From the NCBI GenBank assembly GCA_009778325.1, contig WRJZ01000030.1, positions 1 to 45,057 of the forward strand: a stretch of DNA of 45,057 bases, read 5' to 3'. Origin of the DNA: Candidatus Endomicrobium neocapritermitis (GTDB taxonomy: Bacteria; Elusimicrobiota; Endomicrobiia; Endomicrobiales; Endomicrobiaceae). The translations under genes were made by a program, and so were the position numbers. Below are positions 1 to 45,057 of this stretch, piece by piece. Positions within the stretch are counted from its first letter, which is position 1. Every line of letters starts with the position of its first letter. A model generated the notes under the pieces. The model was not told the origin of the DNA, ran no database searches, and worked only from the letters and a program-made list of their open reading frames with translations.

Positions 1-2
1 AA

Positions 3-2714
3 CTTGGCTCCGAAGAACAACGTCAACAATGTCCTGGCTTATCTGATGATCATACCGGAAATACGTTTGGAGCAGCTATGAGGTTTGCATATCACTACTT
101 AACAGATCAAGAGAATGTTATAGACGAACACGGAGCTCTCGCGGGTCTTGTTGGAGATGGTGAGTACGAAAGTCCGGAATATCGCGTTAATGTTAAAGAA
201 AAACACGCAAAAAGAGAAGCAGAAAGAAAAGCGCTTGAAGACATCAATGAAAAATATGTCCAAAAGGTTAAAGATTTTTTTACAAATTATAACAATTCCA
301 AAAATGCCACTGGCATATTTTCTACAGAGCCAAATATAGCTATTAATTTAGCTAATCCTCCCATCTATGTCATAATTGGCCGCGATATTTTGGATGCTTT
401 AAATTCAGATATACAAGTATTAACAAATGATATATTAAATAATAAAAATAATAGGCTAAATGACAACCATAAAAAAGAAATTAGAAAAATGATGGGAAGT
501 CTATCTGAGTTGGTAAAAGAATATAAAGATGAAAAATCAAAAGTAATCGCAGCTCAAGCACAGCCTGCCGCCGAAACAGGCGCGCAGACTGAGATTTCCC
601 TTACCGCGAAATTTATAGGTGATATTCTCAAAGCTATTGCCAAGCTGTTGGGAATAAAATTAAAAGGTACATATATTGCTAAAAATTATCCAGAACTTTC
701 AGGACTTGATGATGTAATAAATCTTGGCAAGTACTCCGACGAACAAGCTCTTTTTAATAATTTGATTGAAAAGGCTCAAAAAGGTAAAAACGTACATGCT
801 GTTATGCCTCTGGAAGACATGAATATTGATGACACATCTGAAAAAATGCAATCTAACGGTTGGCACCTTAAGAAAAAGAAAGGGAAAGAAGACGTTGAAG
901 TTTTACAAACAGGATTAAGACATATTTATAGTATTTCATTTGTTAATAATTCCGGTTTTTCAATAAATATGTATTATTATACTGCGGATAAAGATGACAA
1001 GGCAAAAAAAGTAAATGCTTCTTATGACGCTTTGTCCCATATAGTAAGGCATGTTCTTGAAGGTTCTGTCGGGGTTATTGAAAACGATTTAGATTCCGGT
1101 ATTTCTTACGCTGATTTGTTGATTCTTTCTCCGGAATCTACTGTTTACGCGAGAACAAACAGTACCGAAGATGATAAGGATGCGCAAAAAAAATCATATT
1201 CCAATGTTACATACGGCAAAACTGAAGAAGATAAAATTAAACAATTAGGGCAAGAAAGAAAGATAAAGAAAGAAGGCAACGATATGCGTAATCAGCCCAG
1301 AACTTTTACAATAGCCGATGTTTCCAGAATTACAGATACAAAAGTTTTAGGAAAAATAGATAAAGTAGGGTCAAATACGGCTATTATAAGGTTGAATTAT
1401 TCCGGTTTTAAAGATAATGCTCAAGCTATTCGTAAATTTATTGCGGAAGCGCATAAAATGGATATAAGCGTAATACTTGAATTCAAAACATCTACCGTCC
1501 AAGAAGCAAGTCAAATGTTTATTGATTTAGGCAATAACACAGGCAGCATAAAAGCTTTAAGAGATAAAAGCGGACGCGGTATTGACGGAATGATTTTTGA
1601 TTTTGACTCGTTTAATAAAGATGATATATCGGAAATAACGAAGTCCGACGCAGTAAAAGGACTGCTTTCTGCCGTAAAAGGAGAAAATGCAGACGGTTTG
1701 CTGGCTGTAAAAACTTCTCATTATACGGATGAATTTAAAAGTAACGGCTTTACGGATTTTAATAATAAATGGATAGAAATACTCAAGCGCAGCGGAGAGT
1801 ATAATAAAGAAACATTAGAAGCAAACGAACTTGCGAAATCAGCGGTTAAAGAAATTGAAAACGGCGCGGAAGCAATCGGATTTAGCATTGACGATATTGA
1901 GCTTCTTGAAAATCAGGGAATTAATTTTAATTTTACGGCATTGATACTTGGAATCGTTGCTAAATGGGTTGCCGCCCTTAAAAAGACTCCAGAGGGAAGA
2001 TATAGAGAAGGCAAACGTTCGGGCCTTAATGAGAAAATTCCTGTTTCATTCGTGGATGAGGCATATATTGAAAATCGGTTATATGGAATTTTACGTGGCA
2101 TGCGCGTAGTGAAATCGAATAATGACCAACATAATTTTTTGCAGCAGTTTACTAGAGATCTGAGTGCGTTAGTGCCTACTAACAAATCCAAATCATTTAT
2201 GCTTGAAGCGAGTAAGGAGCTTTCCCTGGATGACGAAAAATTATTATTTGCAGAAGTAATAGGCTATTTGCAGGGAATGCTTGAAAGAATAGAGTATGAC
2301 AGGCATGCGAAAGGGTTAAAGTTTAAGATAAAAACTGACGCAGATATTTACAGGTCTGCTTTGGTTGAAGCAAGAATGTATAAGTTAACTACAGATACTT
2401 CCATTCCAAATGCAAGAGGATTGTTGGCTAAAGAAATAAGAAATAAGGATACGGAAATTGATGAAAATCTTGCAAAAGTTGGAAGGCTTATATTTCAAAA
2501 TAATAAAGGGCCTAAGCCTGAAGAGCTCCGTGAAGCAATCAATACTCTTGCATGGATTATAGAAAGCGGAAAGGTTTCGCCTGAAAATAAACCGATAGCG
2601 CTTACCTACTTATTAGATTTATTGGCAGCTTACAATAAAGAAGCCGGCAATGTGGAAAAAATAGTTGTCACGGATAAACGCGCCGGAACTCTGGCAATTT
2701 TGGCATCGGCTTAA
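3..2714 (+). CDS. Large protein of unknown function, 5'-truncated by window edge
   Basis: The reading frame is open from base 3 with no stop before the first in-frame ATG at 78, so the gene very probably begins outside the window; about 903 codons are visible. I recognise no family with certainty. The visible part is hydrophilic, Lys/Glu rich and without membrane segments. Counting from the ATG at 78, a region at about residues 405-590 alternates hydrophobic strands and helices (IIRLNY, ISVILEF, IDGMIFDFDSF) in a way that recalls part of a beta/alpha barrel; this is a weak guess. The C-terminus ends in small residues (LAILASA), much like the end of the 2174-residue protein at 33797-40321 (SSMLAAA), so both may belong to the same class of giant secreted proteins. 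A strong terminator follows. Function unknown. Confidence 0.75.
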   Translation, partial: LGSEEQRQQCPGLSDDHTGNTFGAAMRFAYHYLTDQENVIDEHGALAGLVGDGEYESPEYRVNVKEKHAKREAERKALEDINEKYVQKVKDFFTNYNNSKNATGIFSTEPNIAINLANPPIYVIIGRDILDALNSDIQVLTNDILNNKNNRLNDNHKKEIRKMMGSLSELVKEYKDEKSKVIAAQAQPAAETGAQTEISLTAKFIGDILKAIAKLLGIKLKGTYIAKNYPELSGLDDVINLGKYSDEQALFNNLIEKAQKGKNVHAVMPLEDMNIDDTSEKMQSNGWHLKKKKGKEDVEVLQTGLRHIYSISFVNNSGFSINMYYYTADKDDKAKKVNASYDALSHIVRHVLEGSVGVIENDLDSGISYADLLILSPESTVYARTNSTEDDKDAQKKSYSNVTYGKTEEDKIKQLGQERKIKKEGNDMRNQPRTFTIADVSRITDTKVLGKIDKVGSNTAIIRLNYSGFKDNAQAIRKFIAEAHKMDISVILEFKTSTVQEASQMFIDLGNNTGSIKALRDKSGRGIDGMIFDFDSFNKDDISEITKSDAVKGLLSAVKGENADGLLAVKTSHYTDEFKSNGFTDFNNKWIEILKRSGEYNKETLEANELAKSAVKEIENGAEAIGFSIDDIELLENQGINFNFTALILGIVAKWVAALKKTPEGRYREGKRSGLNEKIPVSFVDEAYIENRLYGILRGMRVVKSNNDQHNFLQQFTRDLSALVPTNKSKSFMLEASKELSLDDEKLLFAEVIGYLQGMLERIEYDRHAKGLKFKIKTDADIYRSALVEARMYKLTTDTSIPNARGLLAKEIRNKDTEIDENLAKVGRLIFQNNKGPKPEELREAINTLAWIIESGKVSPENKPIALTYLLDLLAAYNKEAGNVEKIVVTDKRAGTLAILASA

Positions 2715-2731
2715 AAATAATCCGTACTTTC

Positions 2732-2780
2732 AAAAAATCCCGGCAGGCCGGAAGTATTCGCCTTGCCGGGATTTACTTTT
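2732..2780 (+). terminator. Rho-independent terminator
   Basis: Arms AATCCCGGCA (2736-2745) and TGCCGGGATT (2764-2773) pair perfectly, extended inward by GGC/GCC with a one-base bulge, and are followed by a T-rich stretch. It sits 20 nt after the stop of the left-edge gene and insulates it from folK. Confidence 0.8.
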
Positions 2781-2802
2781 ATTTACGTAAATTTTGTATA
2801 AT
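2772..2802 (+). promoter_or_regulatory. Candidate promoter of folK-panB-panC, probably leaderless
   Basis: A perfect TATAAT lies at 2797-2802 with a TTTACT-like -35 at 2772-2777 (19-nt spacer). The folK ATG starts at 2810, only 7 nt after the -10 box, so transcription would begin at or next to the start codon. No Shine-Dalgarno sequence precedes the ATG, which fits a leaderless message. Confidence 0.5.
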
Positions 2803-2809
2803 TAAACAA

Positions 2810-3340
2810 ATGAAAAATAAAATTTATTTGAGTTTAGGGTCAAATATCGGAGACAGGGCTGAAAATATTCTGTCCGCTTTGTCTTTTTTGCAAAGCAGCG
2901 GTTTTGTGGAAATTAAGAAAATTTCGTCTTTTTATGAAACTTCCGCTGTCGGACCGAAACAGAGGGATTTTTATAATATAGCCGTTGAGGCCGGGACGCA
3001 GATTTCTCCGTACGGACTGCTTGCGCTGATTAAGCACGGCGAATTTTTGCTGGGGAGAAAAAAAAGTAAGAACGCTAAACGCTGGGGGCCTCGCCTCATA
3101 GACATAGACATACTGTTTTTCGGAAATAAAATTATCGGAAAAGACAGTTTTGCGGCAAGGCTTGACTCTGATTTGATTTTGCCTCACAAAGAAATTCAAA
3201 ACAGGCTTTTTGTATTATATCCTCTTAATGAAATCGCCGCGGATTTTGTTCATCCGGTTTTAAATAGAAAAATCAATGCGATTTTGAAAAAAAACAGATT
3301 GACACTTAAAAATCAAAAGGTTAGAATTATAAACGTATGA
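2810..3340 (+). CDS. folK: 2-amino-4-hydroxy-6-hydroxymethyldihydropteridine pyrophosphokinase
   Basis: Transfers pyrophosphate from ATP to hydroxymethyl-dihydropterin in cytosolic folate synthesis. The 176 residues match the usual HPPK length. Visible hallmarks are the N-terminal SLGSNIGDR (residues 8-16) and the signature [14 protein letters not shown] (91-104), in which D98 and D100 correspond to the two magnesium-binding aspartates. The gene is the first of a three-gene run: its TGA overlaps the panB ATG (ATGA). The start has no Shine-Dalgarno sequence and lies just after a TATAAT box, so a leaderless transcript is likely. No folP or folB is adjacent, so the pairing with pantothenate genes is a cofactor operon rather than a folate operon. 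Confidence 0.95.
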
Positions 3341-4134
3341 AAAAGACTGTTACGTCAATAATAAAAATGAAGCTGGACGGGCAGAAAATAGCAATGCTTA
3401 CGTGCTACGATTATGCGATGGCAAAGCTTATATCTTCGCAGGATATAGACATCATTCTTGTAGGCGATTCTTTAGGCAATGTTAAGCTTGGGTATGAAAA
3501 TACTATACCCGTTACTGTTGATGATATGATTTATCATACAAAATCCGTAAAACGCGGCAATTCCGGAGCGTTTCTTGTTACGGATATGCCTTTTATGTCT
3601 TATGAGGTAAGCATTCGGGACGCGGTTTATAATGCCGCGCGTATTATAAAAGAAGGCGGAGCGGAAGCCGTTAAAGTTGAAGGCGGAATTGAAATAGCAG
3701 ACAAAGTTAAAGCCATATTGGACGCTAAAATACCGGTTATGGGGCATTTGGGGCTCACGCCTCAGGCGATAAATAAGTTTGGCGGATTTAAAGTGCAGGC
3801 AAGGGAAGAAGCCGCGCAAAAAAAACTTATTGAAGACGCAAAAGCTTTGGAAGAAGCCGGAGTTTTTGCGATAGTGCTGGAAGCGATTCCGGAAGAGCTT
3901 GCAAAAAAGGCCGCCGAAACGTTAAAAATACCTGTAATCGGAATCGGAGCGGGAAAGTATTGCGACGGTCAGGTCTTGGTAATTGACGATATGCTTGGCA
4001 TGTTTACGGACTTTACCCCGAAATTTGTAAAAAGATACGCTAATGTCGGCGAAACGATAAAAGACGCCGTTAAAGATTATATAAATGAAGTCAGGGACGG
4101 CAAATTTCCTCAGGAAGAGAATACGTATAAATGA
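3337..4134 (+). CDS. panB: 3-methyl-2-oxobutanoate hydroxymethyltransferase
   Basis: Transfers a hydroxymethyl group from 5,10-methylene-tetrahydrofolate to ketoisovalerate, giving ketopantoate, the first committed step to pantothenate and coenzyme A. At 265 residues it has the normal length. Motifs seen are LTCYDY (21-26), VGDSLG (42-47, magnesium ligand D44), VTDMPF with D83, and AVKVEGG with K113 and E115. The ATG overlaps the folK stop by 4 nt, and the gene's own TGA overlaps the panC ATG, so translation is coupled along folK-panB-panC. The enzyme uses a folate cofactor, which gives a reason for sharing a transcript with folK. Confidence 0.96.
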
Positions 4135-4970
4135 AAATCATCAAGAAAGCTTCCGAGATGCAGCGAATTGCTTTGAAACTTTTTAAAGACGGGGAAGAAG
4201 TCGGGCTTGTTCCGACGATGGGCGCTTTGCATGAGGGGCATGTTTCTTTGATAGCTAAATCCGTAAAGCAGGATGACATAACTATTGTTTCAATTTTTGT
4301 TAATCCTACGCAGTTCGGCCCGAATGAAGATTATTTAAAATATCCGAGACCTTTTGAGCAGGATATTGCGGTTTGCAGGAAAAATCATGTTGATTATGTT
4401 TTTGTTCCTTCAACCGCGGATATGTTTCCCGAAGGGCACAAAACATTTATAGAAGTAAAAGATATGCAGGATGTTCTTTGCGGCGAATACAGAAAAGGCC
4501 ATTTCCGAGGAGTAGCCACCGTAGTCGCGAAACTTTTTAACATAACTTTTGCAGAAAGGGCTTATTTCGGAATTAAAGATTTCCAGCAGCTTAGAATAAT
4601 TGAAAAGACGGCTAAAGATTTGAACTTCAGGACGAAAATTATTCCGTGCCCGACAGTCAGAGAAAAAAACGGATTGGCAATGTCGAGCAGAAATTCTTAT
4701 CTCGGAGAGAATGAAAAAAAATCCGCCGCTGAAATTTCAAAAATACTTAAAGAAGCTAAAACCGATTTTAAAAATAAAAACGCTTTGCAGATTGTAAAAA
4801 AAACGCGCGCAAGGCTTGAATCTTTGCCTGAAAGTAAAATAGATTACGTTGAAATGCGCGATTATAATAATTTATCGCCGATAAATATTAATACAAAAAA
4901 AGCTGTTTTAGCGGTTGCCGTGCGGATAGGCAAAACCCGGCTGATTGATAATATTGTGCTTGTAAAATAA
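4131..4970 (+). CDS. panC: Pantothenate synthetase (pantoate--beta-alanine ligase)
   Basis: Joins pantoate and beta-alanine with ATP hydrolysis to AMP. Its 279 residues are typical. The nucleotidyl-transferase fold signature is clear: [11 protein letters not shown] (27-37, HxGH-type motif with H34 and H37), [27 protein letters not shown] and the KMSKS-like AMSSRNSYL. The start overlaps the panB stop by 4 nt. panD, which would supply beta-alanine, is not in the window. The gene ends the cofactor operon; a palindromic intergenic element follows 28 nt later. Confidence 0.96.
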
Positions 4971-4998
4971 AGTGTGAAGTTTTGAGAGTGGAGATGTT

Positions 4999-5052
4999 GT
5001 GTTTCGGCGAAGCCTAAACCTATTTAAAAGTTTTCGCTTTTGCGAAAACACC
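4999..5052. repeat. Palindromic hairpin-doublet element, copy 1
   Basis: Two adjacent hairpins: GTTTCGGC-GAA-GCCTAAAC (5001-5019, one mismatch) and GTTTTCGC-TTTT-GCGAAAAC (5030-5049), separated by an AT-rich CTATTTAAAA-like link. Outer GTGTTT/AAAACAC ends also pair. The sequence up to the next gene ends in GTCGTTAAAGGGGG, which supplies its Shine-Dalgarno sequence. Related copies lie at 28031-28077, 40832-40877 and 45007-45054, and a variant at 31707-31749. Confidence 0.75.
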
Positions 5053-5104
5053 ATAATTATTACTTATTATTTGTTATTTATTAATTGTCGTTAAAGGGGG
5101 CGCA

Positions 5105-5638
5105 ATGCTGAGAAAAAAGTATATAGTAAAGCCCAGAGTGCAATGGAAGTATTTGATAATTCTCACGCTTGTCATGGTTATAAGCGCGGTGCTTTGTTAT
5201 TACGCGTTTTTAACTTCTCTTCAGAATGCTCCGGGTATGGATCAACTGAGCGCGGGTACCGTTAAAAATTTCCAAAGGGCATATACCAGCGGATTTTTCT
5301 GGATAATATTTGTTTTTGTTATTTTTGTTTTAATCCAGAGCATATTTTATTTTCACAGAATTATAGGCCCGCTGTTTTTCTTTGAAAAAGTTATGAAAAA
5401 GCTTTCAGAGGGCAATTTCGCAATCAAAATCCATTGGAGACAAAAAGACGAAACAAAAGAGCTTGCAACTTTAATAGGACAAGCGATAGAAAATACGAAA
5501 GCGTCCGTTTTGGAAGACAGGCGGAAAATAAAGGAAGCCGTTGAAGCAATTGACGCCGGAAATAATGAAAAGGCGAAAGATATACTTTCAAGCGTTACAA
5601 AATGGTGCAAGACGGAAGTTACCGCCGAAGATAAGTAA
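5105..5638 (+). CDS. HAMP-domain membrane protein without output domain
   Basis: Residues 15-36 and about 63-84 are membrane segments separated by a short extracytoplasmic loop of roughly 26 residues. Residues 85-135 fit a HAMP linker: the FHRIIGPLFFFEKVMKKLSEGNF stretch with its conserved proline begins helix 1, and a second amphipathic helix follows. The protein stops after a further helix (to 177), with no histidine kinase, cyclase or methyl-accepting domain, so it is a stand-alone HAMP protein of unknown role; it could modify another receptor. The start is supported by AAAGGGGG a few bases upstream. Two nucleotides separate its stop from the nadB ATG, so the two are cotranscribed. Confidence 0.75.
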   Translation: MLRKKYIVKPRVQWKYLIILTLVMVISAVLCYYAFLTSLQNAPGMDQLSAGTVKNFQRAYTSGFFWIIFVFVIFVLIQSIFYFHRIIGPLFFFEKVMKKLSEGNFAIKIHWRQKDETKELATLIGQAIENTKASVLEDRRKIKEAVEAIDAGNNEKAKDILSSVTKWCKTEVTAEDK

Positions 5639-5640
5639 AA

Positions 5641-7212
5641 ATGGTTAAATCCGATTATTTGGTCATAGGAAGCGGCATTGCCGGTTTGAGCTTTGCTTTA
5701 AAAGCATGTAAAAGCGGAAATGTCGCTTTAATAACAAAAAGAAAACTTTTTGACTCCGCCACGGGAAAAGCTCAGGGCGGGGTTGCCTGCGTTACGGATA
5801 AATCCGATTCTTTTGAACAGCACATTCAGGACACGATAGTGGCCGGAGCCGGTCTTTGCAGCAAAAAAATAGTTGATATGGTTGTCAGAGAAGGGCCTGA
5901 CAGGATAGATGAACTCATAAAAATGGGAGTAAAGTTTTCAAAAAAAAGTTACTCCGATTCGGAATTTGAACTCGGGCTTGAAGGCGGCCACAGCAAAAGG
6001 AGAATTCTCCACGCCGGCGACAGCACAGGTAATGAAATAGAAAGAGCTCTGATAGAAAATATTGCCAAAAACCCGAACATTATCGTTTATGAAGAATATA
6101 CGGCCATAGACTTGATACTTGACGACAAGGGCGTTTGCCGCGGTGCTTATGTTTTCAGAAATGAAAAATCAGACGTTGAGATTTTTGAAGCCAAAGTAAC
6201 TGTTTTAGCGAGCGGCGGAGCCGGGAAAGCATATTTGTACACTTCAAATCCCGATATTGCCACAGGCGACGGAATAGCAATGGCTTACAGGGCCGGAGCC
6301 GACATAGCGAATATGGAGTTTGTGCAGTTTCATCCGACATGTCTGTTTAATCCCGACGCAAAATCGTTTTTAATTTCAGAAGCGGTCAGAGGCGAAGGCG
6401 GAATTTTAAGGCTTAAAAACGGCGAAGCTTTTATGGAAAAGCATCATCCGCTTAAAGAACTTGCCCCCAGAGATATTGTCGCAAGAGCCATAGACAGCGA
6501 GCTAAAAGCGAGCGGCGACAGTTTTGTGTATCTGGACATTACCGCAAAAGACAGAGATTACCTTATAAAAAGATTTCCTAATATTTACGCGACATGCCTG
6601 GGATACGGCATAGATATTTCAAAAGACATGATACCCGTCGTTCCGGCGGCGCATTATTTTTGCGGCGGCGTTTTGGTTGACGAAAACGGAAAAACAACGA
6701 TAAGAAATCTTTACGCCATAGGCGAAACCTCGTGTACGGGCCTGCACGGCGCGAACAGACTTGCTTCAAACTCGCTTCTTGAAGGTTTGGTTTACGCCCA
6801 CAGGGCTTACAGCGATTCAACGGCGCTCATAAGCAAAAAATATGCCGATATTAATCCGAAACAGATAAAGAATTCGCAGTCCGCGTCGGGAGAGTCAACC
6901 GTTTTTGTGCAGGATTGGAACGAGATAAGAAGGCTGAACTGGAACTATCTGGGCATTTCAAGATCCGACGAAAGGCTTTTAAAAGCCGAAAAAAGAATTG
7001 ATCTTCTGGAAGAAGAAATTGACCAGTATTTCTGGAGTCTGCCTTTTACGGTTGACAGAATAGAAGTCAGAAATATCGCGTTTATTTCAAAAATGATCGC
7101 GCGCTCCGCGTGTCTGAGAAAAGAAAGCCGCGGTCTGCATTATAATATCGACTATCCTTTTACGCTTCCGGAAGCAAAAGATACGATTATAAGAACGGCA
7201 GAAGCTGAGTAA
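5641..7212 (+). CDS. nadB: L-aspartate oxidase
   Basis: Oxidises L-aspartate to iminoaspartate with FAD, the first step of de novo NAD synthesis. The 523 residues show the flavoprotein pattern of the fumarate reductase/succinate dehydrogenase family: GSGIAGLSFAL (10-20, FAD-binding Rossmann motif), AQGGVACV, GGAGKAY, MEFVQFHPT, SEAVRGEGG, APRDIVARAID and the C-terminal flavin contact GLHGANRLASNSLLEGLV. A C-terminal helical domain (WNEIRRLNWNYLGISR) favours NadB over SdhA/FrdA. nadA and nadC are not adjacent, which is unusual. The last codons (from AACGGCAGAAGCTGAG at 7194) coincide with the start of an intergenic repeat that recurs at 10417 and 11845, so the extreme C-terminus may be repeat-derived. 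Confidence 0.93.
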   Translation: MVKSDYLVIGSGIAGLSFALKACKSGNVALITKRKLFDSATGKAQGGVACVTDKSDSFEQHIQDTIVAGAGLCSKKIVDMVVREGPDRIDELIKMGVKFSKKSYSDSEFELGLEGGHSKRRILHAGDSTGNEIERALIENIAKNPNIIVYEEYTAIDLILDDKGVCRGAYVFRNEKSDVEIFEAKVTVLASGGAGKAYLYTSNPDIATGDGIAMAYRAGADIANMEFVQFHPTCLFNPDAKSFLISEAVRGEGGILRLKNGEAFMEKHHPLKELAPRDIVARAIDSELKASGDSFVYLDITAKDRDYLIKRFPNIYATCLGYGIDISKDMIPVVPAAHYFCGGVLVDENGKTTIRNLYAIGETSCTGLHGANRLASNSLLEGLVYAHRAYSDSTALISKKYADINPKQIKNSQSASGESTVFVQDWNEIRRLNWNYLGISRSDERLLKAEKRIDLLEEEIDQYFWSLPFTVDRIEVRNIAFISKMIARSACLRKESRGLHYNIDYPFTLPEAKDTIIRTAEAE

Positions 7213-7325
7213 AACGACAGAAGATAAGAAGTTTGGAAGCTTGGAAGTTTGGCAAAGACAACAACGACAAAAATAAAACTGCCAAAGCTCCTATAAGCTT
7301 CTAAGCTCTCCAAGCTTCTTTCTTA
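7194..7325. repeat. AAGCTT-type inverted repeat element
   Basis: Begins with AACGGCAGAAG inside the end of nadB. The left arm contains GAAGTTTGGAAGCTTGG and TTTGGCA, and the right arm TGCCAAA, AAGCTTC and CCAAGCTTC, so the element can fold into a long imperfect hairpin. Relatives with the same words occur at about 8619-8706, 10417-10535, 11845-11935 and 32826-32900. Confidence 0.6.
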
Positions 7326-7370
7326 GCGCACAATTCGCGCTTGACATCTCTAAAATCTGTGTTTTCTATG

Positions 7371-7495
7371 TCGTCATTGCGGCCGCCGAGCCGCAATCTT
7401 GCCGTAAATCATAGATTGCGGGTTCACCGATTGAGACATTCGAGGACAGGCTCGCTCTGCCCGCAAACGCGAGGTTTTTCGAGAAAACCTTGTAA
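7371..7495. repeat. Degenerate GTCATTGCGG repeat; no gene
   Basis: The stretch holds short inverted repeats, notably ATTGCGG (7375-7381) with CCGCAAT, and a second CGCAATC/GATTGCG pair, resembling dispersed GTCATTGCG-type elements of other bacteria. Between 7496 and 7730 I see only AT-rich sequence with no codon pattern, ribosome site or strong structure. Confidence 0.35.
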
Positions 7496-7730
7496 TAATA
7501 TTGGGTAAATTGCAATTATTGCTAATATGCAAATTGAACATTGCAAAATATACGTATTTTTGCAATCCATAATTTACATCGCTAAGGGGTTTGAAATGGA
7601 ATATACCCGCGCAATTTGGCAAAAAATTGTCGCAGGGAGTAATAAGTGACGGGAAAAGTTTAGCTTTTGTTATATATGTCGACACACCCTAAGTTGCTAC
7701 GTCCCCTTCCCCTTTTACCTGATATAAATA

Positions 7731-7758
7731 TTGACAAATAGGGATTATGTGGTATAAT
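7731..7758 (+). promoter_or_regulatory. Strong promoter of the type III toxin-antitoxin RNA
   Basis: TTGACA (7731-7736), a 16-nt spacer, and an extended -10 TGGTATAAT (7750-7758) give a near-consensus housekeeping promoter. It is the best promoter in the island and lies directly before the RNA repeats, as expected for an antitoxin RNA that must be made in excess of its toxin. Confidence 0.85.
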
Positions 7759-7764
7759 ATGACT

Positions 7765-7926
7765 GCAGTGAAGATACTCGTGGGAGAGCTAAGCCACGAG
7801 GGTAAAATAAAAAAAGCTCAAATGGAAGATACTCGTAGGAGGGCTCCCCCCGAGGTTAAAAAAACAAATGAGCTCAAGAATTGAAGAAAAACTCCTCTCT
7901 GCGTCACAGAAGAGGAGTTTTGTTTT
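7765..7926 (+). ncRNA. Type III antitoxin RNA, two 55-nt pseudoknot repeats
   Basis: GAAGATACTCGT occurs at 7770 and again at 7825, and a third, partial GAAGA at 7883, giving about 2.1 repeats with a 55-nt period. Unit 1: stem CTCGTGG (7777-7783) with CCACGAG (7794-7800); loop GAGCT (7786-7790) pairs with downstream AGCTC (7815-7819) across an A-rich linker. Unit 2: CTCG/CGAG outer stem, and loop GGGCTC (7841-7846) pairs with GAGCTC (7870-7875) with one G-U pair. This is the H-type pseudoknot layout known for ToxI, CptI and TenpI RNAs. In that family the toxin cuts the transcript into single units, which then inhibit it. The start of transcription is inferred from the -10 box. Confidence 0.82.
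7888..7926 (+). terminator. Attenuating terminator between antitoxin RNA and toxin gene
   Basis: AAAACTCCTCT (7888-7898) and AGAGGAGTTTT (7911-7921) form a perfect 11-bp stem with a 12-nt loop, followed by GTTTTG. A terminator placed between the repeat RNA and the toxin gene is a hallmark of type III loci: it limits toxin mRNA by letting only some transcripts read through. Confidence 0.88.
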
Positions 7927-7938
7927 GTAAGGATATGT

Positions 7939-8415
7939 ATGTATAACTCGAAAATAGAGCTTATTTTACTCTCGCAAAGTTTTTATAATGATTTCCCTCA
8001 AAATAAATTTCCTGAGATTTTGACGAAAAAAGATCGCCCGTATATGCTGTTTCTTTTAACGATAGAAGGGCAAACATTTGGAATACCTTTTAAATCAAAT
8101 ATACGTCATAATTTTTCTTATATTACAGGGGAAGTTTTTAATTCCTCTCTTCAGAAAAAAGAAAGACGCGGGCTTGACTACACGAAAGCTATAATAATTA
8201 CAAAGCGGGAATATATAGACGCTAAAAGACCTATTTTTAATGACCCGAAAGAAAAAACGGCCATATTCGGCAAAGAACATCTTATATTAAAAGGGTTTAA
8301 AAAGTTTTTTAATAATTATTGTTCAATAGTAAAAAGGGAAGTGAAAAATATGCCTACGGCTTATAAATTTTCAACTCTTCAATATTTCCATAAAGAATTA
8401 GGTCTTAATTGTTAA
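7939..8415 (+). CDS. Type III toxin, CptN/TenpN-like endoribonuclease
   Basis: A 158-residue protein that fits the ToxN/AbiQ superfamily, close in length to CptN and TenpN toxins (ToxN itself is about 171). Seen features: a short N-terminal strand then SFYNDF (14-19), the DRPYMLFLLTIEGQTFGIPF stretch beginning at residue 32, and SNIRHN (53-58), which occupies the place of the catalytic Thr/Ser-Lys region of ToxN. GLDYTKAIII (78-87) is another expected block. AAGGA at 7929-7933 is a good ribosome site 5 nt before the ATG at 7939; an alternative out-of-frame ATG at 7935 is ignored. The family assignment rests on protein pattern plus the upstream promoter, repeats and terminator, and the context is decisive. 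Members act on cellular RNA and several stop phage infection. Which subfamily it joins needs a profile search. Confidence 0.85.
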   Translation: MYNSKIELILLSQSFYNDFPQNKFPEILTKKDRPYMLFLLTIEGQTFGIPFKSNIRHNFSYITGEVFNSSLQKKERRGLDYTKAIIITKREYIDAKRPIFNDPKEKTAIFGKEHLILKGFKKFFNNYCSIVKREVKNMPTAYKFSTLQYFHKELGLNC

Positions 8416-8721
8416 TTGTTTTTAATACATAACGGCAAGTAACAATGAAAAATTAAAATGACCAGAAATTTTGTATTCAATGTTCCATTGACAGTTTTTT
8501 TTCTTCTCCCCTTGCGGGTGAGTGTGCGACGAATAAGCACGAGCCACGAATGGGCGCGAGATATGAGCGCACCGGAATCTAAAAACTGAAGCGAATAGAG
8601 GATTGATGGGTTGCCGTTGTCGTTGCCCAGCTTCTAAGCGTCTAAAATAGATGATGAGATGTTGTCGTTGCCGAGCCGCTGAGCTTCCGAGCTCTCCGAG
8701 CTTCTATAAAGGGGAACTGCT
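8416..8721. repeat. Intergenic element with AACGGCAA/TTGCCGTT ends, then AAGCTT-type repeat
   Basis: This 306-nt gap has no gene. AACGGCAA (8431-8438) and TTGCCGTT (8611-8618) are exact inverted ends of a 188-nt block that contains TTCTCCCCTTGCGGG (about 8501-8516), a word also found in reverse complement inside the element at 11653-11797. After it comes an inverted-repeat stretch with AGCTTCCGAGCTCTCCGAGCTTC, ending in TATAAAGGGG, the ribosome site of the ankyrin gene. Confidence 0.55.
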
Positions 8722-10062
8722 ATGTTAAAGAAAAGCATTATTTTATTTTTTATTTTTGCAATTTCTATCGGCTATTTATTTTCTAAAAGTTTTGCCGGAG
8801 AAACGGATACAAAAGGTTTTTTTGATGCCGTACAGAAAGGAGATGTGCAGACGGTAAAATCTTATATTGAAAGCGGAGCAGACATAAATCTCTGTAGAAA
8901 TGGTGATACTGCATTAATGATAGCCTCGAGAAGTGGGCATAGGGAAATAGTTGAGATTCTGCTGAAATCCGGAGCAGATCCAAATGTTATAACCACAGTT
9001 GGCGGAGGTTATGATAGCGGTACAGCTTTAATGTATGCATCTGGAGGTGGGCATAAGGAAATAGTTGAGATTCTGCTGAAATCCGGAGCAGACATAAATC
9101 TTGTAGGCAAATACGGGACATCCGCATTAACAGCAGCCTCGGGAAGTGGACATAAGGAAATAGTTGAACTTTTGCTGGAATCCGGAGCAGACATAAATTT
9201 TAAATCCGGAAAAAACATAAATTCTAATAGCTACTCCGGTACCGCATTAGTAGCAGCCTCGGGAAGCGGGCATAAGGAAATAGTTGAACTTTTGCTTAAA
9301 TCCGGAGCAGACATAAATTCTAATAGCTACCCCGGTACCGCATTAATACAAGCCTCGGAAAACGGGCATAAGGAAATAGTCGAGCTTTTGCTGAAATCCG
9401 GAGCAAATCCGAATATACTTAGAGTAAATGCGTCGGATGATACCGCTTTAACGTTAGCTTCTAGCAACGGGAATAAGGAAATAGTTGAACTGTTGCTTAA
9501 ATTCGGAGCCGACCCAAATGTTATAGCCGGATCTAACGAAGAGTTTTTTGGTGATACAGCTTTAGGTTTTGCTTCTAGAAACGGGAATAAGGAAATAGTT
9601 GAACTGCTGCTAAAATCCGGAGCCGATCCGAATAAATGCTGGGAAGATGATCCAGAAAGTGGTCAAGAGGATGGAAATAACTACGATTATACGGGCGGGG
9701 GCGGTTTGCTTTCCAAAAGTTTTGCCGAACAAACGTCAAAAGGTTTTTTTGAAGCCGTAGAGAAAGGAGATGTGCAGACGGTAAAATCTTATATTGAAAG
9801 CGGGATGGATATAAATATAATAGACTACTATATAATGGACTACTATACGGCTTTAACGCTAGCTTCGGAAAAAGGGCATAAGGAAATAGTAGAGCTTCTG
9901 CTTAAATCTGGAGCAGACCCAAACATTATAAGCAATTACGACGGCGGTAAGACTGCATTAGCATTAGCCTCTGAAAGTGGGAATAAGGAAATAGTTGAGT
10001 TGCTGCTGAAATCCGGAGCAGACCCAAACATTATAAAACGATACGGGGTTATACTGCATTAG
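8722..10062 (+). CDS. Secreted ankyrin-repeat protein, N-terminal part of a frameshifted gene
   Basis: Residues 1-25 (MLKKSIILFFIFAISIGYLF...) form a signal peptide, so the product is probably periplasmic or exported. From about residue 30 on, ankyrin repeats follow with the consensus GHKEIVELLLKSGADPN and TALxxAS; many repeats are almost identical at DNA level. About residues 325-370 repeat the start of the mature protein (LSKSFAEQTSKGFFEAVEKGDVQTVKSYIESG versus the N-terminal version), so two ankyrin units were fused by duplication. The frame ends at a TAG (10060-10062) in the middle of a repeat; the next frame continues the same ankyrin pattern from 10047 to 10397. One extra G in GGGG (10045-10048) would restore a protein of about 558 residues. 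Ankyrin domains bind proteins; the target here is unknown. A GGGG ribosome site precedes the ATG. Confidence 0.8.
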   Translation: MLKKSIILFFIFAISIGYLFSKSFAGETDTKGFFDAVQKGDVQTVKSYIESGADINLCRNGDTALMIASRSGHREIVEILLKSGADPNVITTVGGGYDSGTALMYASGGGHKEIVEILLKSGADINLVGKYGTSALTAASGSGHKEIVELLLESGADINFKSGKNINSNSYSGTALVAASGSGHKEIVELLLKSGADINSNSYPGTALIQASENGHKEIVELLLKSGANPNILRVNASDDTALTLASSNGNKEIVELLLKFGADPNVIAGSNEEFFGDTALGFASRNGNKEIVELLLKSGADPNKCWEDDPESGQEDGNNYDYTGGGGLLSKSFAEQTSKGFFEAVEKGDVQTVKSYIESGMDINIIDYYIMDYYTALTLASEKGHKEIVELLLKSGADPNIISNYDGGKTALALASESGNKEIVELLLKSGADPNIIKRYGVILH

Positions 10063-10103
10063 CAGCAGCCTCTGGAAGAGGGCATAAGGAAATAGTTGAG
10101 CTT

Positions 10104-10397
10104 TTGCTGAAATCCGGAGCAGACATAAATCTTAAAAACCAATCCGGTAATACTGCATTAGCAACAGCCTCTGGAAGTGGGAATAAGGAAATAGTTGAAC
10201 TGTTGCTTAAATCCAGAGCAAATCCGAATATAAAAAATGGTCAGGGCGATACCACTTTAACATTAGCTTTGCAAAACGGATATGAGGAAATAGTGGAAAT
10301 ACTTTTAAAGTCCGGCGCTGACCCAAACATTATAAGCGAAAAAGGCCGCGACAAACGCATGAAAAAGAAAGTAAAGATAAGGGAAGAAGGCTGCTAG
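10104..10397 (+). CDS. Ankyrin-repeat C-terminal part, out of frame with the upstream gene
   Basis: The frame is open from 10047 and encodes uninterrupted ankyrin repeats (YTALAAASGRGHKEIVELL then further units), so this is the detached C-terminal part of the gene starting at 8722 rather than an independent gene. The ATG at 10104 is merely the first in-frame one (MLKSGADIN) and falls inside a repeat, with no ribosome site. Near the end, a dispersed repeat word, CGCGACAAACGCATGAAAAA (10347-10366), is read as the basic tail RDKRMKKK, so the C-terminus appears to have been replaced or extended by mobile-repeat sequence. It is either a pseudogene fragment, a phase-off state or a sequencing error. 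Confidence 0.6.
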   Translation: MLKSGADINLKNQSGNTALATASGSGNKEIVELLLKSRANPNIKNGQGDTTLTLALQNGYEEIVEILLKSGADPNIISEKGRDKRMKKKVKIREEGC

Positions 10398-10416
10398 ACT
10401 GCACCCTTGACACAGG

Positions 10417-10535
10417 AACGGCAGAAGTTGGGAAGTTTAGAAGCTGAGAAGTTGAGCAACGGTAAGGACTTTAACGACAAAGCTCCTCTCAGCTTCTAAG
10501 CTTTTCAAACTTCCAAGCTTCCAAGCTTCTTTGTC
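10417..10535. repeat. AAGCTT-type inverted repeat element
   Basis: Starts with AACGGCAGAAG (10417-10427) 20 nt after the ankyrin frame ends. The left arm contains GAAGTTTAGAAGCTGAGAAG and the right arm CTCAGCTTCTAAGC, CTTCCAAGCTTCC and AAGCTTC. A middle part AACGGTAAGGACTTTAACGAC recurs almost unchanged at 11878-11900. Confidence 0.6.
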
Positions 10536-10571
10536 AACATTCCCTTGACCATAATTTGCCGTGCTGTCTAT

Positions 10572-10601
10572 TTGACTTTTAATATACAATTTGTGTACAA
10601 T
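10572..10601 (+). promoter_or_regulatory. Candidate promoter and operator of the MNT-HEPN pair
   Basis: TTGACT (10572-10577) and TACAAT (10596-10601) are separated by 18 nt. Overlapping them is an imperfect inverted and direct repeat built from ACAATTT and AAATTGT (about 10586-10616), a plausible site for autoregulation by the winged-helix domain of the next gene. Confidence 0.5.
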
Positions 10602-10636
10602 GGTGCATAAATTGTGTTCTAAATGAGAGTGAAAAT

Positions 10637-11227
10637 ATGTTAGAAATTTTATTTTCTTCAAAAACAAGAGTTGGTTTATTGCGTTTGCTTTTGCTCCATA
10701 GTGATGAAAAATTCTACCAACAGCAGATAGCGCGACTTATATCTCAGCCTGTTACGGCAGTAAAAAGGGAACTAAAAAAGCTGGATTCAATCGGCGTGCT
10801 GAACAAATCCGCGGATTCAAAAAGCACATATTACTCTATAAATAAAAACTGGGCCGTATATAAACAGATGAGAGATATTTTTCTGAAATTTCCTGATATT
10901 CAAGACGCAATAAAAGGCGCGCTGAAAGATAATACCGCCGCGGTGGAGTTTGCTTTTATTTACGGCTCTTATGCGGCAGGAAAGGAAAATAAAGACAGCG
11001 ATTTGGATATTTTCGTGATAGGAAACATAAGCGCAAAAGATTTATCCGCGGCTTTCAGTTTTCTTAAAGACGGGTATTTCAAAGAAGTAAACTATATGCT
11101 TATGACGAAAAGTGAATTTACGCAAAAGCTTGAAACGTCTAACCATTTTGTGACGGAACTTATGAAGACTAAAAAGATTTTTTTAACGGGGAATGAAAAT
11201 GACTTTAGCAAAACTTTTGGCGGCTAA
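10637..11227 (+). CDS. Winged-helix plus nucleotidyltransferase (MNT) antitoxin
   Basis: A 196-residue protein with two parts. Residues 1-75 look like a winged helix of the ArsR type (helix-turn-helix QQQIARLISQPVTAVKRELKKL). Residues 100-190 form a minimal nucleotidyltransferase: G110-S111 and D120-S-D122-L-D124 make the GSx(n)DxD metal-binding motif. In known MNT-HEPN systems the MNT protein adds AMP to a tyrosine of the HEPN toxin and so silences it; the fused DNA-binding domain suggests autoregulation. The coding end overlaps the HEPN gene by 35 nt, which couples the two. The ribosome site is weak (GAGAG). Confidence 0.8.
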   Translation: MLEILFSSKTRVGLLRLLLLHSDEKFYQQQIARLISQPVTAVKRELKKLDSIGVLNKSADSKSTYYSINKNWAVYKQMRDIFLKFPDIQDAIKGALKDNTAAVEFAFIYGSYAAGKENKDSDLDIFVIGNISAKDLSAAFSFLKDGYFKEVNYMLMTKSEFTQKLETSNHFVTELMKTKKIFLTGNENDFSKTFGG

Positions 11228-11651
11228 CCGTTTAAAGAAACACAAAACGTCCGCAGACGAAATTTCAAATTTGCTTAAAGTTGCCGAGCGTGATATAAAA
11301 GACGCAAAGATTGAAGCTCTTTCCGATGACAGAAGGTATGCGACGGCTTATAATGCCGTTCTGCAGGCAGGCAAAATAGCGCTTTTGTGCAGCGGTTATG
11401 ACACAAAAGGCGCAGGCCATCACGCTGCAGTTTTTGACGCGATAACGGACATACTCGGGAAAAAGTACGAAAAAACGGCAATATATTTTGATTCCTGCAG
11501 AGCAAAAAGAAATGAAGTTGACTATACCGGCGTTTTTAACGTTTCGTCCACCGAAGTCGCAGAGCTAATAAAAGAAGCCGAAACCTTTAAAGCCGAAGTA
11601 AAAAAATGGATTGAGGACAATTATCCTCAATATGTAAGCGTCAATTGGTGA
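11193..11651 (+). CDS. HEPN-domain toxin of an MNT-HEPN toxin-antitoxin pair
   Basis: An all-helical 152-residue protein (150 if the ATG at 11199 is used; the GGGG before 11193 fits either). The HEPN signature sits near the C-terminus as R103-A-K-R106-N107-E-V-D-Y111. Most HEPN ribonucleases carry RxxxxxH; here a tyrosine takes the position of the histidine, as in the HEPN partners of fused HTH-MNT proteins. The sequence also has a YxxAYNAVLQAGKIALLCSGY helix pair typical of these HEPN folds. Overlap with the upstream MNT gene supports one functional unit. The active mechanism, RNA cleavage or otherwise, cannot be decided from sequence because of the histidine change. Confidence 0.75.
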   Translation: MKMTLAKLLAANRLKKHKTSADEISNLLKVAERDIKDAKIEALSDDRRYATAYNAVLQAGKIALLCSGYDTKGAGHHAAVFDAITDILGKKYEKTAIYFDSCRAKRNEVDYTGVFNVSSTEVAELIKEAETFKAEVKKWIEDNYPQYVSVNW

Positions 11652-11652
11652 G

Positions 11653-11797
11653 GCATGTTGTACACGACAAACGCATGAAAAAAAATTACAGACGAGGCAA
11701 CCCCTCATCCTAACCTTCTCCCGCAAGGGGAGAAGGAAACAAACACGACGACAAAATATATCATTTCAGTTTTCATGCGTTTGCCGTGCATGTTGTA
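11653..11797. mobile_element. MITE-like element with inverted ends and 10-bp flanking direct repeats
   Basis: Inverted ends CACGACAAACGCATGAAAA (11663-11681) and TTTTCATGCGTTTGCCGTG (11770-11788) match except one base. They are flanked by direct repeats GCATGTTGTA at 11653-11662 and 11788-11797. The interior carries CCCTCATCCTAACCTTCTCC and CGCAAGGGGAGAAGG, a hairpin-forming word seen in dispersed repeats of other bacteria. The element has no open reading frame and sits just after the HEPN stop codon. Single ends occur at 10347-10365 and, inverted, at 31874-31894. Confidence 0.6.
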
Positions 11798-11844
11798 TTA
11801 TAAAATCGGCAAGAATAAGAAGTGGTCAATTCCTCCGTACCCGG

Positions 11845-11935
11845 AACGGCAGAAGATAGGATGATAGGAAGTTGAGCAACGGCAAGGACTTTAACGGCCA
11901 AAGCTCCTCTCCGCTTCCCAGCTTCTTTATTTTGG
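11845..11935. repeat. AAGCTT-type repeat before uvrA
   Basis: Starts AACGGCAGAAG like the copies at 7194 and 10417, then AACGGCAAGGACTTTAACGG and AAAGCTCCTCTCCGCTTCCC. It covers the region through which the uvrA frame is accidentally open, which is a reason to reject the upstream ATG at 11872. Confidence 0.55.
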
Positions 11936-11943
11936 AGTTTAAT

Positions 11944-14769
11944 GTGGACATCATAAAAATACGCGGCGCCAGACAGCATAATTTAAAAAATATTGATTTG
12001 GATATACCCAGAAATAAGCTCGTTGTCATTACCGGGCTTTCGGGTTCGGGTAAGTCTTCGCTTGCTTTTGACACGATTTATGCCGAAGGGCAAAGACGTT
12101 ATGTGGAATCATTGTCAGCTTATGCCAGGCAGTTTTTGGAGCTTATGGAAAAGCCTGATGTAGACATAATTGAAGGGCTTTCGCCGGCAATTTCAATTGA
12201 ACAAAGAAATCCTTCCCACAATCCGCGTTCTACCGTAGGAACCGTAACGGAAATATACGATTACCTCAGGCTTTTGTTCGCCCGCGTCGGAGCTCCGCGC
12301 TGTTTCAAATGCGGAAAAATAATAAAGCCGCAGTCTTCGCAGCAGATAATAGACGAAATAATGAAAGTGCCGCACGGGAGTATGGCGCATATTCTTTCTC
12401 CTTTGGTAAAGGGAAGAACCGGCACTTATGAAGAGCTTTTCGCAAGGCTTGCCAAAGGCGGTTACACAAGAGTGCGCGTTGACGGAAAAGTCTATACGCT
12501 TGATGAAAAAATAGCTTTGGACAGATATAAAAAACATACAATAGAGATAGTTATAGACAGAATAAAAATCAGCGGCGATGCGCGCTTGAGAGTCGCGGAT
12601 TCCGTTGAAACGGCATTAAAAGAATCCAAGGGTACTGTCGGAGTTTCGGTTTTGAATCAAAGCGGAAAGGTTGAAAGTGAAACGGTATTCAGCGAGCATC
12701 ACGCCTGTACTGCATGCGGAATAAGCTTTCCTGAAATAGAGCCAAGGCTTTTTTCTTTTAACACGCCTTACGGCGCGTGCCCGGAATGCGGCGGCCTCGG
12801 AAATAAAATTGAAATAGACGAAAACCTCATAGTCCCGGATAAAACGCGTTCGCTTCAGCAGGGAGCTGTAGTCGCCTGGTCGGAGCCTGTTACAACGAGA
12901 ACAAACAGATGGAAAAATTCATGGGGCGGATATTATTGGGATCTTTTAAGTTCGGTGGCAAAAGCCAATAAAATTCCGCTGAATAAGCCGTGGAAAGACC
13001 TTACCAGAGAGCAGCAGGAAATAATACTTTACGGCTATGACGGCGAATTTGAAGGCGTTATCGGAAATATGCAGCGCCGTTATAATGAAACGGAATCCGA
13101 CTTCGTAAGGGAAGAAATTTTTAATAAATATATGGGCAAAAAAATATGCCCTTCATGCAAAGGCAAAAGGCTTAAGAAGGAAGCTTTATCGGTTTATGTT
13201 GAAAATAAAACTATCGCGGATATTTCAGGAATGTCCGTTGAAAAAGCTTTGGATTTTTTTAACAAAATAAAATTCAGCAAAAAAGACGAGATGATAAGCA
13301 AAGCCGTATTAAAAGAGATAAAGGCAAGAATTTTATTTTTAAACAATGTCGGCTTGGGATATCTTAATCTTGACAGAGAAAGCGCGACGCTTTCCGGAGG
13401 CGAAGCCCAGAGGATTCATCTTGCGACGCAGATAGGTTCGGGCCTTACGGGAGTTTTATATGTGCTTGACGAGCCGTCCATAGGGCTGCATCAGAGAGAT
13501 AATAACAAACTTCTTGAAACTCTTTTAAAACTTCGCGATTTGGGAAACACGCTTATTGTTGTCGAGCATGACGAAGATACGATGAGAAAGGCCGACCATA
13601 TAATAGATTTGGGGCCCGGAGCCGGAGTCCACGGAGGACATATTGTCGCCGAAGGCGATGTGAATGCTATTATTAAATCGCCTAAATCTCTCACGGGGCA
13701 ATATTTAAAAGGAGATTTGCAGATACCGCTTCCTAAAAAAAGAAAACAGCCTATAGATAATAAGTGGTTAGTTGTTGAAGGAGCGGAGCAGTTTAATCTG
13801 AAAAAAGTCAGCGTTCATATTCCGCTCGGGCTTTTTGTGTGCATTACGGGCGTTTCCGGAAGCGGAAAATCAACGTTGGTTCATGAAATTATTTATAAAA
13901 ATCTTGCGCATAATCTTTACGGAGCTAAAGACAAACCCGGTAAGTTTGCCGATATGCACGGGCTTGAAAATATAGATAAAGTCGTTATAGTCGACCAATC
14001 GCCTATAGGAAGAACGCCGCGTTCAAATCCCGTGACATACACGGGCGCTTTTTCGATAATAAGAGATATTTTCGCGCAGCTGCCCGAGGCTAAAGCAAGA
14101 GGTTACCAGCCGGGAAGATTTTCTTTCAACGTTAAAGGCGGAAGATGCGAAAACTGCCAGGGCGACGGAACTTTGAAAATAGAAATGCAGTTTTTGCCGG
14201 ATATTTATGTTAAATGCGAAGTTTGCGACGGACGGAGATTTAACGAAGAAACTTTGCAGATAAGATATAAAGGCAAAAATATAGACGAAGTTTTAAATAT
14301 GACCGTTGAAGAAAGCGCGCAATTTTTTGAAAATATTCCGTCATTGAAAAGAGTTTTATCGACTTTGGACGATGTCGGTCTGGGATACATAAGAATAGGC
14401 CAGCCCGCGACCACTCTTTCCGGAGGGGAAGCCCAGAGGGTAAAGCTTGCCGCGGAGCTTTCAAAAAGAGCGACAGGAAGGACAATTTATATTCTTGACG
14501 AGCCTACAACCGGCCTTCACTTTGCCGACGTAGGCAAACTTATGGAAGTTTTAAAGAGGCTTTCTTATGCCGGAAATACGGTTTTGGTCATAGAGCATAA
14601 TTTAGACGTAATTAAAACAGCCGACTGGATAGTGGATTTAGGGCCTGAAGGCGGCGAAAGAGGCGGAAAAGTTATAGCTGAAGGCACGCCTGAAGAAATA
14701 ATGAAGAATTCCGGTTCGTTTACGGGGCATTATTTAAAAGAGCACTTAGAGTGTGTTAACACACTCTAG
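11944..14769 (+). CDS. uvrA: Excinuclease ABC subunit A
   Basis: DNA damage recognition ATPase of nucleotide excision repair, acting with UvrB and UvrC. I choose the GTG at 11944 ([14 protein letters not shown]), 6 nt after GGAG (11934-11937): this gives 941 residues, the family norm, whereas the ATG at 11872 adds 24 residues encoded by repeat DNA. Seen motifs: Walker [10 protein letters not shown] (31-39), first zinc module CTAC...CPEC, signature LSGGEAQR in both ATPase halves, Walker [11 protein letters not shown] and [10 protein letters not shown], second Walker [10 protein letters not shown], and second zinc module CENC...CEVC. It stands alone with repeat DNA before it and the pal promoter after it. 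The last codons (VNTL-stop) lie in a perfect palindrome. Confidence 0.96.
14747..14768. repeat. Perfect 22-bp palindrome over the uvrA stop
   Basis: TAGAGTGTGTT (14747-14757) is followed directly by its exact reverse complement. It covers the last six codons and most of the stop codon of uvrA. There is no T-run after it, so it is a poor terminator; a protein-binding site or cruciform is possible. Confidence 0.6.
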
Positions 14770-14815
14770 AGGCAAAAAAACTGATCAAAAGGATATATTT
14801 GGGCGAATTTTTCTG

Positions 14816-14844
14816 TTGACAGTTTGTCTGATAAATATTAAAAT
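14816..14844 (+). promoter_or_regulatory. Promoter of the pal-tol operon
   Basis: TTGACA (14816-14821), an exact 17-nt spacer and TAAAAT (14839-14844) make a near-consensus promoter 52 nt before the pal start codon. Confidence 0.8.
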
Positions 14845-14896
14845 ATCCAAGATTAGATTCCAAAGGAATAACAAAAAACAGTTTGGGGGTATTAAC

Positions 14897-15400
14897 ATGA
14901 AGAAAGTTTTGGCTTTATTGCTGCTTGGAGTTTGTGTGTTTGCGGTTGGATGTAAGAAAAAAGGCATTAACGACGGCTTAAGATCCGGCGCCGGCACTAC
15001 TACATCTCAAGCGCATGATTTTGGCGATGAGCCCTCATTAAGAGGCGATTTTGACAAAGATACTAACTTAAAAACAGTATTTTTCGAATTTGACAGAAGC
15101 GATTTGGGGCAGGATGCTTTAAGTATATTAAAAGAAAACGCGGCTTATATTATAAATAATCCTAAAGTTAAAGTTGTTGTAGAAGGCCATACGGATGAAA
15201 GAGGAACTATTGAATATAACTTGGCCTTAGGACAGCGCAGGGCCGTAAAGGTCAAAGAATATTACACGCAGCTCGGCATAGCGGCAAACAGAATCGCGAC
15301 TATTTCTTACGGCGAAGAAAAACCTGTTGATCCGAGAAGCAATGAAGCCGCATGGGCAAAAAACAGAAGAGCTGAAACAAAGGTTCTGGCTCAGAATTAA
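14897..15400 (+). CDS. pal: Peptidoglycan-associated lipoprotein Pal (OmpA-like)
   Basis: Outer-membrane lipoprotein that holds peptidoglycan and interacts with TolB. The ATG at 14897, 7 nt after GGGGG, gives 167 residues; the longer open frame from 14753 would run through the promoter and hide the signal peptide. Residues 1-18 are a lipoprotein signal (MKKVLALLLLGVCVFAVGC, lipobox AVGC, lipidated C19). The OmpA-like domain covers about 55-167, with VFFEFDRSDL, VVVEGHTDERGTIEYNLALG and RRAVKVKEYY, which hold the residues that bind diaminopimelate. It opens a six-gene Tol-Pal run. Confidence 0.93.
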   Translation: MKKVLALLLLGVCVFAVGCKKKGINDGLRSGAGTTTSQAHDFGDEPSLRGDFDKDTNLKTVFFEFDRSDLGQDALSILKENAAYIINNPKVKVVVEGHTDERGTIEYNLALGQRRAVKVKEYYTQLGIAANRIATISYGEEKPVDPRSNEAAWAKNRRAETKVLAQN

Positions 15401-15402
15401 TA

Positions 15403-16089
15403 ATGAGGTATTTAAGCTTATTTTTTATATTTTTGGCGTTTGCCGTTTCAGGATGCGTGCCGGGAAGCAATCAGGAGATTACAGATTTGAAAGGCGAAGT
15501 GGCGCAAATGCAGATTCAGTTTAGAGAGCTTCAGCGTAATCACGCGGATTTATACGCGAAAGCCGATACTGAATTTGTAACTTTAGACGTGTTGGCCGCG
15601 TCCATTCAGGATTTGCAGAGAAAAGTTTCCGCGCTTACGCAAAAAATTCAGGATTTGGAAGTAATAGCGGGAAAGAAAAACAGGGAGTCAGGAGACTCTG
15701 TTTTGCCTTCCGATATATTTCAGAACGCTTACAGTGATTATTCTATGGGAAAGTACGAGCTCGCGTATAAAGGGTTTCAGGCTTTTGTAGAGAAATTTCC
15801 AAACGCAGAGCTGGCTCCGCAGGCGATTTATTATATGGGAGAATCTCTTTATTCAAGAAGCAAATGGCAGGAAGCTATTGACGAGTATCAGAAAGTCGAG
15901 CAGAAATACCCGAGATCGGAACACGTTGCAGCGGCGAGATTAAAAATAGCTCTTTCTTATGAACTTTTAGGTAAAAAAAGTCAGGCTATGAATGTTTTCG
16001 GCTCTATAGTAAAAGATTTTCCTCAGAGTTCGGAAGCTTTAACGGCTAAAGAAAAAATCAGAATATACAATAATGCTCAGAAAAAATGA
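15403..16089 (+). CDS. cpoB: CpoB/YbgF-like coiled-coil and TPR lipoprotein
   Basis: Partner of the Tol-Pal system that coordinates peptidoglycan synthesis with outer-membrane constriction in E. coli. The 228 residues begin with a signal peptide and lipobox VSGC (lipidated C18), so unlike the E. coli soluble protein this one appears anchored by lipid. Residues 24-90 form a coiled coil (EITDLKGEVAQMQIQFRELQ, IQDLQRKVSALTQKIQDLE), and about 107-228 hold three TPR-like units (YSMGKYELAYKGFQAFVEKFP, YSRSKWQEAIDEYQKVEQKYP, YELLGKKSQAMNVFGSIVKDFP). It starts 2 nt after the pal stop and its 3' end overlaps the next gene by 17 nt. Confidence 0.87.
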   Translation: MRYLSLFFIFLAFAVSGCVPGSNQEITDLKGEVAQMQIQFRELQRNHADLYAKADTEFVTLDVLAASIQDLQRKVSALTQKIQDLEVIAGKKNRESGDSVLPSDIFQNAYSDYSMGKYELAYKGFQAFVEKFPNAELAPQAIYYMGESLYSRSKWQEAIDEYQKVEQKYPRSEHVAAARLKIALSYELLGKKSQAMNVFGSIVKDFPQSSEALTAKEKIRIYNNAQKK

Positions 16090-16813
16090 TTTTTTAATTT
16101 ATTTCATAATATCGGTTCTTATGCATACTGTTTTACTGATGCTGTTTGTTATGGTTAACAACAGGGCAAAACAGTTATTTATTTCCGCGCCGATAGACGT
16201 AACTTTTTACACGCCGGCTCATAGGCTGGCAGATCCGCCGCCTCCCGTAAAAGTTGAAGAAAAAACGCCTCCCGCGCCGGAGGTTAAGGAAACGGTTAAA
16301 GAAGAGCCGAAAACTAAAGAAGATGTTATAGTAAAAGCAAAAGAAAAGCCTAAGCCTAAACCGCAGCCAAAACCGGCCGCGAAGCCCGCTCCGAAACCCG
16401 CGCCTCAGCAAGAAGCTAAAAAGACTGAAGCGCCGCCAAGTACGGCTGAAAATGTAAGCACTGTGCAGGCGCCTCAGGAAATCATGTATAATGCTGCCGG
16501 GGCTCAGTTTGAAGGAGTAGCTTTTGACACGGCAAATTTTAAATACGCTTACTATACAAATACGATTGTAAGAAGCATAGGCAGGCGCTGGCAGTGGTCG
16601 GAAAGCTACGGGAGATTGAGGGCAGTAGTTTACTTTAAAATATTGAGGGACGGAAGCATAGAAGGCTTACGGATAAAAGATTCTTCGGGCGACGACGGTT
16701 TTGACCAAAACGCGCTCAGGGCAGTGCAGCGGGCCAGCCCGTTTGCTCCTTTGCCGGAAGGTTATTCAGGTGATACATTAGGCGTTTATTTTGAGTTTAA
16801 ATACAGAAATTAA
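16073..16813 (+). CDS. TonB/TolA-family energy-transducing protein
   Basis: Inner-membrane protein spanning the periplasm, likely the TolA of this Tol-Pal system. Residues 8-28 are the single N-terminal membrane helix, with a His in SVLMHTVL as in TonB family members. Residues about 53-125 are rich in Pro, Lys and Glu (PPPP, KPKPKPQPKPAAKPAPKPAP), the extended periplasmic reach. Residues about 160-246 resemble the TonB C-terminal domain: RRWQWSESYGRLRAVVYFKI and LRDGSIEGLRIKDSSGDDGFDQNALRAV. On sequence it is TonB-like, and it is called TolA only by position between cpoB and tolB. The start overlaps cpoB by 17 nt. Confidence 0.85.
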   Translation: MLRKNDFLIYFIISVLMHTVLLMLFVMVNNRAKQLFISAPIDVTFYTPAHRLADPPPPVKVEEKTPPAPEVKETVKEEPKTKEDVIVKAKEKPKPKPQPKPAAKPAPKPAPQQEAKKTEAPPSTAENVSTVQAPQEIMYNAAGAQFEGVAFDTANFKYAYYTNTIVRSIGRRWQWSESYGRLRAVVYFKILRDGSIEGLRIKDSSGDDGFDQNALRAVQRASPFAPLPEGYSGDTLGVYFEFKYRN

Positions 16814-16836
16814 ATTATAACTACCGGAGTTTAAAA

Positions 16837-18150
16837 TTGAATTTTATTGTTATTAAACTATTAAAAAGAACAGTTTTTGCGGTTTTTGCATCGGCTGTGT
16901 TTGCATCCGCTGTTTTTGCCCAAAGCGATGTTTATCTTTCGCTTTCTGCTATGGGAAAAAGATCGGATATCGCGATAGAGTCTTTTACTGCGCCGAATAA
17001 TGCTGCTGACGACATAAAGTACGCGCAGCTTTTAAAAGAAGTTGTTGAAAATGACCTTATCTTAAGCAGATATTTTAACGTTATTGTCGGAGATCCCGAA
17101 AGGAGCGCTCCATTTGACGCCAGGATGCTGTTTTGGGAAAAGAAAGGCGCTTCGGTTCTTATCACCGGCGCGGTAAGGGTGAAACTTGACCAAATTACGC
17201 TTGAAGTAAAACTTTATGACGTTGTCTCAAGAGAGATAATCTGGCAGCAGACATACAAAAACGAAGCGGTAAATTACAGAAGGCTTGCGCATGAAGTAAG
17301 CGATGAAATTGTGCGCAGATTTACGGGCGAGCAGGGGATAGCGCGTTCAAAACTGGCTTTTATAAATAATAATACCCGTTTTAAGGAATTGTATATTATA
17401 GATTATGACGGGCGTAATATAAGAAGGCTTACGCATGATAAAAAGCTTAATATTCTCCCTAGATGGTCTCCGCTGGGCAATCAGATTATATATACAAGCT
17501 ATCTGTACAATAACCCCGATTTATTTTCCATTGATTTGCAGAACAACAGAAGAAGGATAATATCAAAATACCAGGGTTTGAATTCCGCGGGCGCTTTTTC
17601 CCCGGACGGGACAAAAATAATTTTAACCCTTTCGCGCGGAAGATATCCGAATCTTTATCTTATAAGCGAAGCAACCGGCGAAATACTCAGAAGAATGACG
17701 GACGGTTCGTATATTGATACCAGCCCGTCTTTTGCTCCTAACGGGCAGGAAATTGTGTTTATATCGGACAGGCCGGGTTTTCCGCAGCTTTATATTATGA
17801 ATATCGAGGGCGGAAACGTCAGACGTCTTACAACCAGCGATTTTTGTGATTCGCCGGCGTGGTCTCCTAGAGGCGACAAAATAGTATTTACGATGAGACA
17901 GCAAAAAGGCAATTATGATTTGTTCGTTTATGATTTGCCGACGTCAAAAATTACAAGACTGACAAGCAACCAGAGAAACAATGAAAACCCTACGTGGTCG
18001 CCTGACGGCAGATTTGTGGCATTTTCTTCCACCAGGGCGGGACGCAGCGAAATTTATATAATGGCTATTGACGGTTCGGGCACGAGAAAGCTTGCCGAAA
18101 TTCCGGGTGCTTCTTTCACGCCTTCATGGTCGCCGAATTTGACACAGTAA
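16837..18150 (+). CDS. tolB: Tol-Pal system beta-propeller protein TolB
   Basis: Periplasmic protein linking TolA to Pal. The start is a TTG at 16837, 7 nt after GGAG (16826-16829); no ATG fits. Residues 1-28 are a signal peptide ending AVFAQ, with a small internal repeat (ASAVFASAVFA). An N-terminal alpha/beta domain covers about 30-160, followed by a six-bladed propeller with recurrent blades: LYIIDYDGRNIRRLTHD, PRWSPLGNQIIYTS, GAFSPDGTKIIL, PSFAPNGQEIVFISD, PAWSPRGDKIVFT, PTWSPDGRFVAFSS. The 437 residues match the family. A 102-nt repeat-bearing gap separates it from tolQ. Confidence 0.94.
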   Translation: MNFIVIKLLKRTVFAVFASAVFASAVFAQSDVYLSLSAMGKRSDIAIESFTAPNNAADDIKYAQLLKEVVENDLILSRYFNVIVGDPERSAPFDARMLFWEKKGASVLITGAVRVKLDQITLEVKLYDVVSREIIWQQTYKNEAVNYRRLAHEVSDEIVRRFTGEQGIARSKLAFINNNTRFKELYIIDYDGRNIRRLTHDKKLNILPRWSPLGNQIIYTSYLYNNPDLFSIDLQNNRRRIISKYQGLNSAGAFSPDGTKIILTLSRGRYPNLYLISEATGEILRRMTDGSYIDTSPSFAPNGQEIVFISDRPGFPQLYIMNIEGGNVRRLTTSDFCDSPAWSPRGDKIVFTMRQQKGNYDLFVYDLPTSKITRLTSNQRNNENPTWSPDGRFVAFSSTRAGRSEIYIMAIDGSGTRKLAEIPGASFTPSWSPNLTQ

Positions 18151-18153
18151 TAA

Positions 18154-18240
18154 TAAAATAAATTAACGAATAACGAATTACAAAAAGGCTTTTTGTTGTT
18201 GATTTGTAATTCGTAATTAGTAATTCGTAATTGTCGTTAC
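18154..18240. repeat. ATTACGAATT-type inverted repeat between tolB and tolQ
   Basis: Left words AACGAATAACGAATTACAAA and right words TTTGTAATTCG, TAGTAATTCGTAATT form a long AT-rich imperfect hairpin around a short AAAAAGG..TTTTTGTTG centre. It ends in GTCGTTACAAGGGG, supplying the tolQ ribosome site. Similar words occur at 40330-40345 and 43095-43130. Confidence 0.6.
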
Positions 18241-18252
18241 AAGGGGATTAAA

Positions 18253-18897
18253 ATGTTTGAAGGAAAAAGTATTTTTGACATCCTGCAGATGGGAGGATGG
18301 GCTTTATGGGTGCTGCTGTCGGCTTCAATTCTGTCGTTCACGGTAATTATTTTTAAGGCGATTGAGTTTTGGAACAAATCAAAGGCCACGAGAACAGATT
18401 TTGTGACGAAAATTATGAAGAGGCTCAAAAAAGGAGATATGGAAGGCGCGATTGAAATATGCGATAATACGAACTCGCCCATGGCTCCGGTGGCTAAAGC
18501 CGGCATAAAAGCCCGCGTGGACAAACTCGCCAATATCAGCGAAGCAATGGAAAGAGAGATAATGATAGAAACCGTTAAACTCGAAAGATTTACCACTATT
18601 TTGGGAACAATCGGCAGCGTTGCCGTTTATATAGGTTTGTTCGGAACCGTTATAGGTATTATAAGAGCGTTTCATGATATATCGGGCGCGGGTTCCGGAG
18701 GCATTTCAATTGTTATCGGAGGCGTTTCGGAAGCTCTTATTGCTACCGCAGCCGGACTTTTTGTCGCAATACCGGCGATTGTGGCTTACAATTTATTTAC
18801 CAAACGCATAGATGACTTTGTAGTAAACATGGAATACTGCGCTTCTGAGGTGGAAGATTTCATATCCGGGAAAAAATCAAATGATGAAGAGAAATAG
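18253..18897 (+). CDS. tolQ: MotA/TolQ/ExbB proton-channel protein
   Basis: Inner-membrane subunit of the proton-driven TolQ-TolR motor. The 214 residues hold three membrane helices at about 15-37, 117-138 and 160-182, with a long cytoplasmic part between the first two, as in the family. The conserved block LGTIGSVAVYIGLFGTVIGI followed by GGVSEALIATAAGLFVAIPA (about 118-176) is diagnostic of the channel helices. ExbB and TolQ cannot be parted by motif alone; the neighbouring tolR, tolB and pal decide for TolQ. AAGGGG precedes the ATG; the end overlaps tolR by 17 nt. Confidence 0.92.
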   Translation: MFEGKSIFDILQMGGWALWVLLSASILSFTVIIFKAIEFWNKSKATRTDFVTKIMKRLKKGDMEGAIEICDNTNSPMAPVAKAGIKARVDKLANISEAMEREIMIETVKLERFTTILGTIGSVAVYIGLFGTVIGIIRAFHDISGAGSGGISIVIGGVSEALIATAAGLFVAIPAIVAYNLFTKRIDDFVVNMEYCASEVEDFISGKKSNDEEK

Positions 18898-19294
18898 AAG
18901 AAAAAGAAATAAAGTTATGGCGGAAATAAACATAGCGCCCTTTACGGACGTTATTTTGGTGCTGCTTATCATATTTATGATAACCACTCCCATGCTTATG
19001 CAGCCGGGTATTAAAATAAATCTGCCGAAAACACAGACTACGGATAATGAAGATACGTCGAATATCGAAGTTTTGATAACAAAAGAAGGTTATATTAACA
19101 TGAACGGCAAGCAGATTCATGAAACAAACGTTGAAGCGACTATAAGAAATCTTCTTGCGGCCTCGCCAAATAAACCGGTTGTGATAAAAGCCGATAAAGA
19201 CGTTAAGTATGATTTTGTTATAAGTTTTATGGATACGGCCAAACAAGCCGGCGCTACTAAATTTGCTCTGGCAGTCGATAATTCTAAGAGATAA
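18881..19294 (+). CDS. tolR: TolR/ExbD biopolymer transport protein
   Basis: Single-span partner of TolQ. Of 137 residues, about 20-40 form the membrane helix PFTDVILVLLIIFMITTPML, in which D23 is the conserved aspartate that carries protons. The C-terminal periplasmic domain (about 45-137) includes INLPKTQT and VVIKADKDVKYDFVISFMDTAKQAG, both typical. The start lies inside tolQ, so the pair is translated together. The next gene starts 12 nt later. Confidence 0.92.
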   Translation: MMKRNRRKRNKVMAEINIAPFTDVILVLLIIFMITTPMLMQPGIKINLPKTQTTDNEDTSNIEVLITKEGYINMNGKQIHETNVEATIRNLLAASPNKPVVIKADKDVKYDFVISFMDTAKQAGATKFALAVDNSKR

Positions 19295-19306
19295 ACGGTA
19301 CTGCAT

Positions 19307-20644
19307 ATGGTTAAAGTTCTGAATGTGGCGCTTATTTTTTTGTGCCTTATAGCGGGAGCAAGCGTCATTTTTTACGCGCCGATGCATCTATATGATTTAA
19401 TAACCGGAGCCGAAGCGGCGGACGGTTTTTTTATTTCGTGGCCGTTTGTAAGAGTTTTGACGGAACCCATATACGCTTTTTCGTTTTACGCGCTTACTTT
19501 AAACAGAAATTTTTACCATCCGGCGATTATATCGTGGTTTTGGTGGGTTATTTTGGCTGTTTTTGTTTATTGCGGGATAAGAAAAAGAACGATAGGGCAG
19601 ACTTTTTCGAGCGTTTTTTATGCCGTCATGATTCTTGTCAGTGTTTTTTTGTTTGTTGCTTTGGTTCCTCTGCCGGGCCCGAAGCTTAATAAGCCGGAAG
19701 GATTTATTGCCGTTGACCTGCATTCGCATACAATGTATTCCCACGACGCTTTATCAACACCGGTATCAAATCTGCGGTTTCACGAAATGCAGGGTTACGA
19801 TTCATTTTTTATAACCGAACATGGCCATACAAAAAGTTTTGATAAATTTCCGGAAAGCGCAAGATATAAAAAAGTTTTTCCAGGAGTTCAGATGCAGACG
19901 AAAGACGGCGTTTCGGTTCTTCTGCTTTCCGGAAAACATTTTGACGGCGAGGAGTATACGGGTAAAACTCTCAACGAAATTATTGAAAAAGCTCACGAAA
20001 ACAATATGCTTGTAATAATGCCTCATTGGTGGAAATGGAACAGGCCGGCCCTGCAGGAGCTTGTTGCTTTGGGAATAGACGGTTTTGAAATATACAACTG
20101 CGGTTACAGATATCTTACAAAAGAAAAACTTGGTCAATTAATAAACATCTCAAAAGAAAATAACCTGTTAATGGTCGGTTCTACTGATTGGCACGGCTGG
20201 GGTTATATGACGGATGTTTGGACTGTTATTTCGGCAAAGCCTGAAGAAAATCTCAAAGACGTATTGGATAAAAAAAGCGAAATTAAAGTGCTTGTATACC
20301 GCGAAGAACAGTCGGCTTCCGCGCTGAGATTTGTTTTTGAGCCTTTTGCGGCGTTTTACTATTACATAAAAAATGCTGATGTGATTTCAGTATTATCATT
20401 AATGGTTTGGGCAGCGCTTCTTAGCGTTTTGTTTGCTGGAAGCACGGCTAAGTACATAAAAAAATATACGCCTCCAGTAATGGCGGCGGTAATGGCAGTT
20501 TCGGCTGTTGTCATTTATATGTCGTATATTCCCGCTAAGGAGTTTAATAAAATAATTCCTTCAACAGTGATTCCCGTATTGCTGGGCTGCTGCATTCTTT
20601 GGCTTTTTGTCTGGAGACTTAATAATGGAAAAAATATTCAATAA
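19307..20644 (+). CDS. Membrane protein with a PHP-type metal-dependent hydrolase domain
   Basis: A 445-residue protein with N-terminal membrane segments at about 5-24, 42-64, 74-90 and 101-121, a PHP-like domain at about 133-345 and three more membrane segments near 358-440. Metal-ligand motifs of the PHP fold are visible: DLHSH (H139, H141), ITEHGH (E171, H172, H174), MPHWWKW and STDWHGWG. PHP domains hydrolyse phosphoesters. Whether the domain faces the periplasm is not certain; four preceding helices would put it on the cytoplasmic or periplasmic side depending on the N-terminus. The substrate is unknown. Its end overlaps the glycosyltransferase gene by 20 nt, suggesting a cell-envelope role. 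Confidence 0.8.
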   Translation: MVKVLNVALIFLCLIAGASVIFYAPMHLYDLITGAEAADGFFISWPFVRVLTEPIYAFSFYALTLNRNFYHPAIISWFWWVILAVFVYCGIRKRTIGQTFSSVFYAVMILVSVFLFVALVPLPGPKLNKPEGFIAVDLHSHTMYSHDALSTPVSNLRFHEMQGYDSFFITEHGHTKSFDKFPESARYKKVFPGVQMQTKDGVSVLLLSGKHFDGEEYTGKTLNEIIEKAHENNMLVIMPHWWKWNRPALQELVALGIDGFEIYNCGYRYLTKEKLGQLINISKENNLLMVGSTDWHGWGYMTDVWTVISAKPEENLKDVLDKKSEIKVLVYREEQSASALRFVFEPFAAFYYYIKNADVISVLSLMVWAALLSVLFAGSTAKYIKKYTPPVMAAVMAVSAVVIYMSYIPAKEFNKIIPSTVIPVLLGCCILWLFVWRLNNGKNIQ

Positions 20645-22079
20645 AAAAAATACTTTTCTTCTTGTAGGCTTCGCGGTTCTTTTTAAAATTTTTCTTTCAG
20701 CGGTATTAGAACTTCACCCCGACGAGGCGTATTACTGGCTTTGGTCGGTACATCTTGCGCCCGGCTATTACGACCATTCTCCGATGGTCGCTTATTTTAT
20801 TAAAATTACCACATTATTTTCAGATTCGGAACTCTTTGTAAGGTTTTCATCGATATTAACAACCGTCATTTTGAGCGGTCTCATATGGAAGTTCGCAAAA
20901 AAACTTTTTGATGAAAAAGCCGCGGCAGCTTCCGTTATGGTTGTAAATACGCTGCCTTTAATGCTTGTCGGTTCCGTTATAATAACTCCGGATACTCCGC
21001 TTTTTCTTTTTTGGTCTTTTACAGTATATTTTCTTTGGAAACTGATTGATACAAATCAAGCGAAGTATTGGTATATAACAGGCGTTTTCTTCGGACTTGC
21101 AATGCTTTCAAAATATACCGGAGCTTTGTTTTTGCCGTGTCTTCTTGTTTATATGCTGGTTGACCGGAAATTAATCTGGTTTAAGAATAAACATTTTTAT
21201 CTTATGTTTGCGGTTTCTCTGGTTATTTTTCTTCCGGTTATTTACTGGAACTTTCAAAACGGCTGGATTTCTTTTATATTCCAGCTTAATCACGGTCTTC
21301 ACAATCCAAAATTTAATTTAGGTTATATATTTGAATATTTAGGCGGACAGGCGCTTATTGCCGGGCCTGTTGTGTTTGTCGCCGGCGTTATTGCTGCGGC
21401 GGTATATTTTACAACAAAAGATACGAAAAAAGTCTTTCTGGCGTCATTTTCGCTGCCTATTATACTTTTTTTTGCGTTTACCGCGTTAAAAAGGCTGCCG
21501 GAAGCCAACTGGCCTGCGTTTGCGTACTTTGCGTTCTCCATAGCCGCGGCGCAGTATATGCTAGGTTCGAAAATTAAAAAAAATATTCTTATAATTGGTA
21601 TAATATTAAATATATTTATTTCAGTCGCCGGGGGGCTTCATGCCGCATACGGCATAATCCCAGTTTATAAGTTTTCAGAAAGCGCTGCTCTCTTAGACGC
21701 CACAAACTGGTTTACAGGCTGGAAGAGTATGGGTAAAAACTTGTCTGAAAGAGGCGTGAAATATGCGGTTACCGATTCTCACCAATGGGGCGGCGCCATA
21801 GCGTATTACGCGCGCGGAAAAGTTACGCCGGTTTTGGACGAAGTGCATAACGACAGATTCAACCAATTTGCATTTTGGGATATTCCTCAGGATTTGGATA
21901 AATCTAAAGTAGCTATCATAAAAATCGACAGAAGAATGATACACGATTTCAGCGGCATACCCGGAGCGGAAATATTTTATGTTTACAGAAACGGCATTGC
22001 CGTAAGGCAGTATGTAATAACCGAAGAAGATGGCTATACAATGCAGTCGGATATTAAGAGCGTGAGGCAGAAACATTGA
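20625..22079 (+). CDS. ArnT/PMT-like membrane glycosyltransferase
   Basis: A polytopic protein of 484 residues using polyprenyl-phosphate sugars as donor, of the GT39/GT83 type. The ATG at 20625 follows GGAG by 9 nt; a TTG at 20607 would add 6 residues. The acidic motif HPDEAYYWLW (31-40, D33-E34) in the first outer loop and YYDHSPMVAYFIK (48-60) are typical of lipid A aminoarabinose transferase and protein mannosyltransferase relatives. About ten membrane helices occupy residues 10-345, and a soluble periplasmic tail of about 130 residues follows. The acceptor (lipid A, protein or another glycan) cannot be told. It overlaps both neighbours. Confidence 0.85.
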   Translation: MEKIFNKKNTFLLVGFAVLFKIFLSAVLELHPDEAYYWLWSVHLAPGYYDHSPMVAYFIKITTLFSDSELFVRFSSILTTVILSGLIWKFAKKLFDEKAAAASVMVVNTLPLMLVGSVIITPDTPLFLFWSFTVYFLWKLIDTNQAKYWYITGVFFGLAMLSKYTGALFLPCLLVYMLVDRKLIWFKNKHFYLMFAVSLVIFLPVIYWNFQNGWISFIFQLNHGLHNPKFNLGYIFEYLGGQALIAGPVVFVAGVIAAAVYFTTKDTKKVFLASFSLPIILFFAFTALKRLPEANWPAFAYFAFSIAAAQYMLGSKIKKNILIIGIILNIFISVAGGLHAAYGIIPVYKFSESAALLDATNWFTGWKSMGKNLSERGVKYAVTDSHQWGGAIAYYARGKVTPVLDEVHNDRFNQFAFWDIPQDLDKSKVAIIKIDRRMIHDFSGIPGAEIFYVYRNGIAVRQYVITEEDGYTMQSDIKSVRQKH

Positions 22080-23386
22080 AAAATTTTTTATCCGTATTTT
22101 TACTTACGATTTTTACTGTTTTCGCTTACGGTGAAGATTTAGACAAAAGACTTACAGAGGCCGTCAGAGACAACGATTATACCGAAGTCCGCAGGCTTCT
22201 TATACGCGGAGCAAACCCGGACGCAAAGGATTCTATGGGCAATACGGCTCTTGTTATGGCCGTAAATAACGGCAGCGAAGAAATTGCCGACGCCTTAATA
22301 AAAAGCGGAGCATACACAAGCGAAAGTTATATGAGGGGAATGAGCGTGCTTATGCTTGCCATAAATAAACAAATGGACGAAACCGCCGTCCGCCTTATAA
22401 AGTTCGGCGCGGATACTACGGCAAAGCTCAGCAACGGTTCAAACGCTTTGATGATGGCCAGCGAAAAAAACCTTGAAAATGTAGTAAAGGAAATAATTTT
22501 AAGAAGGCAGGTAGATATTAATGCTCAAACCTCTCAGGGAGCTACCGCTCTTTCAATAGCGCTTAAAGCGAGAAATATGAGAATAGCGAAAATGCTTCAT
22601 GAAAACGGGGCAAAACCTTTAAATCTTTTGGAAGCGGCGTATTTGTCCGACATAAAAGCCTCTGAAAAGATTATTGCCGGCGGCGCGGATATTGAAGTAA
22701 GGGATGAAAAAGGCAGAACTCCCCTGATTGTTTCTTTTCTTTATGAAGATTATTCAATGGCCAGCTTTCTTTTGTCAAAAGGCGCCGACATAAATGTAAG
22801 AGATTATTACGGACTTGCCCCTGTATTAATCGCTTCTATGGCAAATAACGGAGCTTTGCTCGCTTTGTGTTTTGATAATAAAGCCGACGCGCTTATTCAG
22901 GATGTTAACGGTATTAACGCCTTAATGTTTCTTGTGTTTTTTGAAAATGATTCGCTTGTGGATGCAATGATAAACTATGACCCCAAATCCGTTAATTGCA
23001 TAGACAACAACGGACTGACTCCTTTAGTCATAGCCATAAGCAAAAACAACAGGCGCGTATCTGAAAAACTTATTGCGAAAGGCGCTTACATAAATTCAAA
23101 GCGTTCAAGAAGGCCTTTAAATGTTTCAATTGAATTGGGTAATCTTGACATGGCAAAACTTGTTTTAGACAAGGGCGCCAGAATAAATGCCAAGGATTTC
23201 AACGGAACCGCTCCTATAATTACGGCTGTCAGTATGAATAACGCCGAAGCCGTAAAATTTCTTATTGCTAACGGAGCGAAAAAAAATATCCGCGATGCCT
23301 CGGGGTTTACGCCTATTGACTACGCGAAAAAATTTTCTAATAAGGAAATAATTTCCATATTAGAATCCAATTCAAGACGGCGTTAG
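22076..23386 (+). CDS. Exported ankyrin-repeat protein
   Basis: A TTG start at 22076 overlapping the upstream TGA, 8 nt after GAGG, gives 436 residues. Residues 1-20 (MKNFLSVFLLTIFTVFAYGE) are a signal peptide, so this ankyrin protein is periplasmic or surface-exposed rather than cytosolic. About twelve ankyrin units fill the rest: ANPDAKDSMGNTALVMAVNNGSEEI, GADIEVRDEKGRTPLIVSF and GADINVRDYYGLAPVLIAS among them. Unlike the 8722 ankyrin gene its repeats are diverged, pointing to an older, stable gene. It lies in the middle of an overlapping envelope-gene run. Confidence 0.85.
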   Translation: MKNFLSVFLLTIFTVFAYGEDLDKRLTEAVRDNDYTEVRRLLIRGANPDAKDSMGNTALVMAVNNGSEEIADALIKSGAYTSESYMRGMSVLMLAINKQMDETAVRLIKFGADTTAKLSNGSNALMMASEKNLENVVKEIILRRQVDINAQTSQGATALSIALKARNMRIAKMLHENGAKPLNLLEAAYLSDIKASEKIIAGGADIEVRDEKGRTPLIVSFLYEDYSMASFLLSKGADINVRDYYGLAPVLIASMANNGALLALCFDNKADALIQDVNGINALMFLVFFENDSLVDAMINYDPKSVNCIDNNGLTPLVIAISKNNRRVSEKLIAKGAYINSKRSRRPLNVSIELGNLDMAKLVLDKGARINAKDFNGTAPIITAVSMNNAEAVKFLIANGAKKNIRDASGFTPIDYAKKFSNKEIISILESNSRRR

Positions 23387-23400
23387 GTTTGAAAAAATGT

Positions 23401-23419
23401 CGCAGACAAAATGTCTGCG
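23401..23419. repeat. Single AAA-triloop hairpin before the WD40 gene
   Basis: CGCAGACA (23401-23408) and TGTCTGCG (23412-23419) pair over 8 bp around an AAA loop. Its build (perfect stem, three-base loop) matches the hairpins in the element families at 28031 and 31643, although the stem sequence differs. It lacks a T-run and so is not a standard terminator. Confidence 0.5.
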
Positions 23420-23476
23420 GTTGGAAAAAAACGCAGATTATAATATAATAGCTCATATAATAAAAAGGAGAAAAAA

Positions 23477-24514
23477 ATGAAATTCTTAAAATTTTTACCC
23501 GTATTTTTGTTAATGTTTACATCCGCTGTTTCTTACGGACAGGATTATCTTCTGCATACCATGATGGCGCATAAGGACAGCGTGAGAACCGTTGATTTCT
23601 CAAACGATGAAAAATATGTTTATTCCGCCGGATACGATTTCAGAACGGGAATAATTAAATGGAGGCTGGATAATTCGGAAGGTCTTGTGTATCTCAGAGA
23701 TCATACCGATATAATTAACTGCGTAAGAGTGAGCGTCGGAGGGGATATTCTTGCCTCCGCGGCAAATGATAATACGATAAAATTTTGGTCGGTCAGAGCA
23801 AATACTCTTAGCAGAACAATGAAAGGCCACGGCCATTACGTTAACAGCGTTGATTTCTCAAAAGACGGAAAAAATATTCTTTCGGCAAGTTCGGATAAAA
23901 CGGTTAGGCTATGGAGTCTTGCGCCGTCATATTCGCTGCAGAGAGTATTCAGCGGCCATACGGATATAGTCAGGAAGGCCGTTTTTAGCCCGAACGCAAA
24001 TTTTATAGCAAGCTGCGGCGAAGACAGAACCGTCAGGATATGGTCGAAAGCAGGCACTCTTCTTCAGACGGCAAAAGACCACAATGATATAGTCAACTGC
24101 GTTGCTTTCAGTCCCAACGGAAAATATTTGGCGTCATGCAGTGATAATAACGACATAATTATATGGAATTTTTCAAACGGGAAGATTACAATGAAAAACC
24201 ATATAACAGGGCATAAAAGCAAAGTTAACACCGTTACGTTTTCAAGAGACAGTCTGATCCTTGCCAGCGGGAGCGATGACAATGACATAAAGCTTTGGAA
24301 CGTAGAAACGGGAATGCAGATAGCTTCTCTCATAGGTCACAGCGACAGAGTTAACGATTTGGTGTTTTCCAAGTCGGGAGTACACTTGGTTTCGGGAAGC
24401 GATGACAGAACCGTAAAAGTGTGGGGACCGTTTCAGTTTGACAGCACCGGAGCTTTAATTCAGCAGACGGAAAATACCGCTGACAACACCGTCAATACGG
24501 AAGAACAAGAATAA
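23477..24514 (+). CDS. Exported WD40-repeat protein
   Basis: The 345 residues open with a signal peptide (MKFLKFLPVFLLMFTSAVSYG) and then seven WD40 units that would close one propeller: for example HKDSVRTVDFSNDEKYVYSA, GHGHYVNSVDFSKDGKNILS, GHTDIVRKAVFSPNANFIAS, GHKSKVNTVTFSRDSLILAS, GHSDRVNDLVFSKSGVHLVS, with SSDKTVRLW and SDDRTVKVW blade ends. A short Gln/Asn/Thr-rich tail follows. WD40 propellers are scaffolds; the partner is unknown. AAAAGGAG is a strong ribosome site. The gene follows an ankyrin gene, so two exported protein-binding repeat proteins are side by side. Confidence 0.87.
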   Translation: MKFLKFLPVFLLMFTSAVSYGQDYLLHTMMAHKDSVRTVDFSNDEKYVYSAGYDFRTGIIKWRLDNSEGLVYLRDHTDIINCVRVSVGGDILASAANDNTIKFWSVRANTLSRTMKGHGHYVNSVDFSKDGKNILSASSDKTVRLWSLAPSYSLQRVFSGHTDIVRKAVFSPNANFIASCGEDRTVRIWSKAGTLLQTAKDHNDIVNCVAFSPNGKYLASCSDNNDIIIWNFSNGKITMKNHITGHKSKVNTVTFSRDSLILASGSDDNDIKLWNVETGMQIASLIGHSDRVNDLVFSKSGVHLVSGSDDRTVKVWGPFQFDSTGALIQQTENTADNTVNTEEQE

Positions 24515-24518
24515 AGTT

Positions 24519-25031
24519 ATGAGCAAGATAAAGAAACTTCTGAATTATATTTTTATCGATGACGCTATTAAAGCCGATATTGAATTTTTGAAAGGCGTTT
24601 CTATATTTTCGCATTTAAACGACAGAGCTTTGGCAAAGATAGCCCTTATAATTTTTAAAAAGAATTATATGACCGGAGAGCAAATATATAAACCGAATCA
24701 GGAAGCAAACGTTTTATATATAGTCAAAAAAGGCGAAGTGCTTGTTAAAAATCAGAGAGTCGATAAAACAGTGGGGGAAGGCGACTTTTTCGGAGAAATC
24801 TCTCTTCTGGAAAACAGAAGGCATGACTCTGTCGCGTCCGCTTTAAAGGACAGCGAATTATATCTTATTTACAGAGTTAAATTTGACGATATGGCGGACT
24901 CAAACGCCAAAGTCGGTTTGAGAATAATGAAAAATATTTCTTCGATACTTGAAACAAGATTAAAATGTTCCGAGCAGGTATTGCCGCAGCCTGAACAAAA
25001 ACAGGAAAATAATGACAGAAGCGTCAAATAA
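24519..25031 (+). CDS. Cyclic nucleotide-binding domain protein
   Basis: A 170-residue cytosolic protein with one CNB domain (about 20-140) related to CRP and protein kinase A regulatory subunits. Seen: FLKGVSIFSHLNDRALAKIA, MTGEQIYKPNQEANVLYIVKKGEVLV and the phosphate-binding-cassette-like GEGDFFGEISLLENRRHDSVASA, where G-E-I-S matches the usual GExx; the Arg that contacts the cyclic phosphate is in NRRHDSVAS. There is no DNA-binding helix-turn-helix after it, only a helix and a polar tail, so it is probably not a transcription factor. Its end overlaps the next gene by 20 nt, which hints at a joint role with the permease. Confidence 0.82.
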   Translation: MSKIKKLLNYIFIDDAIKADIEFLKGVSIFSHLNDRALAKIALIIFKKNYMTGEQIYKPNQEANVLYIVKKGEVLVKNQRVDKTVGEGDFFGEISLLENRRHDSVASALKDSELYLIYRVKFDDMADSNAKVGLRIMKNISSILETRLKCSEQVLPQPEQKQENNDRSVK

Positions 25032-26058
25032 CCGTGTATTTATAATAGGCATAATGTTTTTTCTAGCGGGGTGTTTGTTTTTATACTTCGCGAGAAGCAT
25101 TCTGGCGCCTTTTGTTTTGGCGGCTTTTTTCAGTTATCTTTTATCTCCTCTTGTCACAAAAATACAGGTTTACGGATACAGACGATGGGTGGCGGTTGTT
25201 TTGTTCGCCGCGATTTTTGCCGTTGCCGCGACTATAGCTCTTTGGCTGATAATACCGGCTTTAATCGGAGAAATTGAAAAATTGACGATGAATATGGACA
25301 TATATTATAATTATGTGTTCGGTTTCGCGGTTAAACTGAAAGAAAAGCTGGAATCTATGTTTCCGGTAATAAAAGAATACAAGCTTTCCGAAACGGCTAT
25401 TGCAAACATTAATTCTTTTCTGACTTCCGAAGCGCAGAAAGTTCCCAAATACCTGATGGATATATTTTCTCTTTTCTCGATTATCGTTTTAATACCCCTG
25501 CTTGTTTTGTTTATGCTTGTCAACGGCGGCAAAGGAGTGAAAACGATAGTTGAGCTCGTTCCGTCCCAATATGTCGAAACTTTTCTGTCGATGATTTATG
25601 AGATTGATTCCGTTCTCGGAAAGTTTATAAGGGGCCAGCTTATAGAAGCCACATTTGTGGGAACGCTCTCATGCATAGTTTTGCTCGCGTTCGGAGTAAA
25701 CTATGCTTTGCTGATAGGAGTGACGGCAGGAATAGCGAATATGATTCCTTACATGGGGCCGGCTATAGGATTGGCCTTTGCTTCAATTGTCGCTCTTGTG
25801 CAGTTTCAAAGCGCTACAATTCTTATCAAAATAATTCCGGCATTTTTGGTTATACAATTTCTTGACAACAATCTTGTGCAGCCTTTTGTCGTAGGGCAAA
25901 ATGTGGATTTGGGCCCGGTCACAATGATTTTCGCAATGCTTGCCGGAGCGCAGGTTTTCGGCTTTCTGGGCATAGTATTTGCGGTTCCCGTCGCGGCAAT
26001 AATAAAAACTATTTTCTTCATGCTGGTAAAAAAATACAAAAATTCACTTTTTGTCTAA
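25012..26058 (+). CDS. AI-2E family (PerM/YdiK-like) membrane permease
   Basis: The 348 residues form about eight membrane helices with the central amphipathic part typical of this family. Recognisable stretches are LAPFVLAAFFSYLLSPLV near the N-terminus, GVNYALLIGVTAGIANMIPYMGPAIGLAF and LDNNLVQPFVVGQNVDLGPV near the C-terminus. Family members export the quorum signal AI-2 or act as ion/proton antiporters, and the true substrate here is open. It begins inside the cyclic-nucleotide-binding gene. Twelve nucleotides separate its stop from glgB. Confidence 0.88.
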   Translation: MTEASNNRVFIIGIMFFLAGCLFLYFARSILAPFVLAAFFSYLLSPLVTKIQVYGYRRWVAVVLFAAIFAVAATIALWLIIPALIGEIEKLTMNMDIYYNYVFGFAVKLKEKLESMFPVIKEYKLSETAIANINSFLTSEAQKVPKYLMDIFSLFSIIVLIPLLVLFMLVNGGKGVKTIVELVPSQYVETFLSMIYEIDSVLGKFIRGQLIEATFVGTLSCIVLLAFGVNYALLIGVTAGIANMIPYMGPAIGLAFASIVALVQFQSATILIKIIPAFLVIQFLDNNLVQPFVVGQNVDLGPVTMIFAMLAGAQVFGFLGIVFAVPVAAIIKTIFFMLVKKYKNSLFV

Positions 26059-26069
26059 GGGGTTAAACT

Positions 26070-27989
26070 ATGGACAATCATGTACAGGGATTTTCTCTGC
26101 TTAGTAAAGATGATATTCATCTGTTCCGCGAAGGCAGTCATTTCAGATTATATGAAAAGATGGGTTCAAAAATTGTTTCTAACGACGGCGTAAGCGGGGT
26201 TTATTTCTGCGTTTGGGCTCCGAACGCCAGAGAGGTTTCCGTCATAGGCGATTTTAATTTTTGGAATAAAAACGCGCATCATCTGTTTGCAAGAACCGAC
26301 GCTTCCGGCATTTGGGAAGGATTTATCCCCGGTATGAAAGAAGGCGATACTTATAAATATTATATTCAGTCAAACTTAAATAATTACAGCGTTGAAAAAG
26401 CCGACCCTTACGCGTTCCACGCGGAAACGCCGCAAAAAACAGGATCAAAAGTATGGGGTCTGGATTACAAATGGAACGATTCAAACTGGATGCTTTCAAG
26501 AAAATCAAAAAGTTCGATTAAAGCGCCTATATCAATATATGAAGTTCACCTCGGTTCATGGAGAAGAAATCCGGAAGACGGCAACAGATGGCTTTCATAC
26601 ACGGAAATTGCGCCGCAGCTTGCCCAATATTGCGTGGAAATGGGATTTACCCATGTTGAGTTTTTGCCCGTTATGGAACATCCTTTCGGGCCGTCATGGG
26701 GATATCAGAGCCTCGGATATTTCGCGCCGACAAGCAGGTTCGGGACTCCACAGGATTTCATGTTTCTTGTCGACACTCTCCACCAGGCCGGCATAGCGGT
26801 TATTTTAGACTGGGTGCCTTCGCATTTTCCCAATGACCAGCACGGACTCTCTTTCTTTGACGGAACGCATCTTTATGAACACGCGGACAGCAGGCTCGGA
26901 TTTCATCCCGACTGGAAAAGCGCGATTTTTAATTACGGCAGAAACGAAGTGAAAAACTTTTTAATCTCCAGCGCTCTTTTCTGGCTTGATAAATACCATA
27001 TAGACGGAATCAGAGTCGACGCTGTCGCTTCAATGCTTTATCTTGATTACTCAAGAAAAGACGGCGAATGGCTGCCCAATAAATACGGCGGAAAAGAAAA
27101 TATTGAAGCAATAGAATTTTTAAAACGTTTTAATCACGTTGTTTATGAAAATTACGACGGCGTTCAGACATACGCGGAAGAGTCCACTTCATGGCCGATG
27201 GTTTCAAAACCTACTTATCTCGGAGGGCTTGGGTTCGGATACAAATGGAACATGGGCTGGATGAACGACGTTTTAAGTTACATGAAAGTCGACCCTGTTT
27301 TCAGAAAATACCATCACAACAAATTAACGTTCAGTTTTTTATACGCTTTCAGCGAGAACTTCGTTCTTCCGTTTTCGCACGACGAAGTTACGCAGGGAAA
27401 AGGTTCTTTAATAGGCAAAATGCCCGGCGACGAATGGCAGAGATTTGCAAATCTCAGGCTTATTTTGGCGTATATGTACGCGCATCCCGGAAAAAAACTT
27501 TTGTTTATGGGCGCCGAGTTCGGACAGGTAAGGGAGTGGAACCATGAAGAAAGCCTTGAGTGGCATGTGCTCCGGTTCTGGCAGCATTCGGGTTTGCAGA
27601 GATGGGTAAAAGATCTCAACCATGCGTATAAAGATAATTATCCGTTTTTTGACAATGACAACAGTTGGGAAGGTTTTGAGTGGATAGACGCGAATGATTC
27701 TGATAACAGCGTTTTATCGTTTGTAAGAAAATCTCCTTCGACAAAAGAAACCATACTTTGCGTGTTCAATTTTACTCCGGTGCCGAAATACAATTATAAA
27801 GTAGGCGTTGACCATAGAGGAGTATGGGATGAAATATTAAACAGCGACGCCGGCGAATATTTCGGAAGCGGGCTTGGAAATATGGGCTTTAAAGAAACTA
27901 TTGACTGGGGCGCTCACGGCAGACCGTACAGCCTTGATATAACCATACCGCCGTTAGGCGCGGTGTTTTTTAAATTCAGAAACTTATAA
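26070..27989 (+). CDS. glgB: 1,4-alpha-glucan branching enzyme
   Basis: Makes alpha-1,6 branches in glycogen. The 639 residues have an N-terminal CBM48 beta-sandwich (about 10-125: GVYFCVWAPNAREVSVIGDFNFW) and a GH13 catalytic barrel. Catalytic residues are D317 in GIRVDAVASMLYLDY (nucleophile), E370 in YAEEST (acid/base) and D438 in PFSHDEV. Other hallmarks are IYEVHLGSWRR and HPGKKLLFMGAEFGQ. The long N1 domain of some GlgB proteins is missing, so it belongs to the shorter type. AAGGGG stands 8 nt before the ATG. No other glycogen gene is in the window. Confidence 0.96.
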   Translation: MDNHVQGFSLLSKDDIHLFREGSHFRLYEKMGSKIVSNDGVSGVYFCVWAPNAREVSVIGDFNFWNKNAHHLFARTDASGIWEGFIPGMKEGDTYKYYIQSNLNNYSVEKADPYAFHAETPQKTGSKVWGLDYKWNDSNWMLSRKSKSSIKAPISIYEVHLGSWRRNPEDGNRWLSYTEIAPQLAQYCVEMGFTHVEFLPVMEHPFGPSWGYQSLGYFAPTSRFGTPQDFMFLVDTLHQAGIAVILDWVPSHFPNDQHGLSFFDGTHLYEHADSRLGFHPDWKSAIFNYGRNEVKNFLISSALFWLDKYHIDGIRVDAVASMLYLDYSRKDGEWLPNKYGGKENIEAIEFLKRFNHVVYENYDGVQTYAEESTSWPMVSKPTYLGGLGFGYKWNMGWMNDVLSYMKVDPVFRKYHHNKLTFSFLYAFSENFVLPFSHDEVTQGKGSLIGKMPGDEWQRFANLRLILAYMYAHPGKKLLFMGAEFGQVREWNHEESLEWHVLRFWQHSGLQRWVKDLNHAYKDNYPFFDNDNSWEGFEWIDANDSDNSVLSFVRKSPSTKETILCVFNFTPVPKYNYKVGVDHRGVWDEILNSDAGEYFGSGLGNMGFKETIDWGAHGRPYSLDITIPPLGAVFFKFRNL

Positions 27990-27990
27990 A

Positions 27991-28120
27991 GACAAAGTTC
28001 AGAGTGCAAAGTTCAGAGTTCAAATCAGGAGTTTTCGCGAAGCGAAAACCTATTATAGGTTTCGGCAAAGCCGAAACACGACATTTGAACTTTGAACTCT
28101 GAACTTTTAACTTTGCCGTT
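27991..28120. repeat. Palindromic hairpin-doublet element, copy 2, with outer arms
   Basis: Core: GTTTTCGC-GAA-GCGAAAAC (28031-28049) and GTTTCGGC-AAA-GCCGAAAC (28059-28077), both perfect, separated by CTATTATAG. Outer arms built from GTTCAGAGTTCAAAT on the left (28011-28025) and ATTTGAACTTTGAACTCTGAA (from 28083) on the right add a third, longer stem. The right end TTTGCCGTTAAAAGGGG joins the M48 ribosome site. Confidence 0.8.
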
Positions 28121-28135
28121 AAAAGGGGTGCATAA

Positions 28136-29377
28136 ATGAACGTATACGCATTATTAATAGTATCTTTCCTGATTATTGTTTACCTTGTTGAAACGGTTGC
28201 CGATTATCTTAACGTTAAAAATATTTCAAATGATATTCCGAAAGAGTTTGAAGGATATTATGACATGGAAAAGTACGCACAAGCGCAGGCTTATCTCATG
28301 GCCAGGACAAAGTTTTCAATAAATTACGCCACTTTTTTTCTTGGGCTGCAGATAGTTTTTATAGTAAAAGGCGGATTTAATATTGTCGATACTATCGCGC
28401 GTTCTTTTGGTTACGGCGAAGTTGTTACGGGTCTTATTTTTGCAGGTATTCTGCTTTTGACTATGGCAATATTAAAAATTCCTTTTTCTGCTTACAGCAC
28501 ATTTGTAATAGAGGAAAAGTTCGGATTTAACAGAACTAAAGTTCAAACTTTTATAGCGGATTTAATAAAAGGCTGGATAATCGCGGCAATAATGGGCGGC
28601 GTGGTTTTTGCCGTGATAATATGGGTTTTTTCGTATTTCGGAAAATTCGCATGGCTTTACGCTTTTGCGGCCGTCGTTGCTTTTGAACTTTTAATAACTT
28701 TTGTTTATCCCGTAGTAATCATGCCTTTGTTTAACAAGTTCACTCCTTTGGAAGACGGCGAACTTAAGACATCTGTTGAAAATTACGCAAAAGCCGAAAA
28801 TTTTAAAATGAAAGGTCTGTTCAAAATGGACAATTCAAAGCGTTCGACAAAATCAAATGCTTTTTTCGCGGGTTTCGGTAAATTCCGCAGGATAGTGCTT
28901 TTTGATACTTTAATACAAAAACATACTGTTGACGAGCTTACAAGCGTTTTGGCGCATGAAATGGGGCATTTTAAACTCGGGCACGTAATAAGGCAGATGA
29001 TATTCGGATTTGCTGCCATGGCTTTTATGTTTTTCCTGCTGTCGTTGTTTATTAATTCACCGTGGCTGTTTGAAGCTTTCCGCATGGAAAACTCTTCGGT
29101 TTACGCGGGCATAATCTTTTTCGGGTTTTTATACGCTCCGATATCCATGATTATAGGAATAATATCAAGCAGCCTTTCAAGAAAACATGAGTATGAATCC
29201 GACGCATACGCAGTAACAACATATAAAAAACCCGAAGCCATGATAGACGCTTTAAAAAAGCTGTCGGTTGATAATCTATCAAATCTTCACCCGCATCCTT
29301 TCAAAGTTTTTATGGAATACTCGCACCCGCCTGTTTTGGAAAGAATAAACGCGATAAGGAAGATAAACATACAATGA
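28136..29377 (+). CDS. M48 family Ste24-like zinc metalloprotease
   Basis: Membrane protease of 413 residues, like CAAX prenyl protease 1. About six to seven hydrophobic helices, with the zinc motif HEMGH (H274, E275, H278) and the downstream ligand motif ExxxD in HEYESDAYA (E352, D356). The block EEKFGFNRTKVQTFIADLIKG is a Ste24 family signature. In bacteria without prenylated CAAX proteins such enzymes are thought to handle membrane protein quality. The start has AAAAGGGG 8 nt upstream, supplied by the adjacent repeat element. Its TGA overlaps the following surface-protein ATG. Confidence 0.92.
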   Translation: MNVYALLIVSFLIIVYLVETVADYLNVKNISNDIPKEFEGYYDMEKYAQAQAYLMARTKFSINYATFFLGLQIVFIVKGGFNIVDTIARSFGYGEVVTGLIFAGILLLTMAILKIPFSAYSTFVIEEKFGFNRTKVQTFIADLIKGWIIAAIMGGVVFAVIIWVFSYFGKFAWLYAFAAVVAFELLITFVYPVVIMPLFNKFTPLEDGELKTSVENYAKAENFKMKGLFKMDNSKRSTKSNAFFAGFGKFRRIVLFDTLIQKHTVDELTSVLAHEMGHFKLGHVIRQMIFGFAAMAFMFFLLSLFINSPWLFEAFRMENSSVYAGIIFFGFLYAPISMIIGIISSSLSRKHEYESDAYAVTTYKKPEAMIDALKKLSVDNLSNLHPHPFKVFMEYSHPPVLERINAIRKINIQ

Positions 29378-30513
29378 AGAAGGTTTTATTTTTAGCCGTA
29401 TTATTTATTTTTTCACTTTCTGCTTTTGCGTATGGCGGGGAATATAGAACTTCTCCGATAAGGCTGTCGGTGCTCGGGGCTATGTCCGATCAAGACGGCT
29501 CGCATTGGTATTATTACGCTTCTTTGCCTCCGAGAGTTAACCGCGTTATAGGTTTGGATTTCGGGCTGTTTGCCTCAAAGATTGACATTTTATACGGTTT
29601 ACAGTTAAGCGGCGTATCGAGTATTAAAGAAGAAGGTACAGGAATACAATTATCTATGCTTTATTCCTATTCAGCGGACATTGCGGGATTACAGCTTTCC
29701 GGCGGACTTACCGTAAACGAAAAAATGAGAGGTTTGCAAATCGGCGCGATTAGCTCGGCCAGCAGTGATTTTAGAGGCATAATGTTCGGCGGACTTTTTG
29801 CCGTAAGCGGCGATAATAACTCAAAAATACTGCAGATGTCTGCCGGCGCCGTATATACCGGTGATTTTACCGGCATATTATTCGGCGGAATTTTTAATTA
29901 CAGCAAAAATATGACAGGGTTGCAGGCGTCTGCCGGCTTTACGATTGCCTCAAGAGACGTGAAAGGAATTCAGATAGCAGGAATCGGCTCATTCGCTGAC
30001 GAAATAAAAGGGATTCAGGCGGCAGTAGTTGCGTGTTACGCGGATGAAATTAAATGGGTTCAGGCGGCCGGACTTTTCTCGGGAGCCGCTTCGTTTACCG
30101 GTATTCAAATAGGCGGTATTGCCGCTTATGCCGGCGACGAATCAACAGGCGTGCAGGTAACATGCGGCGCGGGCGGCGGTTCCGTGAAAGGATTAAGCAT
30201 TGTTCCGATAAGATTATTTGCTTATCAGAAAAAAGGAAATACGGGCGTTGTCGCAAGCGTTATAAGTTTCGGCGGCGATTATTTTGGCGATGATTATATG
30301 GTTAAGGGAGTACATCTGGGCGGTTTAAACATCGGCGGAGGAAATATTAAAGGCGTGCAAGCCGGAGCAATAAATCACGCGACGGAATTGAACGGTTTGC
30401 AGATAGGTTTTATAAATTACGCAAAAAAACTTGACGGGATACAGATAGGCGTTGTAAATATAGCTTCAAACGCAAAAATAAAAGTTTTACCTCTAGTGAA
30501 CTTAAAATTTTAA
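29374..30513 (+). CDS. Exported LA_2272-like surface repeat protein
   Basis: After a signal peptide (residues 1-19, ending AFAYG), the 379 residues consist of about 20-residue units with a repeated G-hydrophobic-Q-hydrophobic-G pattern: GLQLSGVSS, GLQIGAISSASSDFRG, GIQIAGIGSFADEIKG, GIQIGGIAAYAGDESTG, GLQIGFINYAKKLDG, GIQIGVVNIAS. Such repeats fit a beta-solenoid or a beta-barrel-like surface domain and match the LA_2272 family of surface repeats. The C-terminus LPLVNLKF ends in Phe, as many outer-membrane proteins do. The start overlaps the M48 protease stop (ATGA), so the two are coupled; the protease may act on or monitor its assembly. Confidence 0.8.
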   Translation: MKKVLFLAVLFIFSLSAFAYGGEYRTSPIRLSVLGAMSDQDGSHWYYYASLPPRVNRVIGLDFGLFASKIDILYGLQLSGVSSIKEEGTGIQLSMLYSYSADIAGLQLSGGLTVNEKMRGLQIGAISSASSDFRGIMFGGLFAVSGDNNSKILQMSAGAVYTGDFTGILFGGIFNYSKNMTGLQASAGFTIASRDVKGIQIAGIGSFADEIKGIQAAVVACYADEIKWVQAAGLFSGAASFTGIQIGGIAAYAGDESTGVQVTCGAGGGSVKGLSIVPIRLFAYQKKGNTGVVASVISFGGDYFGDDYMVKGVHLGGLNIGGGNIKGVQAGAINHATELNGLQIGFINYAKKLDGIQIGVVNIASNAKIKVLPLVNLKF

Positions 30514-30528
30514 ATAACGGAGAAGAAA

Positions 30529-31584
30529 ATGGATAAATTGCTTAAGGACTTGTTAATGTCCGACGGAATCTCAGGCTATGAGGAAAATGCAGGGAAAATT
30601 ATGTCCGAAGCTCTTTCAAAAACCTGCGACAGCGTTGAAACGGATAATTTCGGCAATGTTATAGGCAAAAGGGGCAAGGGTGCTTCACCCTCAGCCAAAA
30701 AAATAATGATTGCCGCGCATATGGACGAAATCGGCATGATTGTAAAGCATGTGAATGAAAAAGGTTTTATATATTTTATTAAAGTCGGCGGAATAAACGA
30801 CCCGATACTTATGGGTAAAGTTGTTAAAATCATAAACAAAAAAGGCGAACGGATTACCGGTATAATAGGAACAAAACCGCCGCATTTGATGAACGAAGAA
30901 GAAAGAAAAGTTCCGGTTAAATTTGAAAATATGTTTATTGACATAGGGCTTGGTTCAAGAGAAGAAGTTTTAAAAGTTGTTGATATCGGCGACCAGATAA
31001 TTTTTGAACCTAATGCAGGCGTTTTAAACGGAGATTTTTATTACGGCAAAGCCGCTGACAACAGAATAAGCTGCTACGCAATGGCAAAGGTTATGGAGAA
31101 ATTGCCGAAAGATTTAAATGCTGAAATTTATGCCTGCGCGACCGCTCAGGAAGAAGTCGGGCTTAAAGGCGGAAAGACTGCGTCTTTCAAAATTAACCCT
31201 GATTTTGCTTTGGTAATAGATACGACCGTGGCCGGAGATATGCCCGGAATTGATCCGAAAACTTCGGATTTAAAGCTGGGTAAAGGCGTTGCTATAACAA
31301 TGATTGAAGCAAGCGGACGCGGCACTATAGTTCCGCACAAAGCCAGAAAAATTATTCTTGACGCCGCAAAAGAAAACAATATTCCTCACCAGATTGACAT
31401 TATAGACGGCGGAATGACTGACGGCGCTATCATATATACAAACAGAGAAGGAATTTTGACGGGCATTTTAAGCATACCGACAAGATACATTCACGCGCCT
31501 TCGTCGGTTTTTAATATAAAAGATGTTGAAGCGGCAATAGATTTGGCGGTTAAAGTGATACAAGTAATAAGTAACAAGGAATAA
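30529..31584 (+). CDS. M42 family aminopeptidase (glutamyl aminopeptidase/endoglucanase M type)
   Basis: A 351-residue cytosolic metallopeptidase, likely a dodecameric tetrahedral aminopeptidase. Metal-site motifs: AAHMDEIG (His and the Asp two positions on), KAADNRISCY, ATAQEEVGLKGG (catalytic and ligand glutamates), ALVIDTTVAGD and TRYIHAPSSV (last His). The PDZ-like insertion typical of M42 lies between the first and second motif. GGAG stands 8-9 nt before the ATG. It follows the surface protein by 15 nt. Function: trimming peptides from proteolysis. Confidence 0.92.
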   Translation: MDKLLKDLLMSDGISGYEENAGKIMSEALSKTCDSVETDNFGNVIGKRGKGASPSAKKIMIAAHMDEIGMIVKHVNEKGFIYFIKVGGINDPILMGKVVKIINKKGERITGIIGTKPPHLMNEEERKVPVKFENMFIDIGLGSREEVLKVVDIGDQIIFEPNAGVLNGDFYYGKAADNRISCYAMAKVMEKLPKDLNAEIYACATAQEEVGLKGGKTASFKINPDFALVIDTTVAGDMPGIDPKTSDLKLGKGVAITMIEASGRGTIVPHKARKIILDAAKENNIPHQIDIIDGGMTDGAIIYTNREGILTGILSIPTRYIHAPSSVFNIKDVEAAIDLAVKVIQVISNKE

Positions 31585-32003
31585 TAATAATAAATAACGG
31601 CAAAGCATTGATATGATGGGAATTTTTAACGGCAATGATGTATCCCTTACGGGACATGATGTATCTCTGCGAGACATGCTGTGTATGCCGAGGCATACAT
31701 TAAGGAGTGCGCAAAGCGCACCTATTAATTAAGTGCGGCTTTGCCGCACACAGCAATGATGTGTCACGTAGTGACACATTACATCATGTTGCCGCAAAGC
31801 GGCAATACATCATTTCCGAAGGAAACATCATGCGCCGAAGGCGTACATAATGCTGTTAAATTTTGAAAATTTGTCTTTCATGCGTTTGTCGCGGTAGGTG
31901 TTGTGGCTGAGTTGACATCAACAATAAAAGGAAAACAGTAGATGATAAAGCTTATAAAGTCTTTTACCTATTACCTATTACCTGTTACCTATTCTCTGCC
32001 GTT
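31585..32003. repeat. Array of nine short hairpins, then AT-rich linker; no gene
   Basis: AACGGCAAAG begins the element at 31596. Hairpins: TCCC/GGGA (31643-31654), TCTC/GAGA (31664-31674), GTATGCC/GGCATAC (31683-31698), GTGCGC/GCGCAC (31707-31721), GTGCGGC/GCCGCAC (31733-31749), GTGTCAC/GTGACAC (31761-31777), TTGCCGC/GCGGCAA (31789-31805), TTTCC/GGAAA (31813-31825), CGCC/GGCG (31833-31843). Most have a three-base loop (AAA, TTT, GTA, GAA). Linkers are variants of ACATCATG or ATGATGT. Hairpins four and five with CTATTAATTAA between them match the doublet elements elsewhere. From 31874 a MITE end (TTTCATGCGTTTGTCGCGG) occurs, then TTACCTATTACCTATTACC and GCCGTT before the next ATG. Confidence 0.8.
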
Positions 32004-32825
32004 ATGTTGAATTTTTGCATCCTCGCCAGTGGTTCAAGCGGTAATTGTTCGGTTTTATGGAATGATAAAGCCGCGGTTTTAATAGATTGCGGCTGCAGCG
32101 CCAAGTATATTGCCGAAAATCTTTCCGCGCTAAACATTGCAGCAGAAAACTTAACGGCTGCTGTAATAACTCACTCGCACATAGACCATCTAAGCGCTTC
32201 CGGGCTGAATTTTCTTTTAAAAAATGAGATTCCGGTTTATCTTCACGACGACACTTTAGATGAGGTTTATCAAAAGTATGGCGCGAAAGTTGACGGGTGC
32301 CAAACCGTATCTTTCAACGAACCTTTTAAAATAAAAGATATATCTATAATTCCTTTTGACGTTTACCACAGAGACGGCAAAATAAAACGCACAATCGGAT
32401 TTACGTTTTCTTCAACCGTAAACGGACGAAAGTACAAAATAGGTTACCTTACGGACACGGGTAAAGTGTGTAAGAATATTGCGAACAGTCTGGCCGACAG
32501 TAATATTTTGGTTATCGAATCAAACTATGACCGTGAAATGCTTGATACAAGCTACAGACCGTATGAAAATAAAAGATGGGTTTTAAGCGAGTGGGGACAT
32601 CTTGACAATGAGGACGCGGCAAGAGCAATAGCCGAGATTAAGATGCGTTCTTCTGTCCGGGACAGTTTAAAGTATGTGTTTTTGGCGCATATAAGCAGGC
32701 ATCACAATCATCCGGAGCTTGCTTTGAGAGTTACAAAAGAGATGCTTTACAGCCAAAACATAACGGATATAAATCTTTTTGCCGCAAAAAGGAATCAGCG
32801 GTGCAGAACAATAAGAATAAGCTAG
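32004..32825 (+). CDS. MBL-fold metallo-hydrolase (YycJ/WalJ-like)
   Basis: Metallo-beta-lactamase-fold hydrolase, 273 residues. The metal motif THSHIDHLSA gives H57-x-H59-x-D61-H62, and later ligands lie in YLTDTGKV and in the C-terminal LAHISRHHNHPE. The opening ASGSSGNCSVL is typical of the YycJ group, which is thought to act as an exonuclease or in cell-wall control. No Shine-Dalgarno sequence is seen: GCCGTT, the right end of the repeat region, directly touches the ATG. Function in this organism is not determined. Confidence 0.88.
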   Translation: MLNFCILASGSSGNCSVLWNDKAAVLIDCGCSAKYIAENLSALNIAAENLTAAVITHSHIDHLSASGLNFLLKNEIPVYLHDDTLDEVYQKYGAKVDGCQTVSFNEPFKIKDISIIPFDVYHRDGKIKRTIGFTFSSTVNGRKYKIGYLTDTGKVCKNIANSLADSNILVIESNYDREMLDTSYRPYENKRWVLSEWGHLDNEDAARAIAEIKMRSSVRDSLKYVFLAHISRHHNHPELALRVTKEMLYSQNITDINLFAAKRNQRCRTIRIS

Positions 32826-32900
32826 AGCGGCAGAAGCTCGGCAAAGACAAAAGATTTGTTGTTTCTGTTACTGAACTTCCGAGCTTCTGAATTTCTGTAG
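32826..32900. repeat. Degenerate AAGCTT-type inverted repeat
   Basis: GCGGCAGAAGCTCGGCAAAGAC on the left and GAACTTCCGAGCTTC on the right can pair imperfectly. It matches the family at 7194 and 10417. Confidence 0.45.
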
Positions 32901-32916
32901 TTACACCATATATATA

Positions 32917-32950
32917 TTGACACAGTGTATTTTATATGATACACTATAAT
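32917..32950 (+). promoter_or_regulatory. Promoter and operator of the HigBA-type pair
   Basis: Inverted repeat arms AGTGTAT (32924-32930) and ATACACT (32939-32945) overlap a TTGACA (32917-32922) and a TATAAT (32945-32950). The 22-nt gap between the two boxes is longer than ideal, so the -35 contribution is uncertain. The palindrome is a likely binding site for the antitoxin. Confidence 0.55.
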
Positions 32951-32971
32951 CGTTAAACGGAGATAATTGAA

Positions 32972-33256
32972 ATGATAATAAAAAGAACATTTGTTTTTGA
33001 AAAGTGGTTTTCAAAACAAAAAAATAATATAAAAGAAATAATAGTTATTTATTTAAACAGAGTTGTTCTCGGAAATATGAGCAATTGCAAGTCTTTGGGC
33101 GGCGGGTTGCATGAATTAAAAATACATTACGGAAAAGGTATAAGGGTTTATTTTACAAATATTAACGGTGAAATAATAATTCTTTTATGCGCCGGCGATA
33201 AAAGCTCGCAGCAGGAAGATATAATAAAAGCAAAAGTTTTAAAAGAAAATTTATGA
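32972..33256 (+). CDS. RelE/HigB-like toxin of a type II toxin-antitoxin system
   Basis: A 94-residue protein of the Gp49-like/HigB group (addiction module killer). Features: FEKWFSKQKNNIKEIIVIYLNRV near the N-terminus, then GGGLHELKIHYGKGIRVYFT, the strand block conserved in this group with the basic and aromatic residues that act on ribosome-bound mRNA, and IILLCAGDKSSQQEDIIKAKVL, where GDKSSQ..DI is a family hallmark. The toxin gene comes first and the antitoxin second, the HigBA order. Twelve nucleotides separate the two. Confidence 0.88.
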   Translation: MIIKRTFVFEKWFSKQKNNIKEIIVIYLNRVVLGNMSNCKSLGGGLHELKIHYGKGIRVYFTNINGEIIILLCAGDKSSQQEDIIKAKVLKENL

Positions 33257-33268
33257 GAGGCGGTTAAT

Positions 33269-33604
33269 ATGAAAAATAATATCATGAAAACAAAAGTAAT
33301 TGAGACGGATTTTTTTGCAGATTATGCAAAAACATTAAAAAATAATCCGGCAAAGCTGCGTTCATTTAAAAAGCGCATAATAGAAGAGTATAATAAAACT
33401 AAAGATATGGCATTATTTTTGGAAAATTTAAAAATATTGGCTATGGCAAGCGGTAATGTATCTGATTTGGCTAAGAAATCAAAAATTCAAAGGCATAGCG
33501 TATATAACATATTATCAAAAGACAGCAATCCATTGCTTATGAATGTTGTTAACATTATGGATAATCTGAATATATGCTTTGTTGCAAAAACTAAAACTGC
33601 TTGA
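33269..33604 (+). CDS. HigA-like helix-turn-helix antitoxin
   Basis: A 111-residue DNA-binding antitoxin related to the HI1420-type addiction antidotes. Residues about 55-100 make an XRE-like helix-turn-helix (LAMASGNVSDLAKKSKIQR, HSVYNILSKDSNPLLMNVVNIMDNL). The N-terminal part (KTKVIETDFFADYAKTLKN) matches the antidote family. The ATG at 33269 follows GAGAGG; an internal ATG at 33284 is an alternative. With the toxin upstream it forms a complete pair and probably represses the 32917 promoter. Confidence 0.85.
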   Translation: MKNNIMKTKVIETDFFADYAKTLKNNPAKLRSFKKRIIEEYNKTKDMALFLENLKILAMASGNVSDLAKKSKIQRHSVYNILSKDSNPLLMNVVNIMDNLNICFVAKTKTA

Positions 33605-33759
33605 TCTCTTTCCGGTAAACGGCCGGAGGCAGAGAGAAAATGCATAGATGTGCAGCAATGACTTCTGTACAACTAACCCATCAAGCGGTTGGGTCAATTA
33701 CTCCACCCACCCCGTACACAATCGTCTGCCGGAAAATTCACATTTTTTTCACGATATTG

Positions 33760-33790
33760 TTGCAAAAATTAATGATGATTCAGGTATACT
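33760..33790 (+). promoter_or_regulatory. Candidate leaderless promoter of the giant gene
   Basis: TATACT (33785-33790) lies 6 nt before the ATG at 33797; TTGCAA (33760-33765) could serve as -35 with a 19-nt spacer. There is no Shine-Dalgarno sequence. The layout matches folK at 2810. Confidence 0.45.
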
Positions 33791-33796
33791 AATATT

Positions 33797-36700
33797 ATGA
33801 AATTTAAGAAGCTAATATCATTATTAATTTTAATAACATTTATTTTAAATATAGCGGCGCAATCCTCTTATTCTTCCATTGCCGTTTCATTGCCTGCGGA
33901 ATATAATTTAAATAAAAGTTTTGCTTCAAATTTGTATGGCAGCGGGAACGGAAATATAGTGTTTCTTGTGCAGGATTTGCACTGTCATTACGGGACGCAA
34001 AATGAAATAGCGCTGTTTTTAAAGAATATAAGCGAGAATGAAAACTTCAACAAAATATATGTGGAAGGTTTGTCAAAAGACATAAACGGCAATTTCATAA
34101 AAAACCTCCCGGAAGACATCAAAAATCCGTTAATTGAAAATTTATTTAAAGAAGGAAGGATAAGCGGTGCGGAATATTTCTTTTTAAATTCGACGAAAGA
34201 TATGCCTCTGTATGCGCTTGAAGACGAGAAGCTGTATTCCGATAACGGCCAAAGGCTGGAATACATACTGAATACGCAAAAAGAAGCCGGGAAAATAATA
34301 TCAGCGATGGAAAAAGAGATTAAAAGTTTGCGCAGGGAAAAATTGACGAACGCAAATAAAAAGATATTCTCGGCATTATTGAAATACGAAAACGGGAAGA
34401 TAAGCCAAAATAACTACTATAAATATCTTTATAAATGTTTACAAAATGTCGAAAAAACGGCACGGGGGGGGGTAAGTAATTTAAAGACGTCTGATTATGC
34501 GCATATTAAAGAGTTTATAAATCTGCCTGATAAAATAAACTATAAACAAGCGCAAAAAGAGCTTCAAGCATATCTCAACGCCGCAAAAAACATACTGCCT
34601 TACAGCGCGTACAGCGAACTTGTAAAGAACAATGAAATATACGAAAACCTGTCAAAAATAAACAAAGATTACAATATCGACATGAAAAAATACGCGGAAC
34701 TGGAAAAATCCGTGAGAGCCTATGAGTACGCGAAAAATGCCGATATGCTGAAGCTGTACAACGAAGAAGAAAGTCTGGTAAACGAAATACTGATAAAAAA
34801 CGCGAGCAACAGCGAGATAGAAACGATAATTTTGTCGTTGGCATTTGAAAAGTTTAAAAGGTTTATGACAAACAATGCCACTGACAGCGATTATAAATAT
34901 TTGGCGGAATTCGGATTGGATTATTTCGGTGAACTTTGGAATAAAAACATAGAAAGCGAAACTTTTGAGAAGATATCCGGATATATTGAAATATACAATG
35001 CGTATTATGACGCGAATAACAGAAGAAACATTGAATTCGCAAACAGAATAATATCGGGCATAGATGTAAGAAAAACGCAAAGCATGACGGTGGCAATAAC
35101 GGGCGGATTTCACACGGAAGAGCTGAAAGAGTTGTTATTGGAAAAAAACATTGACGTAGCGGTGCTGACGCCGAAAATAAGCGGCGGAATAAAAGAAGCG
35201 GAAAAAAAGTATAAAAAACTATTCGGCGAACAAGTACAAGCAGAAACAATAGGCGCCGCAATAAACGCGTATGCGTTGAGATCATATTTAAACAGCCCCG
35301 GAAAGCAAACAGAATTAATAAGCGCTTTAAGCGATGTTAACAGATTATATAAAGATAAAGCTTTCGGCAATCTTACATTAGAAGAAGTTTTTCGACAAAT
35401 AATCGATAAGTATAATAACATAGAAGATATAAAAGAAAATCCTTCCAATACGGTTTCCGTAATAGAAGTAAAAAATAACAAAAAAGGCTTTTCCGCAGTA
35501 CTAACCTTCAAAGATAAAACACATACTATCACCATAAACCAAAACGGCGATGTAGCGGTGTCTGGTCAGACAATATCCGGCAAAGACACAAAATTAAAAC
35601 CAGGTTCTCTATTAAACGATCGTTTCAAAAACAAAGACAGCAGACTTTACAAAGCATATACAATACTTATCGCGCCGTTGTGGGAAGAGTGGGTGTTTAG
35701 AGGCTTTCCCATAATTATAGCTGTGGCGGTTTCAATAAATCCGCTGATACTTTTAATACCAAGCGGCATATTGTTTGTCGCACTGCATAAAATATTTAAC
35801 AAAACATTGACGCCGAAAGATTTGGCAAAGCTTGGCATAGTGACAGCGGTATATACGGCAGGAGCGTTTATTCTGCCTGCAATTCCGGTGACGGGATTTC
35901 TCTTTGAGGCGCTTCAATCTGTAACAGGCTTTATAATACCTTCGGTTGTTGCGCATACCGTATACAACGCGCTTGTAGTATACGGCATATTGAAAGACTA
36001 TCCCGTTTCTTCGATAGGCAATGAAGAAGAAGCAGACAGTATAGAAAAAAGGAGAAGGCTGTTGTTATCTTTTGGAGACCGGGAGGATAGGGAATATATT
36101 TCTATTTTTGCTGAATATTCTAAAATAACTCCGCAGGAGCTAGAAAAACTTATTGAAAAATATGGCAAAAAACCGTGGTTTAAAGAACTGTTTTCAGGAA
36201 AATATAGTATATGGCAGCTAACAACCGACAATATAGAAATAATAAGAATGCTGGCGTCTTTGGGAGATGATTATGTTAATAGAAATACTATTGATTTTGC
36301 CATAGATTCTAAAATGACTTCAGGTCAGTTTGAAAAATATAGCAAAGAACTCTGGCTTGAAAGATTGTTTTCAGAAAAGTATAGTTTGAGTCATTTAAAA
36401 ACTGACGGTATAGAAAAAATAAGAATGTTGGCGTCTTTGGGAGATGATTTTGTTAATCGAAACACTGTTGGTTTTGCCACATATTCTAAAATGACCTCAG
36501 GTCAGTTCGAAAAACTTATTGAAAAATATGGCAAAGAACCGTGGTTTAGAGAACTACTTTCAGGAAAATATGATACTTCAGATTTAACAACTAAAAATAT
36601 AGAAGAAACAAGAGAGAAAATAAGAATGCTGGCGTCTTTGGGAGATGATTTTGTTAATAAAAAAACTATTGATTTTGCTATAAATTCTAAAATGACCTCA

Positions 36701-39700
36701 GGTCAGTTCGAAAAACTTATTGAAAAATATGACAAAGAACCGTGGTTTAAAGAACTATTTTCAGGAGAATATAATATTTCAGGTCTAACAACTAAAAGTG
36801 TAGAAGAAATAAGAGTAATGGCATCTTTGGGAGATGATTATGTTAATAAAGTAACTATTGATTTTGCCTGCAATTTCTCAAAGCAGTTAGAAGAGTTTAT
36901 TGAAAAATATAGCAAAGAGCCGTGGTTTAAAAGACTGTTTTCAGGAGAGTATCGTATATGGTCGGATTTAACAACTGAATTTATAGAAAAAATAATAATG
37001 CTGGCATCTCTTGGAGATGATTGTATTAATCAAAAAACTATTGATTTTGCTAGAGATCAATATAGTACAACACCCTTAAAGCAGTTAAAAGGACAGATTA
37101 AACAATATGGCAAAGAACTATGGTTTAAAAAACTGTTTTCAGGAAAGTATGATATTACATTTTTAGAAATTAAACATATAGAAATAATAAGAATACTGTC
37201 ATCTCTTGGAGATAATTATGTTAATGAAAAAACTATTAATTTTGCCACAAGGCCTCATTCTGTACTAGTCTCCTACCCAGAGGAGTTCAAAAAACTTATT
37301 GAAAAATATGGCAAAGAACCGTGGTTTAAAGAACTACTTTCAGGGAAGTATGATATTAGGGATTTCACTCCTGAAAGTATAGAAAAAATAAGAATACTGT
37401 CATCTCTTCTTGGAGATGATTATATTAATCAAAAAAATATTGATTTTGTTGTACGTTCTGAAATGTACTCAAGTCAGTTCGAAAAACTTATTGAAAAATA
37501 TGGCAAAGAACCGTGGTTTAAAGAACTGCTTTCAGGAGAGTATGATATTAGAAATTTAACTCCTGAAAGTATAGAAAAAATAAGAATACTGGTATCTCTT
37601 GGAGATGATTATATTAATCAAAAAAATATTGATTTTGCCGTACGTTCTGAAATGACTTCAGACCAGATCGAAAAACTTATTGAAAAATATGGCAAAAAAT
37701 CGTGGTTTAAAGAACTGTTTTCAGGAAAGTATCGTATATGGAATTTAACTCCTAAAAGTATAAAAAAAATAGAAATATTATTATCGCTTGGGGTAAATGT
37801 TGCCCAAAATGTCATCAATTTTGCTATAAATTCTGCGGTGGTTTCTTGGGAGTTGGCAGGACACAGAGAATATATTCATAAAATGAAATCTGTCTTTTCA
37901 ATAGAAGAAATAACTATAGAATTGATAAAATTTGCAATAGAAATGAAAGATATTAACGATAAAATATTAAAAGATAAAAAAGAAATATATTTAAAAATGC
38001 TTTCAATGGAAAATTTGTTTGACGATACTCCGGAAGAAGTTATTCAAAATTTAAGGGAAGGTAAATTGAGTTTTAAAGAATTGGTTATATGGTCGGAAGA
38101 CGCAAATAAACATAATATAAACGGTACATATCCTGAAAGCATTAAAAAATTAAGGAAGGATTTGGATAAAGTAAGCGATGTGATTGCGAAATACGATAAA
38201 GCTTATAAAGTAGGCAAATTTTTTGAAATCAGAACAAATTATACATTGGATGAATTATTGCAGAATGATGACAGGTTAAGATTATATATAGATGAAATAA
38301 TATACGCGGTTTACGATATAGAGAGATTATTGAAAGATAAAAAGCAAGATACGAGCGCTTTAAGCAGTATACTGAATAGAAAGCCCAATGGCCGTGATTA
38401 TGATTATCATTTTGTCAGAGGAAACGGAATAGAATATAGTTTGACAATGAGAAATGTTGACAATTACGCGATAGGCGACAGAACAGGCGATTGCACAGGT
38501 ACAAATCACGGAGCTGTTAATAGAGCGAATTTTAGAGGCAAGTGGCTGATGCATCCTGATTATGAAGTGCTGCAGGTGTTTATAGACGGTAAGTTTACAA
38601 ACAGGTTTGATTTTATTGCGGGAAAAGTCAATGACAAGCCGGCAATACTTATTCACGCACAGGAAAATATTCCCCAGTTTAGGGACGGCACGAGTTCTTT
38701 AATAGATCAAAGGGATATCGCATATTATAAAGCATTGAATTATCTTATAGAATTTGCAAAAAGGAACGGTTTTGAAGAAGTTTATGTAAATTCAATTTCA
38801 AACAGCAGTGATATAAGTAAAAAAAGTAATGCAGTGTCAAAAAAATTTAACGGTGAAGTTTATTATCCTTATATAAATTTGCAAGATAACCGTAGTTGGC
38901 GTCTAGTATCTCAGGAAAAAGTTAAAGAACAAATATTGCAAGAGGAGTCGTTGTTAGGTGAAAAGCAATTTAAAACTTTAAAGTTAAAGCAAATAAAATC
39001 GCTTATAGAAAATGAGCTATTTGAAAGAGTATATATAAAAGGCAACGAATATATTATACCTGTTTCCGATAATGTTGCCGTAAGATTTGCAATGGAGGAT
39101 GTGAAACAGGGGATAGTTAATCACAATTTTAATAATGAAGCGAATGGAAATCCTGATGAAATACAACAACAAGACAATAATCAACAACAAAGAAAAAAAG
39201 AAAGAATGATGTCGAATTTTATAAATATTGCCAACATAAAGTTAGATTCATATGAACGTAAAGAATTCGAAAGCATTTCAGCGCAGGAAAAAAGCTCTTT
39301 ATTAAATGCCGGAATAAGTGCGAAATTTAATATAGATATCTTTAATTCATTAGATATGCTGTCATTGTCAATAGAAAGTTTATTTACGGAAAACAATGCT
39401 GACAGATTAACGTCAAAGCTTAGGCTTTTAATTAATTGGGGTAAATTATACAAACTTGACGACGATTATGCGGCAGTTATAGGAAAAACAAAAGACGGAC
39501 AAACGGCTGTAGTGCGTTACAGGCAGGAAGATAAATCAAAAGCAGAGCTTAAACTTACTAGCAAGATAGAAGTAGTAAAAGACGAAGGCGCTATAGCAAA
39601 ATCGGATGAAATTAAAGAAGAGGCAACGGTTAAAAGGGTAAAAGGCGTATTGCTTTCCAAAAGAGGTTTACCTGCCGTTGACGCGAGTCTTATAAAAGAC

Positions 39701-40321
39701 GCAATAAAAGAAGATTTTAAGACATATTTTGATAATTCCGATAAACAAACTATAATAGTATATATAGACAGTAAGATATTAAAATTTCAAGTTGACATAT
39801 CGCTTTGGAACGAATCTAGATATGCGGGCAGCTTGGAATTCATAAGTCCTCAAGCGTTGCCGGTATCGCCGGCGTTTGTTGAAGATGGCATAAGATCAGG
39901 TTTATATAATGCAAATATAAATCCGATTACGGACAGACAGCAAAAAGACGTAAAAGTTTCAATAGACGAATTGGCAAATTCAAGATTAAAACCTGTATCT
40001 GTATTTCCTAAAGGCAATCTTTCATCCGACGAACATGAAAAAGTAAAAGAGTTATTAAAAGTTGATTTCTCTTCATTATCACTAAAAGATCTGCATTTAA
40101 TAATGCGTTGTGCTGTTGAAACGAATGATTTAAACCTTGCTTCAAAAGTGGAAGCCGCTTCAAAGAATCAATGTACCGGTAATGCAGAGGATCATAAAAT
40201 TCTTATTGCCATAACGGAACTTTACATAGTGATAGACCCGGTAAGTGAAGATTTTACTGTAAATATTCCCACAGAAAATATTAGCTTTCAACAAATATCT
40301 TCAATGCTTGCCGCCGCGTAA
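33797..40321 (+). CDS. Giant mosaic exported protein: ChaN/Tiki-like domain, CPBP protease, nine tandem repeats
   Basis: A 2174-residue protein, complete in the window. Residues 1-22 form a signal peptide. About 50-490: a domain with VFLVQDLHCHYG (H62, H64), YVEGLS (E90) and ITGGFHTEEL (H439), consistent with the ChaN/EreA/Tiki superfamily (inference). About 610-735: a hydrophobic CPBP-type protease core with E630-E631-W-V-F-R635, F660-x-x-x-H664 and H720-x-x-x-N724, the three motifs of that family. About 755-1350: nine repeats of about 60 residues (GKEPWFKELFSGKYDI, IEKIRMLASLGDDYVN, TIDFA). About 1540-1700: an unidentified domain with GDRTGDC (1560-1566). The last 450 residues are hydrophilic, ending SSMLAAA. 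A G9 tract lies at 34464-34472. Function unknown. Confidence 0.85.
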   Translation: MKFKKLISLLILITFILNIAAQSSYSSIAVSLPAEYNLNKSFASNLYGSGNGNIVFLVQDLHCHYGTQNEIALFLKNISENENFNKIYVEGLSKDINGNFIKNLPEDIKNPLIENLFKEGRISGAEYFFLNSTKDMPLYALEDEKLYSDNGQRLEYILNTQKEAGKIISAMEKEIKSLRREKLTNANKKIFSALLKYENGKISQNNYYKYLYKCLQNVEKTARGGVSNLKTSDYAHIKEFINLPDKINYKQAQKELQAYLNAAKNILPYSAYSELVKNNEIYENLSKINKDYNIDMKKYAELEKSVRAYEYAKNADMLKLYNEEESLVNEILIKNASNSEIETIILSLAFEKFKRFMTNNATDSDYKYLAEFGLDYFGELWNKNIESETFEKISGYIEIYNAYYDANNRRNIEFANRIISGIDVRKTQSMTVAITGGFHTEELKELLLEKNIDVAVLTPKISGGIKEAEKKYKKLFGEQVQAETIGAAINAYALRSYLNSPGKQTELISALSDVNRLYKDKAFGNLTLEEVFRQIIDKYNNIEDIKENPSNTVSVIEVKNNKKGFSAVLTFKDKTHTITINQNGDVAVSGQTISGKDTKLKPGSLLNDRFKNKDSRLYKAYTILIAPLWEEWVFRGFPIIIAVAVSINPLILLIPSGILFVALHKIFNKTLTPKDLAKLGIVTAVYTAGAFILPAIPVTGFLFEALQSVTGFIIPSVVAHTVYNALVVYGILKDYPVSSIGNEEEADSIEKRRRLLLSFGDREDREYISIFAEYSKITPQELEKLIEKYGKKPWFKELFSGKYSIWQLTTDNIEIIRMLASLGDDYVNRNTIDFAIDSKMTSGQFEKYSKELWLERLFSEKYSLSHLKTDGIEKIRMLASLGDDFVNRNTVGFATYSKMTSGQFEKLIEKYGKEPWFRELLSGKYDTSDLTTKNIEETREKIRMLASLGDDFVNKKTIDFAINSKMTSGQFEKLIEKYDKEPWFKELFSGEYNISGLTTKSVEEIRVMASLGDDYVNKVTIDFACNFSKQLEEFIEKYSKEPWFKRLFSGEYRIWSDLTTEFIEKIIMLASLGDDCINQKTIDFARDQYSTTPLKQLKGQIKQYGKELWFKKLFSGKYDITFLEIKHIEIIRILSSLGDNYVNEKTINFATRPHSVLVSYPEEFKKLIEKYGKEPWFKELLSGKYDIRDFTPESIEKIRILSSLLGDDYINQKNIDFVVRSEMYSSQFEKLIEKYGKEPWFKELLSGEYDIRNLTPESIEKIRILVSLGDDYINQKNIDFAVRSEMTSDQIEKLIEKYGKKSWFKELFSGKYRIWNLTPKSIKKIEILLSLGVNVAQNVINFAINSAVVSWELAGHREYIHKMKSVFSIEEITIELIKFAIEMKDINDKILKDKKEIYLKMLSMENLFDDTPEEVIQNLREGKLSFKELVIWSEDANKHNINGTYPESIKKLRKDLDKVSDVIAKYDKAYKVGKFFEIRTNYTLDELLQNDDRLRLYIDEIIYAVYDIERLLKDKKQDTSALSSILNRKPNGRDYDYHFVRGNGIEYSLTMRNVDNYAIGDRTGDCTGTNHGAVNRANFRGKWLMHPDYEVLQVFIDGKFTNRFDFIAGKVNDKPAILIHAQENIPQFRDGTSSLIDQRDIAYYKALNYLIEFAKRNGFEEVYVNSISNSSDISKKSNAVSKKFNGEVYYPYINLQDNRSWRLVSQEKVKEQILQEESLLGEKQFKTLKLKQIKSLIENELFERVYIKGNEYIIPVSDNVAVRFAMEDVKQGIVNHNFNNEANGNPDEIQQQDNNQQQRKKERMMSNFINIANIKLDSYERKEFESISAQEKSSLLNAGISAKFNIDIFNSLDMLSLSIESLFTENNADRLTSKLRLLINWGKLYKLDDDYAAVIGKTKDGQTAVVRYRQEDKSKAELKLTSKIEVVKDEGAIAKSDEIKEEATVKRVKGVLLSKRGLPAVDASLIKDAIKEDFKTYFDNSDKQTIIVYIDSKILKFQVDISLWNESRYAGSLEFISPQALPVSPAFVEDGIRSGLYNANINPITDRQQKDVKVSIDELANSRLKPVSVFPKGNLSSDEHEKVKELLKVDFSSLSLKDLHLIMRCAVETNDLNLASKVEAASKNQCTGNAEDHKILIAITELYIVIDPVSEDFTVNIPTENISFQQISSMLAAA
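36120..37830 (+). repeat. Nine in-frame tandem repeats of about 180 bp within the giant gene
   Basis: The words GAAAAACTTATTGAAAAATA, CCGTGGTTTAAAGAACT and TCTTTGGGAGATGATTATGT recur. The repeats around 37290 and 37480 are almost identical over more than 150 bp, showing recent duplication or gene conversion; others have diverged or carry short insertions. Repeat number may vary between strains. Confidence 0.85.
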
Positions 40322-40484
40322 AAAAAATACAATGATGAATTACGAATAACAACAAAGACAAAATGCAATTTGGATTCTTGAAAAATTTTGTCTGTGTCAA
40401 TTCTGAATGTTTTCCCACTGTGAAAACTACGAAACTTATTGCCTGTTACTTATTAGCTATTAACTGTTTTTATTGTGCCAAGTC

Positions 40485-40513
40485 TTTACAAACAGAGTAA
40501 AAAAAAGTATAAA
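40485..40513 (+). promoter_or_regulatory. Promoter of the DUF5679 gene
   Basis: TTTACA (40485-40490), 17-nt spacer, TATAAA (40508-40513). The rest of the 248-nt gap from 40322 holds GAATTACGAATAAC words and an imperfect inverted repeat with arms AGACAAAAT and ATTTTGTCT around 40358-40393, but no gene. Confidence 0.6.
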
Positions 40514-40569
40514 TAATTGTTGTGTTTAAGCACCAAATACAAAGATGTTCATATTTAAGGGGGCCTATT

Positions 40570-40719
40570 ATGGCAGAAGCAAGATGCATGAAGTGCAAAA
40601 AACAGGTAGGAGTTAAAGACGCGCAGGATGTTGTAATGAAAAACGGAATGAAAGCAATCTCAGGCGTATGCCCTGATTGCGGAACAAAAGTTTTCAAAAT
40701 CGTAGGTAAAAATAAGTAA
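40570..40719 (+). CDS. DUF5679 zinc-ribbon-like small protein
   Basis: A 49-residue protein with two CxxC pairs (CMKC near the start and CPDC near the end), fitting a small zinc ribbon: MAEARCMKCKKQVGVKDAQD, then a MKNGMKAISGVC core and GTKVFKIVGK. I match it to the DUF5679 family from this pattern. AAGGGGG (40557-40563) lies 6 nt before the ATG at 40570, so the start at 40522 is rejected. It has its own promoter and terminator and is a single-gene unit. Function unknown; the family is widespread in small-genome and candidate-phylum bacteria. Confidence 0.85.
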   Translation: MAEARCMKCKKQVGVKDAQDVVMKNGMKAISGVCPDCGTKVFKIVGKNK

Positions 40720-40732
40720 ACTGAAAAAATCA

Positions 40733-40788
40733 CGGAGTTAACCTTTATAAAGTTCAAATTAAACTTTAAAGGTTAACTCTGTTTTTTT
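40733..40788 (+). terminator. Rho-independent terminator after DUF5679 gene
   Basis: GAGTTAACCTTTA (40735-40747) pairs with TAAAGGTTAACTC (up to about 40779), extended by an inner AAGTT/AACTT with a small bulge, and is followed by a GTTTTTTT run. It is one of the strongest terminators in the window. Confidence 0.88.
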
Positions 40789-40796
40789 AACTACAG

Positions 40797-40920
40797 AGTT
40801 AAAAGTTCAGAGTTCAGAGTTTAAATGAGGAGTTTTCGCTTTGCGAAAACCTATATTAGTTTTGCCGAAGGCGAAACACATTATTTGAACTTTGAACTCT
40901 GAACTCTGAACTTTGTCTTT
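40797..40920. repeat. Palindromic hairpin-doublet element, copy 3, with outer arms
   Basis: Core: GTTTTCGC-TTT-GCGAAAAC (40832-40850) and GTTTTGCC-GAA-GGCGAAAC (40859-40877, one G-U), with CTATATTA between. Outer arms AAAGTTCAGAGTTCAGAG (from about 40803) and TTTGAACTTTGAACTCTGAA (from 40884) pair. It ends in TTGTCTTTAAGGAG, the tex ribosome site. Confidence 0.8.
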
Positions 40921-40930
40921 AAGGAGCGTT

Positions 40931-43096
40931 ATGAGCAGCGGCGACAGGATAATTAATTGGATAGTTTCTGATTTGAATTTGCCGGAAGGCGGCGTTCGCA
41001 ATACAGTGATGATGCTGGGCGACGGGGATACCGTGCCTTTCATATCGCGTTACAGAAAAGAAAAAACCGGCAATTTTGATGAAGTAAACATCAGAGATAT
41101 AAACGATAAACTTCAATATTATATAGAGCTTGAAACAAGAAAAGAAACGATTTTAAGCAGTATTGAAGAGCAGAAAAAAATGACTCCTGAGCTTAAAAAG
41201 CTTATAGAGGAATGCAAAGAGAAAACAAAGCTTGAAGATATATATCTGCCGTATAAACCAAAACGCCAGACAAAAGCCACTATAGCCAAAGCCGCAGGTT
41301 TGGAGCCGCTTGCCATAGAAATTATGGAACAGAAACGCGGCATGAAAGAAAACAAAGAAGAGATAATTAAACCGTTCTTAAATCCTGAAAACGGAATAGA
41401 TACAATAGAAAAAGCTCTTACAGGCGCAATAGACATAATAGCCGAGCAAATTTCCGACAATGCCGCAATAAGAGGAATGCTTAGGGCATTTATATTGGCA
41501 AACGGGAACTTGCGCTCGAAAGCTACAAAGGCTGCGGCAAACTTAAAAACAAAGTATGACATGTACTATGATTATAATGAATCTTTAAAAGCTATTCCCG
41601 GACACAGGCTTTTGGCAATACGCCGCGGCGCTAAAGAAGAAGTTTTATCATGGAAGATAGTTCTTGAAGACGATCAGGCCGTGGATTTGATACTTTCCAA
41701 AATGATAAAAAATAAAGGAAACATGTCGCTTTTTTATCCTGAACTTTTTCAGGCGGTACAGACTTCTTATGACAGACATTTGTATCCTTCGCTTCAGGTT
41801 GAAATATTTTTGGCTAAAATGGATGACGCTGACAAAGACGCAATAGACGTTTTTGCAAAAAATGCCAAAAATCTTTTGTTAGCTCCTCCTGCCGGACACA
41901 AAGTTATTATGGGTGTTGACCCGGGATTCAGAACAGGCTGTAAAGTAGTTGTTATAGATACAAACGGAAATTTTAAAGAGTTTCACGCGATTTTTCCGCA
42001 TGAACCTGCTTTAAGAGTTGCAGAGGCTGAAGATATTGTTGTTGACCTTATAGAAGAGTATTATGTTGAGCTTATAGCAATAGGCAACGGAACAGCTTCT
42101 AAAGAAACAACTACATTTATCAACAATGTTTTAAAGAAACACACTTTTAAAGTAAGCCCGAAAGTTATTGTGGTCAGCGAAGCGGGCGCTTCTGTTTATT
42201 CGGCGTCGCCTTTGGCAACGGCCGAATTTCCGAATTTGGACGTTACCGTAAGAGGCGCGATAAGCATAGCAAGAAGATTGCAGGACCCTCTTGCCGAACT
42301 TGTCAAAATCGATCCGAAATCGATCGGCGTGGGGCAGTACCAGCATGACGTTAACCAGATACAGCTCAAAAAACAGCTTGACGGCACCGTGGAGTCCGCA
42401 GTTAACTTCGTAGGAGCGAATTTGAACTCCGCTTCGATAGAGTTACTATCTTATGTTTCTGGCATAGGCAAAACCGTGGCAAAAAATGTTGTTGCCTACA
42501 GAACGAAAAACGGTTCTTTCAAAGATAAAAAAGAGCTTACGAAAGTTACCGGCCTTGGCGATAAAACATTTGAACAGTGCGCCGGATTTTTAAGAATTCC
42601 GGGCGGTTTGAACCCTCTTGATAATTCAGGCGTTCATCCGGAAAGATATTTAGTCGTTGAAAAGATGGCGTCTGATTTGGGCGTTAAAATGGAAGAACTT
42701 ATAGGAAACGAAACGCTGATAAAGAGAATTGACCCTAAACAGTATGTTTCGGAAAGCGTAGGGCTTCTGACTTTAAATGATATAATACAAGAGCTTCGAA
42801 AGCCCGGCGTTGACCCGAGAAAAGATTTTTCCACCGCCGAATTCAGCGACGATGTCAATACTTTGGACGACCTTCAGGAAAATATGGTGTTAAACGGGAC
42901 AGTCACAAATGTGACTAACTTCGGCGCTTTTGTGGATATCGGCGTTCATCAGGACGGGCTCGTGCATATTTCAAAACTCAGCAATAAATATATAACAAAT
43001 CCGCACGAAGTCGTTTCCGTTGGCGATACGGTGAAAGTAAGAGTTTTGAAAGTTGATACTGAATTAAAAAGAATAAGTTTAGAGGTAGTGCGTTAA
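40931..43096 (+). CDS. tex: Tex-like S1 RNA-binding transcription accessory protein
   Basis: A 721-residue nucleic-acid-binding protein that supports transcription and stress tolerance. The ATG at 40931 follows AAGGAG by 4 nt; the longer frame from a TTG at 40913 begins inside repeat DNA. Order of parts: N-terminal helical domain (DTVPFISRYRKEKTGNFDE), YqgF/RNase H-like domain (VIMGVDPGFRTGCKVVVID), helix-hairpin-helix (LLSYVSGIGKTVAKNVVAYR and VTGLGDKTFEQCAGFLRI), and the C-terminal S1 domain (GTVTNVTNFGAFVDIGVHQD, LVHISKLS). The stop TAA overlaps the AACGGCA end of the next intergenic repeat. Confidence 0.95.
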   Translation: MSSGDRIINWIVSDLNLPEGGVRNTVMMLGDGDTVPFISRYRKEKTGNFDEVNIRDINDKLQYYIELETRKETILSSIEEQKKMTPELKKLIEECKEKTKLEDIYLPYKPKRQTKATIAKAAGLEPLAIEIMEQKRGMKENKEEIIKPFLNPENGIDTIEKALTGAIDIIAEQISDNAAIRGMLRAFILANGNLRSKATKAAANLKTKYDMYYDYNESLKAIPGHRLLAIRRGAKEEVLSWKIVLEDDQAVDLILSKMIKNKGNMSLFYPELFQAVQTSYDRHLYPSLQVEIFLAKMDDADKDAIDVFAKNAKNLLLAPPAGHKVIMGVDPGFRTGCKVVVIDTNGNFKEFHAIFPHEPALRVAEAEDIVVDLIEEYYVELIAIGNGTASKETTTFINNVLKKHTFKVSPKVIVVSEAGASVYSASPLATAEFPNLDVTVRGAISIARRLQDPLAELVKIDPKSIGVGQYQHDVNQIQLKKQLDGTVESAVNFVGANLNSASIELLSYVSGIGKTVAKNVVAYRTKNGSFKDKKELTKVTGLGDKTFEQCAGFLRIPGGLNPLDNSGVHPERYLVVEKMASDLGVKMEELIGNETLIKRIDPKQYVSESVGLLTLNDIIQELRKPGVDPRKDFSTAEFSDDVNTLDDLQENMVLNGTVTNVTNFGAFVDIGVHQDGLVHISKLSNKYITNPHEVVSVGDTVKVRVLKVDTELKRISLEVVR

Positions 43097-43165
43097 CGGC
43101 AATTACAAATTACTAATTACGAATTAACGGCAAAGGCAAAACGGCAATTACTTCTAAACGGCGAA
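43095..43165. repeat. ATTACGAATT-type repeat with AACGGCA words
   Basis: AACGGCAATTAC starts at 43095 on the tex stop codon, then ACTAATTACGAATTAACGGC, AACGGCAATTAC again and AACGGCGAAAGGC. It fills the space up to the ABC gene and leaves it without a clear ribosome site. Confidence 0.55.
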
Positions 43166-43179
43166 AGGCAAAAAGTGTA

Positions 43180-44982
43180 ATGAAATTGTTTTTTATAAAA
43201 AAATTTATAAAAGCGAAACGGCTTTTAACCAGGAATCAGTTTGTAAGAGGTTTTGGAGGGATGTGGCCTTTTGTGAAGCCGTATCTTCCCAGAGTTATTC
43301 TTGGTTTGCTGCTTACTATTCCTATCGGCATGCTGGACGCGCTTATAGCGCTCTTTTTAAAACCTTATATGGATAATGTCATGGTCGCGAAAGAGTCGTC
43401 CGCGTTTATTTACGTGCCGTTTGTAATCGTAGGCTTTGCGATTGTGCAGGGGATATTTAATTTTCTTGCCGTTTACGTAAACGGCTGGACAGCTAACAAA
43501 ATAACCAACAGAATTAAACAGACTTTATTTAATAAACTTCTTACTTTCTCGCCTTCATTTTTTGATAAAATAAGTTCAGGTTCGGTGCTTTTCAGGTTTT
43601 CAAGAGATGCGGAAACGGCAAGTAACGGGCTCATTAATAATGTAAAAACAATCGTAAGCAGAGTTTTCTCGATAATCGCGCTTATAGGAGTTTTGCTTTT
43701 CAATTCGGTGCATCTTACCGTTATTTCCGTTTTTGTCTTGGGCTGCGCTTTTCTGCCTTTGTATTTTGTAAGAAAAAGAATGAAAATGGTTTTTGAGAAA
43801 TCCGTGTCTGTTGAAAGCGACCTTGTAACCGCGTATAACGAAGCTTTCGCTGGAAATAAAACAATAACGTCGTACAATCTTCAAAAGCATAAGTCTGATA
43901 GTTTTGACGCTCTTTTGGGCAAATCTATTAACCTTAAAATGACGCTTCTTAAAAATACGGCATGGCTTTCTCCGGTCATGCACATAATTTCTTCTTTAGG
44001 AGTTGCCGGAGTAGTTTTTTTCGGAACTTATCTTGTTTTAAACGGCACGATAACCAGCGGAAACTTCGTTTCATTTATAGCGGCTTTGCTTATGCTTTAT
44101 ACGCCGGTTAAGTCTATAGGGCAGCAGTTTGTAGGCATTCAGGCCTCTTTGATGGCTATGGAGCGTTTGCTTAATATGCTTAAAGTTAAGCCGGCGGTAA
44201 GAGACGTCGAAACCGAAACTCCGGCGGAACTTAACGGTTTTAATAAAGATATAATTTTTGAAAAAGTATCTTTCAGCTATGACAACTTTAAAACCGTTAT
44301 AGACGATATAAATTTTACCGTAAAAAAAGGAGAAACCGTTGCGTTTGTCGGCAATTCCGGCGGCGGCAAAACCACTTTAGTCAATCTTCTTTTAAGATTT
44401 TATAATGTGAAAAACGGGTTCGTAAAAATTGACGGCATTAAACTCTGGAAGATATCTTTAAAATCTTTGAGAGACCAGATCGCGGTTGTATTCCAGGACA
44501 ATTTTTTGTTTTCAGGCACGATAAAGGATAATATAATGCTCGGCAAGCCTGACGCGAACGAAGAAGAACTGCGCAGAGCCGTCAGTATGGCCTGCCTTGA
44601 CGAAGTTATTGCGGGATTTGAACACGGCATAGATACCGTGATAGGCGAAAGAGGAATAATTCTTTCAGGCGGGCAAAAGCAGCGCGTAGCAGTGGCAAGA
44701 GCGATTTTAAAAGATGCCCCGATAGTGATTTTAGACGAAGCCACCAGCTCTTTGGATAATAAATCCGAAAAAGAACTGCAGAAAGCTTTTGATAATCTGA
44801 TGAAAGATAAAACAATATTTGTTATTGCCCACAGGCTTTCAACGGTACAGCATGCGGACAAAATACTTGTTTTAGATAACGGAAAAATCGTTGAGCAAGG
44901 CACGCATGAAGAGCTTCTTAAGATAGAAAAAGGCGTGTACAGGCATTTGTATCAAATACAATTTAAGACAGTTAATAGTTAA
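43180..44982 (+). CDS. MsbA-like ABC transporter, fused permease and ATPase
   Basis: A half-transporter of 600 residues that would act as a homodimer, probably flipping a lipid such as lipid A core or another glycolipid. Residues about 35-320 hold six membrane helices of the type I exporter fold (RVILGLLLTIPIGMLDALIA and later). Residues about 355-595 form the ATPase: Walker A GNSGGGKTT, Q-loop VVFQDNFLFSGTIKDNIMLG, signature LSGGQKQRVAVARAIL, Walker B IVILDEATSSLD, H-loop VIAHRLSTVQ. MsbA is the nearest description; drug export cannot be excluded. A hairpin-doublet element follows. Confidence 0.9.
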   Translation: MKLFFIKKFIKAKRLLTRNQFVRGFGGMWPFVKPYLPRVILGLLLTIPIGMLDALIALFLKPYMDNVMVAKESSAFIYVPFVIVGFAIVQGIFNFLAVYVNGWTANKITNRIKQTLFNKLLTFSPSFFDKISSGSVLFRFSRDAETASNGLINNVKTIVSRVFSIIALIGVLLFNSVHLTVISVFVLGCAFLPLYFVRKRMKMVFEKSVSVESDLVTAYNEAFAGNKTITSYNLQKHKSDSFDALLGKSINLKMTLLKNTAWLSPVMHIISSLGVAGVVFFGTYLVLNGTITSGNFVSFIAALLMLYTPVKSIGQQFVGIQASLMAMERLLNMLKVKPAVRDVETETPAELNGFNKDIIFEKVSFSYDNFKTVIDDINFTVKKGETVAFVGNSGGGKTTLVNLLLRFYNVKNGFVKIDGIKLWKISLKSLRDQIAVVFQDNFLFSGTIKDNIMLGKPDANEEELRRAVSMACLDEVIAGFEHGIDTVIGERGIILSGGQKQRVAVARAILKDAPIVILDEATSSLDNKSEKELQKAFDNLMKDKTIFVIAHRLSTVQHADKILVLDNGKIVEQGTHEELLKIEKGVYRHLYQIQFKTVNS

Positions 44983-45006
44983 TAGATAATAACTAATAGT
45001 TATTGA

Positions 45007-45054
45007 ATTTCGGCGAAGCCGAAATCTATTAATAGGTTTTCGCTTCGCGAAAAC
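45007..45054. repeat. Palindromic hairpin-doublet element, copy 4, at window end
   Basis: ATTTCGGC-GAA-GCCGAAAT (45007-45025) and GTTTTCGC-TTC-GCGAAAAC (45036-45054), separated by CTATTAATAG. The first stem has an outer A-T pair where other copies have G-C: both arms changed together. Confidence 0.75.
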
Positions 45055-45057
45055 ACC

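Follow-up and report, generated by a model that had tools for sequence, protein, structure and literature searches.

The nine mini-hairpins that first drew attention to this stretch of DNA (the window, by which we mean all 45,057 nucleotides analysed, from contig WRJZ01000030.1 of Candidatus Endomicrobium neocapritermitis) belong to a multi-copy palindromic element that is probably mobile. Namely, they lie within one copy, at 31627..31860 on the + strand, of a repeat family (family A) that has inverted ends, here holds a second repeat (core B) inside it, and shares its architecture with elements built around S23/IVP four-helix-bundle open reading frames (ORFs). The reading that we prefer, and consider reasonably likely, is that the window element is a dispersed foldback element, MITE-like and non-autonomous, which represents the ORF-less form of the S23/IVP class and would be propagated in trans.

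The limits of the element were set from its inverted ends, from the family alignment and from other copies. The ends form an inverted pair, TAACGGCA at 31627-31634 and TGCTGTTA at 31851-31858, and between them the stem scan recovers all nine hairpins that the first-pass annotation had placed at 31643-31843, each a perfect stem of at least 4 bp. On the + strand these are TCCC(TTAC)GGGA at 31643..31654, whose slot is occupied likewise in other copies; TCTC(TGC)GAGA at 31664..31674; TGTATGC(CGAG)GCATACA at 31682..31699; hairpins 4 and 5 at 31707-31721 and 31733-31749, both inside core B; GTGTCAC(GTA)GTGACAC at 31759..31779; TTGCCGC(AAA)GCGGCAA at 31789..31805, found in almost every copy of family A; hairpin 8 at 31813-31825; and CGCC(GAA)GGCG at 31833..31843, for which family comparison was used as well. 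Core B (31694..31761, +) has the form GGAG-hairpin-CTATTAATTAA-hairpin-ACAGCA and was matched by the covariance model with 34 bits (E 2.9e-5). Hairpin 8 is contained in an inverted module, ACATCATTTCCGAAGGAAACATCAT (31807..31831, +), which stands in the right half of the element and is the exact reverse complement of a left-half module in copies on contigs C48 and C50 (copy C50b). The linkers read ATGATGT or ATGCTGT in the left half and ACATCAT in the right and are complementary across the hairpins, making nested folds possible, as had been supposed. The earlier statement that most loops have three bases holds for seven of them, the other two having four (TTAC and CGAG), and its picture of a nine-hairpin run has to be widened: the hairpins are real, and the true extent is that of one repeat-family copy, 31627-31860.

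The fold of 31622-31864, taken as one strand, has a z-score of -9.8 (DNA) or -10.1 (RNA) relative to dinucleotide shuffles, none of 200 being as good. When 445 kb of the genome (19%, taken as stretches) was scanned, no further run of six consecutive stems of at least 5 bp was found; runs of at least four weak stems numbered 45, against 24 in one Markov-shuffled set, and because this is only a mild excess, the weak-stem criterion alone is not striking. Chance hairpins are ruled out by the fold z-scores together with the conservation and covariation within the family, and a known RNA family was rejected, no Rfam match being found in the window.

A search of the whole genome (2.38 Mb in 54 contigs) returned 62 matching pieces, which correspond to roughly 25-30 family A copies, many of them exactly at contig ends, where the assembly seems to have been broken by the repeat. 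The family has relatives in three of the four congeners examined. The typical copy measures ~180 bp, and the window copy and two copies on contig C52 are longer (~230-245 bp) because of their extra two-hairpin core. In the left half, a terminal inverted repeat (TIR) with the consensus (T)TAAC(G/T)(G/A)CA is followed by four units of ATGATGT and a hairpin and then by a short middle; in the right half, ACATCAT alternates with three hairpins (four heptamers) up to the second TIR. The heptamers of the left half are complementary to those of the right half in nested order, each junction bearing a mini-hairpin, and in the model that we propose a single strand could form a stack of four-way junctions from which the mini-hairpins project as side arms.

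Across 15 family A copies 95% of the cells pair, 22 cells are changed on both sides, one-sided paired states in the hairpins number zero, and the covariation score is 0.074, a value reached in 0 of 500 shuffles, as compared with 0.038 after shuffling. RNAalifold preferred an alternative long-range pairing and did not fully recover the hand-drawn nested fold; the heptamer pairs show almost no variation and so carry little information, which means that the hairpins are supported and the junction stack stays a model. The number of hairpins differs among copies, and in the congener G003 one unit is tandemly duplicated and the heptamer is mostly ATGATAC, rather than ATGATGT, in both halves. There is, moreover, a tendency, and only a tendency, towards TNC triloops on the left (53 of 68) and GNA triloops on the right (30 of 52), the figures for core loops and for background being 19/42 and 48/280. 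It is the linkers and the core, not the stems, that make up the constant part of the family. Several further claims of the first-pass annotation find their answer here. That structure is kept while stems differ is confirmed by the compensated stem changes in family A and, as discussed below, in core B; hairpins are indeed gained as units, and they are lost, duplicated and inverted as well. Setting CRISPR aside was right, the varying parts being palindromic stems and the constant 7-nt parts being inverted between the halves, and REP/RAYT likewise finds no support, there being no constant stem, although the GGAG ahead of the first core hairpin is reminiscent of a REP tag. The proposed copying process that makes new palindromes keeps its place because stems change in a concerted way and G-U intermediates are almost absent; the data accommodate selection and copying alike.

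One could take the last point further and argue that the whole pattern is mutational: replication template switching (quasipalindrome correction) would make and perfect palindromes in fast-evolving intergenic DNA, with nothing mobilised. Such a process would account for the blocks of compensated stem changes and the absence of one-sided paired states in the hairpins, for the module inverted across the axis, for arms that differ wholesale at the same site between the window genome (G000) and G001, and for ATGATAC in place of ATGATGT in the G003 copies, but it leaves unexplained both the near-identical copies at unrelated loci, with their common TIR and fixed linkers, and the empty sites in relatives. 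We consider a purely mutational origin decidedly unlikely; template switching may nevertheless be a contributing process.

The core found in the window element is itself a repeated unit. Its consensus is GGAG-hairpin-CTATTAATAG-hairpin-ACAACA, and elsewhere it is enclosed by long inverted arms consisting of imperfect 7-bp tandem units. The covariance model places core B at 46 positions in the 445 kb, which extrapolates to ~250 per genome. Its hairpin stem cells are Watson-Crick in 705 of 718 cases (98%), those of the arms in 268 of 315 (85%), and in stems that were preselected 12 of 23 core pairs are doubly changed, with a covariation score of 0.42 versus 0.14. The arms have a 7-bp period, their autocorrelation reaching 0.66 for a lag of 7 and 0.63 for a lag of 14 over a background of 0.26; arm types include AGAGTTC, AGAGTGA, TTAGTAG, TTAACAA, TGGTTAA and others, left being matched to right within each. 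The TIR (T)TAAC(G/T)(G/A)CA is enriched at the ends of these elements (left 24/46, right 32/46, background 14%), although the matches are only partial, a point that counts against the reading we prefer. One of 21 strictly defined elements lies in a predicted ORF, and all 20 others lie between co-directional genes, closely fitted into the space from the stop codon of the preceding gene to the start of the following one; in most cases 11-48 nt separate that stop codon from the core. As a separate observation, a foldback element in G003 (L266) has a GTCATTGCGAG..CGAAGCAATCC palindrome in the place of core B or an ORF, which suggests that the core is interchangeable.

The window holds several such elements besides the one with nine hairpins. 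A second foldback element with core B (27987..28121, +) supplies, with its terminal TAA, the stop codon of glgB (27987), and this junction is empty in the congeners G002 and G004. Another (40788..40922, +) precedes tex and immediately follows a T run that resembles a terminator, and the remnant of an element with ATTACGAAT arms (43094..43132, +) begins at the tex stop codon (TAA, 43094); both of these sites are empty in G002 and G004, and in G001 they carry elements with different arms. The covariance model also identified a core B element interrupted by the contig end (44985..45057, +) and an additional match between two co-directional genes (4989..5061, strand not given). Further long imperfect inverted repeats, with 7-mer arms of the GAAGCTTGG type, were seen at 8430-8720 and 10420-10560. 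Among the neighbouring genes, 33797-40321 encodes a protein of 2174 aa that has a CPBP/Rce1-like domain and in which a repeat of the LIEKYGKEPWFKELFSGKY type occurs about eight times, and the two small ORFs at 32972-33604 are presumably a pair of RelE/HigB-type toxin and HigA-type antitoxin.

Comparison with congeners and with tRNA genes tells how these elements are distributed. In a pst-like operon, elements of G003 occupy junctions that are empty in G000, and one of them gives the upstream gene its TAA stop codon. Family A copies lie 0 nt from the 3' ends of tRNAs for Ala, Leu, Glu, Ser, Leu and Met and 3 nt from that for Tyr, and an S23 element on contig C46 starts directly after tRNA-Arg. 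No clean target-site duplication was readable, divergence between the sites compared being too great. Several features by which MITEs are recognised are present, namely TIRs, many dispersed short non-coding copies and, for sibling elements, empty sites in relatives. Where G000 and G001 share sites with differing 7-mer arms (L162, L163, L164 and L159, compared with window 40788-40922 and 43094-43132), it is as if both arms had been replaced in concert, or the site had been hit twice. Such shared sites could also speak against our preferred reading, in the sense that they could reflect local retention with arm turnover instead of transposition.

Would the same placement be expected if the elements simply served their host? 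Namely, the element could be a cis-acting RNA, i.e. a transcribed operon spacer, perhaps cut by RNase III, through which the neighbouring messages would be insulated or given different stabilities, its copies being kept for this function and not as selfish DNA. Covarying stems and the tight fit between stop and start of co-directional genes (20 of 20 assessable core B elements) agree with such a role, as does the excision of stems of 23S rRNA intervening sequences (IVS) by RNase III (PMC4990558), but a functional spacer sits poorly with junctions that are empty in G002 and G004, with an abundance that is patchy even inside one genus, with copies at tRNA 3' ends and nested and tandem copies that resemble insertion, and with hairpin G-U pairs that are fewer than drift at the RNA level would give. 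We regard a host function of this kind as unlikely, and return to an element that would be mobilised.

The link to S23/IVP proteins comes from the arms. At the site in the sister species G001 that is orthologous to that of the window element there is an intact four-helix-bundle ORF (TIGR02436, PF05635; structural relatives 2rld and 2gsc), flanked by GATAATAG-type arms with GGCAG ends. In the window, a remnant of the 3' end of such an ORF (..LTSTIKGKQ*), recognised by eye against the intact G001 ORF (..LTATVKTIKGKQ*), is found at 31912..31941 (+), followed at 31961..32004 (+) by a right arm (TTACCTATTACCTATTACC...) and a TGCCGTTA end, identified from inverted repeats and congener comparison; these belong to an older outer element, inside which the mini-hairpin element is nested. 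The mini-hairpin element has 7-bp-periodic arms, with heptamers interrupted by hairpins, and an end of the TAACGGCA type, and there is no S23/IVP ORF inside it, the remnant at 31912-31941 belonging to the outer element, for which reason we file the mini-hairpin element as an ORF-less relative and not as a full member of the class that we propose. More generally, the arms and ends of core B elements match those around S23/IVP ORFs. As a side observation, two family A elements (L083 and L171) stand immediately upstream of the same type of S23/IVP ORF, in G000 and G001.

In a sample of the phylum, 55 of 79 S23/IVP ORFs have complementary flanks with a score of at least 20, as do 1.1% of mismatched upstream and downstream pairs. 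We extended this to a collection of 84,980 species genomes, using a profile built from four close S23 proteins, since one from 20 was too diverse for the contig scan; the ORFs so found came from Bacteroidota, Bacillota, Spirochaetota, Rickettsiales, Synergistota and others. Such arms surround 55 of 77 S23/IVP ORFs compared with 0 of 102 other ORFs of the same loci, and mismatched flank pairs reach 6.6% here because arm types recur. By eye, 7-mer arrays around the ORF are also seen on plasmids of Treponema saccharophilum, Euhalothece, Nostoc and Bernardetia. Within the bacterial family to which the window genome belongs, S23 ORFs are present in all seven genomes with at least eight cores and in six of the 29 others, a co-distribution with a hypergeometric probability of ~2e-4, which is uncorrected for phylogeny and refers to cores found in two genera only. 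Other points, too, weigh against our preferred reading: the S23/IVP ORFs of the window genome number only two, compared with ~250 elements that have none; core B is absent from G002, which does have an S23 ORF; and the S23 ORF may be no more than a passenger, its arms having another origin.

What enzyme could move such elements? The analysis identified neither a transposase nor any other enzyme that would mobilise the element, and the larger relatives of the window element encode S23/IVP and no known transposase. The window genome does have three Y1 transposase genes, and an element of the REP/BIME type, moved by a RAYT transposase of the Y1 (HUH) kind with GGAG and a hairpin as its recognition site, would be consistent with these genes, with the GGAG that precedes the first core hairpin and with the resemblance of the two close hairpins to a REP doublet. 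However, two of the genes, L037 (G000:C52) and L039 (C44), have another inverted repeat on their two sides, TGTCAAGGGGACG(G/T)AG..TTGACA, the third (L038, G000:C47) has directly upstream a ATTACGAAT (AACGGCAATTACGAATTACG..) foldback without the core, and no Y1 gene was detected in two carriers of the elements, G014 (a single contig with eight cores) and G003 (incomplete). The stem is, furthermore, not constant, and long arms and a TIR enclose the array. The Y1 transposase was rejected as the driver on account of the other repeats at two of three genes and its non-detection in G014 and G003, and we consider a REP/BIME identity highly improbable. Decayed copies resembling the TGTCAAGGGGACG repeat were noted near window 11840 and 33690. 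Similarly, no RVT_1 match was found in the window genome; RNA-mediated copying by a resident reverse transcriptase was rejected for this reason, and the enzyme was equally not found as the mark of a diversity-generating retroelement (DGR).

Taken as an element mobilised in trans, the window element would insert at the junctions of genes and the 3' ends of tRNAs, positions in which its TAA can act as a stop codon, by means of a trans-acting machinery that would recognise the TIR, the folded single strand, or both. The S23/IVP protein may be a nucleic-acid-binding accessory of this machinery, a helper role that its family resemblance to Avd of DGRs makes plausible by analogy. The perfect stems might arise if only foldable copies were mobilised or tolerated, if template switching inside the palindrome rewrote one arm from the other, or both. 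In particular, a module that stands inverted on the other side of the axis and the replacement of ATGATGT by ATGATAC in the G003 copies as a whole are compatible with arm-to-arm copying, which is favoured as a contributor by the concerted blocks, the module inversion and the wholesale replacement of arms at one site.

More tentatively, S23/IVP genes in 7-mer arms could represent a widespread unrecognised mobile class with structure-guided mobilisation, the hairpin chains being its non-autonomous forms with palindromes renewed by arm-to-arm copying, a generalisation that is possible and for now somewhat doubtful. In the open-access literature searched, no publication was found that links S23 ORFs to inverted heptamer arms. 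The S23/IVP family, which is abundant and has no assigned function outside rRNA and DGRs, would gain a strikingly general genomic context, and the 7-mer arrays scattered through many bacterial genomes a possible explanation. What is more, the elements offer a natural series of perfect palindromes, a test bed for compensatory stem changes in which selection can be set against template switching.

It is instructive to compare these elements with known systems. PF05635 proteins are described as similar in sequence and structure to Avd, an accessory that DGR retrohoming requires (PMC10053308), but DGRs with Avd differ from the present case in that no reverse transcriptase was detected in the window genome. 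With REP/BIME and TIR-associated tyrosine-transposase elements our elements share intergenic palindromes whose stems covary and a short tag, GGAG in the present case (PMC3733652); unlike in REP/BIME, there is no cognate Y1 gene flanked by the same repeats, no constant palindromic stem, and it is the linkers that are fixed. MITEs and foldback elements are likewise short, non-coding, dispersed, bounded by inverted ends and present or absent between species, whereas the arms here are 7-mer arrays that vary by copy and the internal hairpins are variable yet perfect. The IVS of 23S rRNA, known with S23 ORFs and RNase III excision from Leptospira and Coxiella and proposed to be of mobile origin, are similarly small, have complementary ends and in their larger form encode the same four-helix-bundle family (PMC4990558). 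In contrast to these, the window element is intergenic and not in a 23S rRNA helix, and elements of its kind are found at gene junctions and tRNA ends, in hundreds of copies, with arms of 7-bp units and mostly with mini-hairpins instead of an ORF. Finally, the heptameric direct repeats of Beggiatoaceae and others (STRR-like; TAACTGA), described in a text that makes no mention of S23, are also intergenic 7-bp tandem units near gene ends (PMC4679880), but the heptamers here are paired in inverted orientation and enclose either a hairpin core or an S23/IVP ORF.
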